A program made the position numbers and the translations under genes. Shown here one piece after another: positions 1-64,000 of a stretch of 64,000 bases of DNA. This DNA is from Candidatus Borrarchaeum yapensis (GTDB taxonomy: Archaea > Asgardarchaeota > Sifarchaeia > Borrarchaeales > Borrarchaeaceae): contig JAEOSF010000009.1 of NCBI GenBank assembly GCA_016840515.1, positions 1 through 64,000 of the forward strand. Direction: 5' to 3'. The stretch's first letter is position 1. Each line of letters begins with the position of its first letter. Below the pieces are notes generated by a model that had not been told where the DNA came from, ran no database searches, and was given only the letters and a program-made list of their open reading frames with translations.

Positions 1-1
1 A

Positions 2-73
2 TTAGCTACTGAAGCTCAAATGGACGATGCTATCGTGAAGGAATTGAAGCAGTTAAAAGCAACTCCCAGGTAA
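2..73 (+). CDS. C-terminal fragment of a CDS truncated by the window edge (..LATEAQMDDAIVKELKQLKATPR*)
   Basis: Open frame 2 from the window edge to TAA at 71-73; too short to assign a family. Confidence 0.4.
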   Translation, partial: LATEAQMDDAIVKELKQLKATPR

Positions 74-150
74 AACGAGAGTTACCCGCACGGATTAAGA
101 GTACTTGTAGGAAGCGTCATCCATCAAGGAGGAGTAGTTCACTAATAGAC

Positions 151-2541
151 TTAGTGATTTTTCAATCTCTCATCTACAATTTCAAGCTTTTCTTCACAGT
201 ATCTCACAACCTCCTGAGCACTCATCCCAATCAAATAACGCTCATCATCCCTGATCGGATTACCGCCGAGATGTAATTCTTGGAGGTGAGTGAGAGTCTC
301 CAATCCTTTGATGTTTTTTAAATTGTTGTTTCTTAGGTCTAAATATTGAAGGGTAGTAAGCGTCTCAAACCCCTTAATGTTTTCTATTTGATTATCATTA
401 AGATGGAGTTCTCTTAGATTATAGAGTTGATCAAATCCCTTGATCTCTTTAATCTGATTACCATTAAGATCTAGTATCTGAAGGTCATGTAGATGCTTCA
501 AACCTTCAATCTCTTTTATGTCAACAATTCCTAATCTACTAAGGTCTAGGGTATCATATTTAACAAAAAATCTTGTTCCTCTAAATCTCACGAATTTTGT
601 TTCTATAATTTCTTGATCTGCAATTTTTTTGTCACCTACTGTTTCTTGACAGTACATCACAATGTCTTGAGCACTTTTTTCCATTAAATAACGCTCATCA
701 TCATTTATTGGATTAGCTTCAAAGTAAAGTGTTTGGAGGTTTGTGAGTGTTTCAAATCCTCTAACACTTTTTATCTGATTCTCATTGAGGTATAGTTCCC
801 GGAGCATAGCTAACTTGTCTAGTCCTTTAATCTCTTCTATCTGATTCCAAACAAGATCTAGTATTTGTAGTTGAGTGAGGTTCTCCAAGCCTTTAATTTC
901 TTTTATCTTACGATTGTGGCCAAGATAAACTTCTGTTAATTGAATGAGATTCTCTAAGCCTTTGATCTCTTCTATCTGATTTTCTCTAAGGTTTAGTATT
1001 TGTAGTTGAGTGAGGTTCTCCAAGCCCTTAATTTCTTTAATCTGATTTCCATGAAGGTCTAGGGCGTAGAGATTAATAAGCGTCTCCAATCCTTTAATCT
1101 TTTTTATCTTGCGATTATGACCAAGGTACAACTCTTTAAGTTTCGTGAGGTTCTCAAAACCCTTGATTTCTTTAATTCTATTGCCTCTAAGATCTAATAT
1201 CTGGAGGTCAGTAAGGTTTTCCAAACCTTTGATATCTGTTATAAGATTATCATGAAGGTCTAGCTTCTGAAGAGTATTAAGATTCTTTAAACCATCAATT
1301 TCAGTAATGTCAGTAATCTTTTTATTACTAAGGTCTAGTATGCTTGTTTTTACATAATATTTCGTTCCATCAACCACTACAAATTCCATTTCCATTTTGG
1401 CTTGACAATATGCTACACTCTTCTGTGGACTCCTCCCAATCAAATATTGTTCATCACGTCTGATTGGATTCTCCCAGAGGTAAAATTCTTGAAGCATACT
1501 GAGATGTTCCAGTCCTTTGATCTCTTTGATCCGATTTACATTGAGGTTTAATAATTGGAGCTGTGTAAGATCTTCTAATCCCTTTATTTCGTTGATCTGA
1601 TTCCCATCAAGGTGGAGTTTTTTAAGTTGAGTGAGGTATTCTAATCCCTGGATTTCTTTGACCTGATTCTCAGTAAGGCGTAAGTTTTGGAGTTTGATGA
1701 GCGTTTCCAATCCCTTAATTTCTTTAATCTGATTTTTACTTAAGTATAGTTCTTTGAGGTTGCTCAGCGTTTCCAATCCGCTAATTTCTTTAATCTGGTT
1801 CCACACAAGGTCAAGTATTTCAAGTTGATTGTTATTTTTTAATCCTTTAATTTCTCTAATCCGATTTTCACTAAGATCTAGTTTTTTGAGATCTTTGAGG
1901 TGCTCCAGCCCATTGATTTCTCTTATATGATTCTCACCAAGGTATAAATCCTGAAGATTGTAGAGTGTTTCTAATCCACTTATTTCTTTTATTTGGTTTT
2001 CACTAAGATATAGGTCTCTGAGTTTAGCGAGATCTCTTAAGCCACTAATCTCTTCTATTTGATTTCTGTGGAGATCTAGGATAAGAAGGTTAGAAAGCTG
2101 TTCTATTCCTTTAATCTCTTTGATCTGATTCTTATGAAGATCTAGTGAAGTGAGTTTAGTAAGATTCTCTAATCCACTTATTTCTTTTATTTGATTATCA
2201 CTAAGTTGTAAAGCGATAAGATTAGAAAGTTGTTCAAGCCCTTTGATTTCTTTAATCTTATTCTCACTAAGGTCCAATTTTTTAAGGCTAATAAGAGTTT
2301 CCAATCCACTAATTTCTTCTATATCATTTTCCCAAAGTTCTAGGACTTTAAGATTGGTAAGACCATCCAATCCTTTGATTTCTTTAATATAATTTTTGCT
2401 AAGATCTAGCGTTTCAAGATTAGTAAGATTCTTTAAACCTTTTATCTCGGTGATATCAGTAATTCCTTTAAAACTAAGGTTAAGTAAGCCGCCCGTCATA
2501 TCATATTTAGTTCCATTAATTGTGACATTATTACTTGCCAT
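151..2541 (-). CDS. SDS22-like leucine-rich-repeat protein made of three concatenated modules
   Basis: About 22-residue repeats (IKEIKGLENLTQLQILDLVWNQ) across most of 796 aa; cap motif NPIxxDExYLIGxSxQxxVxYC occurs three times, followed by a VDGTKYYVK-type N-cap at the internal boundaries. Confidence 0.93.
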   Translation of the reverse strand: MASNNVTINGTKYDMTGGLLNLSFKGITDITEIKGLKNLTNLETLDLSKNYIKEIKGLDGLTNLKVLELWENDIEEISGLETLISLKKLDLSENKIKEIKGLEQLSNLIALQLSDNQIKEISGLENLTKLTSLDLHKNQIKEIKGIEQLSNLLILDLHRNQIEEISGLRDLAKLRDLYLSENQIKEISGLETLYNLQDLYLGENHIREINGLEHLKDLKKLDLSENRIREIKGLKNNNQLEILDLVWNQIKEISGLETLSNLKELYLSKNQIKEIKGLETLIKLQNLRLTENQVKEIQGLEYLTQLKKLHLDGNQINEIKGLEDLTQLQLLNLNVNRIKEIKGLEHLSMLQEFYLWENPIRRDEQYLIGRSPQKSVAYCQAKMEMEFVVVDGTKYYVKTSILDLSNKKITDITEIDGLKNLNTLQKLDLHDNLITDIKGLENLTDLQILDLRGNRIKEIKGFENLTKLKELYLGHNRKIKKIKGLETLINLYALDLHGNQIKEIKGLENLTQLQILNLRENQIEEIKGLENLIQLTEVYLGHNRKIKEIKGLENLTQLQILDLVWNQIEEIKGLDKLAMLRELYLNENQIKSVRGFETLTNLQTLYFEANPINDDERYLMEKSAQDIVMYCQETVGDKKIADQEIIETKFVRFRGTRFFVKYDTLDLSRLGIVDIKEIEGLKHLHDLQILDLNGNQIKEIKGFDQLYNLRELHLNDNQIENIKGFETLTTLQYLDLRNNNLKNIKGLETLTHLQELHLGGNPIRDDERYLIGMSAQEVVRYCEEKLEIVDERLKNH
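605..2480 (-). repeat. Degenerate ~66-bp tandem repeats encoding LRRs
   Basis: Recurring DNA such as 'cctttaatttctttaatctgattt' at roughly 66-bp spacing, matching the 22-aa LRR period. Confidence 0.8.
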
Positions 2542-2614
2542 AATAGGTCACCTCGTTACTATTTTAGTTACTCTTCTCACTTATAAAACATGATTCGTTT
2601 ATTATAGCTAAGGA

Positions 2615-2743
2615 CTATTTCAAAAAGAGAGGCATGAATTCCTTGTTATCTTCCATCGTTAGATTATCGTATTTTAAAGCTGCTTGCAAAAAATCTTCAT
2701 ACATGTTTATTTTTTTGCATTCTTCAAATTCCTCAGGTTCCAC
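2615..2743 (-). CDS. Small hypothetical protein, 42 aa (MEPEEFEECKKINMYEDFLQAALKYDNLTMEDNKEFMPLFLK)
   Basis: GTG start preceded by GGAGG on the minus strand (gaggaggataacacGTG); not in the ORF track because of size. Confidence 0.5.
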   Translation of the reverse strand: MEPEEFEECKKINMYEDFLQAALKYDNLTMEDNKEFMPLFLK

Positions 2744-2756
2744 GTGTTATCCTCCT

Positions 2757-2936
2757 CTAAATTTTCCCTTGTTCTCGTAATAAGCAAATAGAAATTGATA
2801 CGAGCAAAAATGCAAGAGCAATCAATAGCAATATGTTTCCAAGGCAAAAAATAGTCCCTAATTGTCCAGTTGGAGATTCACACCACCTGAATAGGCAACC
2901 AAAACCTAGAATTATAGCTGCAATCCCAATACTCAC
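2757..2936 (-). CDS. Possible small membrane protein, ~59 aa
   Basis: Open frame with two hydrophobic segments (IGIAAIILGFGCLF; IFCLGNILLLIALAFLLVSISICLL); start codon uncertain (GTG). Confidence 0.3.
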   Translation of the reverse strand: MSIGIAAIILGFGCLFRWCESPTGQLGTIFCLGNILLLIALAFLLVSISICLLREQGKI

Positions 2937-3071
2937 ATCTATTTTGTCTACCGTGTGATCTCCCTCTTTTAATTACGTCTTATATATTGAATTTTCAAAA
3001 TCATTTGCTACCAATTCGATAGTTAGTTAGTACATATGTTCTAATAAACACACTTTGATGTAACATGGAGA

Positions 3072-3836
3072 TTATTCTCTTTCTAGAGTCTTTTTATGTG
3101 ATACTAATGCTGCTACAAAAAGAAAGATAGTAAAACATAGAAGAATCACTACATTTATAGTCCAGCTATGTCCTACATACCCCTCAAACGCACATCTATT
3201 TAAATTGTGCGCATAGGTAAGTGGTGAAAGCGCTGCAATTATTTGTCCCCAGACTGGCAACTGTTCTAAGGGGATAAAAACCCCACTGATGAAGATGAGG
3301 GGCAAGCGCACTAAATTTGCTAACGTCATAATTTCAGATGGTGTATCTGTTGGAATGGCTGAGAATAAAGTGCCCAGTGAAGCAAAACAAAATGCAGACA
3401 AAGGTATGCTGATTATCAAAGCATTTACGCTGATTATACCTACCCCAAATAAAAGAATACCAAGAATTATAGGAATCAGTACCAAAAATATGCCAAATAA
3501 TAAGCCCGATAAAATATCGCCGATGAGAACCGAATGCAACGAAACCGGCGTAGAAATCAACCGTTCAAAGGTTTTCGTTCGTCTTTCCCATGGCGCTATG
3601 ACAGGTGTCACAGAAGAGGATGTAAAGAATATCGTAAGAGAGATCATACCAGGAACAAGAGCGTGTGGTGGGAGGTTTCTTCCTACAGAAAATGCAAGAA
3701 ATAGGAAAAATGGGAACAGAATTCCAAAAATAAGAACCGGGCCTTTTAAATAGTATATGCGTACATCCTTTTTAGCTATAGCGTATATTCCTTGCAATTC
3801 TCTTTTAAGATCAACTTTCATAAATTTTGCCCTCAT
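3072..3836 (-). CDS. ABC-2 type transporter permease
   Basis: Six hydrophobic segments, ABC-2 pattern (PWERRTKTFERLISTPVS...IFISGVFIPLEQLP); overlaps the ATPase gene. Confidence 0.9.
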   Translation of the reverse strand: MRAKFMKVDLKRELQGIYAIAKKDVRIYYLKGPVLIFGILFPFFLFLAFSVGRNLPPHALVPGMISLTIFFTSSSVTPVIAPWERRTKTFERLISTPVSLHSVLIGDILSGLLFGIFLVLIPIILGILLFGVGIISVNALIISIPLSAFCFASLGTLFSAIPTDTPSEIMTLANLVRLPLIFISGVFIPLEQLPVWGQIIAALSPLTYAHNLNRCAFEGYVGHSWTINVVILLCFTIFLFVAALVSHKKTLERE

Positions 3837-4789
3837 TTACGATTAGTTTTAGAGGTAAGCCTAACAAAAACATCTTCCAATGAAGGTGCGAGCGTGTTTA
3901 TCGTAATAAATTGGAGATTATTGCTAGCTGCAAATGAATGGAGTTCACGAAGCACTGGGTCTATCTGGGAGGTATATAACCTGAATTTATCGCCAAGCTT
4001 TCTTACTTCGATAACACCCTCAATTGTTTCTAGCTCTAATTTCATGTGATTAGAAGACTTGTTAAACGCTACTTCGATCGACTGGGCACTTTGAATCGCT
4101 TTCTTTAAGTGCTCTGGCTTATCTATAGCAATTATTTTTCCATGATTTATTATAGCTACTCTGTCACACAATTGATTCGCTTCTTCGATGTTATGAGTCG
4201 TTAAAAAAACTGTAGTTCCCTCTTTATTGAACTCTCGAATCAAGTCTCTTATAATACGTGTACTCTGAACATCAAGTCCAGATGTTGGCTCATCAAGAAA
4301 AAGAATTTTAGGGTCGTTTAACAGCGCCATGGCTAGTATCACCCGGCGTTTTAGACCTTTAGACAATGCCTTAAATTTTGTGTGGATCTTCTTAGAGAGT
4401 TCTAGTAATTCTAAGAAATTTTTCGCCTTTGATTCTCTTACAGCCTTAGGGACACCGTAGAGTTCTCCCATTAACATTAAATTATCCCATGTCGAGAGTT
4501 CTACATATCCGTTTGAAATCTCTGGCACGATGCCCATGAGTTCCTTAGCAGAAGCTGTTTCTTTTTGAATGTCATATCCACAGATCCGCGCGGATCCTTC
4601 ACTGGGCTTTGAAATCCCGATCAACATTTTCACAGTGGTGGTTTTTCCCGCGCCATTTGGCCCAAGAAATCCAAATATTTCTCCTTGTTCAACTTCAAAA
4701 TTGATGTGATCCACAGCTAGGAGATCGCCATAATATTTTGTCAGTTGTTCTACTACAATTGTTCTACTCACTGAAATGTACCCCAACAA
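3833..4789 (-). CDS. ABC transporter ATP-binding protein (drug/export, CcmA-type)
   Basis: Walker A GPNGAGKTTT, Walker B ILFLDEPTSGLD, H-loop TTHN. Confidence 0.95.
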   Translation of the reverse strand: MLGYISVSRTIVVEQLTKYYGDLLAVDHINFEVEQGEIFGFLGPNGAGKTTTVKMLIGISKPSEGSARICGYDIQKETASAKELMGIVPEISNGYVELSTWDNLMLMGELYGVPKAVRESKAKNFLELLELSKKIHTKFKALSKGLKRRVILAMALLNDPKILFLDEPTSGLDVQSTRIIRDLIREFNKEGTTVFLTTHNIEEANQLCDRVAIINHGKIIAIDKPEHLKKAIQSAQSIEVAFNKSSNHMKLELETIEGVIEVRKLGDKFRLYTSQIDPVLRELHSFAASNNLQFITINTLAPSLEDVFVRLTSKTNRK

Positions 4790-5005
4790 TCTGATTGTAC
4801 ACTAGCATTATATAAATCTCATAGAGTGAGGTATGGGACTTATTTCACTAACGTAAAGTGACATAGAAGAATGTAATGCGTGGAGTGCTTTATTTAGTAG
4901 TTGATATCTTAAATTAAGTTGATTTGAAGCCACTTAAGAGGATAGACGAACTTGATGGATGACAAGGAAGTTAAAGGACAAAATTAAAAATCTAGTGTAA
5001 TTTTT

Positions 5006-5623
5006 CTAAGGCGAAGCATTCCCAGATTCTTCTTCTTCTTCTTCTAAACAGAAATCAAGGCTTCCCTTATAAGCTGATGTAGCAGGGCATCCTAAACAAT
5101 GTTCTAATTCATATTCTTCACATTCATTGCAGTTAAGATCACAAGGCGTCACATCATTATATTTCACTTTGAAGTTAACGGGGAAGTACGGAGGACTGAC
5201 AAGCCGACCAACGCTGAGAACACTAACGTTTCGAATACCATGAGGCGCACGAAGGATGCATGTACGGAGTATAGTTTCAAGTTGATGTTTATCCTCTGCG
5301 AATACCGTAGCAATGAGATCAAATTGCCCTAAGACTGTACTCATTTGAATTATCCGAGGACATTCCTTGAACCGATTTATTAGTTCCCGGGTGCTTGCAG
5401 CACCATCTGTTTGAATCAGAAGATATACAACTTCTATATTAAGTTCCAAAATGTTGATTAGCACGCCCATTTTTATTATATTATTTTCACAAAGATTGAC
5501 AAGCCTATTCCTGATTGCTACATGAGATAAATTAAGCTTCCTTCCTATCTCTGACAAGGTTGTGCGTGCATCCTTTCCAAGCCAGCTTATAATCTGTTGG
5601 TCTATCTCGTCTAATTTTTCCAT
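5006..5623 (-). CDS. Lrp/AsnC family regulator with C-terminal Cys-rich extension
   Basis: N-terminal HTH (LDEIDQQIISWLGKDARTTLSEIGRKLNLSHVAIRNRL), RAM-like domain, tail CDLNCNECEEYELEHCLGCPATSAYKGSLDFC. Confidence 0.87.
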   Translation of the reverse strand: MEKLDEIDQQIISWLGKDARTTLSEIGRKLNLSHVAIRNRLVNLCENNIIKMGVLINILELNIEVVYLLIQTDGAASTRELINRFKECPRIIQMSTVLGQFDLIATVFAEDKHQLETILRTCILRAPHGIRNVSVLSVGRLVSPPYFPVNFKVKYNDVTPCDLNCNECEEYELEHCLGCPATSAYKGSLDFCLEEEEEESGNASP

Positions 5624-5779
5624 GAGCCAGAAGCCCCCGTGTGTTTATTTCAAATTGAAACGTAAAATTTTAAATATTACTTCAGAAATGTAACATTAAT
5701 CAATTATTAAATTACATTCGAACTAATCATATTAAAAAAACTTTCGATATTGTAATTCGCGGGATATAACAGATATTAT

Positions 5780-6043
5780 TTGCTCTTGGATCTTTTAGAT
5801 ACCTCCTATTACAATATAGGCATAGAGGGACGAAAAACGCTTCCGATAGCTTACGTAGATATAGAACGCTGCAGCGGTTGTAAACAATGTGAGAAATATT
5901 GCCCTGTTGGCGCTATAAGGGTGGTTGGAAAGAAGGCTTATGTTGATTGGATGAAATGTATTGGTTGTGGACTTTGTGCAAATAACTGTCCCAAGAAGGC
6001 AATAATTCCGATGTTCCGTTATATTACTGCCTATACGCGGTGA
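5780..6043 (+). CDS. 2x[4Fe-4S] ferredoxin
   Basis: CSGCKQCEKYCP and CIGCGLCANNCP motifs; TTG start in track, exact start uncertain. Confidence 0.9.
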   Translation: MLLDLLDTSYYNIGIEGRKTLPIAYVDIERCSGCKQCEKYCPVGAIRVVGKKAYVDWMKCIGCGLCANNCPKKAIIPMFRYITAYTR

Positions 6044-6101
6044 AAAGATAAAGAGATGATTCTACAAAGTCTAACCCTATTACACTAATGGAGTAGATAA
6101 C

Positions 6102-7019
6102 TTGAATGAACAACTAGAAGAGGTATTCAGGGTCCTTGAAACACAGAAAAAATCAAAAATTGTGTGGACACTTTTCGAAAAAGGTGAACAAGATCTCTGT
6201 TCATTAATGGACTGTATTGATTACCCTTCCCGATACAAATCGAAATTTGTGTCCCGATATATCTCAAAACTTCAAGAAGTGGGTTATATTGACCGCAATA
6301 ACGGATATTATGCCCTCACTCCTCACGGAGCCTTATTTCTTGAGACTTTAGGTGATCTTGCCAACTCCAACTTAAAAATGTCTAACAAAGTTCGACTCCT
6401 CAAATTGCTAAGAAGACCAAAAACGATGGAACAGTTGTATGACACCTTAGAAATTTCACGAATGCAATGTCATCAACTTATGAAATGTCTTATGAAAAGG
6501 GATTTTGTTAAAACAGAAGCACAAAGATACAGAATATGTCCCCCAATCCGGCTAAAGGAGCTGAAAAATATCCCCTTTTACTACTGGAAACTTCTTCAAA
6601 TCCTTCTGACTAAAGAAAGTTGTAGTGCTCAAGAACTCGCAACTGCTACAGGATTAGCATTAAAAGGCGTTCAAACACGCTTATCAGAATTAAAACGAAT
6701 GAGTATTGTAGAGTCAACAGGTCCAGATCCTCTTCCACAAGGAAATTTCTTCAAGTTTTACCGACTTACGGCAAAGGGTAACGAGATTTTAAAGAAAATA
6801 GATGAATTTGAAAGGCAGTTTGGTTTTATTGACTTGATTTTTCAACTTCTCTCTAAGGAACAACGATTAACGGAAAGGGAACTGTGGAGAACTATTTCTA
6901 GAAAAATGAATCACCCAGTGAACACTTTTGATGTACGATATGCGATTAATTTTTTAAAGAAGATTGGCGTTTTAGATGGCGACATCGTGAACGGATACGT
7001 CCGACATGAGTTGTCTTAG
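6102..7019 (+). CDS. Multi-winged-helix DNA-binding regulator
   Basis: Several wHTH-like segments (KFVSRYISKLQEVGYIDRNNGYYALTPHGALFLE; TATGLALKGVQTRLSELKRMSIVE). Confidence 0.7.
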   Translation: MNEQLEEVFRVLETQKKSKIVWTLFEKGEQDLCSLMDCIDYPSRYKSKFVSRYISKLQEVGYIDRNNGYYALTPHGALFLETLGDLANSNLKMSNKVRLLKLLRRPKTMEQLYDTLEISRMQCHQLMKCLMKRDFVKTEAQRYRICPPIRLKELKNIPFYYWKLLQILLTKESCSAQELATATGLALKGVQTRLSELKRMSIVESTGPDPLPQGNFFKFYRLTAKGNEILKKIDEFERQFGFIDLIFQLLSKEQRLTERELWRTISRKMNHPVNTFDVRYAINFLKKIGVLDGDIVNGYVRHELS

Positions 7020-7150
7020 GAAATAACGCAGTTATTGGTTTATCACATTTTATCTTTTTTTGGATCTCTGTCTCAGAGAAACTGCATTTTCCGTAATGCT
7101 TATAAACGATATCTATATATCGCTATGAAACGATAAACTGGTGTCATAAA

Positions 7151-7570
7151 ATGGCAGAAAATGAACAGAAGGTAGGAATCATTTCGTGCACTGGCGTTTC
7201 GAGCGATAGCCGATGTTCAAAGGAAGGCCTTATTGCACGACAGGCAATGTATAAAGTCCTCGAAGATCTCAGACCTGACAAAACTTTACTTGTCTGTTTA
7301 CCTGCTCTTGCGGCAGAAGTTGAAGAAGATGTAATTTTTGTCAGAGATTCTCCGACCATAGTCATTGAGGGTTGCCCAGATGATTGCTCAATGAAAGTAC
7401 TCGGACAGTTTGAAACAAAGCAAATATACTCAACGTATTATGTCAGAGATTTCATAAAAGATATTGAATTATCGGACTCACTAATCGACTTATCTCCCGA
7501 GGAAGACTCCATTTCAGAACGAATAGCAGAAAAAGTTGCGCAAGATGTTGATAAAATCTTGCAAGGATGA
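7151..7570 (+). CDS. DGC-domain-type putative metal-binding protein
   Basis: SCTGVSSDSRCSKEG ... CLPALAAEVEE ... IEGCPDDCS; paralogous layout to the next ORF. Confidence 0.7.
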   Translation: MAENEQKVGIISCTGVSSDSRCSKEGLIARQAMYKVLEDLRPDKTLLVCLPALAAEVEEDVIFVRDSPTIVIEGCPDDCSMKVLGQFETKQIYSTYYVRDFIKDIELSDSLIDLSPEEDSISERIAEKVAQDVDKILQG

Positions 7571-7582
7571 AGGTGACTTAAT

Positions 7583-7978
7583 ATGCCAAAGAAAATTAAA
7601 GTTGCACCATGCACAGGCATGGGAAAGGTATTGGCGACAGTAGCACGAGTTGGCGCATTACTTGCAACAGATGAGGGTAAAAGCGATGCCCTTGAGTTGA
7701 TTTGTACACCGTGCGTTGCAGCTGGAGTTCAACGAGAGATTGAACGAATAAAGGGATCAGATGTAATTGTAATCGATGGTTGCATAGACGAATGCTGCCG
7801 TAAAATCTTTGAAGAAAATGGAGCTAAAATCGTGGCTGACATAAAAGTATGGGAAGTTCTTCGCGAGAATAAGGACTTAAAACCAGAGTCAAGGGTAAAG
7901 TTAGGTCCCAAGGGCATGGCACTTGCAAATAAAGTTGCAGAGAAAGTCAAAGAAGAAGCAGTCAAGTTACAAAATTAA
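7583..7978 (+). CDS. DGC-domain-type putative metal-binding protein (paralog)
   Basis: PCTGMGKVLATVAR ... CTPCVAAGVQREIERIKG ... IDGCIDECC. Confidence 0.75.
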   Translation: MPKKIKVAPCTGMGKVLATVARVGALLATDEGKSDALELICTPCVAAGVQREIERIKGSDVIVIDGCIDECCRKIFEENGAKIVADIKVWEVLRENKDLKPESRVKLGPKGMALANKVAEKVKEEAVKLQN

Positions 7979-8395
7979 ATTGCTCTTTTGTTCTTTCCTT
8001 AGAATGGCTAAAAGCCCCCTATTTTTTCATTACGTGCTAGTTTTCATGATCTTTTTTGATTTATTATGATTTCGGGTTATAATTGCCTGTTGTGTATCAT
8101 AAAATGTTTAGATCAAGATTTCAAGTTATGCTAAGACACAGGCAATCTTAAACAGATATTACAGGAAGGGTTTAATTTATAAGAAGAAGATAGCTTAAGC
8201 ACTACAAAATAAGCACATTTCAATTTGAGATTAAAAGCAGGCTTATTAAAGTGAACAATAATGATAAATCCGTTTTGTATTTATGCGCTTATCAATATAG
8301 ATAAATAGCCAGAAGCCATGCCATTAGATACGAAACGGTGATTCTCATATATTTAGTTCTTGTTGAAAGGAGAAGATCGAAAAGGAGGAAAACGA

Positions 8396-10747
8396 ATGAC
8401 TGAGAAACCTGCCAGTCTGAAAGTAAAAAAATTTAAAACACCAACAGTGGAAATAGATGGATTAGAATTAGCCATAGGACGACTTCTTGAGGAGGAAGAA
8501 TGGGCAGAGCCAGTCGGACCTACACCAAAGCCAGAAATTACCGATTTACGAGCATGGGATCGGAGAGTCTTAGAACGGTATAAACCATACTATATGCCTT
8601 TCTTGGATGTGTGCCCTGCCTTGTGCACGTATGGTCCCTGTGACCTAAGTGCTGGGAAGAAAGGTGCTTGTGGTATTGACATAAATACGCAAGCTAGTCG
8701 CGTAGTGCTTCTTGCATGTTGCATGGGTGCATCAGCTCACGCTGCACACGGACGTCACCTTTTAGATCATTTAATTGAGAAATATGGAAGTGACTACCCT
8801 ATCGATATGGGGGAAGGTGTCGAAGTAGAAGCACCAATGACTCGTCTAATTGTCGGGAAAAAACCAAAAACACTTGGTGACTTATTGGAAGCACAAAGCT
8901 ACGTTGAGGAACAAATTACGCATTGTGTAAGTGCAGCCCACACTGGCCAAGAAGGCGATAATATCGATTATGAATCAAAAGCCCTGCACGTTAGCATGTG
9001 CGACAGCCTGGGCATGGAAATTGCTGACATCGCTCAAATAGTTGGTTACGATTTACCAAAAGGTGAACCGGATGCCCCACTTATTGAACTTGGAGCAGGT
9101 ACTATAGATAAATCAAAGCCAGTAATTTTAGTAATAGGTCACAATGTGGCAGCAGGAGCAGAAATTGCTGATTATCTACAAGCAAATAATCTTTATGACG
9201 ACATCGAACTCTGCGGAATTTGTTGCACCGCTCTCGATATCACTCGCTATTATAATCGAGCGAAGGTTGTAGGCGCAATGTACGAACAATTAAAGGTTAT
9301 ACGTTCTGGCCTTGCTGATGTTATTATGGTTGATGAACAATGCGTGAGGACAGATATACTTGACGTGGCAAAAGAAGTAAAAGCGCCTGTTATCGCAACA
9401 CTAAATAAAATGACGCTAGGACTGAAAGATCGTACACATGACTCTGTTGATCAGATAGTAAGTGATCTTGCATCCTATAAGGATGAAGGTGCGTTAATTT
9501 TAGAAGCAGATATTGCTGCAGAAGTAGCGGTTAAGTTAGCAATGGAGATAACGCCAAAGAGACAGAAGTTCAAAGTTATTCCAAGCGATGAGGAATTTGT
9601 AGAATTGGTTAACAAATGTGTAAACTGTGAGCTTTGTAAGAGAGCATGCCCACTGGATCTTGAAATTCCTGCTGCAATGAGTGCTGCAAAACAAGGTGAC
9701 TACCAGCCACTTGCCGAACTTCATGACCTATGTATAGGTTGTGGACGTTGCGAGGGTATCTGTCGTGACGATATTAACATTCTAAGCGTAATTGAAAAAG
9801 CGGCTGAAAAATATATCAAAGAAGAAAAGTATAAAGTGCGTGCTGGACGTGGTCCAATTACTGATATAGAAATCCGTGACGTTGGTGCACCGATCGTGCT
9901 TGGAGAGATTCCAGGAGTTGTTGCAATCGTTGGATGTCCAAATTATCCTAACGGAGCGAGTGAAATAGGGAAACTCGCCGAAGAATTTCTTAAAAGACGA
10001 TACATTGTCGTTTCAAGTGGCTGTGGAGCCATGGATATCGGAAAGTACAGAGATGAAGAAGGACTTACGCTTTACGAAAAGTATCCCGGATATTTTGATG
10101 CTGGTGGTTTAGTAAATGTAGGCTCATGCGTTTCAAATGCACACATTGATGGTGCAGTCGTAAAAATAGCAAACATCTTTGCAAAACGACCTCTTAGAGG
10201 CAATTATGAAGAGATAGCAGACTATGTTTTGAACCGTGTCGGAGCTGTAGGTATAGCCTGGGGAGCAATGAGTCAAAAAGCAGCCTCCATTGGAACAGGA
10301 GCGAACCGCCTAGGTATTCCTGTGATTGTGGGACCGCATGGTGGTAAATATAGACGATTCTATATGGGTCGTTCAGAGAAAGATGAAGACTGGGAAGTCT
10401 ACAATGCTCGTACAGGCGAGAAAGTGAATGTGGCTCCAGCCCCTGAGCATCTTATTTATGCAGCTGAATCTATAGAAGAATGCATAGTAGCAACTGCAAA
10501 GTTATGTCTGCGACCAAATGACACAACAAAGGGTAGAGCAATTAAATTAACACATTACATCGACTTACATCAAAAATATATCGGGACATTCCCCGATGAT
10601 GTCTACAAGTACGTTCGAACGGAAGCGGATGTACCTATCACCATAAAAGACAAGGTTATGGCACATCTGAAGGAAAAAGGCTGGGAACCGCGTGAAATCC
10701 CTGATCCAACTTTATTGCCAAGATTAGTTAGAAAACCAAAGAAATGA
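8396..10747 (+). CDS. cdhA: CO dehydrogenase/acetyl-CoA synthase (CODH/ACS) complex alpha subunit
   Basis: C-cluster/ferredoxin Cys motifs (CPALCTYGPCDL, CVNCELCKRACPLDLEIP, CIGCGRCEGIC); strong RBS aaaggagg upstream of ATG 8396 supports this over the track start 8360. Confidence 0.95.
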   Translation: MTEKPASLKVKKFKTPTVEIDGLELAIGRLLEEEEWAEPVGPTPKPEITDLRAWDRRVLERYKPYYMPFLDVCPALCTYGPCDLSAGKKGACGIDINTQASRVVLLACCMGASAHAAHGRHLLDHLIEKYGSDYPIDMGEGVEVEAPMTRLIVGKKPKTLGDLLEAQSYVEEQITHCVSAAHTGQEGDNIDYESKALHVSMCDSLGMEIADIAQIVGYDLPKGEPDAPLIELGAGTIDKSKPVILVIGHNVAAGAEIADYLQANNLYDDIELCGICCTALDITRYYNRAKVVGAMYEQLKVIRSGLADVIMVDEQCVRTDILDVAKEVKAPVIATLNKMTLGLKDRTHDSVDQIVSDLASYKDEGALILEADIAAEVAVKLAMEITPKRQKFKVIPSDEEFVELVNKCVNCELCKRACPLDLEIPAAMSAAKQGDYQPLAELHDLCIGCGRCEGICRDDINILSVIEKAAEKYIKEEKYKVRAGRGPITDIEIRDVGAPIVLGEIPGVVAIVGCPNYPNGASEIGKLAEEFLKRRYIVVSSGCGAMDIGKYRDEEGLTLYEKYPGYFDAGGLVNVGSCVSNAHIDGAVVKIANIFAKRPLRGNYEEIADYVLNRVGAVGIAWGAMSQKAASIGTGANRLGIPVIVGPHGGKYRRFYMGRSEKDEDWEVYNARTGEKVNVAPAPEHLIYAAESIEECIVATAKLCLRPNDTTKGRAIKLTHYIDLHQKYIGTFPDDVYKYVRTEADVPITIKDKVMAHLKEKGWEPREIPDPTLLPRLVRKPKK

Positions 10748-10756
10748 GGGTAAAAA

Positions 10757-11281
10757 ATGAATATGCCATATAATATAGCTAATGTAAGAGGTCCACTTAC
10801 AGCAACTGTTATGACACCTAATACTGTAGTCAACTTACTTAAGCGTGCAGAACGTCCTATACTGATCGTTGAAAGCAATGCGTTGAAGGCAGTAGATGAC
10901 AAATCGCCAATAGATTTCGCAATCGAGTTTGCCAAGAAGACAGAAATGCCAGTTGTAGCTACAGCACATACTATGAAAGCCTTTCTTGAAAGAGAATTCG
11001 AAGCAGCCGCTGTTATGGGCGTAGCAGATATCACTAATCGGATTATTGACCCAGAATGGAAAGGTCTAGACGGAAAAGGCGGTTATGACGTCATTTTTTA
11101 TCTAGGCGGTCTCTATTACTTCCAAACACAAATTCTCGCTTCCATAAAGCACGGTGCTACGAGTTTAAAGTCGGTCAGCTTAGATCGATCATACGATCCT
11201 AATGCTACCTTTAGTTTTGGAAATCTAACAGTGGATGAATGGAGTGCAGCACTCGAAGAAATACTTACTCTATTGAAATAG
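10757..11281 (+). CDS. cdhB: CODH/ACS complex epsilon subunit
   Basis: Immediately downstream of cdhA; DHS-like NAD/FAD-binding fold sequence (RPILIVESNALKAVDDKSPIDFAIEFAKKTEMPVVATAHT). Confidence 0.9.
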   Translation: MNMPYNIANVRGPLTATVMTPNTVVNLLKRAERPILIVESNALKAVDDKSPIDFAIEFAKKTEMPVVATAHTMKAFLEREFEAAAVMGVADITNRIIDPEWKGLDGKGGYDVIFYLGGLYYFQTQILASIKHGATSLKSVSLDRSYDPNATFSFGNLTVDEWSAALEEILTLLK

Positions 11282-11344
11282 TGAATTCACTAAATCTATA
11301 TCTCTTTTTTTCTTTTTACGCTTTTAACTGAATTTTTAACAAAT

Positions 11345-11364
11345 CTTTAGCGTAAAAGCTAAAG
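11345..11364. other. Perfect 7-bp hairpin CTTTAGC-gtaaaa-GCTAAAG downstream of cdhB
   Basis: Direct inverted repeat in the cdhB 3' region; possible transcript end structure. Confidence 0.4.
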
Positions 11365-11533
11365 ACGCTCTGTGAAAATAGGCGAATAAAGAAAATTCTC
11401 TTTGATAAGTTTTGTCGGAAATCAGAAGAGAGTTCTAGCATCCCATACGCTTAGCAAAGAATTCCTCAATTCTTCTAAGAGCATAATAATTCAAATAAGA
11501 TAATGTACTATCATATAATGGAGTTAATTAATT

Positions 11534-12011
11534 CCCAGTGTGACATCCTCCCCAGCCTTTCGGATGAGACTTCCAGCTATCCACTGTAGTTCTCGCTCCC
11601 TCACGGGAGGCATCGCTTCGCCACTGTCACTACAACTATGGGCTTACGGAAACTTACCAGGTTGCACACGCTGCTCACCCTTACCCTGCCCCTTCTTCAT
11701 CTGCCTACAGAATGCTATTGAGCTGTTACCGGCCTGTCCGACAGGTTAGCAAGCTGTAAACAATAAGGGGAATATCTTGCCACGCTGGATAAGACCTCAT
11801 GCACGGGCTTCCTCACGTTTAGCCCTGTCACTTGCTGACTGGTCGCTTACATGAGGATATGCCTCCACCCAGTCGGGCATTACGGATACACTTGCTGTAC
11901 CATATAGAGAGGTTCTAAAAAACTATAAAAAGCCATCGGCTTTCATCCCCTCCCTCTCGGAAGGAGACTTCCCACCGACAAAGTTTAAAATCTGTAAGTT
12001 ATCTCCCATGA
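11534..12011 (-). mobile_element. Putative tnpB-less IS200/IS605-like element (MITE) with omegaRNA-like scaffold, read on minus strand
   Basis: GC-rich noncoding island; minus strand contains ..gatgcctcccgtgagggagcgagaactac..ggaagtctcatccgaaaggctggggaggatgtcac, resembling TnpB element right ends; a second similar hairpin (ggaagtctccttccgagagggaggggatgaaa) near 11941-11975; TTAATTAATT on both flanks (11524-11533, 12012-12021). Confidence 0.5.
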
Positions 12012-12040
12012 TTAATTAATTAGGTGAGGTTACAACGAAA

Positions 12041-12379
12041 ATGAGTGAAAAGGAAAGCAAAAAGGAAGTAGAAAAAGAGGAGAAGGAAGATATCTGGTTT
12101 ACATTTGGGAACATTAAAATGGTCATAAGCAAACAAGCAGAAGGGTGGACTAATATCGCAGTGTTTTTTCAGGCTGACGAAATAAAAGAAACAAAAATTG
12201 GTAAAAGGGTTCAATTTGGCATAATGGATCGCCACTTACCACAGTTCTTAGATGCTTTGTCAGGGACATCGACAGAACCTGAAAAGCCAATTGAGCCAAT
12301 TAGTGAAGCCGATAAGAAAATACTGGAACTAGGTAAGAAGATAATTGAATTAATCAAATCTTCAGCTGTTTTAAAGTAA
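12041..12379 (+). CDS. Hypothetical protein, charged N-terminus
   Basis: Complete ORF of 112 aa; no recognised family. Confidence 0.6.
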   Translation: MSEKESKKEVEKEEKEDIWFTFGNIKMVISKQAEGWTNIAVFFQADEIKETKIGKRVQFGIMDRHLPQFLDALSGTSTEPEKPIEPISEADKKILELGKKIIELIKSSAVLK

Positions 12380-12518
12380 AATATTTTTTTTTACCCCTTT
12401 TTTGCAGAGATTCCCTATTTTTATTTATGAGAAGAAAAAAATAAATTTAAACAACAAATTTGCATCGAAGATTTTTTATTACACCCTTTGACTAAATGAC
12501 TTAAGTGAGGAGTACACG

Positions 12519-14324
12519 ATGAGTTCGAATAACAGCGAAATTCTTTCTAAGATTTTAGACGAAGAGCAGTATGAAGTGTATCTTTCGGTTTACTCGATGG
12601 GATCAGTAGCTAGCATAGGTCAAATAAGTTTGATCACGGGACTTGACCTTCTAAAGGTGTCAAAAGTCGTAGAAGACCTAATAAATCTAGGTTTATTAAA
12701 GAAAGTAGAAGGATTAATGCCTCGCTATATTGCCCTCCATTCACATCTTCTTTCAACAGTCGAAATTGACAAAAATTTTCGGTATGAGATGTTGAATCTT
12801 AGATTTCAGATTGAAAAAGACTTAGAGGAAGCACTTCGTGATACTCTTTCTTCTCTAAAAGAATATACAGAAAAATATACCTCAAAGTTTACAGAAGCCA
12901 TAGAGCTCTTTTATGGAAGTTTTCTTCAAGAAAAAGAAAGCCTTGAAAGAAGTATTTCTCAGATATTTTCTTCTTTTGATGAATTGATTACAGAAACAAA
13001 GCAACAATATTCCACGATTTTTACCAATATCGTTCGCAATTATTTCTTAGAAGAACATGGACCTCTAATAAAACTGCGAAACCATATTTTCAGCGAACTT
13101 GATACTCAAGTTCAAATACATGAAGAAAAACTACTAAAAAGCCAACCAGAAACAGAAGAGGTTTTTGATAGCTATAAAGACTGCCTAAATACTTCAAAAA
13201 ACCAATTTCAACAAATTATTGAGAGAATAGTCACTTCGAATGAAGCAAAATTCTTGAGTATAATAGAAGAGATTCGCAGATTGTATAATGAATCCATAAT
13301 TCAAACTGATGAGTTTACTCAGGCACAAAAAGAATTTGATGAGAAAACCAATACTCTAAAAGATACCCTGATATTAGATAATGATTTGTTCAAACGTGAT
13401 GTAAAAAAGGATTTAGTAGAAACCGTAGATTCAACAACTTCTAATCTTTCAGAAAAACTTCTCAATGTTCTTCAAGATTCCGTTGAACATTATAAATCTA
13501 CGACTGCAGCACTAAAAGATGAACTAATGAAGAGTGTTGCTCAATTTCAGAGTGAAGAAATAGAAAAATCATTAGATGACTACACTCAAAAATTAGAAGA
13601 CCGCTTTTCTAAAATTGTTGATGCTTCCAAAGAAAAAATTCAGGAATCCTCACAAATTATTGAAAAACTGTTATCTGACTCAATGAAACAGTTAGAAACA
13701 TCATTAAACGAATCAGTTACTTCTTTAGATAGTGATGTAAATAATTTTCTCAGAGAAAAGCAAACCTATTACAAGGAGAAAATGGCTGTTTCCAAGCAAA
13801 AGATAAGCGAAAAAATTGAAGCCAGTGTCTATTTACTTGAAGAAACCGAAAAAATGCTAAATAAAATTGTGGATGATAGCAAATTCATCAAACTACCAGG
13901 ATATCAAAGAACTTTTACTATACAAGGAGAAAAGAATGCAATTAATTACGCACGTGATATGATCCTTCGAACTAAATCAACAATAACGCTCGTTACACCA
14001 ACTCTCTCCCCTGAACTCCTTGGCACTGCAAAAAATGCATCAAGCCGCACACGCCTTATTTTCGTAACAGATATTGATCTGACTCGATATGGAGATTCAG
14101 TAAAAGAGCTAATAGCCAAAGGAAATATCCGTTTTAAACAATATGATAAGCAGGATTATTGGGCTGTCTTAAGAGATCGTGAGGAAGTACTTTTTGGTCC
14201 ACAAGTTGAAAAAGAAGGCGATGAATTCGTTGCAATTCTATCTGAACATGAAGGAACAGTTCATATTTTTGAGCAATTTATGAATTCTCAGTTCTTAGGA
14301 CGTAGCAAAGATGTACTCCTGTGA
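12519..14324 (+). CDS. TrmB-like HTH protein with long coiled-coil insert and C-terminal PLD-like sensor domain
   Basis: N-terminal TrmB-type HTH (EEQYEVYLSVYSMGSVASIGQISLITGLDLLKVSKVVEDLINLGLLKK); about 330-aa helical middle; C-term ARDMILRTKSTITLVTPTLSPELL...RLIFVTD. Confidence 0.75.
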   Translation: MSSNNSEILSKILDEEQYEVYLSVYSMGSVASIGQISLITGLDLLKVSKVVEDLINLGLLKKVEGLMPRYIALHSHLLSTVEIDKNFRYEMLNLRFQIEKDLEEALRDTLSSLKEYTEKYTSKFTEAIELFYGSFLQEKESLERSISQIFSSFDELITETKQQYSTIFTNIVRNYFLEEHGPLIKLRNHIFSELDTQVQIHEEKLLKSQPETEEVFDSYKDCLNTSKNQFQQIIERIVTSNEAKFLSIIEEIRRLYNESIIQTDEFTQAQKEFDEKTNTLKDTLILDNDLFKRDVKKDLVETVDSTTSNLSEKLLNVLQDSVEHYKSTTAALKDELMKSVAQFQSEEIEKSLDDYTQKLEDRFSKIVDASKEKIQESSQIIEKLLSDSMKQLETSLNESVTSLDSDVNNFLREKQTYYKEKMAVSKQKISEKIEASVYLLEETEKMLNKIVDDSKFIKLPGYQRTFTIQGEKNAINYARDMILRTKSTITLVTPTLSPELLGTAKNASSRTRLIFVTDIDLTRYGDSVKELIAKGNIRFKQYDKQDYWAVLRDREEVLFGPQVEKEGDEFVAILSEHEGTVHIFEQFMNSQFLGRSKDVLL

Positions 14325-14371
14325 TAGATAGAAAAAAATACAGAAAAATAAAAAGACCAAAATCTTTGTTA

Positions 14372-15268
14372 TTATCTAAAGATTACGGCTGTTGTACAGT
14401 ATGCTAGCTTTGCAATATTGTACACATCTGTGCCAATAAGCCCTCCAAATCCCCTAGGTCGATGTTTGGCCCCTACAACAAGCAAATCAAAGTTTAGTTT
14501 CTTGGTAAATTCCACGATTGATTTACTGAAATCCCGTCCAATTATGATTCGAGGAATCAGTGGTTCGCCAATGACACAACTAAATTCTCCAACGTTCCTT
14601 AAAAACTCTTTTTCCTCTTGTTGAATTTCAGGGGATGTCGCATCTAATGGGAGGATATCAGGAAGTTCGACAACATGAGCGAGGTGGATTTCAATATTTG
14701 GGGATATGACACTGTAGGCACATGAAGCCATGGCTGTAGTTAATTTAAGAGCGGCCTTATCCTCACCAAGAGTCCGGTATGGAACTAGGATACGTCGAAT
14801 TTTTACACGTCGATAAGCCGTCCAGTCTTCAAAGGGTGTGAAGACTATGAAAACTGGAACTTCAGCCTTTCTAGCGACTTCGTAAGTACTAGTTCCTAAA
14901 AGTTCTCGTGATAGTTTTATACGTTGGGCACCCATCACAATGAGGTCTGCATCAATTTCATCGGCTTTCTTTAAAATTATTTCTGCCGTGCTTCCGTCAC
15001 CCTCAACTGAATCAAGATCTACTGTGATTTTTAGTTCTTCTGCATATACGCTGATCTCATCATATAAATCCTCAAGTAACTGTTCTTCGTCCTCTTTATC
15101 TTCCTCTTCGACGTGTAAAATCCATATCTTCGCATTTGCACATTCTGCTAAGAAGAATGCCACAGTAATTGCATCTCCTTCAGCAGGAAAACCTTTTATT
15201 GGGAGTAGAATGTTATTTAAGCCTATCGTACAGCCCCATTCCAAATCGTCTAAAAAACTTCTTGTCAC
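14372..15268 (-). CDS. Tandem universal stress protein (two UspA domains)
   Basis: Two UspA cores: DADLIVMGAQRIKLSRELLGTSTYEVARKAEVPVFIVF and FDLLVVGAKHRPRGFGGLIGTDVYNIAKLAYCTTAVIF. Confidence 0.9.
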   Translation of the reverse strand: MTRSFLDDLEWGCTIGLNNILLPIKGFPAEGDAITVAFFLAECANAKIWILHVEEEDKEDEEQLLEDLYDEISVYAEELKITVDLDSVEGDGSTAEIILKKADEIDADLIVMGAQRIKLSRELLGTSTYEVARKAEVPVFIVFTPFEDWTAYRRVKIRRILVPYRTLGEDKAALKLTTAMASCAYSVISPNIEIHLAHVVELPDILPLDATSPEIQQEEKEFLRNVGEFSCVIGEPLIPRIIIGRDFSKSIVEFTKKLNFDLLVVGAKHRPRGFGGLIGTDVYNIAKLAYCTTAVIFR

Positions 15269-15605
15269 GGGTCGAGAACGTTGAATTCTGAAACCTCCAG
15301 CCGAACACGCCTTTTTTACATTATTACTAGTTCTTTAAAGAACTTATACTTTTCGCTTTATGCTATTTTACTAAATCATTCAGATTAAAAAACTCAGTAA
15401 AAGCTCTGAGGCGCTCATATTGAGAAGGTCTAAATATATCAAAGGCTTTTCGGTAACAAGCCAACCGCGACAAAAGAGAGCTTTTGAATATGCCATCCGT
15501 AAAAGTAAAATTTTTATATCTAAGCATTTCCTCACAATTTCACTCGGATCAGACAGAATTAATACTTATTGAACAATTTTTCTCAATTTATGTGAGCGAC
15601 TTGCT

Positions 15606-17024
15606 ATGACAGCTGAACCAATCTTGCTTGACATGGAATATGAATTAGCAAGAACGTTAAGCCTCCTCGATCTTACAATGATCGGGGTAGCTGGCATGAT
15701 AGGCGCAGGAATATTCGTATTAACTGGTGTTGCCGCTGGCGTTGCAGGTCCAGCGTTAGTGTTAGCATTCTTGTTGAACGGGATTATAACAACTTTTACA
15801 GCTTTGTGTTATGCTGAGTTGGGGTCAGCTATACCCGAGGCAGGAGGTGGCTTTTTATGGGTGAGGGAAGGTGTCGGTGGGCCGAGTGGATTTGTGTCTG
15901 GATGGATGTCTTGGTTAGCTCATACTGTCGCGGGGAGTTTGTACGCGCTTGGATTTGGTGCATATTTTGCGCTGGCATTGGAGATTATGGGCGTTTCTCT
16001 TTTTGGTCTTGGATTGGAGTTGACAGTCAAAGTTCTTGCTGTTATTATAGTGATAATCTTTATGCTGATTAACTTTAAGGGCGTTTCAGAGACAGGAACC
16101 GCTGGTAATATTGTCACCATTGCAAAAATAATCATTTTAGCCATATTCATTGGTAGCGGTCTTTATGTGATGTATACCCGTCCAGATTTCGGTCTTAGCA
16201 ATTTTCAGCCTTTATTCCCAAATGGTCTGAGCGGTCTTTTTTTAGCATGTGGCCTGACGTTTATTGCATTCGAAGGTTATGAAATCATTGCACAAGCAGG
16301 AGAAGAAGTACGTAATCCCAGAAAAAACGTCCCTAAAGCAACTTTTGTTTCAATTCTGATAGTAGTTCCAATTTATGCATTCGTTGCATTCGTTTCTCTT
16401 GGAGCACTTACCGTTGAAACCGGCACGACATGGGAGTTCTTAGCGCAATTTGGTGAATTAGGACTGGTGGAAGCGGCTAAGCAGTTCATGCCAGCTGGAA
16501 TATTTTTACTAACAATTGGAGGGCTACTTTCCACAATGTCAGCTCTCAACGCAACAACTTACTCATCAACCAGAGTTTGTTTTGCGATGGCCAGAGATAA
16601 TTTCATTCCGAGGAAATTAGCAAGTATTCATAGAAAGACTCGAACGCCTCATATAGCGCTTTTAATGAGTGGGCTTATAATGATCGGTATGGCGGTGTCA
16701 ATTCCTTTGGAAGATGTTGCATCTGCGTCATCGATTATGTTTCTGCTCCTTTTCTTACTGGTCGATGTTTCTGTGATTATGATTCGCAGAAAGATTGGGA
16801 AACAATTGGACTATGGCTATAAAACGCCACTCTTTCCATTAGTTCCAATTATCGCAATTTGTGCAAATCTTGGCCTTGCTATTTATCTCTTCTTTTACAG
16901 TCCAACAGCTTGGTATGTTACGCTCGCTTGGATTGGTGTCGGACTTCTGATATATTATCTTTACAGCAACAGGCACTATATTAGAAGAAAAGATCATTGG
17001 AAGAAATATGCTCACTTGAAGTGA
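15606..17024 (+). CDS. APC family amino acid permease
   Basis: About 12 TM; GVAGMIGAGIFVLTGVAAGVAGPA motif. Confidence 0.93.
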   Translation: MTAEPILLDMEYELARTLSLLDLTMIGVAGMIGAGIFVLTGVAAGVAGPALVLAFLLNGIITTFTALCYAELGSAIPEAGGGFLWVREGVGGPSGFVSGWMSWLAHTVAGSLYALGFGAYFALALEIMGVSLFGLGLELTVKVLAVIIVIIFMLINFKGVSETGTAGNIVTIAKIIILAIFIGSGLYVMYTRPDFGLSNFQPLFPNGLSGLFLACGLTFIAFEGYEIIAQAGEEVRNPRKNVPKATFVSILIVVPIYAFVAFVSLGALTVETGTTWEFLAQFGELGLVEAAKQFMPAGIFLLTIGGLLSTMSALNATTYSSTRVCFAMARDNFIPRKLASIHRKTRTPHIALLMSGLIMIGMAVSIPLEDVASASSIMFLLLFLLVDVSVIMIRRKIGKQLDYGYKTPLFPLVPIIAICANLGLAIYLFFYSPTAWYVTLAWIGVGLLIYYLYSNRHYIRRKDHWKKYAHLK

Positions 17025-17112
17025 TGCTAAAATAATATAAGTCTCGGTGAACGTTATGACGCAAATATACATTCAAGTGAAGGATCTATAAATATTATTT
17101 TTCCAACTATTT

Positions 17113-18558
17113 GTGGTAATCGCTATGGCAGAGGATGTTATTCGCGATTATGGTCTGGTACGAACTCTAAGTCTATTAGACGTTACTGCCATGGGAGTAG
17201 GCGCCATGATTGGTGCGGGGATCTTTGTCTTGACTGGTATTGCTGCTGGAATAGCAGGACCTGCGCTCATCTTAGCGTTCTTTATAAATGGCACTATAGC
17301 CATGCTAACCGCGCTCAGTTACGCAGAGTTAGGATCAGTCATGCCACAAGCAGGGGGCGGCTATTTATGGGTTCGTGAGGGTATGTCTGGTCCTGTTGGC
17401 TTCACAGCAGGATGGGTATCTTGGTTTGGGTCTGTTATTGCAGGAAGTCTTTATGCCATTGGCTTTGGAGCATATTTCGCCCTCATTCTTGAAATCATGG
17501 GAGTTTCTTTTTTTGGTCTTGGGTTAGAGTTGGAAATTAAAGTTCTTGCTATCATAATAATTTCTATCATCGTTTTTATCAATTTTTTAGGGGCTTCTGA
17601 GACTGGAAAAGCTGCAGTTATCGTAACCATTGGAAAAGTGATAATACTAGTTATTTTTATCGCCGCTGGTATTTATACGATGTATACTAAACCAGACTAC
17701 GGCTTTAGCAATTTTTCTCCGTTCATCCCCAATGGTATAGGTGGTATATTTGTAGCCTGTGGTCTGACCTTTATCGCCTTTGAAGGATATGAGATCATCG
17801 CACAGGCTGGCGAAGAAGTAAAACAACCCCAGAAAAATGTCCCACGTGCTACGATTTTAGCGGTTTTAATTGTAATACCGATTTATTGTCTTGTAGCTTT
17901 TGTTTCTATTGGCGGACTTACAGTTGAAAGTGGTACTACATGGGAATTTCTTGGAAAGTTTGGAGAACTTGGACTGGTCGAAGCAGCAAAGCAATTCATG
18001 CCCGCTGGCATGATTTTACTAACTTTTGGCGGACTGCTGTCAACGATGAGCGCACTCAACGCAACAACATATTCATCAACCAGAGTTTCCTTTGCAATGG
18101 CGCGGGATAATTTTCTTCCGCGGAAATTAGCAACTATTCATCATAGCCACTATACTCCCTATATGGCACTTCTAACTTCGGGCATTATAATGGTAGGTAT
18201 AGCGGTGTTGATTCCTTTGGAAGACGTAGCTTCTGCGTCAGCAATTATGTTCTTTTTATTGTTTATGTTAGTTAATGTTGCCGCTATCTTGATTAGGAAA
18301 AAAATAGGCGATCAACTGGACTATGGATTCCGTATGCCTTCTATCCGTAACACGCCCTTTATTCCGATTATTGCAATTGTTGCAAACATCGGTTTATCCA
18401 TGTATCTTTTCCAGTTCAGTCCACTTGCTTGGTATATTACAATTTTTTGGGTCATTATAGGCTTAGGAATCTATTTTGCATATAGTCAACGCTATTACGT
18501 TAAAAAAGACCAATGGAAGAAATTTGCCCGTCTGAAAAGTGACATTGAAGAAAAATAG
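17113..18558 (+). CDS. APC family amino acid permease (tandem paralog)
   Basis: Aligns nearly end to end with the preceding ORF (GVGAMIGAGIFVLTGIAAGIAGPA). Confidence 0.93.
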   Translation: MVIAMAEDVIRDYGLVRTLSLLDVTAMGVGAMIGAGIFVLTGIAAGIAGPALILAFFINGTIAMLTALSYAELGSVMPQAGGGYLWVREGMSGPVGFTAGWVSWFGSVIAGSLYAIGFGAYFALILEIMGVSFFGLGLELEIKVLAIIIISIIVFINFLGASETGKAAVIVTIGKVIILVIFIAAGIYTMYTKPDYGFSNFSPFIPNGIGGIFVACGLTFIAFEGYEIIAQAGEEVKQPQKNVPRATILAVLIVIPIYCLVAFVSIGGLTVESGTTWEFLGKFGELGLVEAAKQFMPAGMILLTFGGLLSTMSALNATTYSSTRVSFAMARDNFLPRKLATIHHSHYTPYMALLTSGIIMVGIAVLIPLEDVASASAIMFFLLFMLVNVAAILIRKKIGDQLDYGFRMPSIRNTPFIPIIAIVANIGLSMYLFQFSPLAWYITIFWVIIGLGIYFAYSQRYYVKKDQWKKFARLKSDIEEK

Positions 18559-18592
18559 GTATTTTCTCTAAGAAAAATCTTGAACTATGCCC

Positions 18593-20098
18593 TTAATCCA
18601 GTTTTGTGTGAGAGTTATTCGAATTCATTGTTTCAAACTGTTTTAAGATAATTTTTGTATTTGTATGAGCAATTCCTGAAATCTCACGGATCTTTTCCAA
18701 GAGATCATTAAGTTCAGGGACTGAATCTGTTTGTGCTATCGCTACTATCTCGTATTCTCCGCTCGTTTCGTAGACCCTGTCCAAGGGAAGCGCAGCCATT
18801 CGCCTCACAATGTAACTGGTATAATATGAAGGATCGATTTTACACGAAATTAAGCCCATGACTTTACTAGGTGATATCCCCCTAAAACTCACTTTAAGGA
18901 CTTCTTCTGCAATCTCAATAAGATCCTCATCATAGAAATTTCGCTTTTTATCTGCAACTTCTTTGATATTTTGAACGATTTTGCTTAGTTGCTCATCATT
19001 AACAATAATTCCAAGTTCTTTCAACTTTTGTTCAACTGCTTTCTTGCCTGCGTATCTATCAACTAATAATTGTCTCCCTCTCCCTACAAGATCTGGAGAA
19101 AACACTTCATATGTTTTAGGATTCGCAAGAACTCCCGCAGTATGTATGCCTGCTTTATGAGAAAAGGCATAATCTCCAATAACAACAGCCTGTTGGCCTA
19201 TAACAACACCACTTGCTCTTTCAACATATCGCGCGATTTTTGGAAGCATATCAAGTTTAAATCCAAGATCAAGTCCATACATGACAGTGAGGGCGACACT
19301 TATTTCCTCAAGTCCTGTAATACCAGTCCGTTCTCCTAATCCATTTACAGTTGCATGTACACAGTTGGCACCAGCCTCAAGTCCAGCTAATGCATTTGCT
19401 GAAGCTAACCCAAGGTCATTGTGGCAATGTACATCTATCCCAACTCTGTTTCTAAGGTGGCGTTGCATGAATTTCACAAACCCCTTCATGCTACTTGGAG
19501 TTAACATGCCTACTGTGTCAGCAATTGAAATTCTATCAGCTCCAGCTTCATATGCGGTATTACATGCTTCAATTAGGAATTGTGAATCAGAACGAGTCGC
19601 ATCTTCAGGTGTGAATCTTACTTTCAATCCATGATTTCTTGCATAAATCACTGAATTATAAATCATGTCTAGTACTTGTTCTCTGGTTTTTTTCAATTTA
19701 AATTCAAGATGGATATCTGAAGTTGCTATAAATACAGCTACACGATCAACATTACATTCAATAGCTTCCTCGATATCTGGTTCTTTTGCTCTTACATGAG
19801 CAAGAACTTCTGCTTTTAAACCCTGTTCCGCAATGGCTTTTACAGCCTCTTTAACACCTTTAGATACAGTAGGACATCCTGCTTCAATCATATGTACTCC
19901 AAATTCATCTAAAAGTTGTGCAATCTTGATCTTGTCTTCAAGTTTGAAGAAAACATTCGGAGTTTGTTCACCTTCTCTAAGCGTTGTGTCAAGTAGTAAA
20001 ACGTCTTCTGAAATCTTGACATCAGGCTTGAACTGTAAATCAAAGAAATTTTGATCTTCTAGTTTACTCACAGGATCACCAAGTTGAATTAAAAACAA
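18593..20098 (-). CDS. Homocitrate synthase / 2-isopropylmalate synthase family with C-terminal RAM/Lrp-like domain
   Basis: LLDTTLREGEQTPNVFF, HCHNDLGLASANALAGLEAGA, FSHKAGIHTAGVL; C-term SGEYEIVAIAQTDSVPELNDLLEKIREISGIAHTNTKIIL resembles an AsnC/RAM effector domain. Confidence 0.88.
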   Translation of the reverse strand: MFLIQLGDPVSKLEDQNFFDLQFKPDVKISEDVLLLDTTLREGEQTPNVFFKLEDKIKIAQLLDEFGVHMIEAGCPTVSKGVKEAVKAIAEQGLKAEVLAHVRAKEPDIEEAIECNVDRVAVFIATSDIHLEFKLKKTREQVLDMIYNSVIYARNHGLKVRFTPEDATRSDSQFLIEACNTAYEAGADRISIADTVGMLTPSSMKGFVKFMQRHLRNRVGIDVHCHNDLGLASANALAGLEAGANCVHATVNGLGERTGITGLEEISVALTVMYGLDLGFKLDMLPKIARYVERASGVVIGQQAVVIGDYAFSHKAGIHTAGVLANPKTYEVFSPDLVGRGRQLLVDRYAGKKAVEQKLKELGIIVNDEQLSKIVQNIKEVADKKRNFYDEDLIEIAEEVLKVSFRGISPSKVMGLISCKIDPSYYTSYIVRRMAALPLDRVYETSGEYEIVAIAQTDSVPELNDLLEKIREISGIAHTNTKIILKQFETMNSNNSHTKLD

Positions 20099-20301
20099 GA
20101 AATTTTTTCGTGAGATTTGTATTTAAACGTTGTGATTCGTACCCGAAACTTAGCAAGTTCGGTACAAGTTGTTTGAAAAAATTTATTAAAGGTTTGAAAT
20201 TCGATTTCTTTAAAAAACTTTTACTGAAAAAATACTCATCGAATGCAAAGAATAATAATTCATATACCCCACAAGTACTATCCTGAATGTAATAGGCGAG
20301 T

Positions 20302-21564
20302 GTGTCTATAATGGGAAAGACGTTAACTGAAAAGATTCTTTCGAAAGCATCTGGTAAAGAGTGCAGAGCCAACGACATAGTTGTTGTAGATGTCAATGTT
20401 GCAATGGCACATGATAGCACAGCACCTTTGGCTATTGAAGAAATGTACAAAATGAAAGACACGGTATTCGATCCTGATAAGATTGTTATTGTGCTTGATC
20501 ATGTAGTTCCTTCTCCAACTGTAATTATGTCTAATGTGCATAAGGGTTTAAGAGAATTTTTTCGTAAGACTAATGTTCATTTTTATGATGTAGGTGAAGG
20601 AATTTGTCATCAACTTCTCATTGAGAACCATATTAAACCTTATGATGTTGTTATTGGCGCAGATTCGCACACTTGTACTCATGGAGCGGTCGGCGCATTT
20701 GCAACTGGTATGGGAAGTACAGACTTAGCAGCTATTTTTGCTTATGGAAAGACTTGGTTAAAAGTTCCTGAATCTATTAAAATTTCCGTAAATGGAGAGC
20801 TTAAATTTCCACTCACGCCAAAAGACGTGATTTTGAATATCGCAAGGGAAGTTACCGCTGACGGGGCAACCTACAAGGCTATTGAATTCGAGGGTGAAAC
20901 GGTATCCAATATGAATATGCCTGGACGATTCACTTTGTGTAATATGGCGATTGAAATGGGCGGAAAAACTGGATTAATTGCAGTTGATGAAATTACAGAA
21001 CGTTTCTTTAAAACAGAACGCAGTATAAGTAGTATCCTATCCCTTACAAGTGATAAAAATGCTGAATATATAGATCACTTTGAATTTGATACAACAGATC
21101 TAGAACCTATGATCGCATTTCCACACAGAGTTGACAATGTAAAACCAGTGACCGAGTTTGAGGGGTTAGAAATACATCAATGTTTCATTGGAACCTGTAC
21201 AAATGGCCGACTTGAAGATTTAGAAATCGCAACTCGATTCTTAAAAGGAAAGAAGATACATAAAGATGTTAGACTGATTGTAATACCTGCCTCTAATAAA
21301 ATATACTCTGATGCATTAGAACGTGGCTATATTAAGATTTTTGCTGATGCTGGTGCAATCATTGGTCCAGCTAGTTGTGGACCTTGTGTAGGGAGGAATT
21401 TTGGAATACTAGGTGATGGTGAGGTATGTCTTACAACGCAAAATCGAAATTTTAAGGGGAGAATGGGAAACCCAAAGTCAGAATTATTCCTTGCATCACC
21501 TGCTACCACTGCAGTTTCTGCAATCTATGGAAAAATCACAGACCCAAGAGGTGAAATCAAATGA
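20302..21564 (+). CDS. Homoaconitase / 3-isopropylmalate dehydratase large subunit
   Basis: GADSHTCTHGAVGAFATGMGSTD, FIGTCTNGRLEDLE, GPASCGPCVGRNFGILGDGE; start 20302 (GTG) or 20311 (ATG). Confidence 0.92.
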   Translation: MSIMGKTLTEKILSKASGKECRANDIVVVDVNVAMAHDSTAPLAIEEMYKMKDTVFDPDKIVIVLDHVVPSPTVIMSNVHKGLREFFRKTNVHFYDVGEGICHQLLIENHIKPYDVVIGADSHTCTHGAVGAFATGMGSTDLAAIFAYGKTWLKVPESIKISVNGELKFPLTPKDVILNIAREVTADGATYKAIEFEGETVSNMNMPGRFTLCNMAIEMGGKTGLIAVDEITERFFKTERSISSILSLTSDKNAEYIDHFEFDTTDLEPMIAFPHRVDNVKPVTEFEGLEIHQCFIGTCTNGRLEDLEIATRFLKGKKIHKDVRLIVIPASNKIYSDALERGYIKIFADAGAIIGPASCGPCVGRNFGILGDGEVCLTTQNRNFKGRMGNPKSELFLASPATTAVSAIYGKITDPRGEIK

Positions 21565-22073
21565 AATCCATAATTCGAGGAAAAGTATTTGTCTTCGGAG
21601 ATGACGTAAACACAGATGAAATCATTCCTGGCATCAGAATTCGCGATGCCCCAAACTTACAAGAACTCGCAAAATATACATTTGAGCCAGTAAGATCAAA
21701 CTTTTGGAAGGAAGTAAACGAAGGTGACGTTATAATAGCTGGAAAAAACTTCGGATGCGGAAGTTCTAGAGAGATGGCACCCTTGGTTATAAAAGAAACT
21801 GGAATAAGAGCAATTCTTGCCGAATCTTTTGCTAGAATTTTCTATAGAAATGCAGTAAATATCGGTCTGCCACCACTTGAATTCAAAAATATTACTCAAT
21901 TTGCTCAGGAAGACGATGAACTAGAAATCAATTTAAATGAGTTTACAGTAACAAATATCACGAAAAATAAGTCGATACAACTCAAACCACTCCCTACGTT
22001 TTTAATAGAAATGCTACAGGAAGGGGGGCTAGTCTCTTATCTGATAGCGAAGGACGGTTATTCAACTATTTAA
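21561..22073 (+). CDS. Homoaconitase / 3-isopropylmalate dehydratase small subunit
   Basis: GDDVNTDEIIPG, GKNFGCGSSREMAP, ESFARIFYRNAVNIG; 4-bp overlap with the large subunit. Confidence 0.92.
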   Translation: MKSIIRGKVFVFGDDVNTDEIIPGIRIRDAPNLQELAKYTFEPVRSNFWKEVNEGDVIIAGKNFGCGSSREMAPLVIKETGIRAILAESFARIFYRNAVNIGLPPLEFKNITQFAQEDDELEINLNEFTVTNITKNKSIQLKPLPTFLIEMLQEGGLVSYLIAKDGYSTI

Positions 22074-22141
22074 GGGAATTATAGAAATCTAAGTTAGAAT
22101 GTACTCTGTTTTATTTTTAAAACACATGAGACTCGATTGCT

Positions 22142-23377
22142 ATGCAAAATGAAGCAATTAAGAAATTGATATTGGATAAAATTTCATACTATCAAGCAGA
22201 AATTCTTGATTTCACTGAGAGATTGGTAAGCATACCGACTGAAAATCCTCCAGGTAAGTCATATAAGGAATTTGTTGACGTCATTGCAAATAAGTTACGT
22301 GAAATTGGATTAGACTACACTGTAATCGACGTCCTTGATATCACAGACACACATTCATTTCCTCGGTATTGCCTCTTGAGTTTTTATGGAAAGGGTAAAC
22401 GGACTTTGTACTTCCATGGTCACTACGATGTTGTCCCCGCACAGAAAGATTCTCAGTTCCAACCTTATGTTGAGGATGGCAAACTCTATGGGCGTGGTTC
22501 CTCAGATATGAAAAGTGGTCTAGCAGCGATGATTTTTGCCATTAAAGCATTAAAGGAGTGTAATGCTGAAATCAATGGTAGGATTGGATTAATTATTGTC
22601 CCAGATGAGGAGACTGGTGGCACACTAGGATCACAATATCTCGTTGAAACAGGCTTACTCGGAAAGGACGGCATCGGAATGCTTATGCCAGAACCGACAA
22701 GCGGCATGATCTGGAACGCAAATCGAGGTGCTATTTCACTCCGTATAACTGTGAAGGGTAAACCTGCCCACGTTGGTCTACATTACCAGGGTATTAATGC
22801 TTTTGAGCGAATGATCGTAGTAGCGAATGCCTTACTTGAACTAAAGACTAATATTGAGTCCCGAAAGACTGACTTCAAGATTGAGCCAGAAGCAGCCAGA
22901 CGCTCCATTCTATTGATTGGAGGAAAATGTGAATGCGGCACAGGCGCAAACTTTAATGTCGTACCTGCTGAGTTCTCGTTCACAGTAGATAGGCGGATAA
23001 ACCCTGAAGAAGATCTTGAAACAGAAAAACAGAGATTATTCGACCTGTTTGACAGGCTTAGACGTGATGGTATTGATTTTGATGTTGAGATTCTCCAAGA
23101 AGGGAGATCGACAGGTTTTTCAGATAATCATCCTGTAGCAATGACATTAGCTAAAAGCGTAAAATCGATTAAAGGTAAACTACCTTCATTTGAAATGTGT
23201 CCTGGACTTCTAGAACTTCGTTTTTATGCCCAGCAAGGGCAAGGTATTCCGTCCTTTGCTTATGGACCAGGACTTTTGTCTGTCTCGCACGGTCCTAATG
23301 AGTTCGTTAAAATTAAAGAAATTTATAATTGCGCAGCGATTTATGCTCTCACAGCCGCGCAATTATTGAAATCTTAA
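22142..23377 (+). CDS. M20 family metallopeptidase (ArgE/DapE/ACY1-type deacylase)
   Basis: FHGHYDVVPA, YGRGSSDMKSGLAA, PDEETGG motifs. Confidence 0.9.
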   Translation: MQNEAIKKLILDKISYYQAEILDFTERLVSIPTENPPGKSYKEFVDVIANKLREIGLDYTVIDVLDITDTHSFPRYCLLSFYGKGKRTLYFHGHYDVVPAQKDSQFQPYVEDGKLYGRGSSDMKSGLAAMIFAIKALKECNAEINGRIGLIIVPDEETGGTLGSQYLVETGLLGKDGIGMLMPEPTSGMIWNANRGAISLRITVKGKPAHVGLHYQGINAFERMIVVANALLELKTNIESRKTDFKIEPEAARRSILLIGGKCECGTGANFNVVPAEFSFTVDRRINPEEDLETEKQRLFDLFDRLRRDGIDFDVEILQEGRSTGFSDNHPVAMTLAKSVKSIKGKLPSFEMCPGLLELRFYAQQGQGIPSFAYGPGLLSVSHGPNEFVKIKEIYNCAAIYALTAAQLLKS

Positions 23378-23398
23378 TCCAAAGGCTAGTAGAATACT

Positions 23399-25453
23399 CT
23401 AATAATCCTCTAGACTTGTTGGAATTGGCTTGATCATAGAACTGGAACATAACTCGTGACTTGTACGCCCTTCTTTAGGCGCAGGGACATGGCAATTCGT
23501 TCGTAATGCTGTTCCCAAGGAGCCTAAAGTATCTCCAACTGCTCTGAACTTTTCTGCTAATTCTGTAAGTGCAGAAGGTCCGACAAAACCTGTAACATCC
23601 TTTAAGAGGTTATTGTATTCGTGGGCTTTCCATTTACCGAAGAGTGCAATATAATTAAGTTTTTCTAGATCTATTATCGCTTCGCCACAACTTGGACATA
23701 CGAAATCAGGTCCAGTCAAAATTTCGTTAACTAGTTCATCGTATTCTTTTGAACCAAAGTTTAAAGCACCCATTCGCTTAGGTAACACGCTTTGCAAACC
23801 AACAAGCTCAAGAGGAGGTTCTGATCTATGTCCACATTTTATACAGTAAAATTGTTTTTCTGTAAATAGTCTCCAGCAAACCGCTGGCAGTGGGTTATAA
23901 AAAATCCCGAGCTTGTGGAAGAAATAAACGCGAACTTGTTTATTTTTCCTCCAGTGAACCGTGTCTATTCCTAATGTGAGGAACTTAACATCAATAGGGA
24001 GTTTTGCATCCTCACAATCTAAAAAGAATTCTTTCCAATGAACATCGGTTGCAATGTATTTTACGATTGTCTGCTTCTTTCTAAATCCTCCGGGTTCGCC
24101 TCCAAAAGGCTGGAACACAAAGTCTATTCTCTCAAAATCAGGAAGTTCATGCTCCCAGTAGACCGGTTCATACCAAGGTTGTTCTCTAATGCGCTTATCA
24201 ATCCAGAAATACCATAATCTTATTGCTAAATGATCTTCTTGGCTTGAAAATCCACTTGAAGACCCTATAAACGAAAATAACTCGGGAACCACCATTCTGA
24301 TGGGGTCATAGAAGATGTCGTCAGTGATATGTCCAAATAATTTGCCAATCTTTTCATCAGCAAGATAGGCCTCCACTGTGCCTTTTTTGTGATGAATCAC
24401 CTTAAGATCAATATTTGGATCATAAGGCACATATTTTATTGTATCAATGGGATACCATCGAGGGTTATAGTGTGGTATTTTGTTTCCATCAAAACGAATT
24501 TCAATTTTATCTTTAGCGATGCGTTCATATACTGGTCTTACATAATCAAAATTTCCTTGGAGATCCTTCGGATAGTTGAAAATAAATGTTTGCTCACCAG
24601 AAGGAATTAACATATTCTTTTCATATTCTTCTTCAGCTAATAGGGTGACTGAATAAGGTTTATTCAGAGTTCCGCTAGCACCGGGATAATGACGTACGAA
24701 GAAATAAGCGAATGATTCAGGGGCTACATTCTTCATATAAAAACCTAAAGTTGATCCACCGCCCCAGAGAATCCTCAATCCATCTTTTCGAAGGTCAGCA
24801 TTTATGTTTTCGTCATCTACACCTGTCACATATTTCGAATATTCCGCGTTATCACTATGAAATCCAGTAATCTTAGGTCTAATAATTAAATTATCAATAG
24901 AGGGGTCAGTCACAGTAACTCGTACTTTTAGAGTACAAAGACCTTCAGGTATATATTCCAGTTCATTGATAGGAGGTCTATCGACAAGTTTTTCTAACTT
25001 CATTTTAACGCGATTGCGTCTTTTTTCAAAGAAATCTGCTCCATAATCCCTTTTTGCTAAGAAAGCACTTTGGGCTGCAATCGCGCTCTTTTCTTTATCG
25101 TATAATTTAGGGGTAAATTTTTCACACCATTTGCTATTGTTTTTAACGAAGCGTTTTTGTTTATCGGAAAGAGTGCCTAATAGATTTTTTACCCGAACAT
25201 TGATATTATGAAGTGTCCTAGCTAAGTTCTGAGTTTTATCGAAATTTAGCTTCTTTATTTCATCATCGATATTGTCAAGCCGTTTATTAACGTACTTTTT
25301 GGTATACCAAACGTATTTCTTGACAGTAGCTTCCATTAATTTGATTGCATCACGATTTTCAGGATTGCTTTCAAGTAATTTTTTCAGATCATCTAAAGCA
25401 GCAGTATAATATCCTCTTTTTAAACGCTCTTTTATTAAATCTATGGTCTCCAT
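23399..25453 (-). CDS. Large hypothetical protein: helical/TPR-like N-terminus, beta-rich middle, two-CxxC zinc-ribbon-like C-terminus
   Basis: 684-aa ORF; FYCIKCGHRSEPP...FVCPSCGEAI; no recognised family. Confidence 0.8.
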   Translation of the reverse strand: METIDLIKERLKRGYYTAALDDLKKLLESNPENRDAIKLMEATVKKYVWYTKKYVNKRLDNIDDEIKKLNFDKTQNLARTLHNINVRVKNLLGTLSDKQKRFVKNNSKWCEKFTPKLYDKEKSAIAAQSAFLAKRDYGADFFEKRRNRVKMKLEKLVDRPPINELEYIPEGLCTLKVRVTVTDPSIDNLIIRPKITGFHSDNAEYSKYVTGVDDENINADLRKDGLRILWGGGSTLGFYMKNVAPESFAYFFVRHYPGASGTLNKPYSVTLLAEEEYEKNMLIPSGEQTFIFNYPKDLQGNFDYVRPVYERIAKDKIEIRFDGNKIPHYNPRWYPIDTIKYVPYDPNIDLKVIHHKKGTVEAYLADEKIGKLFGHITDDIFYDPIRMVVPELFSFIGSSSGFSSQEDHLAIRLWYFWIDKRIREQPWYEPVYWEHELPDFERIDFVFQPFGGEPGGFRKKQTIVKYIATDVHWKEFFLDCEDAKLPIDVKFLTLGIDTVHWRKNKQVRVYFFHKLGIFYNPLPAVCWRLFTEKQFYCIKCGHRSEPPLELVGLQSVLPKRMGALNFGSKEYDELVNEILTGPDFVCPSCGEAIIDLEKLNYIALFGKWKAHEYNNLLKDVTGFVGPSALTELAEKFRAVGDTLGSLGTALRTNCHVPAPKEGRTSHELCSSSMIKPIPTSLEDY

Positions 25454-25766
25454 ACTGACCTACCTCCGACATCCGTCAGCTTTAATATCTTTTTATTCAG
25501 TTATAAGATGAATTATTCACGAAAAATATTGTTTTGTTGTTTTGTATTTCTTTCTATGATTGAAAATGATTACATCCTAAAAAAATATTTGGAAACATCC
25601 TCTGTTCGTCTTATGCCATCTAAATTCATTGGTATTGAATCTAAGATTTCGTAAAACAAGTATTCACAAAAAAAAAGTGAAAAGAATGCTCTCAATTGCC
25701 TTTTAAAACTATATAATAAATATAGAAACAATAGTTTACGTTTATCGTTTGATCTATTTCAAGTGG

Positions 25767-25994
25767 CTACCGGTTAAGTACAACGTAAATAATGCTTGCT
25801 ATCTGTCCGATTACAGCTATTACCATCCCTACAAACATTAGTACAATGCCTACGACTCCTCCAGCTAAACCTCCGAGACCAATCGCAGCTCCTAAACCAC
25901 CGACAATTGCAATCACGAAACCGATCACAAGCCAAATCAAACCATAGAGAAATGCTTTAATTCCTAGGATGAACGCTTCGCCCCATGTTACCAT
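25767..25994 (-). CDS. Small glycine-rich membrane protein
   Basis: 75 aa, two or more hydrophobic Gly-rich helices (GFVIAIVGGLGAAIGLGGLAGGVVGIVLMFVGMVIAVIG). Confidence 0.7.
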   Translation of the reverse strand: MVTWGEAFILGIKAFLYGLIWLVIGFVIAIVGGLGAAIGLGGLAGGVVGIVLMFVGMVIAVIGQIASIIYVVLNR

Positions 25995-26160
25995 AGATAC
26001 CTCTCCGTTTTTTTAAAAGAAATATTGCCATTCACCTTAATATATCATTTTGTTTTGAAAACAAATTTAATTCGATTTAGGAAAGATTTTCGGTCAATAT
26101 CAATTTTATAAAAATATTTAACTGCTAAAATATGCAGATAATTTGAGGAAAAGTAATAGT

Positions 26161-26763
26161 TCAGAACGAAACATACGGGCGGCATTGATTTTTCCGAATT
26201 GCATCTACAATATCCTCTATAGATTCAATAGTTGTTTCAAAAATTGTGGCAGAACGTCCAACACATTTTAGTGAATGTGCGTCTGAGCCTCCTATCATAG
26301 TTAAGTCTAACTGCTGGGCTGCAGATCGAGCTTTCGCTTTCGCTTGTTTACTATCCATTGCGTTAGCAACTTCAATTCCGTCTAGCACATCTCCAAGATC
26401 ATAAGTCAAGTCACCCAAACTTCCATAAACGTTTCGAAAAGGATGTGATGCTACGGCAACTCCTCCTTGTTGATGAATCTCTTTTATTGCATCAATTGCA
26501 CGCAATTCAAATGGGAGTATTGCATCAATTCCGTAAGCTAAAATATGCCCATCTAAAGTAGAAATTTCAATCCCTGTAAAGACTTTAATATCATATTTTT
26601 CCTGTGCATATTTCTGAGCAATTTTGGCACCATTAATTTCATCATGATCTGTTATAACTATGCCATCGATGCTTAATTGTGAAAGGGTTGAAAGAAGTTC
26701 GTGAATTTCAATATAAGAACACCAAGAGTATTTCGTGTGGATATGCATATCTATAATTGACAT
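26161..26763 (-). CDS. PHP domain phosphoesterase
   Basis: DMHIHTKYSWCS, ITDHDEI, ASHPFRN, GGSDAHS motifs; MSIIDMHIH start preferred over the track start. Confidence 0.88.
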   Translation of the reverse strand: MSIIDMHIHTKYSWCSYIEIHELLSTLSQLSIDGIVITDHDEINGAKIAQKYAQEKYDIKVFTGIEISTLDGHILAYGIDAILPFELRAIDAIKEIHQQGGVAVASHPFRNVYGSLGDLTYDLGDVLDGIEVANAMDSKQAKAKARSAAQQLDLTMIGGSDAHSLKCVGRSATIFETTIESIEDIVDAIRKNQCRPYVSF

Positions 26764-26793
26764 AAGTTTCCCAATCTTTTGTAAGCAATTCAA

Positions 26794-27495
26794 TTATCTT
26801 TTCTTTCGTTGATTCAAAAAATACTCCACAATATATTTTTGTGTCCTAAAAATAGACTTAATCGATAGTTTTGATTCGCCCAATTTTCTAAGCTGATGCT
26901 GTACAGGTATTTCAATAATTTTGAAACCTAAATTTTCAGCTTTTTTTACTAATTCAGCATCAATTAACCAGCCTTTGGAAGATAGCGTTATTTTGGAAAC
27001 AAATTCTCGTCGTAATGCTTTAGGCTTTCCATTAATATCGTTATAATTCAGTCCAAAAAATAGACGCATAAGAATCCGATTATAAACCATTGAAACAATT
27101 TTCCGAAATAAAGAGTCTTTTCGATTCTTTCTCCATCCTATAACTATTCCAACATGTTCTCGCTGTAAATAATGTAAAAGAACTGGAATATCTTTGGGAT
27201 CATTTTGTAGATCTGCATCGATCCATACTATGAATTCTGCTGTAGATTCTAGGAAACCTGTTCTAATTACTTCAGAATAGCCTTTATTACTTTCGTTTTG
27301 AACAAGACGTAGAAAGGGATATTCAGTTATGGCTTTTTCAACAATTTCTGCAGTTCTATCGGTACTTCCATCATCTATTACAATTAATTCCATCTCCCAG
27401 TTTGAATGGTTGTATAATTCGCTCAAAGCATCAATTGTTTTTCTAATGGACGCTTCTTCGTTAAACGCTGGAATGAAGATGGATATTCTTTTCAT
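26794..27495 (-). CDS. Family 2 glycosyltransferase (dolichyl-phosphate mannosyltransferase-like)
   Basis: IFIPAFNEEASI, VIDDGSTDRT, WIDADLQNDP; start at MKRISIF preferred. Confidence 0.9.
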   Translation of the reverse strand: MKRISIFIPAFNEEASIRKTIDALSELYNHSNWEMELIVIDDGSTDRTAEIVEKAITEYPFLRLVQNESNKGYSEVIRTGFLESTAEFIVWIDADLQNDPKDIPVLLHYLQREHVGIVIGWRKNRKDSLFRKIVSMVYNRILMRLFFGLNYNDINGKPKALRREFVSKITLSSKGWLIDAELVKKAENLGFKIIEIPVQHQLRKLGESKLSIKSIFRTQKYIVEYFLNQRKKR

Positions 27496-27612
27496 CTGAA
27501 CCCTCTTTGTTGTTAGCATTGAGCATTAGTTTACTCTTTTGTCTTTGAGACTTCGATTGAAAAATATTATCTGTAAAATACTCTAATATCTCATAAAAAA
27601 ACTTTGAGATAA

Positions 27613-29295
27613 TTAAATTAGTACTTCAAAAATTTTTACTCTTTCATTTGTATAGACCTCTTGAAGATATATACTTGCTTCTGGATCAAATCCTTTAGCA
27701 GACTCCCATGGACCAAAATATATGTATTGCACGTCATAATTTTCAATAATCTCAACTCTTTCTAGTTCAGAAGTGTCATCATCAAAGAATCTTTGTGTTA
27801 TACGATCTCTTTCATCATTGAAAGGTGTTAAGGCATCGTGACCATATACTACTTTGTTTCCTGTAAACACAGGAATTAGATACCCTGCTTTTTTCAGACA
27901 AAGTACAACCTCAGAGTCATCAGTATTTTCGTTGAGCCAGTTAAAGGCATCCACTTCTTCTTTGTAAATGAAGGCATAGTAAGTGGGCTCTTGATACAAG
28001 TCTATAATGAAGACGAAATTTGATGGAATGGTCGTTAAGAAAAGAATAAACAGAATTTGTTTTGCTCTTTTTGGTTTCATAAACCCTTGAGAAAACGTTT
28101 TTCCTGAAATTAGCTTCTTGTATAGAAAATAAAAACCTTCTGTAGATAATACAATAAGAGGAAAGGCAAAAGCATTTGCATAGTGTGATGGTTGAAAGGG
28201 ACGGGCTATTCCTAATAAGGGAGTAATATAGAAGTGATTCAAAAGAGCAAAAATTCCAATTGCCCATGAAATAAAGAAAATGCTTTGATTAGTTCTTTCT
28301 TGCAGATAAAGGTATCCTCCAGGTATAGCTAAGATAAGAAGTAAGCCCCATGCAAGAATATAATCATATAATGGAATAATAAAAACTAATTGCCGAAACT
28401 GTGCTACAACTATAGCCACTGACTCGAATTTACTTGTGATATATAGATTATAGGCCGCAGGCGGAATAATTGAACTAATGATCGGGACCACTTCTTTCCA
28501 TAAGATACGTCTATTGAGTAAAGCAATTAATATAACATGCATAAAAACGATTGCAGTCAATGAGAGTGCAGTAAAATAATGTGTACTCCATGTTAGCAGA
28601 GAAAATCCTGCTGAAATGAAAATGAAATTAAATTTATTTTCATTGGTTCCTCTTAGCCAGTAATAAAGGCTAAGCAACATTAAAATGAAAGGGAAGACCC
28701 AATGTGGGTAAAGTGTTAATGTAAAATGAGATGGCATCCACCAATCATAAAATCTAGATATATCTTTATATAGAGTATAGCCAGTGTAAAAATCGCCGTA
28801 AAAGGTAATAAATAGTATAAAGAGAATCCATGACCATCCCGATGACCATGCTGCTAGCGTGAAAGAAATGAGGACCTTTCTTTCATTATCTGGAAATATA
28901 TATTTTAAGAATTTGTAAACAATCAGAAATAAAATGCTTCCGAGGATTATCCGTGAAGCATGCCATAAAGGAATAAAGGAAATTCCAGTAATTAACATAA
29001 TTTTGCCAAGCAAATTGAAATACAAGTAATAATAGACTTTAGGACTATTTGATGATGCGTCATAAGGATTGGCAAAAAGAAATCCTAAAGATTCAGAGGC
29101 TTCATGTGACCACGCTCCATAATAAAACTCATCATAGTGATATATCCCTAGAAAAACCATTCCTTCAGGTGCATGTTGATACCAATAAAGTAAAGGGACA
29201 GAAAGAATGATTGGTATGATTATTGATGTAAAAAGGACGTAATGGCTCATTCTGATTGGCGTAAAAATCTTTGAAAGATTTTCAAATCGTTTCAT
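27613..29295 (-). CDS. Polytopic membrane protein, possible GT-C-type glycosyltransferase
   Basis: About 10 hydrophobic segments and a soluble C-terminal domain; adjacent to a GT2 gene. Confidence 0.6.
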   Translation of the reverse strand: MKRFENLSKIFTPIRMSHYVLFTSIIIPIILSVPLLYWYQHAPEGMVFLGIYHYDEFYYGAWSHEASESLGFLFANPYDASSNSPKVYYYLYFNLLGKIMLITGISFIPLWHASRIILGSILFLIVYKFLKYIFPDNERKVLISFTLAAWSSGWSWILFILFITFYGDFYTGYTLYKDISRFYDWWMPSHFTLTLYPHWVFPFILMLLSLYYWLRGTNENKFNFIFISAGFSLLTWSTHYFTALSLTAIVFMHVILIALLNRRILWKEVVPIISSIIPPAAYNLYITSKFESVAIVVAQFRQLVFIIPLYDYILAWGLLLILAIPGGYLYLQERTNQSIFFISWAIGIFALLNHFYITPLLGIARPFQPSHYANAFAFPLIVLSTEGFYFLYKKLISGKTFSQGFMKPKRAKQILFILFLTTIPSNFVFIIDLYQEPTYYAFIYKEEVDAFNWLNENTDDSEVVLCLKKAGYLIPVFTGNKVVYGHDALTPFNDERDRITQRFFDDDTSELERVEIIENYDVQYIYFGPWESAKGFDPEASIYLQEVYTNERVKIFEVLI

Positions 29296-29541
29296 TTTTT
29301 TCCAACTATTTTGCAGTGTATTTCACTTGATTTTTTGCACTTTACAATCCATTCGCTAATATAAAATCTTTGGATTTGAACAGATATTAAGTAGAAAAAA
29401 TTATATTATAAAATGAAAAACGCTTTAATAGAGGTAGACAGATACTTATTCAAGAAAGAAATGATTTTGGTTATTTCATTCTCTTGTGTAAGTTACAGTT
29501 AAGATCAGAAGTGATAGTATAATCAAGGTGGGCACAATAGT

Positions 29542-29907
29542 ATGGCAGATTTTGGGCAGATAGAAGCTATACTAAAGGAGATCGGCAACGGGACTCCTGA
29601 TATTCATGGACTTGCAGTTGTAAGTTCAGAGGGCTTACCTATCGCTTCTGAACTTCTTGGAGAAGCAGAAATGGAACGTGTTGCAGCTATGACTGCTGCG
29701 ATGCTGGCCGTTGGTCAACGTTCAGCTGAAGAACTAGATAGGGGCACTTTTGAGCAAGTTTTTATAAAAGGAGAGCTCGGAGCCATTATTATCATTGAAA
29801 TAGGGGAAGAAGCGGTATTAGCAGCTGTTACTGGTACTAAACCACGATTAGGGCTAGTTTTTATGAATATGAGACGTGCTGCTGAGCAAATTAAAAGTTT
29901 ACTCTAA
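29542..29907 (+). CDS. Roadblock/LC7 domain protein
   Basis: GTPDIHGLAVVSSEGLPIASELLGEAEMERVAAMTAAMLAVGQRSAEEL...LGAIIIIEIGEEAVLAAVT. Confidence 0.92.
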   Translation: MADFGQIEAILKEIGNGTPDIHGLAVVSSEGLPIASELLGEAEMERVAAMTAAMLAVGQRSAEELDRGTFEQVFIKGELGAIIIIEIGEEAVLAAVTGTKPRLGLVFMNMRRAAEQIKSLL

Positions 29908-29970
29908 GCAGAAAATACATTTAAAATAAAATTGACCCTTCTAATAGACCACTTTTACATTTCATTGCTT

Positions 29971-30336
29971 TTAGTTGTAGGTGTGCCAGTTAAACTCAAT
30001 TTCATGTAAAAATGCTTGAAATTCGAGATCTCTGCCTTCCGGATCCTTCGAAAAAAACCGGTAAATGTTGTATTTATCATTTTTTTGAGGTTTTGTTTCT
30101 GCAAGATCCTTCATTTTCTCATATAGAGCATCAACTTCCTGAGAAGTCTTATAGAAGAATGTCAAAAGCCAACCTTTAGTTATTTCTCCTCCTCTTTCGC
30201 AAAAACCAAAGAGAAAATTGTCATGTTTGAGGATTACGCAATCTCCTTGGTCCAACCATACTTTTGAGCCAATCGATTTGTAGAATTCAACCATTTTTCG
30301 AAGGTTGTCTGTCTTAAGAAATACTATGCCTGCCAT
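29971..30336 (-). CDS. VOC/glyoxalase-like protein
   Basis: IVFLKTDNLRKMVEFYKSIGSKVWLDQGD...FFSKDPEGRDLEFQAFLHE. Confidence 0.8.
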   Translation of the reverse strand: MAGIVFLKTDNLRKMVEFYKSIGSKVWLDQGDCVILKHDNFLFGFCERGGEITKGWLLTFFYKTSQEVDALYEKMKDLAETKPQKNDKYNIYRFFSKDPEGRDLEFQAFLHEIEFNWHTYN

Positions 30337-30500
30337 TTTCCTTCCACATCTGTTTTGAGTGAATCTGAATAATAAAGCTCTATCTAATTTCCTTAGGTTA
30401 ACAAGTTAGATTTTCGTGCTTATAATTAATTATTTAAGAGAAAAATAGTTAAAGGTGGACAGTGTTAAGACTCTTAGAATTTTCTATGACTGAAGTATAG

Positions 30501-31181
30501 GTGAATTGCGTGATTCCTTCTGAACTTTATCTGGACAGTGTTTCAATCGGTTGCTGGTTTGTGGTAGCTGGTTATCATTTTCTCATGTTTGGATTCTTTT
30601 TCTTTCAACGATTTCGGACTCGAAGAATAATGTATTGGTCATATCTAGCGCTTTTTTTCCTCCTTCTAGCTTTTGGGCGAGGTTTTTTTATCGTTTATGA
30701 TTTTTATTTACATGATATTTTGTGGTGGAGAGTAGCAACTTGTATTCAGTGGTTTGGTCTAGCATTTCTCGCTCTTCTTATCGGTTACTTGATCTTAGAG
30801 GATTTATATCATCAAATCATTATAGCTATACCGCCACCAATAATTGCGCTTTTGGTTCTCTTCGTTCCAGTTGATCTTGTATCAGCCCCAGGCAACGTTT
30901 TTCGTATAATTATTAACTATGCTTTAGCCCCAATCTATGCGATTGTCATTCCTGCCCTCTTTTTCTATTTAGCTTATCACAGCGTGGGCACAATTCGTCG
31001 TGGTTCTATATTGAACGGTATCGGCTTTCTAATACTTTACGCTGGCCGTGTTATGGCTTCTGACATCGTTAGAAATGCCTTAGCCCCAATCGAATGGATT
31101 TCTTTAATTCTTGCGCCCGGGTTAGTGATTCTTGCAATACTAATAATTTCTATGGGCAATCAGTACGAATTACTTACATAA
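30501..31181 (+). CDS. Seven-TM-like integral membrane protein
   Basis: About 7 hydrophobic helices over 226 aa, no soluble domain. Confidence 0.7.
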   Translation: MNCVIPSELYLDSVSIGCWFVVAGYHFLMFGFFFFQRFRTRRIMYWSYLALFFLLLAFGRGFFIVYDFYLHDILWWRVATCIQWFGLAFLALLIGYLILEDLYHQIIIAIPPPIIALLVLFVPVDLVSAPGNVFRIIINYALAPIYAIVIPALFFYLAYHSVGTIRRGSILNGIGFLILYAGRVMASDIVRNALAPIEWISLILAPGLVILAILIISMGNQYELLT

Positions 31182-31212
31182 GTCACAAATCTTTTCCCTT
31201 TTCCCTCTTCCC

Positions 31213-31830
31213 TCATTCTTCTGGGTCAACCATTTTAACCCAGCCCATTTGTTCCAAGTCATCAACCTTTATGATAACTTCATCTTCTGGTATACCTACT
31301 TCTTCAGCAATATCTTCTATAGTTCTTTTGCCATCACAAAATTTGCCAATCTTACTCAATGTTTCATCCATTAATCCCATTTTGACGGCCATCTTTGGTA
31401 TCTTTTTGATAAGTTTGGGGACTTTAATTTCAACTTCGGCTATCTCACCCTTCTTAAGCTGTCCATCCATTATGTCACAGAAATCTTCAAAAACAGATAC
31501 ATTTCCCATCCATTTAACTAACTCATCTTGATATTTCTCTATAAATGTTTGAACTAATATTTCCAATGAATTCATCGCGATGTTCTTGTCATCAAGTTTG
31601 TCAGCTGCTGCAGCCAACATTATTCCTTCTCTAAAAACAAGAATGACGTTATATTCTTTCATGTCTATGATTCTAATAACCCCTCTGCCTGAAGTAACCT
31701 CTGTTGTAAAATCTTTTAAAGCTGTCAGAAACCCCGCTATTAAATCCTCATCGAAAGTAATCTCTCCATAATGACGTGAAAGAACACATAAACCGCTACT
31801 TGCAATTATTAGATACACACTATGTATCAA
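31213..31830 (-). CDS. Longin/roadblock-like N-terminal domain fused to a small winged-helix-like C-terminus
   Basis: N-term MIHSVYLIIASSGLCVLSRHYGEITFDEDLIAGFLTALKDFTTEVT has a longin-like pattern; C-term KIGKFCDGKRTIEDIAEEVGIPEDEVIIKVDDLEQMGWVK. Confidence 0.7.
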   Translation of the reverse strand: MIHSVYLIIASSGLCVLSRHYGEITFDEDLIAGFLTALKDFTTEVTSGRGVIRIIDMKEYNVILVFREGIMLAAAADKLDDKNIAMNSLEILVQTFIEKYQDELVKWMGNVSVFEDFCDIMDGQLKKGEIAEVEIKVPKLIKKIPKMAVKMGLMDETLSKIGKFCDGKRTIEDIAEEVGIPEDEVIIKVDDLEQMGWVKMVDPEE

Positions 31831-32151
31831 GGAATACCCTCATGGTTCAGTGAGTTTTCTGTTTCAATTCCCTGTTATTAAAAAATCATGAAGTCTATTT
31901 CTTTTAAACTACTAATATTATTCCTAAAAAATCTTATGAAGATTTTCAATCCTACTAAGTATAAACTAAGTCTTAATTAATTCATCGTTTTCTCATTTTC
32001 CTTTTTGTAGAACTTCGTTTCGTATTGTAGAATGGATTATAGTATATATTTTAAGAAAGTTATTAAGGGCAAAAAATATGTTTAGGATTGCTCATAAAAA
32101 TAACAATGAATATGGTAAAAAACTAAACTGCCCGTTTTATGGGGGATTTTT

Positions 32152-33651
32152 GTGTCTGAAGATTTTAAGTTAGAATTATTCGAGAGGTTAGATAAACTTC
32201 CGATGAATCAAGCTGTTGCCGAAGCTCTTCAAGTCTTAGAAAGGATACGTACCGAGGGTTCTCCAGAAGAGGCTAACCAAGCAGCAAAACACGCTGTAGA
32301 ACTTCTTTGGCTAAACTCAGAACGTATGCGGGACTCGAAATCTCTAAAAAATGCAGCGTCACAGTTGGCAACAGCGTATACTATCGCCTACGAAGTTCTT
32401 GATGATAAAGAAATGGCAAAAAAATCTATTTTACAAGCGGCGGAGTACTTGATTCAGGCGGCGAATGAATATCTTATTTGGGAAGACGTAGATAGTGGTA
32501 CTGGAATGTTGACTACTGCTAGTTTACTGAAATTTTTAGCAGACGACTATGATTTATCACTAATCGAATCAAAGAAAGCAACGATCAATTTTGGGCGAAG
32601 CATTTTGGGCGCGGATCAGATGATTGAAATCCCTGAATTACTTATTCAATCGATCGATAAAGTAGACCCGAATATGCTTAACAAAGCAAAACAACGGTGC
32701 TTGAGTTTACTTCCGCGTGTAAAAGATGCGGCAGAATTTATGGGACTAATCAATAAATCTTTAATGCATGTAGAACAACGACTTAGCAAATCGATTGCGT
32801 TTCCTGATATTAAGAGTGTTGTCGAAATACCAAAAGATTTAGTTCTGGGACAAGAATTCATGGCAAATTTCAAATTGAGGAATATTGGCGAAGGCAACGC
32901 TAAAGATGTTTCTTATTCGATAGACATACCAAAAGAACTTCGGGTAAGTGGAACTACTAAGGATTCTATTGCAGAAATGAAACCTGGTGATGAAGTTGAG
33001 AAAAACCTTGAATTGACACTTCCAGAAGATGAAACTTCAGCTGAACAAGAATTTAAAATCCACATCTCTTTATCGTTCAAAGATATTGTAGGTAATATGC
33101 AAACGCAGACCTTAGGCCCTTTCTCAGTAGTAGCTGGGAAAGTAAGTAAATCTGAAGAAACCGAAAAAGCAATCAACACACATAAAGAAGCGCTTTCTGC
33201 ACTTTCGTCACGGATAGCAGGAATTACTCTTCCTAATGTATTTCAACCCTTTATTAATGGCATGACTGACTTGGCATCTGATATTCTCAACAAATGTAAA
33301 ACTTATAGAGAAACTGAAGAATATAAGCTGATTCCGGCATTACTTAAGGTTTTTGAGGATCTAATTTCAAAAACAAATGCTACAATGCCAGATGCTATAG
33401 CCAACTATGAATCTGAAAGACAACAATTTGAGGATCTTAAAGAAACTTTTAACTCTCTAACAAAAAAGGTTGTTGATCTAGGGCAAATTGCTAATAAGAT
33501 TAACGACATTGCTCAATTGATGAATGAGACAGAACAAACGGAAGAAGGACAATTGCTGATCCAAAGAGCGATTCAAGAATTAAATGATGCGAGTAACTCT
33601 CTTAAAGAAAATATCTCTCAGGTCAAAGATTTAACTGAGGAAAAGAGTTAG
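32152..33651 (+). CDS. Helical-repeat / beta-sandwich / coiled-coil protein
   Basis: N-terminal TPR/SNAP-like helices, central FKLRNIGEGNAKDVSYSIDIP (CARDB/Ig-like), C-terminal coiled coil; TTG or GTG start. Confidence 0.75.
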   Translation: MSEDFKLELFERLDKLPMNQAVAEALQVLERIRTEGSPEEANQAAKHAVELLWLNSERMRDSKSLKNAASQLATAYTIAYEVLDDKEMAKKSILQAAEYLIQAANEYLIWEDVDSGTGMLTTASLLKFLADDYDLSLIESKKATINFGRSILGADQMIEIPELLIQSIDKVDPNMLNKAKQRCLSLLPRVKDAAEFMGLINKSLMHVEQRLSKSIAFPDIKSVVEIPKDLVLGQEFMANFKLRNIGEGNAKDVSYSIDIPKELRVSGTTKDSIAEMKPGDEVEKNLELTLPEDETSAEQEFKIHISLSFKDIVGNMQTQTLGPFSVVAGKVSKSEETEKAINTHKEALSALSSRIAGITLPNVFQPFINGMTDLASDILNKCKTYRETEEYKLIPALLKVFEDLISKTNATMPDAIANYESERQQFEDLKETFNSLTKKVVDLGQIANKINDIAQLMNETEQTEEGQLLIQRAIQELNDASNSLKENISQVKDLTEEKS

Positions 33652-33661
33652 AAAAAAACGC

Positions 33662-34189
33662 TCACTCTATTTTTCTTTTTATTGATTTTATTGCCATGTT
33701 AACTGCTTCTTCTGGATCATTTGCTATTTGGATTTTATCCTTAGACCATGGTATTTGATATTCATCACCCGCATGTAGTTTACTAAACAAATCTGCGACA
33801 CCACCACTACCTTTAAGCACAATTACTGGAATTTTATAATTCATAGCCATAGCAATCTCGCTGAGTGTTCCCGTTGATCCATTTATAGCTATCACAGCAT
33901 CACTAGCTAATATTACTATCGTATTTCGTGAATAACCTAAATCTGTGGGTATAAAAATGTCAATATACTCATTTGCCTTTTTTTCTGCTGTGGGTAAAAT
34001 TCCAATAGTTAAACCATTATTCATTTTAGCCCCTTTTGCTGCGAATTCCATCACAGAACCTAGTCCTCCACAGAAAAGAACGCCACCTTTTTGAGCTATG
34101 ACCCTCCCCACATCTTCTGCTTGAGTTTTAACATCTTCCGATATTTCTCCTCCAGCTCCTATGACCCCGATTTGAATAGGCACTGACAT
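33662..34189 (-). CDS. LOG-like / TIGR00725-type nucleotide-binding protein
   Basis: IGVIGAGGEISEDVKTQAEDVGRVIAQKGGVLFCGGLGSVMEFAAKGA...NGSTGTLSEIAMAM. Confidence 0.85.
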   Translation of the reverse strand: MSVPIQIGVIGAGGEISEDVKTQAEDVGRVIAQKGGVLFCGGLGSVMEFAAKGAKMNNGLTIGILPTAEKKANEYIDIFIPTDLGYSRNTIVILASDAVIAINGSTGTLSEIAMAMNYKIPVIVLKGSGGVADLFSKLHAGDEYQIPWSKDKIQIANDPEEAVNMAIKSIKRKIE

Positions 34190-34289
34190 TCACCTCTTTT
34201 CTCATTAAATGCTTTAAGTGAAAAGATTTAAAGACTGATTGATGATTATTTGAAAGCATCTAAGATTTAAGAATATAAAGGCGAGGATT

Positions 34290-35579
34290 ATGAAATATCA
34301 GACGCCACGAGGCACATTAGATTTTCTACCTGAAAAATGTGCAGAACGAGTGTATATTGAAGAGAGGTTTAGATATACTTTTACTCGCTGGGGTTATGCA
34401 GAGATAAGAACCCCGACCTTTGAATATTTTGAGGCTCTCAAACTAGGTACTGGCGATGAACTTATTGAAAGTATGTTTACCTTTGAAGACAAGGGGGGAC
34501 GTCTTCTAGCCTTACGTCCAGAAAATACTAATCCTGTTTGTCGAGTAGTTGCGACAAAAATGCAGCATTACTCAAAACCAATAAAACTCTTCTATATAGG
34601 ATCACAGTTCAGATATGAAGAACCCCAAAGTGGAAGACAAAGGGAATTCTTTCAAGCTGGAGTGGAATTGTTGGGAATAAACACACCTGAGGCTGATGCT
34701 GAAGTTATCGCTATTCTCATTGAGGCACTTCAAAATATTGGCTTAAGAGATGTTAGGATTAATTTGGGACATGTCGGAGTGTTTAAAGCTCTCGTACAAG
34801 AAGCTGGCATGAATCTATCGGATGCTGCAGAATTACGAAAGAACATTGATAAGGTAAACATTGAAGCATTAGATTTAGAACTAAATAAATTATCAATTCA
34901 AGATTCGTTAAAAGAAGCATTTCGATTGCTTCCAGAACTCAAAGGCGGAATAGAAGTAACTGACAAACTACTTGAATTAATTGACAGTCCAGATGTAGAA
35001 GCCTCAATTGAAAATTTACGAGCTATTGCTAAAGTGCTTGATGGATATCCATATTCAGGACAGATAACGTTTAACTTAGGAATTGTACGAGGAATTGATT
35101 ATTATACGTCAAGTGTCTTTGAAGCATTTGTTCCAGAAATGGGTGAGTCTGCATTAGGTGGTGGCGGACGATATGATAATTTAATTGCAGAATTTGGAGG
35201 ACAAGATGTTCCTGCTACTGGTTATGCAATTGGTATTGACCGATGCCATCTCGCTCTTGAAAAACAAAGCTATGAGTTTCCAAAGCCTGAAATTAGAATA
35301 CTGGTCCTCTATCTAACTCAAGATGAAAGAGATCTTGCTATCCAAACTACTATTAGTTTAAGACGTGTTGGTTTTCCAGTTCATTTAACTTTTGAAGAAA
35401 AAGGAATAGTAGCAGGATTAAAATTAGCAGATAAACAAAATATTCCTTTTGTAATCATTATTGGCGAAAAAGAAGTCAAGAAATCAGAAGCTACAGTGCG
35501 AGACATGGCAAATGGTTCTCAAGAGTCTGTTCCTTTTAAGAGTCTTATTGAGTATTTTTTCTCAAGAATGTCCAAATAA
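34290..35579 (+). CDS. hisS: Histidyl-tRNA synthetase
   Basis: GTLDFLPE, class II motifs (YIGSQFRYEEPQSGRQREFFQAGVELLG), VRGIDYYTSSVFEA, GGGGRYDNL. Confidence 0.95.
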   Translation: MKYQTPRGTLDFLPEKCAERVYIEERFRYTFTRWGYAEIRTPTFEYFEALKLGTGDELIESMFTFEDKGGRLLALRPENTNPVCRVVATKMQHYSKPIKLFYIGSQFRYEEPQSGRQREFFQAGVELLGINTPEADAEVIAILIEALQNIGLRDVRINLGHVGVFKALVQEAGMNLSDAAELRKNIDKVNIEALDLELNKLSIQDSLKEAFRLLPELKGGIEVTDKLLELIDSPDVEASIENLRAIAKVLDGYPYSGQITFNLGIVRGIDYYTSSVFEAFVPEMGESALGGGGRYDNLIAEFGGQDVPATGYAIGIDRCHLALEKQSYEFPKPEIRILVLYLTQDERDLAIQTTISLRRVGFPVHLTFEEKGIVAGLKLADKQNIPFVIIIGEKEVKKSEATVRDMANGSQESVPFKSLIEYFFSRMSK

Positions 35580-35618
35580 TCTCTATTACACAAACTAAAG
35601 ATGAGGTTGTTTCTAATA

Positions 35619-36467
35619 GTGTCACTAAAAATTACAATCTTAGGCTCGGGAGATAGCGTTGGAACTCCAAAATGGGACTGTCACTGCGAAACCTGTGAAA
35701 CTGCAAGAAAAAGAGGTATTCCCTTTTCAAGAACTCGTTTTGGGATTTTAATAGAATTACTTGACACCAATAAACGAATATTGATTGACACTGGACCTGA
35801 TTTAAGATCTCAACTATTGAATCATAATATAGATAGAATTGATGCTATTTTCTTTACACATGGGCATTATGACCATCAAAGCGGGTTTGCTGATTTCTAC
35901 CGCACACGTATACCTGCTGTAGAAATTTTTGGAACTGAAGAAACCCTTAATTACATCCTTTCTTCAGGTGGAATCATGAAATCCATTCGATACAGAACTC
36001 AGGAAATCTTGCCTTTCCATCCCCTAGAATATGGCGGATTTCAGTTTACTGCATTTCCTGTCTTGCACGAAACAAGTCCTACTAAACCAGTAGGCTATGT
36101 AATAGAAAAACTAGAAAATGATAAAAAATTAGTTATTACGGGAGATACAGGTCTTAATGTTCCAAATAAAAGTCTTGAATTAATTAACAATCCAAAGAAT
36201 CCAGATATCCTCATAGTGGACTGTTTTATTGACAATCAGGATGAGACAATTAAACGGTTCAAGAATTTTGTATTTAATTTTGATTTATTTCGCGCTAATC
36301 ACATGATTTTTCCAGACGTCCTTGAATTTATAGAACGTGTAAAACCTAATGAAACATATTTAATACATCTAAGCCACTTATGCGCTCCTCATGATCAATT
36401 AGAATCTAACTTAAAAAAATATGAGCATATTAAAGCGGCTTATGATGGACTAACGATGATTTTATAA
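35619..36467 (+). CDS. MBL-fold metallohydrolase (PhnP-like)
   Basis: LGSGDSVGTPKWDCHCETCETAR, FFTHGHYDHQSG, DTGPDLR; GTG start 35619 gives VSLKITILGSG. Confidence 0.87.
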   Translation: MSLKITILGSGDSVGTPKWDCHCETCETARKRGIPFSRTRFGILIELLDTNKRILIDTGPDLRSQLLNHNIDRIDAIFFTHGHYDHQSGFADFYRTRIPAVEIFGTEETLNYILSSGGIMKSIRYRTQEILPFHPLEYGGFQFTAFPVLHETSPTKPVGYVIEKLENDKKLVITGDTGLNVPNKSLELINNPKNPDILIVDCFIDNQDETIKRFKNFVFNFDLFRANHMIFPDVLEFIERVKPNETYLIHLSHLCAPHDQLESNLKKYEHIKAAYDGLTMIL

Positions 36468-36493
36468 TCCTACTTATCTTTTAAATAAACAAT

Positions 36494-36796
36494 TCACGAT
36501 TTCAGCGTTATTATCTCATCTTTATTAAGCGGAAAATGAATTATCTGTAATTTGCCTCTACATTTAGGACATTTTTCTATCATTATTTTGGTATTTTTGT
36601 CAAATTGTCTTACAATCGCTACGTTACATAAGATATCTGTGCCACAAGCAGTACAATGATAGAATATTTGATCGACTTTAAGATTTTCAAGTACTGAATT
36701 TGCCTTACATAAAAAACAAAAGCTTTTCATATCGCAAATGACTTTGTTTTCACTGACGTCTATCATTAAATCTAAAAGCCCCCGAAAGACAATCAA
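36494..36796 (-). CDS. Small zinc-ribbon protein
   Basis: CFLCKANS...CTACGTD...CPKCRGK, three CxxC motifs. Confidence 0.65.
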   Translation of the reverse strand: MIVFRGLLDLMIDVSENKVICDMKSFCFLCKANSVLENLKVDQIFYHCTACGTDILCNVAIVRQFDKNTKIMIEKCPKCRGKLQIIHFPLNKDEIITLKS

Positions 36797-37140
36797 TTAA
36801 TATGCTGGTTTATAGATAGTTTTTATTTGCTTAAGGCAGTTTTTTAGTAGAATAATGGATTGGATTCTTATATGAGTTTCATAAAATGTGTGATCTTCAG
36901 TGAAAATTTACATATAAACTTTATATTTTCTTCTTATCTGTATTTTTATCGCTGTATATGATATTATTTCGCAGATTGTAGAATTCGTTATTATACTAAT
37001 AAAATCTGCATTTTGTTGATAAATTTAATATATCATGCGAGATAAATATGAATTAGAATTTCATATCAATATAATATCTTAATTAGGTGTAAATTACTTA
37101 TACAATTTATATTAACATCAAGGTCTGTCGGGGGATCCAG

Positions 37141-37830
37141 ATGGAAGAAATACCTAAAATTCAAACAGGAATTTCCACTTTCGATGATTTCTCTGGTGGT
37201 CTACCGGAAAAAGCAATTTATCTAATAACCGGAGGGCCTGGTACCGGAAAAACAATATTTGCGTGTATGTACGCCTATTTTGGCGCACTTAAATTTAACG
37301 AGAAAAGCATGATTATTACTACACTTGATAGTCGTGAGCATATTCTCCGCTATATGAAAACATTTGGTTGGGATTTTGAGAAATTGGATAATCTTATTAT
37401 TAAAGATTTAAGCAAAATCCCCGCAGCAGAGGATTTTGGAAGTTCAATTCTATTTAACAGGCTAATGGAAGCGGTCGTTGAAGCTGAGGATGAGGTCGAA
37501 AAGGTTAGTAGAATTGTACTAGACAGTGCAACCTCAGTCATCTCATTATATACCGATCCCATTAGAGCAAGAAGAGATTTAATTCAATTAACAAACCTGC
37601 TAAGACGCACAAATGCTACAACTATTATTACGAATGAAGTCATATCTACAGTTCATCAAATGGAAGAATACCTTGTGGATGGCGTTATTAGATTATCAAT
37701 TGTACCAAAAGCTGATGAGTTTATACGCATGCTTCAAATTTCTAAATTACGCGGCAGCAATCATCCAATGAGACAAATTCCATATAAAATAACTGGAAAA
37801 GGTATAGAATTAAGTAGACAAACTTTATGA
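37141..37830 (+). CDS. KaiC/RecA-superfamily ATPase
   Basis: Walker A GGPGTGKT, FDDFSGGLPEKAIYLITGGPGTGKTIFA, Walker B-like RIVLDSAT. Confidence 0.88.
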   Translation: MEEIPKIQTGISTFDDFSGGLPEKAIYLITGGPGTGKTIFACMYAYFGALKFNEKSMIITTLDSREHILRYMKTFGWDFEKLDNLIIKDLSKIPAAEDFGSSILFNRLMEAVVEAEDEVEKVSRIVLDSATSVISLYTDPIRARRDLIQLTNLLRRTNATTIITNEVISTVHQMEEYLVDGVIRLSIVPKADEFIRMLQISKLRGSNHPMRQIPYKITGKGIELSRQTL

Positions 37831-37916
37831 GTTTCGTTCTTTACGACCTGCTATATTTGCAAGATTCTGTTTTATTATTGCTTTATTTTATTATATATAC
37901 TGAACTAGGCGGTTAT

Positions 37917-38516
37917 ATGTCGTCTCTTAGGTTGCATAAAAAAGGATTAAGAGTTTTAGGCTTTGCAGAAAGTTTCGTTAAAGAAGTTTCTCGATCTGTG
38001 CTTACTGGTGTTGTAATGAGAGGTGATCAATTTCTAATTGATGGATTTGGAATGACTACACTAACAGTCGGAGGGATGGATGCTACTGAAGGTGTATTAA
38101 GACTTTTTAGGCAATTAAACAGGACTGATATCAATCTTTTGATGTTTAATGGGTGTATCATCAGTTGGTACAATGTAATTGATTTAGAAGAAGTTTTTCT
38201 AACCTTAGATATCCCTCTAGTTTGTGTAACTTACGAAGAGTCAGAAGGATTGGAGAAATATTTCAAAGATAATTTTAAGGACTGGGAAAATCGTATTGAG
38301 ATCTACAAGAAAAACGGTCCCCGAGACGAAATAAAACTACATACTGGGCATTTAGTTTATACTCGTGTTCACGGAATGGAACCAAAAGAAACACAGATTA
38401 TTCTTGATCGATTTATTCTTCAAGGTGCAGTTCCTGAGCCACTAAGGGTGGCACGTCTTCTAGCACGCGCATTACTTAAAAGCGAGTTTTCTGAATTTAC
38501 GTGTTCAGATATCTAA
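37917..38516 (+). CDS. DUF99 family protein
   Basis: LHKKGLRVLGFAESF...GVVMRGDQFLIDGFGMTTLTVGGMDAT; start MSSLRLHKKG preferred over the track start 37827. Confidence 0.85.
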   Translation: MSSLRLHKKGLRVLGFAESFVKEVSRSVLTGVVMRGDQFLIDGFGMTTLTVGGMDATEGVLRLFRQLNRTDINLLMFNGCIISWYNVIDLEEVFLTLDIPLVCVTYEESEGLEKYFKDNFKDWENRIEIYKKNGPRDEIKLHTGHLVYTRVHGMEPKETQIILDRFILQGAVPEPLRVARLLARALLKSEFSEFTCSDI

Positions 38517-38547
38517 GAATATTAGAGTTTATAAGCAGGGTAATAGT

Positions 38548-39816
38548 TTAATTAACCGTTAATGTGAAGTCTTTTGAAGCATCTGGTTTTGTAAAAGGCT
38601 TACGCACTAATTCGACCATCAAACCACCGAAAGGAATAAGAATATCGGTCATTGTTCGGAAGAAGTCCCAAGCACTTCCTTTCTTCTTTGTTACTACTTT
38701 AGACATAATTTTAACTTGCCCTTTGATTTTGTCTGCTTTAGCTTTTTCAGCATTTACCTTAAATTTCAGTTCCGAAAATGCCCCAGGTTCTACATTTATT
38801 GCTGTTTTCGTGGGTTCTACAAGAGCTTTTTTTAGATTCATTGAGAAAGAGAGTTCGACAGTCTCATCGGGGCTTCCATTGGAGATCAGAAAACTAACAT
38901 AGTTATCTTCACCATTCCTATTAATTCCGTTATCTATTGGGCCGATGACTTCTACAATGGGTTTTAATTGCATTACACCGCCATATTTCTCATTTTCTGC
39001 AAATTTTTTGAGGAGATATTTGATCTTTGCTTCTTTTTCTGAGAGAAGCCGTTGTGGCGGTGTTTGTAAAGGCAGATTCGCCTTGTTCTTTTTCGATATA
39101 AGTTTTTGGAGAGCTCTACAATATTTCAGATTTGTTGTATCATTCTTAAGCACACACAGCCTCTCACACTGTTGCAAAGTCTGTTCAGCTTCACCGTATT
39201 GTCCTTGAGCGCCTTGAAGATACGCAAGTGCATATAAAGCCTCTATATTCTCAGGATCACACTCAAGTGCCTTCTTAAAATAATTGACAGAATCCGGGTA
39301 TCTTTCCATTGACTTATAAAGTCGTGCAACATTATAATATAAGCTTGCGTTAGGAGCAAGTTTGATCGCTTCGTTATAAAATTCTATGCCTGACTTTAAA
39401 TCCCCAAATTCTTTAGCCGCATCTCCTGCTTTTTCATAAAGCATTGCAAGCTTTTGTGTATTTTGTTTATCTTCTAACTCAATTGCGGTAACGAAAAACT
39501 TTACAGCTCTTTGAGGCTCACCTGTCTCCTTACTAACTTCTGCAAGGCGCTTATAGTCAAGACTATAAAACTCTGTAGGTTTTAATGAAAGTGCACGATC
39601 TAAAGTTTCTTTTGCAGATTCATAGTCCTTTAGCTCATAATTCGTATATCCAAGATAACGTAAAGCGAGTGTATTTTTGGGATCACTTACCAATACCGCT
39701 TCAAAGCTCTTTTTGGCATTCTTGAAATTACGAGACTTAAAATGTTGCACGGCTGTTTCAAAACCATTATTTGCCATTTTTTCCACACATCTCTCTATAA
39801 GAGTCACAAAACCCAT
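38548..39816 (-). CDS. TPR protein with C-terminal beta-sandwich
   Basis: Several 34-aa TPRs (ASLYYNVARLYKSMERYPDSVNYFKKALECDPENIEALYALAYLQGAQGQYGEAEQTL), then an Ig-like C-terminal segment. Confidence 0.88.
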   Translation of the reverse strand: MGFVTLIERCVEKMANNGFETAVQHFKSRNFKNAKKSFEAVLVSDPKNTLALRYLGYTNYELKDYESAKETLDRALSLKPTEFYSLDYKRLAEVSKETGEPQRAVKFFVTAIELEDKQNTQKLAMLYEKAGDAAKEFGDLKSGIEFYNEAIKLAPNASLYYNVARLYKSMERYPDSVNYFKKALECDPENIEALYALAYLQGAQGQYGEAEQTLQQCERLCVLKNDTTNLKYCRALQKLISKKNKANLPLQTPPQRLLSEKEAKIKYLLKKFAENEKYGGVMQLKPIVEVIGPIDNGINRNGEDNYVSFLISNGSPDETVELSFSMNLKKALVEPTKTAINVEPGAFSELKFKVNAEKAKADKIKGQVKIMSKVVTKKKGSAWDFFRTMTDILIPFGGLMVELVRKPFTKPDASKDFTLTVN

Positions 39817-40166
39817 CTACTTATGGCTGAGGTCAAAATGTTTAATTCCCGCCGTAAATGGCAATTTTTCGCTATTAAAAAAACGTTCAAACTCACTTTT
39901 ATTTTTTGTGAAGGATTGCTAAGATTGTTAGAGAGCTTGAAGAAGTACAGAAATCAATAATTAACTATTATATATCAATCCTAGTAACCATCTCGCTGCG
40001 GGCGATAGTAACTTATTAAAGTTAAAAAGAAATCTAAATAAATATTTCAAACACTCGTTTTAAATTTTGAAAATGTGTTTAAATTAGTTAGAATAACTGA
40101 TTTGCATTTTATATCATAAAAAGAAACAAAAAACAAAAAATTAAAAAAAATCACAGCATTATTATT

Positions 40167-40259
40167 TCATTTCTTCTTCTTACCAGATTTCTTTGTCTTC
40201 TTACCCGTCTCTGTAGGACTTCCACCCTTTTTCGTTCCACCCTTCTTCTTCTTTGCCAT
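40167..40259 (-). CDS. 30-aa polylysine microprotein MAKKKKGGTKKGGSPTETGKKTKKSGKKKK
   Basis: Clean ATG-TGA minus-strand ORF below the track cut-off; adjacent to acidic microproteins. Confidence 0.6.
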   Translation of the reverse strand: MAKKKKGGTKKGGSPTETGKKTKKSGKKKK

Positions 40260-40327
40260 ATTCATACCCCAATTTTCTTTATATATTAATTCATTTCATT
40301 TCATTTAAGTTTTTCTGTTTTCAACTA

Positions 40328-40435
40328 TCAGTCTTCTTCATCGTCTTCCCAGTCTTCGTCTTCTTCATCGTCTTCCCAGTCTTCATCTTCCCATTCATCG
40401 TCTTCTTCTTTTTTCTTTTTGTCTTTCGAAACCAT
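40328..40435 (-). CDS. 35-aa acidic Trp-rich microprotein MVSKDKKKKEEDDEWEDEDWEDDEEDEDWEDDEED
   Basis: Minus-strand ORF with a strong RBS (taggaggagttctatATG). Confidence 0.7.
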   Translation of the reverse strand: MVSKDKKKKEEDDEWEDEDWEDDEEDEDWEDDEED

Positions 40436-40447
40436 ATAGAACTCCTC

Positions 40448-40525
40448 CTATACATTTTTGAATTTCTTAACCACTTCAGTAGGTTCTTCAGTTTCTATAT
40501 TAGAAATTCCTTTGATATTAACCAT
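40448..40525 (-). CDS. Possible 25-aa micro-ORF MVNIKGISNIETEEPTEVVKKFKNV
   Basis: Stop TAG overlaps the RBS of the next ORF (gtaTAGGAGGAG); no strong RBS of its own. Confidence 0.3.
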   Translation of the reverse strand: MVNIKGISNIETEEPTEVVKKFKNV

Positions 40526-40730
40526 AAATACATTTTTATTAGGTTAAAGCTATTTCTTGTAACTGTGTAGGATAAAATCAAGCCTATTGCTTATAAAATT
40601 CTCTTATGTGTTTAAGAAACGAAAGATTACCGTTATCCCTTAAGGGAATGTAAATTAAAGGAACAAGGAGTTGTTATTTCTCAACTTGAAAATAGTCACT
40701 TTATGATAAAACACAAAATTTTGCCAAACT

Positions 40731-40898
40731 TCACCATTCGTCATCGTCCTCGTCATCTTCATCTTCCCAGTCTTCGCCGTTGCCTTCCCATTTTTCGTCA
40801 TCGTCCTCGTCATCTTCATCTTCCCATTCTTCGTCATAACCGATATCATTATCATCCCAGTACTTTACTTTTTTCTTTTTCGGGCCATTCCATATCAT
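40731..40898 (-). CDS. 55-aa acidic Trp-rich microprotein MIWNGPKKKKVKYWDDNDIGYDEEWEDEDDEDDDEKWEGNGEDWEDEDDEDDDEW
   Basis: RBS-like aggag ~9 nt upstream of ATG; internal duplication of WEDEDDEDDDE. Confidence 0.68.
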   Translation of the reverse strand: MIWNGPKKKKVKYWDDNDIGYDEEWEDEDDEDDDEKWEGNGEDWEDEDDEDDDEW

Positions 40899-41258
40899 AA
40901 GAAAACACTCCTAAATTTGATTGTTCTTAGACGACTTTGTAAGTCAATTAGTTGTAAATGAGGTGATCAGTGATTTTAACTAATAAATAAATTTGTATAA
41001 GATTAAAAGGATTTTTAATGACTATTGAGCATAAAATCTTGTCTCTTATTTATGGAATTATCCTCTTTGTTTATAAGACAAAGACTAACAAATGTCTCTT
41101 TTCTGATTGTAAATTAAAAGAAAAAAGGACAAATATTATTTTATCTAAAGATAGTCACTTAGTTAATTTTGCTAACTTCTGTTTGTATCTCACTCAAATT
41201 GTTCGTCCTGTTATTCACCCAATTAATTAGTAAAGTATTACTAGATCTGTCCTCAAAT

Positions 41259-42050
41259 CTAATCAACAATTGTTGCTGTTAACATTTTGCTTTGAATTCG
41301 TAAAACCTTTTTGCATTTATTGATAACTCTGAGCGCTTTCCTGTATTCTTTCATTAAGTCAATTTTGTAAACTTTTTTTAAAAAGAAACTTGTTTCTTTA
41401 GTATGAATAAACCTGATTTTAATTTCGTTAAATGAATGCTTAGCTTTGAGTAAACTAACAGCAGACTCTTTCAATTGTTGTATGAGTTTTCTACAGGCTA
41501 GTTCAATAGAAGTAAATTCTTTTGTACGTATGGCTCTTATTGCTTCTAATAGTTCAAGAGCTATCTTGTTTTCCATTATTATTCTTGGAATTATTATAGT
41601 CTCTCCACCAAGTTCTTGTATAGTATCTACGAATCTACGTGGGCTAATTATCTTACTTCCTTGTGGAATTAATCTTCTAAAGTTTATTTGAGGCCACACA
41701 TAAATATTTCTGGTTAGTCTTATATATGGTGATCTTCTAAGCAATCGACTAACATGTTTTCGCATTCGAACGGAATAATTTTCTGAAGGAAAGGAGTATG
41801 CGACTAAAACAAGACTTCCTAGCTGAAAATTGTTATTGGTAATTCGTATTCTTTCAATTTCTCTTTGTTTTTTAAGCAGAATATAAGATACTATATGGGT
41901 ACTTAAATACTTTTTAACACGGTTTACCGAACCTGAAGGTAATTTCCACAGATTTTTTATGACTTTTTCGCATCCAAAACTTCTTAATCGTTTAAAAAGT
42001 TCTTTTTTATGTTTAAATTCTTTAGCGAAGCGAAAAATTATATAAAACAC
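41259..42050 (-). CDS. Putative two-domain Cas2/ChrB-N-like ferredoxin-fold protein
   Basis: Segment 1 FRFAKEFKHKKELFKRLRSFGCEKVIKNLWKLPSGSVNRVKKYL resembles Cas2/VapD topology; segment 2 LVLVAYSFPSENYSVRMRKHVSRLLRRSPYIRLTRNIYVWP resembles ChrB-N/PaaX/Cas2-like domains. Confidence 0.45.
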   Translation of the reverse strand: MFYIIFRFAKEFKHKKELFKRLRSFGCEKVIKNLWKLPSGSVNRVKKYLSTHIVSYILLKKQREIERIRITNNNFQLGSLVLVAYSFPSENYSVRMRKHVSRLLRRSPYIRLTRNIYVWPQINFRRLIPQGSKIISPRRFVDTIQELGGETIIIPRIIMENKIALELLEAIRAIRTKEFTSIELACRKLIQQLKESAVSLLKAKHSFNEIKIRFIHTKETSFFLKKVYKIDLMKEYRKALRVINKCKKVLRIQSKMLTATIVD

Positions 42051-42119
42051 TCTTTTCCACCATTATCCAATATATTACCAGAAAAGGAGTTATTTGTAAC
42101 TTCATAAGATAACATCAAG

Positions 42120-42490
42120 GAGACTCCAGACTTTGAAGGCGAAGAGGAATTGAAATCGGGCGTTGCTCACGCAATCCTTTCTGCAGAAAAGGGGTTGGTG
42201 TACCCAACCTCACTCGGGTGGTGTTTTAATGACGGGTACTCTCATGTCCCATCGCTCCCAACACCAGGGAGTAGGTCCACTTCGAGACTGTTGCAAAGGC
42301 TTGTTAGGTCGGCAGCACCGTTCCTACCCCTCAGAACTTTTAACCACCGACTACAGAGAAGGGGGCTAGTGGAGCACCCCAGGGTGTCATGGCCTAAACA
42401 ACTGCTGCATCTCGCTGAGAGATGCCCTCTAATCAACTAAGGGACTTGTATGAACAAGCCCCTACCCATTAGGGTGGGGTAATTGACATT
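42120..42490 (+). mobile_element. Putative tnpB-less IS200/IS605-like element with omegaRNA-like right end
   Basis: GC-rich noncoding island ending ..ctgcatctcgctgagagatgccctctaatcaactaagggacttgtatgaacaagcccctacccattagggtggggtaattgac, with terminal hairpin CCCCTACCC-atta-GGGTGGGG typical in form of TnpB element right ends. Confidence 0.5.
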
Positions 42491-42733
42491 GGATTGAACG
42501 TAGAAACTAATTAGTATAAACCACGTTTAAACAATATATAATTTCGCATTCGCTATATTTACAATGCTTATATTAATTCCAGAGTACTGGCATCCGTCAA
42601 GAGTTAATATGAAAATATTTTTAAGAAAATGCGTTTAAAAGAATAATGCATCCCTGCTTTTCAAAATGCTTCTCCTGAACTGAAAGAGCAATCAGTATTA
42701 CTCTGCGTTGTCTTTTTAACTTGGTGGAATATC

Positions 42734-45349
42734 TTGAAATCAAACTACAAGATTTTTTTAACAGATGTCCCAAAAAAGGATCTTACATTACAGTTAGTTT
42801 CCTTGCCAATTAAGAAAAAATATAATGGAATACAAGCCCAAAATGAAGTTTTTGTTGAATTCCATAAACAAAACGGGAGACTTCGTCCTATTAGATTCTG
42901 GAAAATACAAAGGAATAAAGAAAAATATTTTAAACCGAGAGAATTCATTGATGTATTAAACAACAGTCAGTTGATCTATATAAATGATGATCTTGCTTCA
43001 TTGTTCAAAGAAGACTTATTATCCATGTTTCAGGACTTTCAAATCGATACGAAAAAGGTAATTAGATGTAAGATATGTCCTTTCTGTTTGATTCATGGAT
43101 TGATAACAATCGACAAAGATTCTGATCTCTCTTATTTTAGACACGATAAAGAGCACAAAATCTGTTATAGATGCGCGAAATTAGAGTTGCTTGACGAATT
43201 CTATCAACGAGGGGCAGTTTTAAATAATAAGATGAAAAAAGCAATATTTCGGACGTTATCAAAAACAAAAAATGTAGATCATTTGATAAAACTCTTTACT
43301 GATAAAATTGATCCAGCCAAGCATCCCGAATTAACACTCTTTGATGAGATTCTATGTGAAGATACAGACGCAACATTAACTCCTCTAATAGTCAGTCTGA
43401 CCATTCCAGATACTTTGAAGAAAGTACTAAAAACAAAGGGCATTATCAGACTTCTTCCAATACAAAAACAAGCAATTGATGAGGGGCTTCTAAATAATCA
43501 AGACCTGCTTGTTGTTTCAGCTACGACTACTGGAAAAACATTAATTGGCGAACTTGCTGGCGTCACTAAAAGCATAAGAAATGAAAACAAAAAAACGGTG
43601 TTTTTAGTACCACTGGTTGCATTGGCGAATCAAAAGTACACGGAGTTTCAAGAAAAGTATAATCCTATTGGATTAAAAACAGCGATTCGTGTTGGAATGT
43701 CAAAAATTGATGTCGGGGACGAAGAACTTGTTATTGTTGATAGCAAAGTAACTGATGCTAATATCGTGGTGGGAACTTATGAAGCGTTCGATTTTTTACT
43801 TAGATCGGGAAAAAGAATGGATATAGGTGACATTGGTACGCTTATAATTGATGAGATCCAACTATTAGCGGATCCAGAGCGCGGCGTGGAATTAGATGGG
43901 CTCATAGGTCGAATAAGGTCTTTATTCCCTGAAGCCCAATTAATCTGTCTGTCAGCTACTGTTGGAAACCCCCAAGTCCTCGCTGAAAAACTACAAGTAA
44001 AGTTACTAACGTACGAAAAAAGACCTGTGCCACTAGAAAGACATTTGATTTTAACAAAAGATGAAAATCGCAAACTTTCTATCTTAGCCAAACTCATAAG
44101 ACGTGAGTTCAAACATAAAAGTAGTTTTGGTTACAAAGGACAATCAATTATCTTCACTTTTTCAAGAAGGCGTTGTAAGGAACTTGCCAAAAACTTACAA
44201 GGACGAGGGATAAATGCGGTAGCTTATCATGCGGGGTTAACTTATCCTCAAAGAAAACGTGTAGAATCTGGTTTTTTAATGGGGCAGTATTCAGCAGTTA
44301 TCACTACTGCAGCCTTAGCAGCAGGAGTAGATTTTCCTGCATCTCAAGTAATATTTGAAGCACTTGCAATGGGAATCAATTGGCTTACTGTAGCTGAATT
44401 TCATCAGATGAGTGGTCGAGCGGGGCGCTTGAACCGTCATGATCGGGGCAAAGTATTCTTACTGACAGCACCGGGATTAAGATATAATTATAAACAGAAA
44501 AAAACCGAAGACCAAATAGCTATAGAATTATTAGAAGGCAAAATAGAAGAAGTTTCCGTAACCGCCGATACAAATAACTTAGCAGAACAACTATTAGCTA
44601 GCATTTCCTCATTTGGAGATATCTCTGTAACCGAGCTAAAGGCACACCATGATATGTTGTTAGCTTCTTCAGATGAATTTGAGGAATTATTAAGAACCTT
44701 GAGAGATACAGATTTAATTTCAATAGAAAATGAATATATCAAGGCAACTCCTTTTGGGGTAGCAGTTTCTGAGTCTTTTCTATCACCCGAAATTGCGGTT
44801 TTAGTTAAAAAACAAATTTTAGAAGAAAGCGCAGATCCGCTTAGTATTGCGATAAAACTAGAACCTTTCGAGCAGGTGTATCATTCGCCTAAACTTCAGG
44901 CTGAGTTAAATCGAATTTATAGAACACATTTTCCCACAAAGTTCTTGTCTGGTGCGATTTTTGATGTAGCTGATTTCAAGAATATTAAAACGAAAAGAAA
45001 ATTAGAGAATTGGATAATTGAACTGTTTGCTCGATGGATGTTTGAATTCTTCGATTGCAAATGTGAAGAATCACCATATTGCGAGTGTGTTCAAATCAAA
45101 CTCGCCAAGAAGATTGTTAAAATGAGACAAGAAGGAAAAAAACTTCATCAGATAACGTACGTTTTCAATGATGTTTATGAGTTGTTTATATATCCTGGTG
45201 ATCTCTTCAAGTGGCTTGATACGCTTGTCCACAATCTTCGAGCTGTAAAAAGAATTGCGCACATACTTAAGATTAATGAAATGGTTGAGATTGTTGAAAT
45301 GTTAATCAATTCAATTGAATGTGGAATCTCACAATCTCTAAAAAAGTAA
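42734..45349 (+). CDS. SF2 Ski2-like helicase with N-terminal zinc finger (possibly ASH-Ski2 type)
   Basis: ATTTGKT Walker A, LIIDEIQLL, LSATVGN, QMSGRAGR; CKICPFC...CYRCAK upstream of the core; TTG start in track. Confidence 0.88.
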   Translation: MKSNYKIFLTDVPKKDLTLQLVSLPIKKKYNGIQAQNEVFVEFHKQNGRLRPIRFWKIQRNKEKYFKPREFIDVLNNSQLIYINDDLASLFKEDLLSMFQDFQIDTKKVIRCKICPFCLIHGLITIDKDSDLSYFRHDKEHKICYRCAKLELLDEFYQRGAVLNNKMKKAIFRTLSKTKNVDHLIKLFTDKIDPAKHPELTLFDEILCEDTDATLTPLIVSLTIPDTLKKVLKTKGIIRLLPIQKQAIDEGLLNNQDLLVVSATTTGKTLIGELAGVTKSIRNENKKTVFLVPLVALANQKYTEFQEKYNPIGLKTAIRVGMSKIDVGDEELVIVDSKVTDANIVVGTYEAFDFLLRSGKRMDIGDIGTLIIDEIQLLADPERGVELDGLIGRIRSLFPEAQLICLSATVGNPQVLAEKLQVKLLTYEKRPVPLERHLILTKDENRKLSILAKLIRREFKHKSSFGYKGQSIIFTFSRRRCKELAKNLQGRGINAVAYHAGLTYPQRKRVESGFLMGQYSAVITTAALAAGVDFPASQVIFEALAMGINWLTVAEFHQMSGRAGRLNRHDRGKVFLLTAPGLRYNYKQKKTEDQIAIELLEGKIEEVSVTADTNNLAEQLLASISSFGDISVTELKAHHDMLLASSDEFEELLRTLRDTDLISIENEYIKATPFGVAVSESFLSPEIAVLVKKQILEESADPLSIAIKLEPFEQVYHSPKLQAELNRIYRTHFPTKFLSGAIFDVADFKNIKTKRKLENWIIELFARWMFEFFDCKCEESPYCECVQIKLAKKIVKMRQEGKKLHQITYVFNDVYELFIYPGDLFKWLDTLVHNLRAVKRIAHILKINEMVEIVEMLINSIECGISQSLKK

Positions 45350-45676
45350 ATGTTGTACCATGAAATGGCATTCTTAGTTCACAAGTTGAACTCTCAAGGA
45401 TGTTTTGTTCTTAAGAAAAAAGAAGAATTTATAGCATGCGTTCTGGGTGCGTATAAATTAGCTGAAGCCGCATCAGAACAAGTACAGGAAGCAATAAACA
45501 TCGAAAAATCAATGATTAAATATTATTTACTTCTCACGATCCGACTGGTTAATTTTAAGAAAGTAAAACTATCTGAAGTGTTTCAGTCAAGTCTTTCAGA
45601 GTTTGATTGCGTTTTTTTTTTTAAAACGGTTAACTTCTTTTTTTCTTACATTTTTTCCTTGCTCATAGAGTCTTAG
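45350..45676 (+). CDS. Hypothetical protein (questionable)
   Basis: ORF directly follows the helicase; C-terminal part lies over a poly-T stretch. Confidence 0.35.
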   Translation: MLYHEMAFLVHKLNSQGCFVLKKKEEFIACVLGAYKLAEAASEQVQEAINIEKSMIKYYLLLTIRLVNFKKVKLSEVFQSSLSEFDCVFFFKTVNFFFSYIFSLLIES

Positions 45677-45770
45677 AATGGCATCAATTTATATATTATG
45701 GTTGATTTTTAGAATATATAGTCTTTTTAGTAACAAAATGAAAATATAATTTTGAATTGGAGTAGATGAT

Positions 45771-46340
45771 ATGTCAGGGGTTTATTGTCCAGAATGCGGT
45801 TCATACATAGAGGAACTGGGGACTCAGTTTTGTCCCCACTGTGGTGCATCGCTGAGTGTTACTGCAACTACAGCAGAAAAACCTCCACCCATTCAACCAA
45901 TGGAAGTACCGCCGCCTCCTACACCAAGTGCTCCAACTGCTATGTATGGTGAACTTGGTGAACGTCTTATGGCATATATTATTGATGCTGTGATTATCTG
46001 GGTTATAACAGCGATTATTGTATTTCCATTATTTGATGGCTATTATGTATCATGGTGGTTTGTGAGTTGGCTACTTGGGTTTCTTTACTTCTGGATACTT
46101 GAATCTTTCAACAATGGGCAAACACTTGGTAAAAAATTACTAAATCTAAGAACTGTCGATGAAGTATCATTAGATGTTTCAGAAGCGGGACACTATTTTG
46201 TCAACAATCTTTCCAGAGGAAGTGGGTGGATTATAATAGATCTTTTAGTCGGTTTAATTGTAAATTCAACTAGTGATGCCAGAAAACGATATAGAATCTT
46301 ACAAAACTGGAGTAAAACGGTTGTAATAAAATCAACTTAA
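45771..46340 (+). CDS. Zinc-ribbon plus RDD-type membrane protein
   Basis: YCPECGSYIEELGTQFCPHCGASL; RDD-like GERLMAYIIDAVIIWVIT...NNGQTLGKKLLNLRTVDE. Confidence 0.88.
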   Translation: MSGVYCPECGSYIEELGTQFCPHCGASLSVTATTAEKPPPIQPMEVPPPPTPSAPTAMYGELGERLMAYIIDAVIIWVITAIIVFPLFDGYYVSWWFVSWLLGFLYFWILESFNNGQTLGKKLLNLRTVDEVSLDVSEAGHYFVNNLSRGSGWIIIDLLVGLIVNSTSDARKRYRILQNWSKTVVIKST

Positions 46341-46384
46341 TAAAAAAGAGTGAATTTTGTGATAAACTTCACATTCTTCTTTTT

Positions 46385-47383
46385 TTAATATCGACTCTTT
46401 TCATACTTGCAAAGTATGTCTACGATCGTTTTTACAGCCAATGTAGATGTAATACCATTATCGAATGGCGGACAGAGTTCGACTACATCAAAACCTGTAA
46501 GTTTCTCACAATAACTCTCAAGAAGTTGAAGAAACTCCCAAGGCGAAATTCCATAAGGTTCGGGTGTTGATACCCCTGGAGCATATGCAGGATCAAACAC
46601 ATCAAGATCTAAAGAGAGATATACCTTCTCAAATGGTTCTAGAAGCTTTTGAATTTTTTTACCAATAACTCTAGTTCCTTCTTTGTGTAAATCATAACTG
46701 GAAATCATTTGAATTCGTTCTTCAGATTTAAAATAGTCAAATTCCAAGGGATCTACGGATCTAATTCCTATTGAGACGATTTGGTCAATTCCCGATTCTA
46801 TAATCCGTCTGAATACCGTAGCATGTGTATATGCTTCATTCACTGCTGGAGTGTATGGATAGCGATCATATAAATCCATATGTGCATCAAAATGTAATAT
46901 ACAGCTTGTTTGATTCTTAATTAAACCTTTAATGACAGGAAGTGTAATCAGATGGTCTCCTCCAAGCGCTATAGGAAATTGATTTTCAGTTAAATTTTCA
47001 TGTACGAAGTTTTCTATTTGATTTAGTTCTTTTTTAAGATCATCTGCAGTATTACTGCAAATTTTAATATCTCCAATATCTATCAGTTTATCCCTAATAT
47101 CCACACCTGTGTTTAAGTCAAAAGTATGAACGTAGCGAGAAATTTCACGGATCGCCCAAGGACCAAATTTAGCTCCATGTCGCACACTACTGTGTCTTTC
47201 GTAAGGCACACCAAATATTACATAAGGTAAAGTTCTGTCCGTGTTAGATATTTCCAAAAAAGTACATGATGGAATGGGAACAGTTTTTTCCTGCAAAAAT
47301 TTAGACAATTTTTGAAAATCAGGATATTCCATAATAAACATACCTTTTTGCGCATTTATTTCTTTTAAGAAGATAATTGACAA
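46385..47383 (-). CDS. speB: Agmatinase/arginase family ureohydrolase
   Basis: GGDHLITLPV, LHFDAHMDLYD, SLDLDVFDPAYAPGVSTPEPYG. Confidence 0.92.
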   Translation of the reverse strand: MSIIFLKEINAQKGMFIMEYPDFQKLSKFLQEKTVPIPSCTFLEISNTDRTLPYVIFGVPYERHSSVRHGAKFGPWAIREISRYVHTFDLNTGVDIRDKLIDIGDIKICSNTADDLKKELNQIENFVHENLTENQFPIALGGDHLITLPVIKGLIKNQTSCILHFDAHMDLYDRYPYTPAVNEAYTHATVFRRIIESGIDQIVSIGIRSVDPLEFDYFKSEERIQMISSYDLHKEGTRVIGKKIQKLLEPFEKVYLSLDLDVFDPAYAPGVSTPEPYGISPWEFLQLLESYCEKLTGFDVVELCPPFDNGITSTLAVKTIVDILCKYEKSRY

Positions 47384-47394
47384 GCCAGGCTTTT

Positions 47395-48480
47395 TTAGAG
47401 CATTTTACGTCTTGTAATTCTATTTTGTATATTTATTTTACCCAACTCGATGCGTTCAAGTATAGCAGCAGCTATAAGTGGAAAACATATTGTTATATCG
47501 CTGATGACTGTTGTATGTGTTTCGTTTTCGGCAGCTACTTTTCCCCAGGAAATCGCCTCTTCTAATGTCGCACCGGATAAACCTCCAGGTTCAGGACGAT
47601 CCATAGTTATTTGAATTACATATTTTAAGGGCTTCTTTAGTTCATTCCCTGCTTGAAATATGAAATTCTTTGGCACGCCACCTCCTAATATGACAGCTGC
47701 AGTGTTTTTAGATCCTTCAAATATCTGAAAGAACTCTTTTAAGTCTTGATATACGTCAATTTTCGGATGGACTCCTCTTAAAGCATCTACTTCTTCTCTA
47801 CTACAGCCAGCTTCAATAAAATCCTGTTCCCATTTATCAACTCCCCATGAAATTATTCCAAAGCAAGAATCAGTAATAGCTGGGACAAAAATGGGAATAT
47901 CTGCCTTATAGGCATTATAGATCACTGATTCATTCAATAGACTTTTATCCGAAACTAATCGTTCCAGATGTTCTGCCAATAAGCGAAACAGTTCTGGAGT
48001 AGTGATTTTAGGCATATTCTGAATTTCTTTGTAGAATTTCAATACAGGTAAATCAAACCATTTAACATAGTTCCATTCTGGAACAAATACATCGTAAATA
48101 CGATATATCCCAGTTTTATACAATTCTCTATCATCAACTTGGCATTTTCCTTTAATATGGTGTCCTCCAAATGCTTCTAATGCGTCATGAACAAGATTTG
48201 CGCCTGTAGATACAATTGCATCAATAGCATTGGCCCTGAGTAAGGCTGAAATTACTCCTTTCATTCCAGAAGGTGTCATTGCACCTGACAAGCCTAAAAA
48301 TACACTACATTCATCATCATTAAGCATTTTTTCGTAGATTTCAGTAGCTTCCGCTAATCTACCGGCACCAAAACATCCAGATTTTTTCATTTCTAATATT
48401 ATTTCATTCACGGTCATTTTAGGTCGAATATTTAAAGGAAGAATAACGTCATTCATCTTTATTTCTCTCCTTATTATCAA
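47395..48480 (-). CDS. Deoxyhypusine synthase
   Basis: GLSGAMTPSGMKGVI, STGANLVHD, GGGVPKNF (position of the catalytic Lys), TMDRPEPGGLSGATLEEAISWGK. Confidence 0.93.
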   Translation of the reverse strand: MIIRREIKMNDVILPLNIRPKMTVNEIILEMKKSGCFGAGRLAEATEIYEKMLNDDECSVFLGLSGAMTPSGMKGVISALLRANAIDAIVSTGANLVHDALEAFGGHHIKGKCQVDDRELYKTGIYRIYDVFVPEWNYVKWFDLPVLKFYKEIQNMPKITTPELFRLLAEHLERLVSDKSLLNESVIYNAYKADIPIFVPAITDSCFGIISWGVDKWEQDFIEAGCSREEVDALRGVHPKIDVYQDLKEFFQIFEGSKNTAAVILGGGVPKNFIFQAGNELKKPLKYVIQITMDRPEPGGLSGATLEEAISWGKVAAENETHTTVISDITICFPLIAAAILERIELGKINIQNRITRRKML

Positions 48481-48495
48481 ATTATTTTCAAAATG

Positions 48496-49476
48496 TTATT
48501 TTTTCTCCTTAAATGCAAGAAAAACCATACTCAACCCAGGTAGAGCATATGGAATTCTTTCTTCAATATTAGCAAAAGAATTGAACAGAATTTTTAGCCA
48601 CTTTGGTGGTTCAGACATGTCAAGATATGTGCTGGGAATAAAATTGGTGACTGAATGAATTGTCCAATTCTTTATTACTTTAAGATGATATCTCGCAAGT
48701 TCAAGTTTTAATCCTTTTGCAGTAAATGATTTTATGTTGCATCTCTGATCTTCAGGTTGGTCAAGCGGATATCTATTTATGATATATTCCGAAGGTGGGG
48801 CAAAAACAGCTCTAATTGCTTTGAAAAAAGGTTTGTCATATCCCCACCGATTTTTCAAGACGGCATCGAAAACCGACCAAAATAAATCCAGGTTCCATCT
48901 AGAGTCACCTTCTAGTAGAACGGTACCACCTGGTTTTAATACTCTTGCAATTTCAGAAATTGCACGCTGATGATCTTCAATAAAGCAAAGCGTACTGCCG
49001 GCGCAATTAACATGGTCAAAACTCTCATTTGCGAAAGGCAGGTATCTGGCATCCGCTATCTGAAAACTCGGTTGTTTGTATTGGTTTCCTGCAATTTCCT
49101 TGCTTAAAAGAGTACCAATTATTTCATTATATCTCTCAACAAAATCATAGTACGATGGGAACAAAGTTATCTTCTTTTTTGGCTTAAAATTTAAGGATTT
49201 TTGATTTGCAACTTTTATTAGTCCTTCTGTAATATCTATTCCAACTACAGAGGCTCCCGCAATAGCGTGTAAAAATGATTGAAAGCCCGTCCCGCATCCT
49301 ACATCTAGTACAGTTTTAGGGTTGTATTTTTTGATAATTTGCTGTGCAACAATAAAATGAAGACGAGAGAATAACCACGCATACCATAACTCTTGTATTT
49401 CATCGTAAGTGTTTACCATAGTGTTAAATATCTCAGAGGCGCTCATTTTATCGTCACTTATCAAGTTATGCAACAA
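48496..49476 (-). CDS. SAM-dependent methyltransferase (class I)
   Basis: VLDVGCGTGFQSFLHAIAGASVVGIDIT, FDHVNCAGSTLCFIEDHQRAISEIARVLKPGGTVLLEG. Confidence 0.9.
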   Translation of the reverse strand: MLHNLISDDKMSASEIFNTMVNTYDEIQELWYAWLFSRLHFIVAQQIIKKYNPKTVLDVGCGTGFQSFLHAIAGASVVGIDITEGLIKVANQKSLNFKPKKKITLFPSYYDFVERYNEIIGTLLSKEIAGNQYKQPSFQIADARYLPFANESFDHVNCAGSTLCFIEDHQRAISEIARVLKPGGTVLLEGDSRWNLDLFWSVFDAVLKNRWGYDKPFFKAIRAVFAPPSEYIINRYPLDQPEDQRCNIKSFTAKGLKLELARYHLKVIKNWTIHSVTNFIPSTYLDMSEPPKWLKILFNSFANIEERIPYALPGLSMVFLAFKEKK

Positions 49477-49560
49477 AATAGTGCATTAATCATAAAAATA
49501 TAAGAAAATCAATCTTGAGATTCATTATGTATAAAAATTGAAAAACAAGTCAATAAAAAA

Positions 49561-50142
49561 TTATAGGATTCTACAACCTTCTTCGATTTCCCAGGGTACA
49601 TAAATTAGTGCAACGATTACGCAACCATTGTTTTCTTTGACTTCTATAGATTCTGCTCGTATTGACTTTTCGGTTATCTTTAACATTCTTACTCTTGCCA
49701 TCTCATCTAGTTTATCGGAAAGTGAACGCTCTACACTATTTTTTGACTTAAAGCCATGATCTTCTGCTACAATACCGAAATTGACACCGTTGTCGCGATT
49801 ACCGAATGCCCATCCTACACCAGCGCCAATAGTCTCTCCATGTTGCCCATCCATTCTCGCTAAGACAGCAAAAGTTATTGTGCCTGGTGTTATCATCGGA
49901 ATTGGATTTTTAAGTTGAATGGCATCTGGTGGAAGGATTGATGATACCTGAACAATATTACACTGGTCAATGTGTGCTGCCATTAATGCCATATCAAAAG
50001 CGTTTAGTGATGTTCCACTTTCACCTTTTCCACTTGTTATGAAAAATTTCTTAGGGAGAAACATACCATGCTGAAGTAATTTAGCATACACCCAAATATC
50101 GCCTCCTCCAATAAAAGTAGCACGTATTGAATTAGTTTTCAT
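49561..50142 (-). CDS. pdaD: Pyruvoyl-dependent arginine decarboxylase
   Basis: FFITSGKGESGTSLNAFDMALMAAHIDQCNIVQVSSILPPDA, including the Ser-Ser self-cleavage site. Confidence 0.92.
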   Translation of the reverse strand: MKTNSIRATFIGGGDIWVYAKLLQHGMFLPKKFFITSGKGESGTSLNAFDMALMAAHIDQCNIVQVSSILPPDAIQLKNPIPMITPGTITFAVLARMDGQHGETIGAGVGWAFGNRDNGVNFGIVAEDHGFKSKNSVERSLSDKLDEMARVRMLKITEKSIRAESIEVKENNGCVIVALIYVPWEIEEGCRIL

Positions 50143-50983
50143 TTTTATATTCTAAAATTAGCGACTTTTTTTATTAATTGAAAGAATTTAGAGCATCTTG
50201 TTACCCTTGCTCAAATTCTGTTGCGTTTCTCTATTAATTACGTCTATATTGAATAAAGCATCCTTATGCTTTTTAAAGATTTCTATTCTACTCATTATAG
50301 CGAAATCATTATTTTAGGCGTTTAATCACCTAGAAAGGATATTTAATCTTTAAAAACTACCTTTTTTTTGATTTTAGATAATATAAGCGAAAAAAAGAGA
50401 ACTAAATCTTTTAAAACCTATTAAACTTGATTTTTCTACACCCTCGTTCCAGAAAAAGCATTTCCTTTTCGAAAAATAGGTAATTGTTCATTAAAATCTA
50501 TTTAACCCTCATCTGACACTATTTTAGGCTACTTTGGGTTGATGCCAAATACATGTTTCAATCATTGCAGCACGTTTTCTATTAATACAACATAGAATGG
50601 CGCATTTTGAAAAATATAGTATTTCATTGCAGATATTAATTCATTTCTTGAGATTAAGGTCAGTTATAATTTCTCCGCAAGAAGATCCCCTCAACAAGTA
50701 GGTGGTTGTTCACTAGACTTGTGGCATTAAGTGACTATTTGTAAATCAAAGCGTTTGTATCATTTTATTTTAATGCTTATGTAACTAAAAGAATTAAGTA
50801 TAATTCTCTGTTTAACGAGATTATTAGAATTTTAAATGCAATAACGTTCTGGTTCTATTCTAATCGTTGCTAAGAAACTGGTTGGTTCTAGTAAAAATAT
50901 TTTTATGAGTTGAAAGCGAGAATCAATCCATTAGGCTTGATGGCTATATTTGACCATTACAAAATATGGAGGACGTCACTCCT

Positions 50984-51097
50984 ATGAATAAAAAAACTAA
51001 GAGACCAAAAAAAATAGACTTCTGGTACGAAGGTTGGGACGAGGAAAAATTAGGCTTTGATACCGAATGGGAAGATAATGGCAAAGAGGAGGAGTAA
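50984..51097 (+). CDS. 37-aa microprotein MNKKTKRPKKIDFWYEGWDEEKLGFDTEWEDNGKEEE
   Basis: GGAGG upstream of ATG; Lys-rich start and W/acidic tail like the 40.3/40.7-kb ORFs. Confidence 0.65.
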   Translation: MNKKTKRPKKIDFWYEGWDEEKLGFDTEWEDNGKEEE

Positions 51098-51589
51098 TAA
51101 TAATAAGATCTGTTTTTTTTAGATTTTCATTATTAGAGCCAAATCAAGATGGTTTCTTAAAACTTACAAAAACTGAAGCAGGAAAACTATAAAATCAACA
51201 AAGAATATTGAAGTAATTTCTCAATAGTATTCTCGATTAAAGCATCTGCTATGAATTTCCATAAGGAATGCACAAAATTATGCTCTCAGAATCATCGACC
51301 GATTCAAATCGCGCATGGGCAATGAATTCAATTACTCGGGGCTTTGTAATTTTTTAAAAGGGTTCACATAAACTATTCAGAAAAAGAAAAATGTATTTGT
51401 GAAGCCTCATAAAAGGTACGGAACATATCCAGAAATCATAGAATAATGAAGTCATTTTTTTCTATGTTTAGGGAATATTTAGGTTACTTCTTCGATATCT
51501 TCTGCAATTAGGTGATAAGCGGTTCTATCGTCGTTTTTCATGCGCGCATACATTAAACGTAAACTTTAAATACCATTTGTTACAGGACT

Positions 51590-52642
51590 ATGCATAGTCA
51601 AATTATGTTGGGGAGAAAGATTACAAAACAATTACCCAAAAACCGTCACGTCGGAAAAACTATTTTTGTCCGTTCTGGGAACATTGAACCCATTATAGGG
51701 TGCAAAAGACTATTTTTAAAGTTTGAGGGTGGAAATCCTACAGGTACTCAAAAGGATCGTATAGCTCAGGCACTTGCTGGGGATGCCGTTAAAAAAGGCT
51801 ATCAACAAATAGCTGTGGGAACTTGTGGTAACCTTGGTGCAGCAATTGCTCTTGCCGCTAAAGAAGCAAATATTGAGTCACATATCTATATTCCTACACA
51901 ATATCACACAAATAGAATAGGTGAAATTGAAGACAAATATGATGGCGTAATCCATAGCGTTGAAGGAACTTACGAAGATGCAGTTGAAAAATGTTCAACA
52001 GATGCGGAACAATATGGATGGTATGATGCCAATCCAGGAGAATTGCATGCAACTGAGATCGCACTTAACGCTTATGGGCAGATATCAAAGGAAATCTATA
52101 GAGCCTTGGGATATGTGCCAGATCTTGTCTCTGTGCCAGTAGGAAATGGGACTACAATAGCAGGTATATATTACGGCTTTTTACAACTTTTTAAGGAAGG
52201 AAAGACCAATAAACTTCCTAAAATGGTTGCAGCTAGTACATTACGCGGAAATCCTGTAGTAAAAAGTTTTAAAGTTCATTCTCAGGACATCAAGGACTTA
52301 CAACCATCAGAGATCAAAGAAACCTCGTATAACGAACCTCTTGTAAATTGGCATGCGTATGATGGACAAATTGCGCTTGATGCAGTCTATAACAGCCATG
52401 GATTCGCAGAATACGCATCAGATACACGTATGATCGAATTTTCAAGACTATTGAAGAGAGAAGAAGGTTTAAATGTCTTACCGGCTTCTGCATGTAGTTT
52501 GGCCGTTTTACCTTCTACATTAAAGAACATTCAGTTAAATGGAACTAAGTTTACCATCGTTGCTATACTGACAGGCAGAATACCATATAATGGTCGTCAT
52601 AAAAACAATAATGCAAAAAATCATAGTGACAGTCATAAGTGA
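51590..52642 (+). CDS. Fold-type II PLP enzyme (threonine synthase-like)
   Basis: LFLKFEGGNPTGTQKDRIAQALAGDAVKKGYQQIAVGTCGNLGAAIALAAKEA; VPVGNGTTIAGIYYG. Confidence 0.87.
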   Translation: MHSQIMLGRKITKQLPKNRHVGKTIFVRSGNIEPIIGCKRLFLKFEGGNPTGTQKDRIAQALAGDAVKKGYQQIAVGTCGNLGAAIALAAKEANIESHIYIPTQYHTNRIGEIEDKYDGVIHSVEGTYEDAVEKCSTDAEQYGWYDANPGELHATEIALNAYGQISKEIYRALGYVPDLVSVPVGNGTTIAGIYYGFLQLFKEGKTNKLPKMVAASTLRGNPVVKSFKVHSQDIKDLQPSEIKETSYNEPLVNWHAYDGQIALDAVYNSHGFAEYASDTRMIEFSRLLKREEGLNVLPASACSLAVLPSTLKNIQLNGTKFTIVAILTGRIPYNGRHKNNNAKNHSDSHK

Positions 52643-52794
52643 TTTGAGGCTGAATATTTGAGCCTTGTAATTTCTAAAGGTAAAAACTTTGCCAAAGAAG
52701 TAACAACAGATTTTTTTGTGTTATGTCTCAAAATTTGGAGATACGTTAAAGTTAAATCAAAAGATGAATTAAACTTGAAACGAATTCGAGATAA

Positions 52795-54177
52795 TTGATT
52801 GAAATTCAGGGAGAGACTAAAGTGGAAATATTAGGGCATTATGGCGATGACGGGATAAAGATACGCTTTCGAGATAATACTTATGAAATTATTTATCCTA
52901 ACAAATTATGGTCAAACTATCCCACTGCTGATAAGGCAGTTTTATTAGATCATCTAACTTATGTTACAACAATTCATCTTCCTCTAGTCTTCAGCGATAG
53001 AGAGTTGTTATATAATACAGCCCTTCCTTTTTTTGAGCCTTATTTTTTTAAGAACTTAATTATGGACTTTCCCTCCTGTGCTGAAGTTGATGGTACGAAT
53101 ACTTCCGATTTGATCCGCCAGTTTATGAATCTAAAAGTGCAGTTCAAGGACAATAAAGCAAAATTTCCACAATTCGATGTACAAACGAGTGAAAATTCTT
53201 CTGTGGTTGCACTTTCATTCGGAAAGGATAGTTTATTGACGTATGCCGTAGCACAGGAAATCAACCTACATCCCAAAATTGTGTATATTATTGAGCCCTC
53301 AATGAAGTATGAAGAAAAACACAAAACGCTTCTAGCTGAGAAATTCTACAACGAATTTGGGGTAAAATTACACAAAATAACTCACACAGTTGGACAATTG
53401 CGAAATTATGAGTATTTGAATATTGCTATAACAGAGCTTGGCTGGGGACTTCAATCCACAGAATACGCTCTTGAGATGCTACCTCTCGCTTACGAGTATC
53501 AGGCAAAATATCTGTTATTTGGAAATGAACAGAGCTGCGGAGAATATACCTTTGATAAAGAAGGCTTTATAAACTATCCCGCCTATGATCAATCACACAA
53601 CTGGACTGTGCAAATATCAGCAATGACGCAATCTTTGACAAATCGTAACGTATGGACCGTCAGTTTAATCGAGCCTTTAAATGATATAGCAGTGATGTAT
53701 GTATTACAGCATCGATATCCAGAGATCGGCAAATACGAAATGTCTTGCTTTACCGAGACTGAAGCTGGCAGAGACACTAAATGGTGTCATTCCTGCTCTG
53801 TGTGTGGAAAAATGTATCTTTTATTAGTTGCCGCTGGCTTTGATCCAAAACATGTTGGTTTCACAAAAAATATGCTTTCAAAGGAATTTAGAAACTATTT
53901 TTCCCTATTTGGTGGCAAAAAAGTTCACACATATGCTCTTACCGGCTTAGGCTTTGACGAGCAACTTTTTGCATTTTATCTTGCTAGTAAACGAGGTAAC
54001 AAAAGTGATCTAGTTCTGGAATTTGAGAATAGCCCACTTTATGAAAAGGCAAAGGAACGAGAAGAGGAACTTTATAACATCTTTCTTAGCATTCACAAGA
54101 GTATAACGTTACCTCCGGATTTATTTGAAAAAGTATTTGAAATTTATAAGGAAGAAGTAGAAAGTTTTGAATATTGA
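52795..54177 (+). CDS. PP-loop (adenine nucleotide alpha-hydrolase-like) enzyme
   Basis: PP-loop SFGKDSLLTYAVA; C-terminal WCHSCSVCGKMYLLLVAAG. Confidence 0.75.
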   Translation: MIEIQGETKVEILGHYGDDGIKIRFRDNTYEIIYPNKLWSNYPTADKAVLLDHLTYVTTIHLPLVFSDRELLYNTALPFFEPYFFKNLIMDFPSCAEVDGTNTSDLIRQFMNLKVQFKDNKAKFPQFDVQTSENSSVVALSFGKDSLLTYAVAQEINLHPKIVYIIEPSMKYEEKHKTLLAEKFYNEFGVKLHKITHTVGQLRNYEYLNIAITELGWGLQSTEYALEMLPLAYEYQAKYLLFGNEQSCGEYTFDKEGFINYPAYDQSHNWTVQISAMTQSLTNRNVWTVSLIEPLNDIAVMYVLQHRYPEIGKYEMSCFTETEAGRDTKWCHSCSVCGKMYLLLVAAGFDPKHVGFTKNMLSKEFRNYFSLFGGKKVHTYALTGLGFDEQLFAFYLASKRGNKSDLVLEFENSPLYEKAKEREEELYNIFLSIHKSITLPPDLFEKVFEIYKEEVESFEY

Positions 54178-55189
54178 GGTGCAGAAACCATTGAAACGCC
54201 TAAACGTGGCATTAGTATGCAATACAAGGATAACGGATGACGAATTCCAAGTTGAATACGATCCGCCAGATACTATAGAAAAAATTGAGCACGCTATTCG
54301 TAACACAGGTCACAATTTCATGTTCATTGAAGCGGATGAAACTGCATTTGATGAATTGAGAAGATTAAAACCTGACATCGTTTTTAATAGGGCTGAAGGA
54401 GTTCGTGGAGAAAGCAGGGAATCTCATATTCCTGCTATTTTAGAAATGTTGAATATTCCATACGTTGGATCTAACATACTTACCACTGCTATTGCACTTG
54501 ATAAAGGCACTACAAAGAAGATTTTATCTTTTCATGGTGTCAAAAACGCGCACTTTCAAGTATTTGAGGAATTCAATGAACCATTTGTACACAAACTTAG
54601 TTTTCCTTTGATTTTAAAACCGAACCATGAAGGATCTAGTGTAGGTATCGATATAGAAAACGTGGTGCACGATGAGACAAACTTTCGTAAAAAGTTGACA
54701 GAAATGTTAGAAAAGTACAAAGAGTCGATTTTAGCGGAAGAATTTATTGAAGGTAGAGAATTTAGCGTGGGAATATTAGGAAACGGAAATAACCTTCGTG
54801 TATTGCCTATCCTTGAGGTTGACTTTGGTAAACTTCCAGCAGAAGTCGGTACGGTATACGGTCAAAAAGCAAAAACGATATTAGATACGCCACGCGCCCA
54901 TATCTGTCCTGCCAAAATATCAGATTCTTTGAGAAAAAAAATAGAACAGATCTCTATTCAAACGTTTAATATACTAAATTGTAATGATTTTGCGCGAATT
55001 GATCTTCGAATGAACGCATCAGAAGAATTATTTATCTTAGAAGTAAATCCGCTACCTGGCCTTGACTATAATTTAGAAGAAAACGAAATCAGTTTTTACC
55101 CTGTTATGGCTTTTGCATCAGGAATGAACTTCGATAAAATGATTCAAGAAATTCTGAAAGCTGCAATCGATCGATATCAGTTGCATTAA
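54167..55189 (+). CDS. ATP-grasp ligase of the D-alanine-D-alanine ligase family
   Basis: LSFPLILKPNHEGSSVGI, EEFIEGREFSVGILGN, FARIDLRMNASEELFILEVNPLPGL; start TTG 54167 or GTG 54179. Confidence 0.88.
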   Translation: MNIEVQKPLKRLNVALVCNTRITDDEFQVEYDPPDTIEKIEHAIRNTGHNFMFIEADETAFDELRRLKPDIVFNRAEGVRGESRESHIPAILEMLNIPYVGSNILTTAIALDKGTTKKILSFHGVKNAHFQVFEEFNEPFVHKLSFPLILKPNHEGSSVGIDIENVVHDETNFRKKLTEMLEKYKESILAEEFIEGREFSVGILGNGNNLRVLPILEVDFGKLPAEVGTVYGQKAKTILDTPRAHICPAKISDSLRKKIEQISIQTFNILNCNDFARIDLRMNASEELFILEVNPLPGLDYNLEENEISFYPVMAFASGMNFDKMIQEILKAAIDRYQLH

Positions 55190-55192
55190 AAA

Positions 55193-55765
55193 ATGGAAGG
55201 TGCCCCTGCGATTGTGGAGTATTCTCCTCACAAGATTGTAGAACTAACCAATGAATATTTAGAAAGACAGTTTGGGAAAGAGTTTCGGATTACAATAGAA
55301 ACAAAATTAGATCCTCTGAAAATATCAGCCATTCAACTGATAGATACCAAAAATTTTCGAAAAGAATTGAGATACTCTGTCGAAGAGTTTATAGAACGAA
55401 CGAAGCAACCAGATTTTTATTGTCTATTAATTTATAACCAAGATCTTTTAGTAGCATTTTTATTCGGCTATAAAGATGAGTCTCTTGAAGATGCATTTTA
55501 TCTTGATACGATTGCGTCCATCTTGCAGAGAAAAGGCATAGGAACGTTGCTATTACTCTGTGCACTTGTTATTTGCTACCTGATGGGCTTTAGATATATG
55601 ACTTTGAGAACTGAATTAATCGATGAAAGGGGACAACATCCTTTCGAGTTTTTTAAGAAGAATGGTTTTTACCGTTTCGAGTGTCCTCCAGAAGAAGGCA
55701 TCGCTATGAAAAAAGAGCTTACGGAAAATGATGTTGTCACTTATCTTGATATGCTAAAAAAATAA
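55193..55765 (+). CDS. GNAT family N-acetyltransferase
   Basis: YLDTIASILQRKGIGTLLLLCALVICYLMGFRYMTLRTEL..FFKKNGFYRF. Confidence 0.82.
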   Translation: MEGAPAIVEYSPHKIVELTNEYLERQFGKEFRITIETKLDPLKISAIQLIDTKNFRKELRYSVEEFIERTKQPDFYCLLIYNQDLLVAFLFGYKDESLEDAFYLDTIASILQRKGIGTLLLLCALVICYLMGFRYMTLRTELIDERGQHPFEFFKKNGFYRFECPPEEGIAMKKELTENDVVTYLDMLKK

Positions 55766-55800
55766 ATAAAACTTGAGAATTGAAAGAGATTCTTTGTAGG

Positions 55801-56127
55801 TTATCGCATTGATGACTCTAGGTGTTGTAGAACGCCGTTGGCTTTTGATTCAGTAAAATTTTTTCCTTCTTCTGTAAGTCTGTAGATGTGCCGAAGCGGT
55901 GCATCCTTAGGATCTTCTGATGAGTCTTTTACAAGATATTGTAGCTTGCATAGGTCAGTGAGATGTCGATATATATTTCTGATATCTGGTGAACCTAAGT
56001 CATGTTCGAACTTATTCATCAATTGCCATATTTTGTAACCATATGGAGAGTTGTTTTTCTTTTCTAAGTGGTATATTATTGCGAGAATTTTCTGCTTTGT
56101 TTTGCTTAGAGTCGGAAATGGACCCAT
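55801..56127 (-). CDS. PadR-like winged-helix regulator
   Basis: KQKILAIIYHLEKKNNSPYGYKIWQLMNKF...NIYRHLTDLCKLQYLVKD...RHIYRLTEEGKNF. Confidence 0.8.
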   Translation of the reverse strand: MGPFPTLSKTKQKILAIIYHLEKKNNSPYGYKIWQLMNKFEHDLGSPDIRNIYRHLTDLCKLQYLVKDSSEDPKDAPLRHIYRLTEEGKNFTESKANGVLQHLESSMR

Positions 56128-56178
56128 TTTAGATACAACTCTATAGCAATGTTTAAATAGTCATGACTTATAAACTTT

Positions 56179-56203
56179 ACCTATAGGTGTTTCACCTATA
56201 GGT
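56179..56203. promoter_or_regulatory. Tandem palindromic operator ACCTATAGGT-gtttc-ACCTATAGGT
   Basis: Two identical perfect 10-bp palindromes, 15-bp spacing start to start, in the divergent promoter region of the PadR-like and MFS genes. Confidence 0.75.
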
Positions 56204-56320
56204 AGAATAATCTTATGCAAAGCATATCGTGGTCCTTTCTTATGAACAAGACCAGTATTACTTTAGACACTTCCTTCGATTACATGAAGAAAGTGGATTC
56301 GACATGTGAGCGTGATAATT

Positions 56321-56884
56321 ATGACAAGGAAGATTTTTATCGCAATTGCCATTGCCAGTGTTCTCAGCTCACTTACCGTTGGTCTAATTGGACCTGTGTA
56401 CCCTATTTTTATTACTGAGAAGATTTCTGCATCAATCATTAATGTCGGTATGATTTACGCAGTTTTCTATGCCGTAGGGGCTTTTGTAAAACTTCCTGCA
56501 GGCAAACTAGCAGATAAATACGGGAAGGCAAAATTACTTTTTATTGGAGGCATCCTAGGTGCGGGATGTACATATGGATACACGCTTTCATCTACTATCG
56601 GGCATCTAATTCTAATTGAAGTTTTGAACGGGTGTGCATATGCTACAACTCGACCAGCTATGTTGGCATTATTAGCTGAAATTACAAATCCTAAGAAAAG
56701 AAGCTTTCAAATGGGTTTTTTTGACTCTGTCTACGATTTCTCAATCGCTGGTTCCGCTTTCGTAGCGGGTATGGTCGTAAGTACACATGGGTTTGCATTT
56801 CTATTTTATATCTGCGCAGTTTTACAATTAAGTTCTGGTGTATTAGCATATAAGTCAGTTCACTTTATTGACATAAAACGTTGA
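56321..56884 (+). CDS. Half-length MFS transporter (N-terminal six-TM half)
   Basis: MFS motif A region (GKLADKYGKAKLLFIGGILGAG), ends after ~6 TM; start 56306 or 56321. Confidence 0.75.
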   Translation: MTRKIFIAIAIASVLSSLTVGLIGPVYPIFITEKISASIINVGMIYAVFYAVGAFVKLPAGKLADKYGKAKLLFIGGILGAGCTYGYTLSSTIGHLILIEVLNGCAYATTRPAMLALLAEITNPKKRSFQMGFFDSVYDFSIAGSAFVAGMVVSTHGFAFLFYICAVLQLSSGVLAYKSVHFIDIKR

Positions 56885-57138
56885 TTTTCAAAATAGTATA
56901 GTCATAAGACTAACTGCAAAAAATTATTTTTTAAAAGAATTATGATGGTATTAAAACAACTTTTTTCACGCAAACATCCGTTAGTTTTCTATCGATGAGT
57001 TTATATGGGATTAGCCTGTATTTTTTATCACTAAAAAATATAAGCAGAAAGAATCATTTTTTTTCTAAAACTAGAAACTCTTAACCAGGATGCTTCCAGT
57101 AATCGTCTAGATTCAATTTGTAGGTATCTACAAAATTC

Positions 57139-57840
57139 ATGTTTATTAGAGGGCTTAATTTGGTTGTTTTCTTAACATCTGACGCTTTTGTCAGTTTAAT
57201 CATTTCATGCATCGAGGTATATCGAAAAGAGGCCGCAGGAATATTAATGGGAGATTATGTTTTCAACAGTGACACGTACTACATAAAGGGCGTTATTCCC
57301 CTTCAATCAGCTAATAGGAAATTTAGCGAAGTTGAATATCATTTAGCGCGAACCCAAAGAATGCGTGAAAATTTGGAATTATGCCTTTCTGATTTTATCG
57401 GTTACTTTCATTCACATCCTCAGTATTTTAACATGGAAATCACTTCAGAATTGAGTCAGGCGGACAAAGAGTCTATGGAAGAGGGTGATTTTGAGATCAT
57501 TGTTTCCATTAAAGATTTGAAGCGTTATTCGCCCTGGATTTTTAAAAAAAAGACAATGGAATTGTCAGGGTGTGTTGGAAGCTATACACTAAATATAAGT
57601 GCTTATTCTCGTGATAGCGAAGAATATTCCATTCATACGATAGTTTGTCCCTTCACGGACATCCTTAACCTGTTTAGAAAGCACAATATAAAAATAAATA
57701 CGTGGAATTCAATCAACAAGAACACACAACGAAAACTCAGGCGGCTAATATCAGCATATGATGATGCAGTAATAAAAAATCATAACGGTAAGTCGATATT
57801 GCACGAAATTTCTAAAAGTTTAACAAGATACAAGCAATGA
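57139..57840 (+). CDS. JAB1/MPN (JAMM)-like metalloprotease
   Basis: KEAAGILMG glutamate, YFHSHP, then SQAD: JAMM E..HxHP..SxxD with a longer HxHP-S spacing. Confidence 0.7.
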   Translation: MFIRGLNLVVFLTSDAFVSLIISCIEVYRKEAAGILMGDYVFNSDTYYIKGVIPLQSANRKFSEVEYHLARTQRMRENLELCLSDFIGYFHSHPQYFNMEITSELSQADKESMEEGDFEIIVSIKDLKRYSPWIFKKKTMELSGCVGSYTLNISAYSRDSEEYSIHTIVCPFTDILNLFRKHNIKINTWNSINKNTQRKLRRLISAYDDAVIKNHNGKSILHEISKSLTRYKQ

Positions 57841-57878
57841 TCTTTTGAAAGAAAATCTTCTTTAGACCTGCGAGAAGG

Positions 57879-59147
57879 TCAAAACTTTATTTTAATTATG
57901 ATCGCAGTACCAATACCAACGATAAATGCTGCGATATAGAACGCTAGAAAAAAACCAACATAAAAGGCAAGAAAACCTCCTAACAAAGAGCCGATAGTTG
58001 TTGCTAGACTGATGGTTGCATTATACATGCCAAATGCGTTCCCCTGTCGTTCGGGAGGTGCAATATTAGTAAGGAGCGCAGATCCGGAAACCGCAATTAT
58101 ACCCCATGTTATGCCTGCGATTAAAAACAATAACGTTACGAAAAATATAGCCCATTGTGGAAAAAGCAATACAAAAATAGCAAAGAATGAAAATATGAAT
58201 ATCCTTAAGGAAATGGCTGTTGTAAATATTTTCTTGCGTCCAAGGGTTTCCGCCAATTTTCCGGTAATAGCATGTGTGACTGTGGACATAATGGAATTTA
58301 ATACATAAATGAAAAATATTAAGCTGTCATTAATACCCAACGTTTTTAAATATAAAGGAAATGGCAAAAAAGCGACAAAAAATGCGGTAAACAGTATGAA
58401 TGTTGCAATATAATAGAGAGGAAGGATATTAGTTAATTCGTATTTGAGGCGTCTCCAAAATTTATGTTGAAAAAAACGTGGCAGTTGAAAAAGGAGTGTT
58501 GGAGCAAAGGCAAGTTTTTCACGTATACCAGGGCGTGGTATTAGAAATGCAAGCATATGGCGCTCAAATGTAATCGGAGGTTCTTCAAGAAGAAAAACTG
58601 CAAGGATACTGCTTATCCCACAAAATAGAGCACATAATACGAAAAGATAGAGAAGTTCTAACCTTATGAGAAAGATACTTGCAATAAATAGTCCTGCAGT
58701 CCATCCTACTCCGCTAACAAAGTTAAATAAGCCTATCTTTTTTTCCCATAAGGGTTTTGGTGCCAGTTCAATAACAAGCATACTCGATGCAGGGATACAT
58801 GATGTGGAAAGCAATCCCAACAAGATATTCATCAATATCAGTGCGCCTACAGTAGATGCGAGAGCGGTCATACCGAAAAATATGGTTGCTGTGAGAAAAC
58901 CAAAGAAGATGAAAATACTCCGTCTTGCAGACCTATCGGATAGTTTTCCCCAGAGGATAAGTCCAGGAATTGATGCTAAATTGAATGCCGCCACTACCAG
59001 TCCAACATCTGCAAGAGATCCTCCAATAAAGACCACATATAGGGGAAACAGTACATTCGCAATCCCGAAGGCTCCTTTATATGGAACAAACGAAAGAGTC
59101 CACAGACTCTTCTTTCCTTTTTTATGTAACCATTGAGGAGGTTGCAT
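57879..59147 (-). CDS. MFS transporter
   Basis: About 12 TM; GLILWGKLSDRSARRSIFIFFG and GKLAETLGRKKIF motifs. Confidence 0.92.
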   Translation of the reverse strand: MQPPQWLHKKGKKSLWTLSFVPYKGAFGIANVLFPLYVVFIGGSLADVGLVVAAFNLASIPGLILWGKLSDRSARRSIFIFFGFLTATIFFGMTALASTVGALILMNILLGLLSTSCIPASSMLVIELAPKPLWEKKIGLFNFVSGVGWTAGLFIASIFLIRLELLYLFVLCALFCGISSILAVFLLEEPPITFERHMLAFLIPRPGIREKLAFAPTLLFQLPRFFQHKFWRRLKYELTNILPLYYIATFILFTAFFVAFLPFPLYLKTLGINDSLIFFIYVLNSIMSTVTHAITGKLAETLGRKKIFTTAISLRIFIFSFFAIFVLLFPQWAIFFVTLLFLIAGITWGIIAVSGSALLTNIAPPERQGNAFGMYNATISLATTIGSLLGGFLAFYVGFFLAFYIAAFIVGIGTAIIIKIKF

Positions 59148-59502
59148 CGAACCAGTTTCTCCAGTATATTTATCGAGATCTATGAGTCAACGTCAGCGAT
59201 TCGCTTGGATATCAGTACATTTTTTAAATTTAACGTTACAAGTAACAAGAAGGAAGGATTCCTAAATATTATAGAAATCCATAATTCGCAAAGACAAATA
59301 GTAACTTGGACTGTCTATGGAATGGTTTTTTAAACTACAAACCGAAATTTGTAAACTTCCCATTGTTATGATCCAAGTTTTCAAATATTCAGTCTTGCAT
59401 TTTAATTTACATGGCTCATAAAAAAAATGAATGAAAAAAATGATAAAGAAGAGGCGAACATTATTATTGTCTTTTGGGCCTGCTACGAAGGGTGATTGGC
59501 GA

Positions 59503-60603
59503 ATGACAACGAATTTCGTGAAGGTTAAAGGAGATACATATTACATAAAAAACGGTACACTAGACCTTCGCAAGAAAGGAATTATTGATTTAAAAAATAT
59601 CAAAGGACTAGAGAACCTCACTAATCTCCAAGAATTGGATCTTAGTAATAATAAAATAAAAGAAATTAAAGGATTAGAACACCTTATTCACCTAAAGAAG
59701 CTAGACCTGAGTAATAACGATCTAGAAGAGATCAAGAATTTAGAATCTCTTACTAATCTCCAGAAATTAAACCTTAGTGGTAACAATATAGTAGAAATCA
59801 AAGGATTACGGCATCTCATTAATCTCCAAGAACTAAACCTCAGTAATAATCAGATGAAAGAGATAAAAGGATTAGCACGCCTTATTAATCTTCAAAAACT
59901 ACACCTTAGCGAAAACAGTATAGAGGAAATTAGAGGATTAGAGCAACTCATTAATCTTCAAGAACTAGATCTTGGGGGTAACAATATAAAAGAAATTAAA
60001 GAATTAGATGCTCTAACCAGCCTCCAAATTCTAAATCTTCGTTGGAACTATATAAACGAAATTAAGGGCTTGGAGAACATCACTAACCTCCAAAAACTCT
60101 ACCTGAATCATAATTTTATCGAAGAGATCAAAGGATTAGAAACCTTTATCAATCTCCAAGAACTAAACCTCAGAAGCAATTATATAAATGAGATTAAGGG
60201 CTTAGAGAACCTCAATACACTACAAAAACTATTTCTTGGTAATGATATAGAAGATATCGTAGGGATGGGAAGTCTTGCTGATCTGGAAAAACTAGATCCT
60301 CGAAATACGATAGACGAGATTAAAGGATTAGAACATCTTACCAATCTTATAGAATTGTCCCTTCGTGCTAATGAGATTAAAGAGATACAAGGGTTAGAGA
60401 AACTCATCAACCTCCAAAAACTAGACCTTAGATTCAATCAGATAAAAGAGATAAAGGGATTGGAGCATTTCTCTATGTTACAGGAAGTAAAAATTAGATT
60501 TAATCCAATAAAACACAGTGAAAGCCATTTAGTAGGGAGACCTGGGCAGGAACTTGTAAGATACTGTCGAAAAAAGGTTGAAAAACTAATAAGAAGTGGT
60601 TGA
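59503..60603 (+). CDS. SDS22-like LRR protein, single module
   Basis: Same caps (FVKVKGDTYYIKNGTLDLRKKGI; NPIKHSESHLVGRPGQELVRYC) and LRRs as the 151-2541 protein; start MTTNFVKVKG preferred over 59431. Confidence 0.92.
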   Translation: MTTNFVKVKGDTYYIKNGTLDLRKKGIIDLKNIKGLENLTNLQELDLSNNKIKEIKGLEHLIHLKKLDLSNNDLEEIKNLESLTNLQKLNLSGNNIVEIKGLRHLINLQELNLSNNQMKEIKGLARLINLQKLHLSENSIEEIRGLEQLINLQELDLGGNNIKEIKELDALTSLQILNLRWNYINEIKGLENITNLQKLYLNHNFIEEIKGLETFINLQELNLRSNYINEIKGLENLNTLQKLFLGNDIEDIVGMGSLADLEKLDPRNTIDEIKGLEHLTNLIELSLRANEIKEIQGLEKLINLQKLDLRFNQIKEIKGLEHFSMLQEVKIRFNPIKHSESHLVGRPGQELVRYCRKKVEKLIRSG

Positions 60604-60873
60604 AAAACGCATGAGTCCTTTTTTGTTTTTTCTTGATATACTCGAAAAACTATTAAATACTGTAGTTGATGGAACTAATTCTAATATACTTATCAGAAGT
60701 CTTATATGAAATCGGCAGATATGATGAAACGGGATTTTTCAACAATCTTTTCAATTGTTACACGGTTTTTAATGTACAAGGATCGACTTTATAAAGGTGA
60801 GCGTACTATATAGGATATATCCGCCCAGCTCTTTACTATAAAATTTGTCAAATGCCTTAGGAGCAGTGAATTC

Positions 60874-62154
60874 ATGGTATCAAATGAGCAAATTATCGCA
60901 TTAGGAATTTTTATATTCGTCTTTGCCCTTATAGTCTCTGGCATTAAAGAAAAAACTATTGCTGGCGTTTTTGGACTTGTTTTGTTAGGTGCTTTTAGAA
61001 TTCTCGCTGTTGAAGAGATGATCGCATATGTAGACTGGGAAGCAATTATGTTGCTCTTTGGGCTGATGGTAATAGTGGGTGCATTTAGGGAGGCGGGTGT
61101 TTTTGCATATCTCACAGCCTACATAATCAATTTTACTAAATGTGATCCAAAAAGGATGCATTATATGTTCATTGGCTTGACGGCATTGCTAGCTTCTTTT
61201 TTAGATAGCGTTACGGTAGCGTTGTTTATGGTCACCGTAACGATTATGATTTGCGAGGTGATCGAAGTTAACCCAAAACCGTACATCGTTTCAGAGATTT
61301 TGGCAGCAAATGTAGGCGGAACGGCGACTGCAATAGGTAATCCTCCCAGTATAATGATTGCATCCGCTGCGGGCTTAACATTTGTTGAGTTTGCTGTAAA
61401 TATGGCTCCGATAACCATAGCGTGTCTTGTACTTCTTACGCTATTCTTAAGATGGTACTATAAAGATTCCCTAGAGAAAGCTAAAGTTGCGATGGAAAGC
61501 TGTCCTGTAGCCCCTAGAGCACTTGTCACAGATGAAAATCTCTTCAGATTATGTATTATTGTTTTTCTGGTTTTCGTTGGATTAATGATTAGTCATAGTT
61601 TTATTCATATAAGTCCTGCGATCATTGCATTAGGTTGTTCTGGTGTTCTTTTATTCGTAGGAGGAAAAAAGATGACAAAAATATTACATAAAGTTGAATG
61701 GTCGACTTTACTTTTCTTTGGTTCATTATTTATTGTTGTAGGAGGACTTGATAAAGTTGGAATCCTATATATAGTTGCTGAAGGTATAGCAGGTCTTGTT
61801 GGTCAAAATATGGTAGCAGGAATATTTTTGATTGCATGGACCTCTGCATTAGGCTCTGCTGTAGTAGATAATATACCTCTGGTTGCTACACTTCTTCCAA
61901 TTGTATTTAATATTTCTCAAATCACAGGCCTTGAACAAAAGCCTTTATTGTGGGCTATGGCTCTAGGCGCATGCATGGGTGGTAATTCAACAATTCTTGC
62001 ATCATCAGCAGGAATTGTAGCTCAGGCTGCTACTGAGAAAACTAAGTATCCAATTAAATTTTACGAGTTTCTAAAGGTTGGTCTACTATCGGTGTTTTTA
62101 ACAGTTGGTGTAGGAAGTATTTATCTAGCTATCCGATTCGGAGTTTTTGGTTGA
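60874..62154 (+). CDS. ArsB/NhaD/CitT-superfamily ion transporter
   Basis: IT superfamily pattern (WEAIMLLFGLMVIVGAFREAGVF; NVGGTATAIGNPPSIMIAS; SALGSAVVDNIPLVATLLP). Confidence 0.9.
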   Translation: MVSNEQIIALGIFIFVFALIVSGIKEKTIAGVFGLVLLGAFRILAVEEMIAYVDWEAIMLLFGLMVIVGAFREAGVFAYLTAYIINFTKCDPKRMHYMFIGLTALLASFLDSVTVALFMVTVTIMICEVIEVNPKPYIVSEILAANVGGTATAIGNPPSIMIASAAGLTFVEFAVNMAPITIACLVLLTLFLRWYYKDSLEKAKVAMESCPVAPRALVTDENLFRLCIIVFLVFVGLMISHSFIHISPAIIALGCSGVLLFVGGKKMTKILHKVEWSTLLFFGSLFIVVGGLDKVGILYIVAEGIAGLVGQNMVAGIFLIAWTSALGSAVVDNIPLVATLLPIVFNISQITGLEQKPLLWAMALGACMGGNSTILASSAGIVAQAATEKTKYPIKFYEFLKVGLLSVFLTVGVGSIYLAIRFGVFG

Positions 62155-62205
62155 GATAAAAGCCCATAACTGCTCATGATCTATTTTATAGACATAATTT
62201 GGATT

Positions 62206-63492
62206 TTAAAATCTAAAGAGTGAAATAAATACAAGAAAGATGAGTAAAATTGAGGCTAGAATAACTGTATCTATTATCACGCACTTAAATAAATTGCGTC
62301 CTCCTCCTCCTAGTTTTACATACACTAGTTTGTTCATCACAGCAGAAACTACTGCAGCTAGAATTGTTATCACTGCGATATAGTCAGATATTTTGCCTTG
62401 CGCAAACAAAATAGAAACTGAAAAAATTACGGCACCGGATCCTGCAAACCCACCAATTATACCTGCAATGACTAAACCAGTCTCTCCAAACGTTTGTTGA
62501 AGTATTAGTGTAAGAAATGTAATTCCAACAAATAAGGCAGTAAATTGCAGTGCTGATTTAAAGGAAAAAGGAGACTCTACTTTAGGGGGTATCAAACTCA
62601 TCTCTTTTCGGGGATATCCTCTTACAATACCAGCTAGAAATGCTAGCGCAAGTGGAACAGCAGTATATGCTAATAAAATCGGTGCTAAAATTGCGGCAAT
62701 TAATAAATTTCGTAAGATCATTGTAGCATTTGTAATTACAATCGCTTTCGAGAATAATTTTCCTTGCTCCTTCTTTTCTCCTGATTTACGTGCAATATTT
62801 GTAATACTTGAGACTGTTGCTTCACTATTAGCAACGCCACCAAAACTAGCGAATAGAAACAAGCCTTTTGTTCCAAACTTGTTGAGAGCAATATAGTTCA
62901 GAAATCGAAGGCTCAATAATAGAATTAAAAGATAATATAGCAGACGCAGATTTATAGTGTTAAAAAAGGGCTCAGTTACATTGGGAATTAAAGGAAATAA
63001 TAGCAGGAACAAGACACCTAACTCAAGTGCGGCTATTAATTCTTCATAGGACAATTCTTTTACAATATCGCGTAATTCTTCCTTTACACTCAAAATAAGC
63101 GTTACAAATAGAGCAACGCTAACCGGGAGTAAAATAAAACCATAACCAACCAAAATCCCCATTAGAAATGCAAGTCCAAAGGAAATAGACGTTGTAACGC
63201 CAGGATCTTTTGTTTGAGTTATTTTATACCATGTATGCCCACCAATAAGAATTATCGCAAAAATTGAGCTAACAGCCAAAATAATTAAAGCTATCTGTGG
63301 AATTAATTCAGCAGCAATAGAGGTAAACGTTCCAAGAAGACTCAACAACCCGAAACTTCGAATACCTAGTATTTTGAAATTTCCTTCCTCTCTCGCCGCC
63401 TTTTGTCTCTCAACTCCTATGATAGCTCCTGCACTAAAGCCGATTAATATTCTGATGGCTATTTCTGCTGAAAGAGATGGTGCTATCTGCAT
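62206..63492 (-). CDS. MgtC/SapB-DUF4010 family membrane protein
   Basis: IRILIGFSAGAIIGVERQKAAREEGNFKILGIRSFGLLSLLG and polytopic C-terminal half. Confidence 0.88.
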   Translation of the reverse strand: MQIAPSLSAEIAIRILIGFSAGAIIGVERQKAAREEGNFKILGIRSFGLLSLLGTFTSIAAELIPQIALIILAVSSIFAIILIGGHTWYKITQTKDPGVTTSISFGLAFLMGILVGYGFILLPVSVALFVTLILSVKEELRDIVKELSYEELIAALELGVLFLLLFPLIPNVTEPFFNTINLRLLYYLLILLLSLRFLNYIALNKFGTKGLFLFASFGGVANSEATVSSITNIARKSGEKKEQGKLFSKAIVITNATMILRNLLIAAILAPILLAYTAVPLALAFLAGIVRGYPRKEMSLIPPKVESPFSFKSALQFTALFVGITFLTLILQQTFGETGLVIAGIIGGFAGSGAVIFSVSILFAQGKISDYIAVITILAAVVSAVMNKLVYVKLGGGGRNLFKCVIIDTVILASILLIFLVFISLFRF

Positions 63493-64000
63493 AATATTCC
63501 ATCCTAATAATGAGATGAAATATTTTTTCGTTGTTCTTTATATTTTTTTTTAGATATCAATAAAATTAGAAGATAAAACTATAAAGATGATGACGCAAAC
63601 TTATTAGATGGCTAAGCAAATCAACTCCTTTATTGAACAATAAAACACGATTATATAACTTTAGAATTTACAAAAATTTCACTGTGAAAATAAGTGAGAC
63701 CAACATAGTGTGCCAATTTTTTTAAGTGAAAATATTCTCCTATATGGCTTTAAGAAAAGTAATATCACATTAATTAAAAGTATTGAAGCCACAAAACTAA
63801 TTCAAATTCTTAATATGAATTTATTTGTTAAAATTTTTGATAAAAAGGTCTACCATATTCTATATTTCCGCCAACAAGATGGAATATAGTCTGCTATGTC
63901 TATTTTTTGCGAAATTTCTAAAGAGGATAACTTCTTTTGGTTCTGAATTGTAATGACTGTATTGTCACTCACTGTCATCATCATCATGAATTCTTATTGA

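Follow-up and report, generated by a model that had tools for sequence, protein, structure and literature searches.

Do the short, oppositely charged reading frames that crowd one strand of an Asgard archaeal contig encode proteins, and what might such proteins do? The window, by which we mean the whole stretch of 64,000 nucleotides analysed here, is part of one contig of a 3.6-Mb genome of the genus Borrarchaeum. Asgard archaea are closely related to the archaeal lineage from which eukaryotes descend. Peptides of 17–66 aa and low complexity, such as those considered here, tend for these reasons to escape length cut-offs, profile libraries and low-complexity filters, and they prove to be under purifying selection and widespread despite escaping standard annotation.

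A genuine gene set on the minus strand

Three tiny genes, which the sequence-only reading had placed here, are all present on the minus strand. The first (40731–40898) encodes an acidic-Trp microprotein of 55 aa that has a lysine block (KKKKVKYW) in its interior, and is preceded by an AGGAG Shine-Dalgarno site. The second (40328–40435) encodes a 35-aa diblock microprotein with an N-terminal lysine block and a C-terminal acidic-Trp block; its ribosome-binding site, described earlier as textbook, is indeed a GGAGG. The third (40167–40259) encodes a 30-aa polylysine microprotein, MAKKKKGG...GKKKK (MAKKKKGGTKKGGSPTETGKKTKKSGKKKK), and peptides beginning MAKKK... recur at many homologous loci. An in-frame upstream ATG would extend this last product to 32 aa; since that first ATG is not conserved in the relative described next, we place the start at the second. 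The codon string for W-E-D-[DE]-[DE] occurs five times in the entire 3.6-Mb genome, every time inside the cluster.

Among the named genomes compared, the closest is that of Candidatus Borrarchaeum weybense (JAHQJS010000004.1), which shares 85–98% DNA identity with the window genome across most common genes. The sequence-only reading had looked to conserved frame and synteny in relatives, and both were found: all three genes lie in the same order and, as in the window, are flanked by a TPR gene and an 871-aa helicase gene. The 55-mer is represented there by a 54-mer (83% identical), the 35-mer by an orthologous 37-mer (MVSKEKKKKVEEEEWEFDDEDWDDDDDDDDDDDDEDW) and the polylysine 30-mer by a 17-aa counterpart in the same place (MPKKKKTGAKKTTKAKK). 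A fourth frame of 25 aa (40448–40525), proposed as possible, fared differently; its fifth codon is a stop in Ca. B. weybense, and it is left without support as a gene.

The cluster proper also takes in a gene that the sequence-only reading did not mention. Directly upstream of the microprotein genes, and on the same strand (41259–42050), lies a GTG-initiated gene for a basic protein of 263 aa (net charge +37), the conserved partner of the acidic microproteins. Its AF2 model (pLDDT 92.5) contains two Cas2-like ferredoxin folds in tandem followed by three long C-terminal helices. A Foldseek search with this model returned Cas2 proteins (probability 0.4–0.9), VapD and Rv0674, which we take to be a PaaX relative, and none of these matches reached E<=1e-3. 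In the family databases, the window protein received no Pfam or NCBIfam assignment and was not matched by the PaaX_M central domain (PF20803), which matched one or two relatives at about 1e-4 (1/35 members at 1.1e-4); the PaaX winged helix is absent, the N-terminal part of the model being a second ferredoxin-like unit. Because of these Foldseek and PaaX_M results, 'tandem Cas2-like' serves as a working label, with membership unproven. The family itself is undescribed, and a profile search detected its members in 40/232 Asgard genomes (18 genera, 8 families), with net charges of +17 to +40.

The cluster is therefore larger than first read: it is a genuine gene set in which a polylysine microprotein and acidic-Trp microproteins are joined by the basic tandem Cas2-like protein. 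Elsewhere in the genus, in G001, the interval between the helicase and TPR genes is occupied by an ADP-dependent phosphofructokinase/glucokinase gene (L061 2271–3785) and the cluster is absent from the site; neither a copy of the Cas2-like gene nor the acidic-Trp motif was found elsewhere in this 76% complete genome. These observations imply that the module is accessory, having been gained and lost.

The DNA between the genes preserves a sign that a leader and its acidic ORF were once duplicated together in tandem. The region upstream of the 55-mer (40899–41258, minus strand) is paralogous to that upstream of the 35-mer (40436–40730, minus strand), with 69% identity over 155 nt, and the latter, the second copy of the leader, encloses the rejected 25-aa frame. 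We also considered the leader as a conserved regulatory RNA and set this aside, as no Rfam match exceeded threshold, the alignment fold was weak, and the identity to Ca. B. weybense (80% and 82%, respectively) is no more than intergenic DNA usually shows between these two genomes. Of the leader observations, the duplication alone stands. Separately, a HEARO RNA (Rfam RF02033, 122 bits, E 1e-24; 42271–42487, minus strand) adjoins the 263-aa gene, and looks like an insertion since its DNA was not aligned in Ca. B. weybense. Farther off, the window holds two leucine-rich-repeat genes (151–2541 and 59431–60603) whose repeats are numerous and mutually similar.

Coding character and conserved neighbourhood

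The sequence-only reading had itself raised the worry that the peptides vary as simple low-complexity DNA. Codon comparison, together with conserved frame, synteny and Shine-Dalgarno sites, strongly supports the view that the window microprotein genes are protein-coding and under purifying selection. Across the first 29 codons of the 55-mer, six of the eight substitutions that separate it from Ca. B. weybense are synonymous and two non-synonymous, where about 13% of sites are synonymous (P = 1.3e-4). In locus pairs of family f4 (labels of this type are not taxonomic names), 9/9 or 10/10 differences in the acidic gene fall at third codon positions, and 5/6 changes in the polylysine gene are synonymous; several close pairs of loci bear the mark of purifying selection, in acidic genes as well as in polylysine ones, while one polylysine pair (L110/L112) has no synonymous bias. 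The acidic codons of the window are a mixture of GAA, GAC, GAT and GAG with no single repeat unit, which, together with the substitution bias, argues for protein-coding genes. The worry is partly right, for the acidic tails only: that of the Ca. B. weybense 37-mer is largely a GAC codon run, and a segment present twice in the 55-mer has changed in concert in its two copies, which points to slippage or gene conversion. Selection and repeat slippage thus both act here. That the ORFs are altogether spurious products of low-complexity DNA, as such slippage and concerted change might suggest, is extremely improbable and already contradicted by the codon-position bias and the Shine-Dalgarno sites detailed below, as well as by synteny kept across families and a reversed-pattern control that gave zero matches in the Asgard genomes listed.

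Forty-two loci, 40 of them additional, were compared in a common orientation; 38 had intact flanks and four were cut by contig ends. Among the intact-flank loci, 36/38 carry an acidic-Trp ORF of 25–55 aa within about 1.1 kb of the Cas2-like match (counts uncorrected for relatedness), the two without one in that distance being G011 and G026. A Shine-Dalgarno site precedes 40/40 acidic-Trp ORFs near the Cas2-like gene, against 738/5456 (13.5%) short ORFs in the same DNA under the same rule. Density follows the same pattern, with 38 acidic-Trp ORFs in 111 kb near the Cas2-like gene versus 2 in 207 kb beyond 2 kb, and these two look like extra family members. The loci span several Asgard families and two arrangements: co-directional with the acidic gene downstream (Borrarchaeum, family f11), or divergent with the acidic gene upstream (families f4, f8 and f17). 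Many Asgard lineages, in short, keep an acidic-Trp microprotein gene with the Cas2-like gene.

The acidic peptides consist of about 47–81% D/E. Of the 40 close to the Cas2-like gene, which were chosen so as to contain one Trp or more, 29 have Trp and 32 have W/F/Y as the C-terminal residue. About 18 of the 38 loci also have a gene for a polylysine microprotein, which usually begins MAKKK.... The sequence-only reading had built its idea of interacting peptides on charge complementarity. A functional link between the acidic and basic peptides is supported, since their genes are neighbours at about half of the loci, in more than one gene order and across several Asgard families, and since the two blocks are fused in other archaea.

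Two further observations concern additional copies. Extra acidic-Trp microproteins lie some 3–4 kb from the Cas2-like gene at L125 (about 7361–7441) and L128 (about 656–730). In addition, a second, less repetitive acidic-Trp ORF (e.g. MSESKESKPVVDESWDDVPLPEEYWGDEFEDDELDVW) lies on the opposite strand near the 3' end of the Cas2-like gene at L104, L105, L109, L116 and L117; this second ORF is likewise strongly biased between G022 and G226, where 8/9 changes are synonymous.

Acidic-Trp peptides beyond the partner gene

Profile searches with the acidic peptides are too insensitive at such low complexity; they yielded six genomes, and no match lay farther than about 5 kb from a Cas2-like gene. We used instead a codon pattern that calls for [DE][DE]W and then acidic codons, with its reversal as control. 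The pattern matches 97/232 Asgard genomes and its reversal none of the genomes listed; the numbers of motif and profile matches are to be read as minima, and many of the genomes are incomplete. The motif occurs in 33/40 genomes with the Cas2-like gene and in 64/192 without it (uncorrected for phylogeny). The first 30 matching loci read comprised stand-alone peptides as well as acidic segments of larger proteins, some of them unrelated, whereas in 20 further regions all matching ORFs were stand-alone peptides of 27–66 aa. Several stand-alone peptides begin with a lysine block (MAKKKKKEEDWDED..., MVPKKKDTEDDDEDW...), the diblock design of the window 35-mer.

The acidic peptides are retained where the partner is missing. 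In seven f4 genomes, the acidic gene adjoins a purine-phosphorylase gene and no Cas2-like gene was recognised, and at one Cas2-like locus (G043) it adjoins a purine-phosphorylase gene likewise; this retention indicates that the peptide is independent of the Cas2-like protein. Two other genomes (G097 and G099) carry acidic and polylysine peptides together without the Cas2-like gene. Restriction of the peptides to Asgard archaea is ruled out by 165 non-Asgard archaeal genomes, of which 40 contain the motif, with 5/7 loci read being stand-alone small ORFs (including MPKGKKEVEKKPKVEEEEEWEDDEEWEDDEGWEEDWEDEEY). The peptide class is accordingly archaeal, its linkage to the Cas2-like gene having been examined in Asgard genomes. 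Lysine and acidic-Trp blocks are adjacent or fused in distant lineages, and in other archaea they are joined in one peptide.

Neither the window peptides nor 28 acidic relatives matched Pfam up to E = 1, and those of them scanned against NCBIfam gave no match up to the same value; a PDB sequence search returned helical matches at chance level only. No report of such microproteins was found in the literature searched, which left preprints and most subscription journals outside. A viral or plasmid origin was considered and rejected: among viral contigs, where the search could detect close relatives only, neither the 55-mer nor two Cas2-like proteins had a match, and plasmids contained no relative of the Cas2-like protein.

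Possible functions and known systems

The clues to function come from the company that the acidic-Trp element keeps. In one Asgard family it forms a C-terminal tail on PCNA (L143, L144, L146 and L148) and in another a C-terminal tail on Spt5 (L161–L163), with the domain confirmed by Pfam in both cases; the Spt5 tails have an SKFEF terminus in common. In G097, a polyK-polyK-acidic cluster is followed some 0.85 kb downstream, on the same strand, by a histone gene, the only one close to a cluster among the loci searched. The host genome of the window has eight histone-fold matches. Across genomes, 89/185 histone-positive ones carry the motif, against 8/47 histone-negative ones (P = 1e-4, uncorrected for ancestry). 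Histone-poor genomes fall mostly in four families, so the correlation is confounded by ancestry; in these four mostly histone-less families (38 genomes), there were two motif matches, one of them in a 95-aa frame, and no stand-alone peptide was identified. A link of the peptides to histones or chromatin may exist and is, on this evidence, circumstantial.

Acidic domains with spaced aromatic residues serve as histone chaperones, which keep histones from non-native contacts with DNA; that of APLF uses aromatic anchors to attach to the histone octamer (PMC9328677). By analogy with that domain, we propose that the acidic-Trp peptides may be disordered acidic-aromatic binders of basic nucleic-acid-associated proteins, akin to the acidic domains of histone chaperones, a reading to which we give somewhat less than an even chance. 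The peptides would be short disordered polyanions whose spaced tryptophans anchor onto the basic surfaces of nucleic-acid-associated proteins, and, acting in trans, they could shield, deliver or inhibit the basic partner; the tails of PCNA and Spt5 would act in the same way in cis. The partner would be the Cas2-like protein where present and elsewhere probably histones or other chromatin-type proteins. The polylysine peptide, or a fused lysine block, might supply the counter-charge, whether by competing for the acidic peptide, by tethering nucleic acid or in both ways. In support of this proposal are the adjacency of acidic-Trp and Cas2-like genes (36/38 intact loci), their opposite charges, the PCNA and Spt5 tails, the histone gene in G097, the co-occurrence of histones and motif, purifying selection, the Shine-Dalgarno sites (40/40) and the adjacent or fused lysine and acidic-Trp blocks. 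Against it count the persistence of acidic-Trp peptides without the Cas2-like gene, so that this protein is not their sole target, the single histone gene near a cluster, the confounding by ancestry and the presence of the motif in larger, unrelated proteins.

Much of the same evidence bears on three other readings. In a toxin–antitoxin-like module, the Cas2-like protein would be the toxin, a nuclease or a binder of nucleic acid (like VapD), and the acidic microprotein would neutralise it as the antitoxin. This reading would suit the Cas2/VapD-type fold matches, the adjacency at 36/38 loci, the opposite charges and the accessory behaviour exemplified by the ADP-dependent sugar-kinase gene at the site in G001. 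Such a module would not, however, account for acidic peptides kept without the Cas2-like gene or for a third, polylysine gene at about half of the loci, and PADLOC returned nothing beyond weak Cas2/AbiEi scores; we consider it quite unlikely. The acidic peptide might instead imitate the nucleic-acid backbone and so control a Cas2/PaaX-like DNA-binding regulator of the cluster, as the PaaX/Cas2-like fold, the strongly basic Cas2-like protein and the divergent layout of several families, in which both genes flank one intergenic region, could suggest. This too seems improbable, because the model comprises just two ferredoxin folds and helices without a winged-helix DNA-binding domain, leader conservation is not unusual, and the peptides are found without the Cas2-like protein.

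The third reading, already raised by the sequence-only reading, is complex coacervation of acidic-Trp and polylysine peptides, with each other or with nucleic acid or polyamines. Charge-complementary pairs or diblocks occur in many lineages, and polyamine-related genes lie near some clusters: an acidic gene is close to arginine decarboxylase and deoxyhypusine synthase genes in three related f3 genomes (L168, L183 and L187), and both genes lie 6–9 kb from the cluster in the window. About half of the loci, however, have no polylysine partner, and the proximity to polyamine genes is confined to one family and the window, leaving coacervation with a small probability and the polyamine link as a lead, not more. 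In the window, genes of the arginase/agmatinase family, for deoxyhypusine synthase and for pyruvoyl-dependent arginine decarboxylase are grouped at 46385–50142.

Returning to the chaperone-like proposal, its widest form would make these genes an unrecognised archaeal class, found above all in Asgard archaea, of charge-patterned microproteins with acidic-Trp and lysine blocks in one or two genes. They would act in trans as chaperones of chromatin or nucleoprotein, as a counterpart of the acidic regions of eukaryotic histone chaperones; many lineages would have a tandem Cas2-like protein dedicated to them, and PCNA and Spt5 would have acquired the same acidic-Trp element. We hold this general form to be rather unlikely as a whole; were it correct, the peptides would be candidates for a layer of control over chromatin or nucleoprotein that is still missing from the picture of Asgard archaea.

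Three known systems come closest to the cluster. The 263-aa family may resemble PaaX through the PaaX_M match of one or two members (E about 1e-4), and differs from Cas2, VapD and PaaX in having two such domains in tandem with a three-helix C-terminal part and in that most members have no sequence match. The 263-aa protein also lacks the PaaX winged helix, and no cas genes were recognised by eye among the window ORFs of at least 100 aa. As in toxin–antitoxin modules, a small acidic gene stands beside a basic gene with a nuclease-type fold and the distribution is accessory; unlike in such modules, the acidic gene persists alone and a polylysine gene is added. With respect to the APLF acidic domain, the archaeal peptides differ in being stand-alone small proteins with a lysine block or polylysine partner, have no detectable homology to it, and are candidate histone binders only. 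They are nevertheless like APLF-type acidic domains of histone chaperones (PMC9328677) in pairing a short acidic segment with spaced aromatic anchors (at least one Trp in 40/40, having been selected so), and here too acidic-Trp segments serve as tails on replication and transcription proteins.
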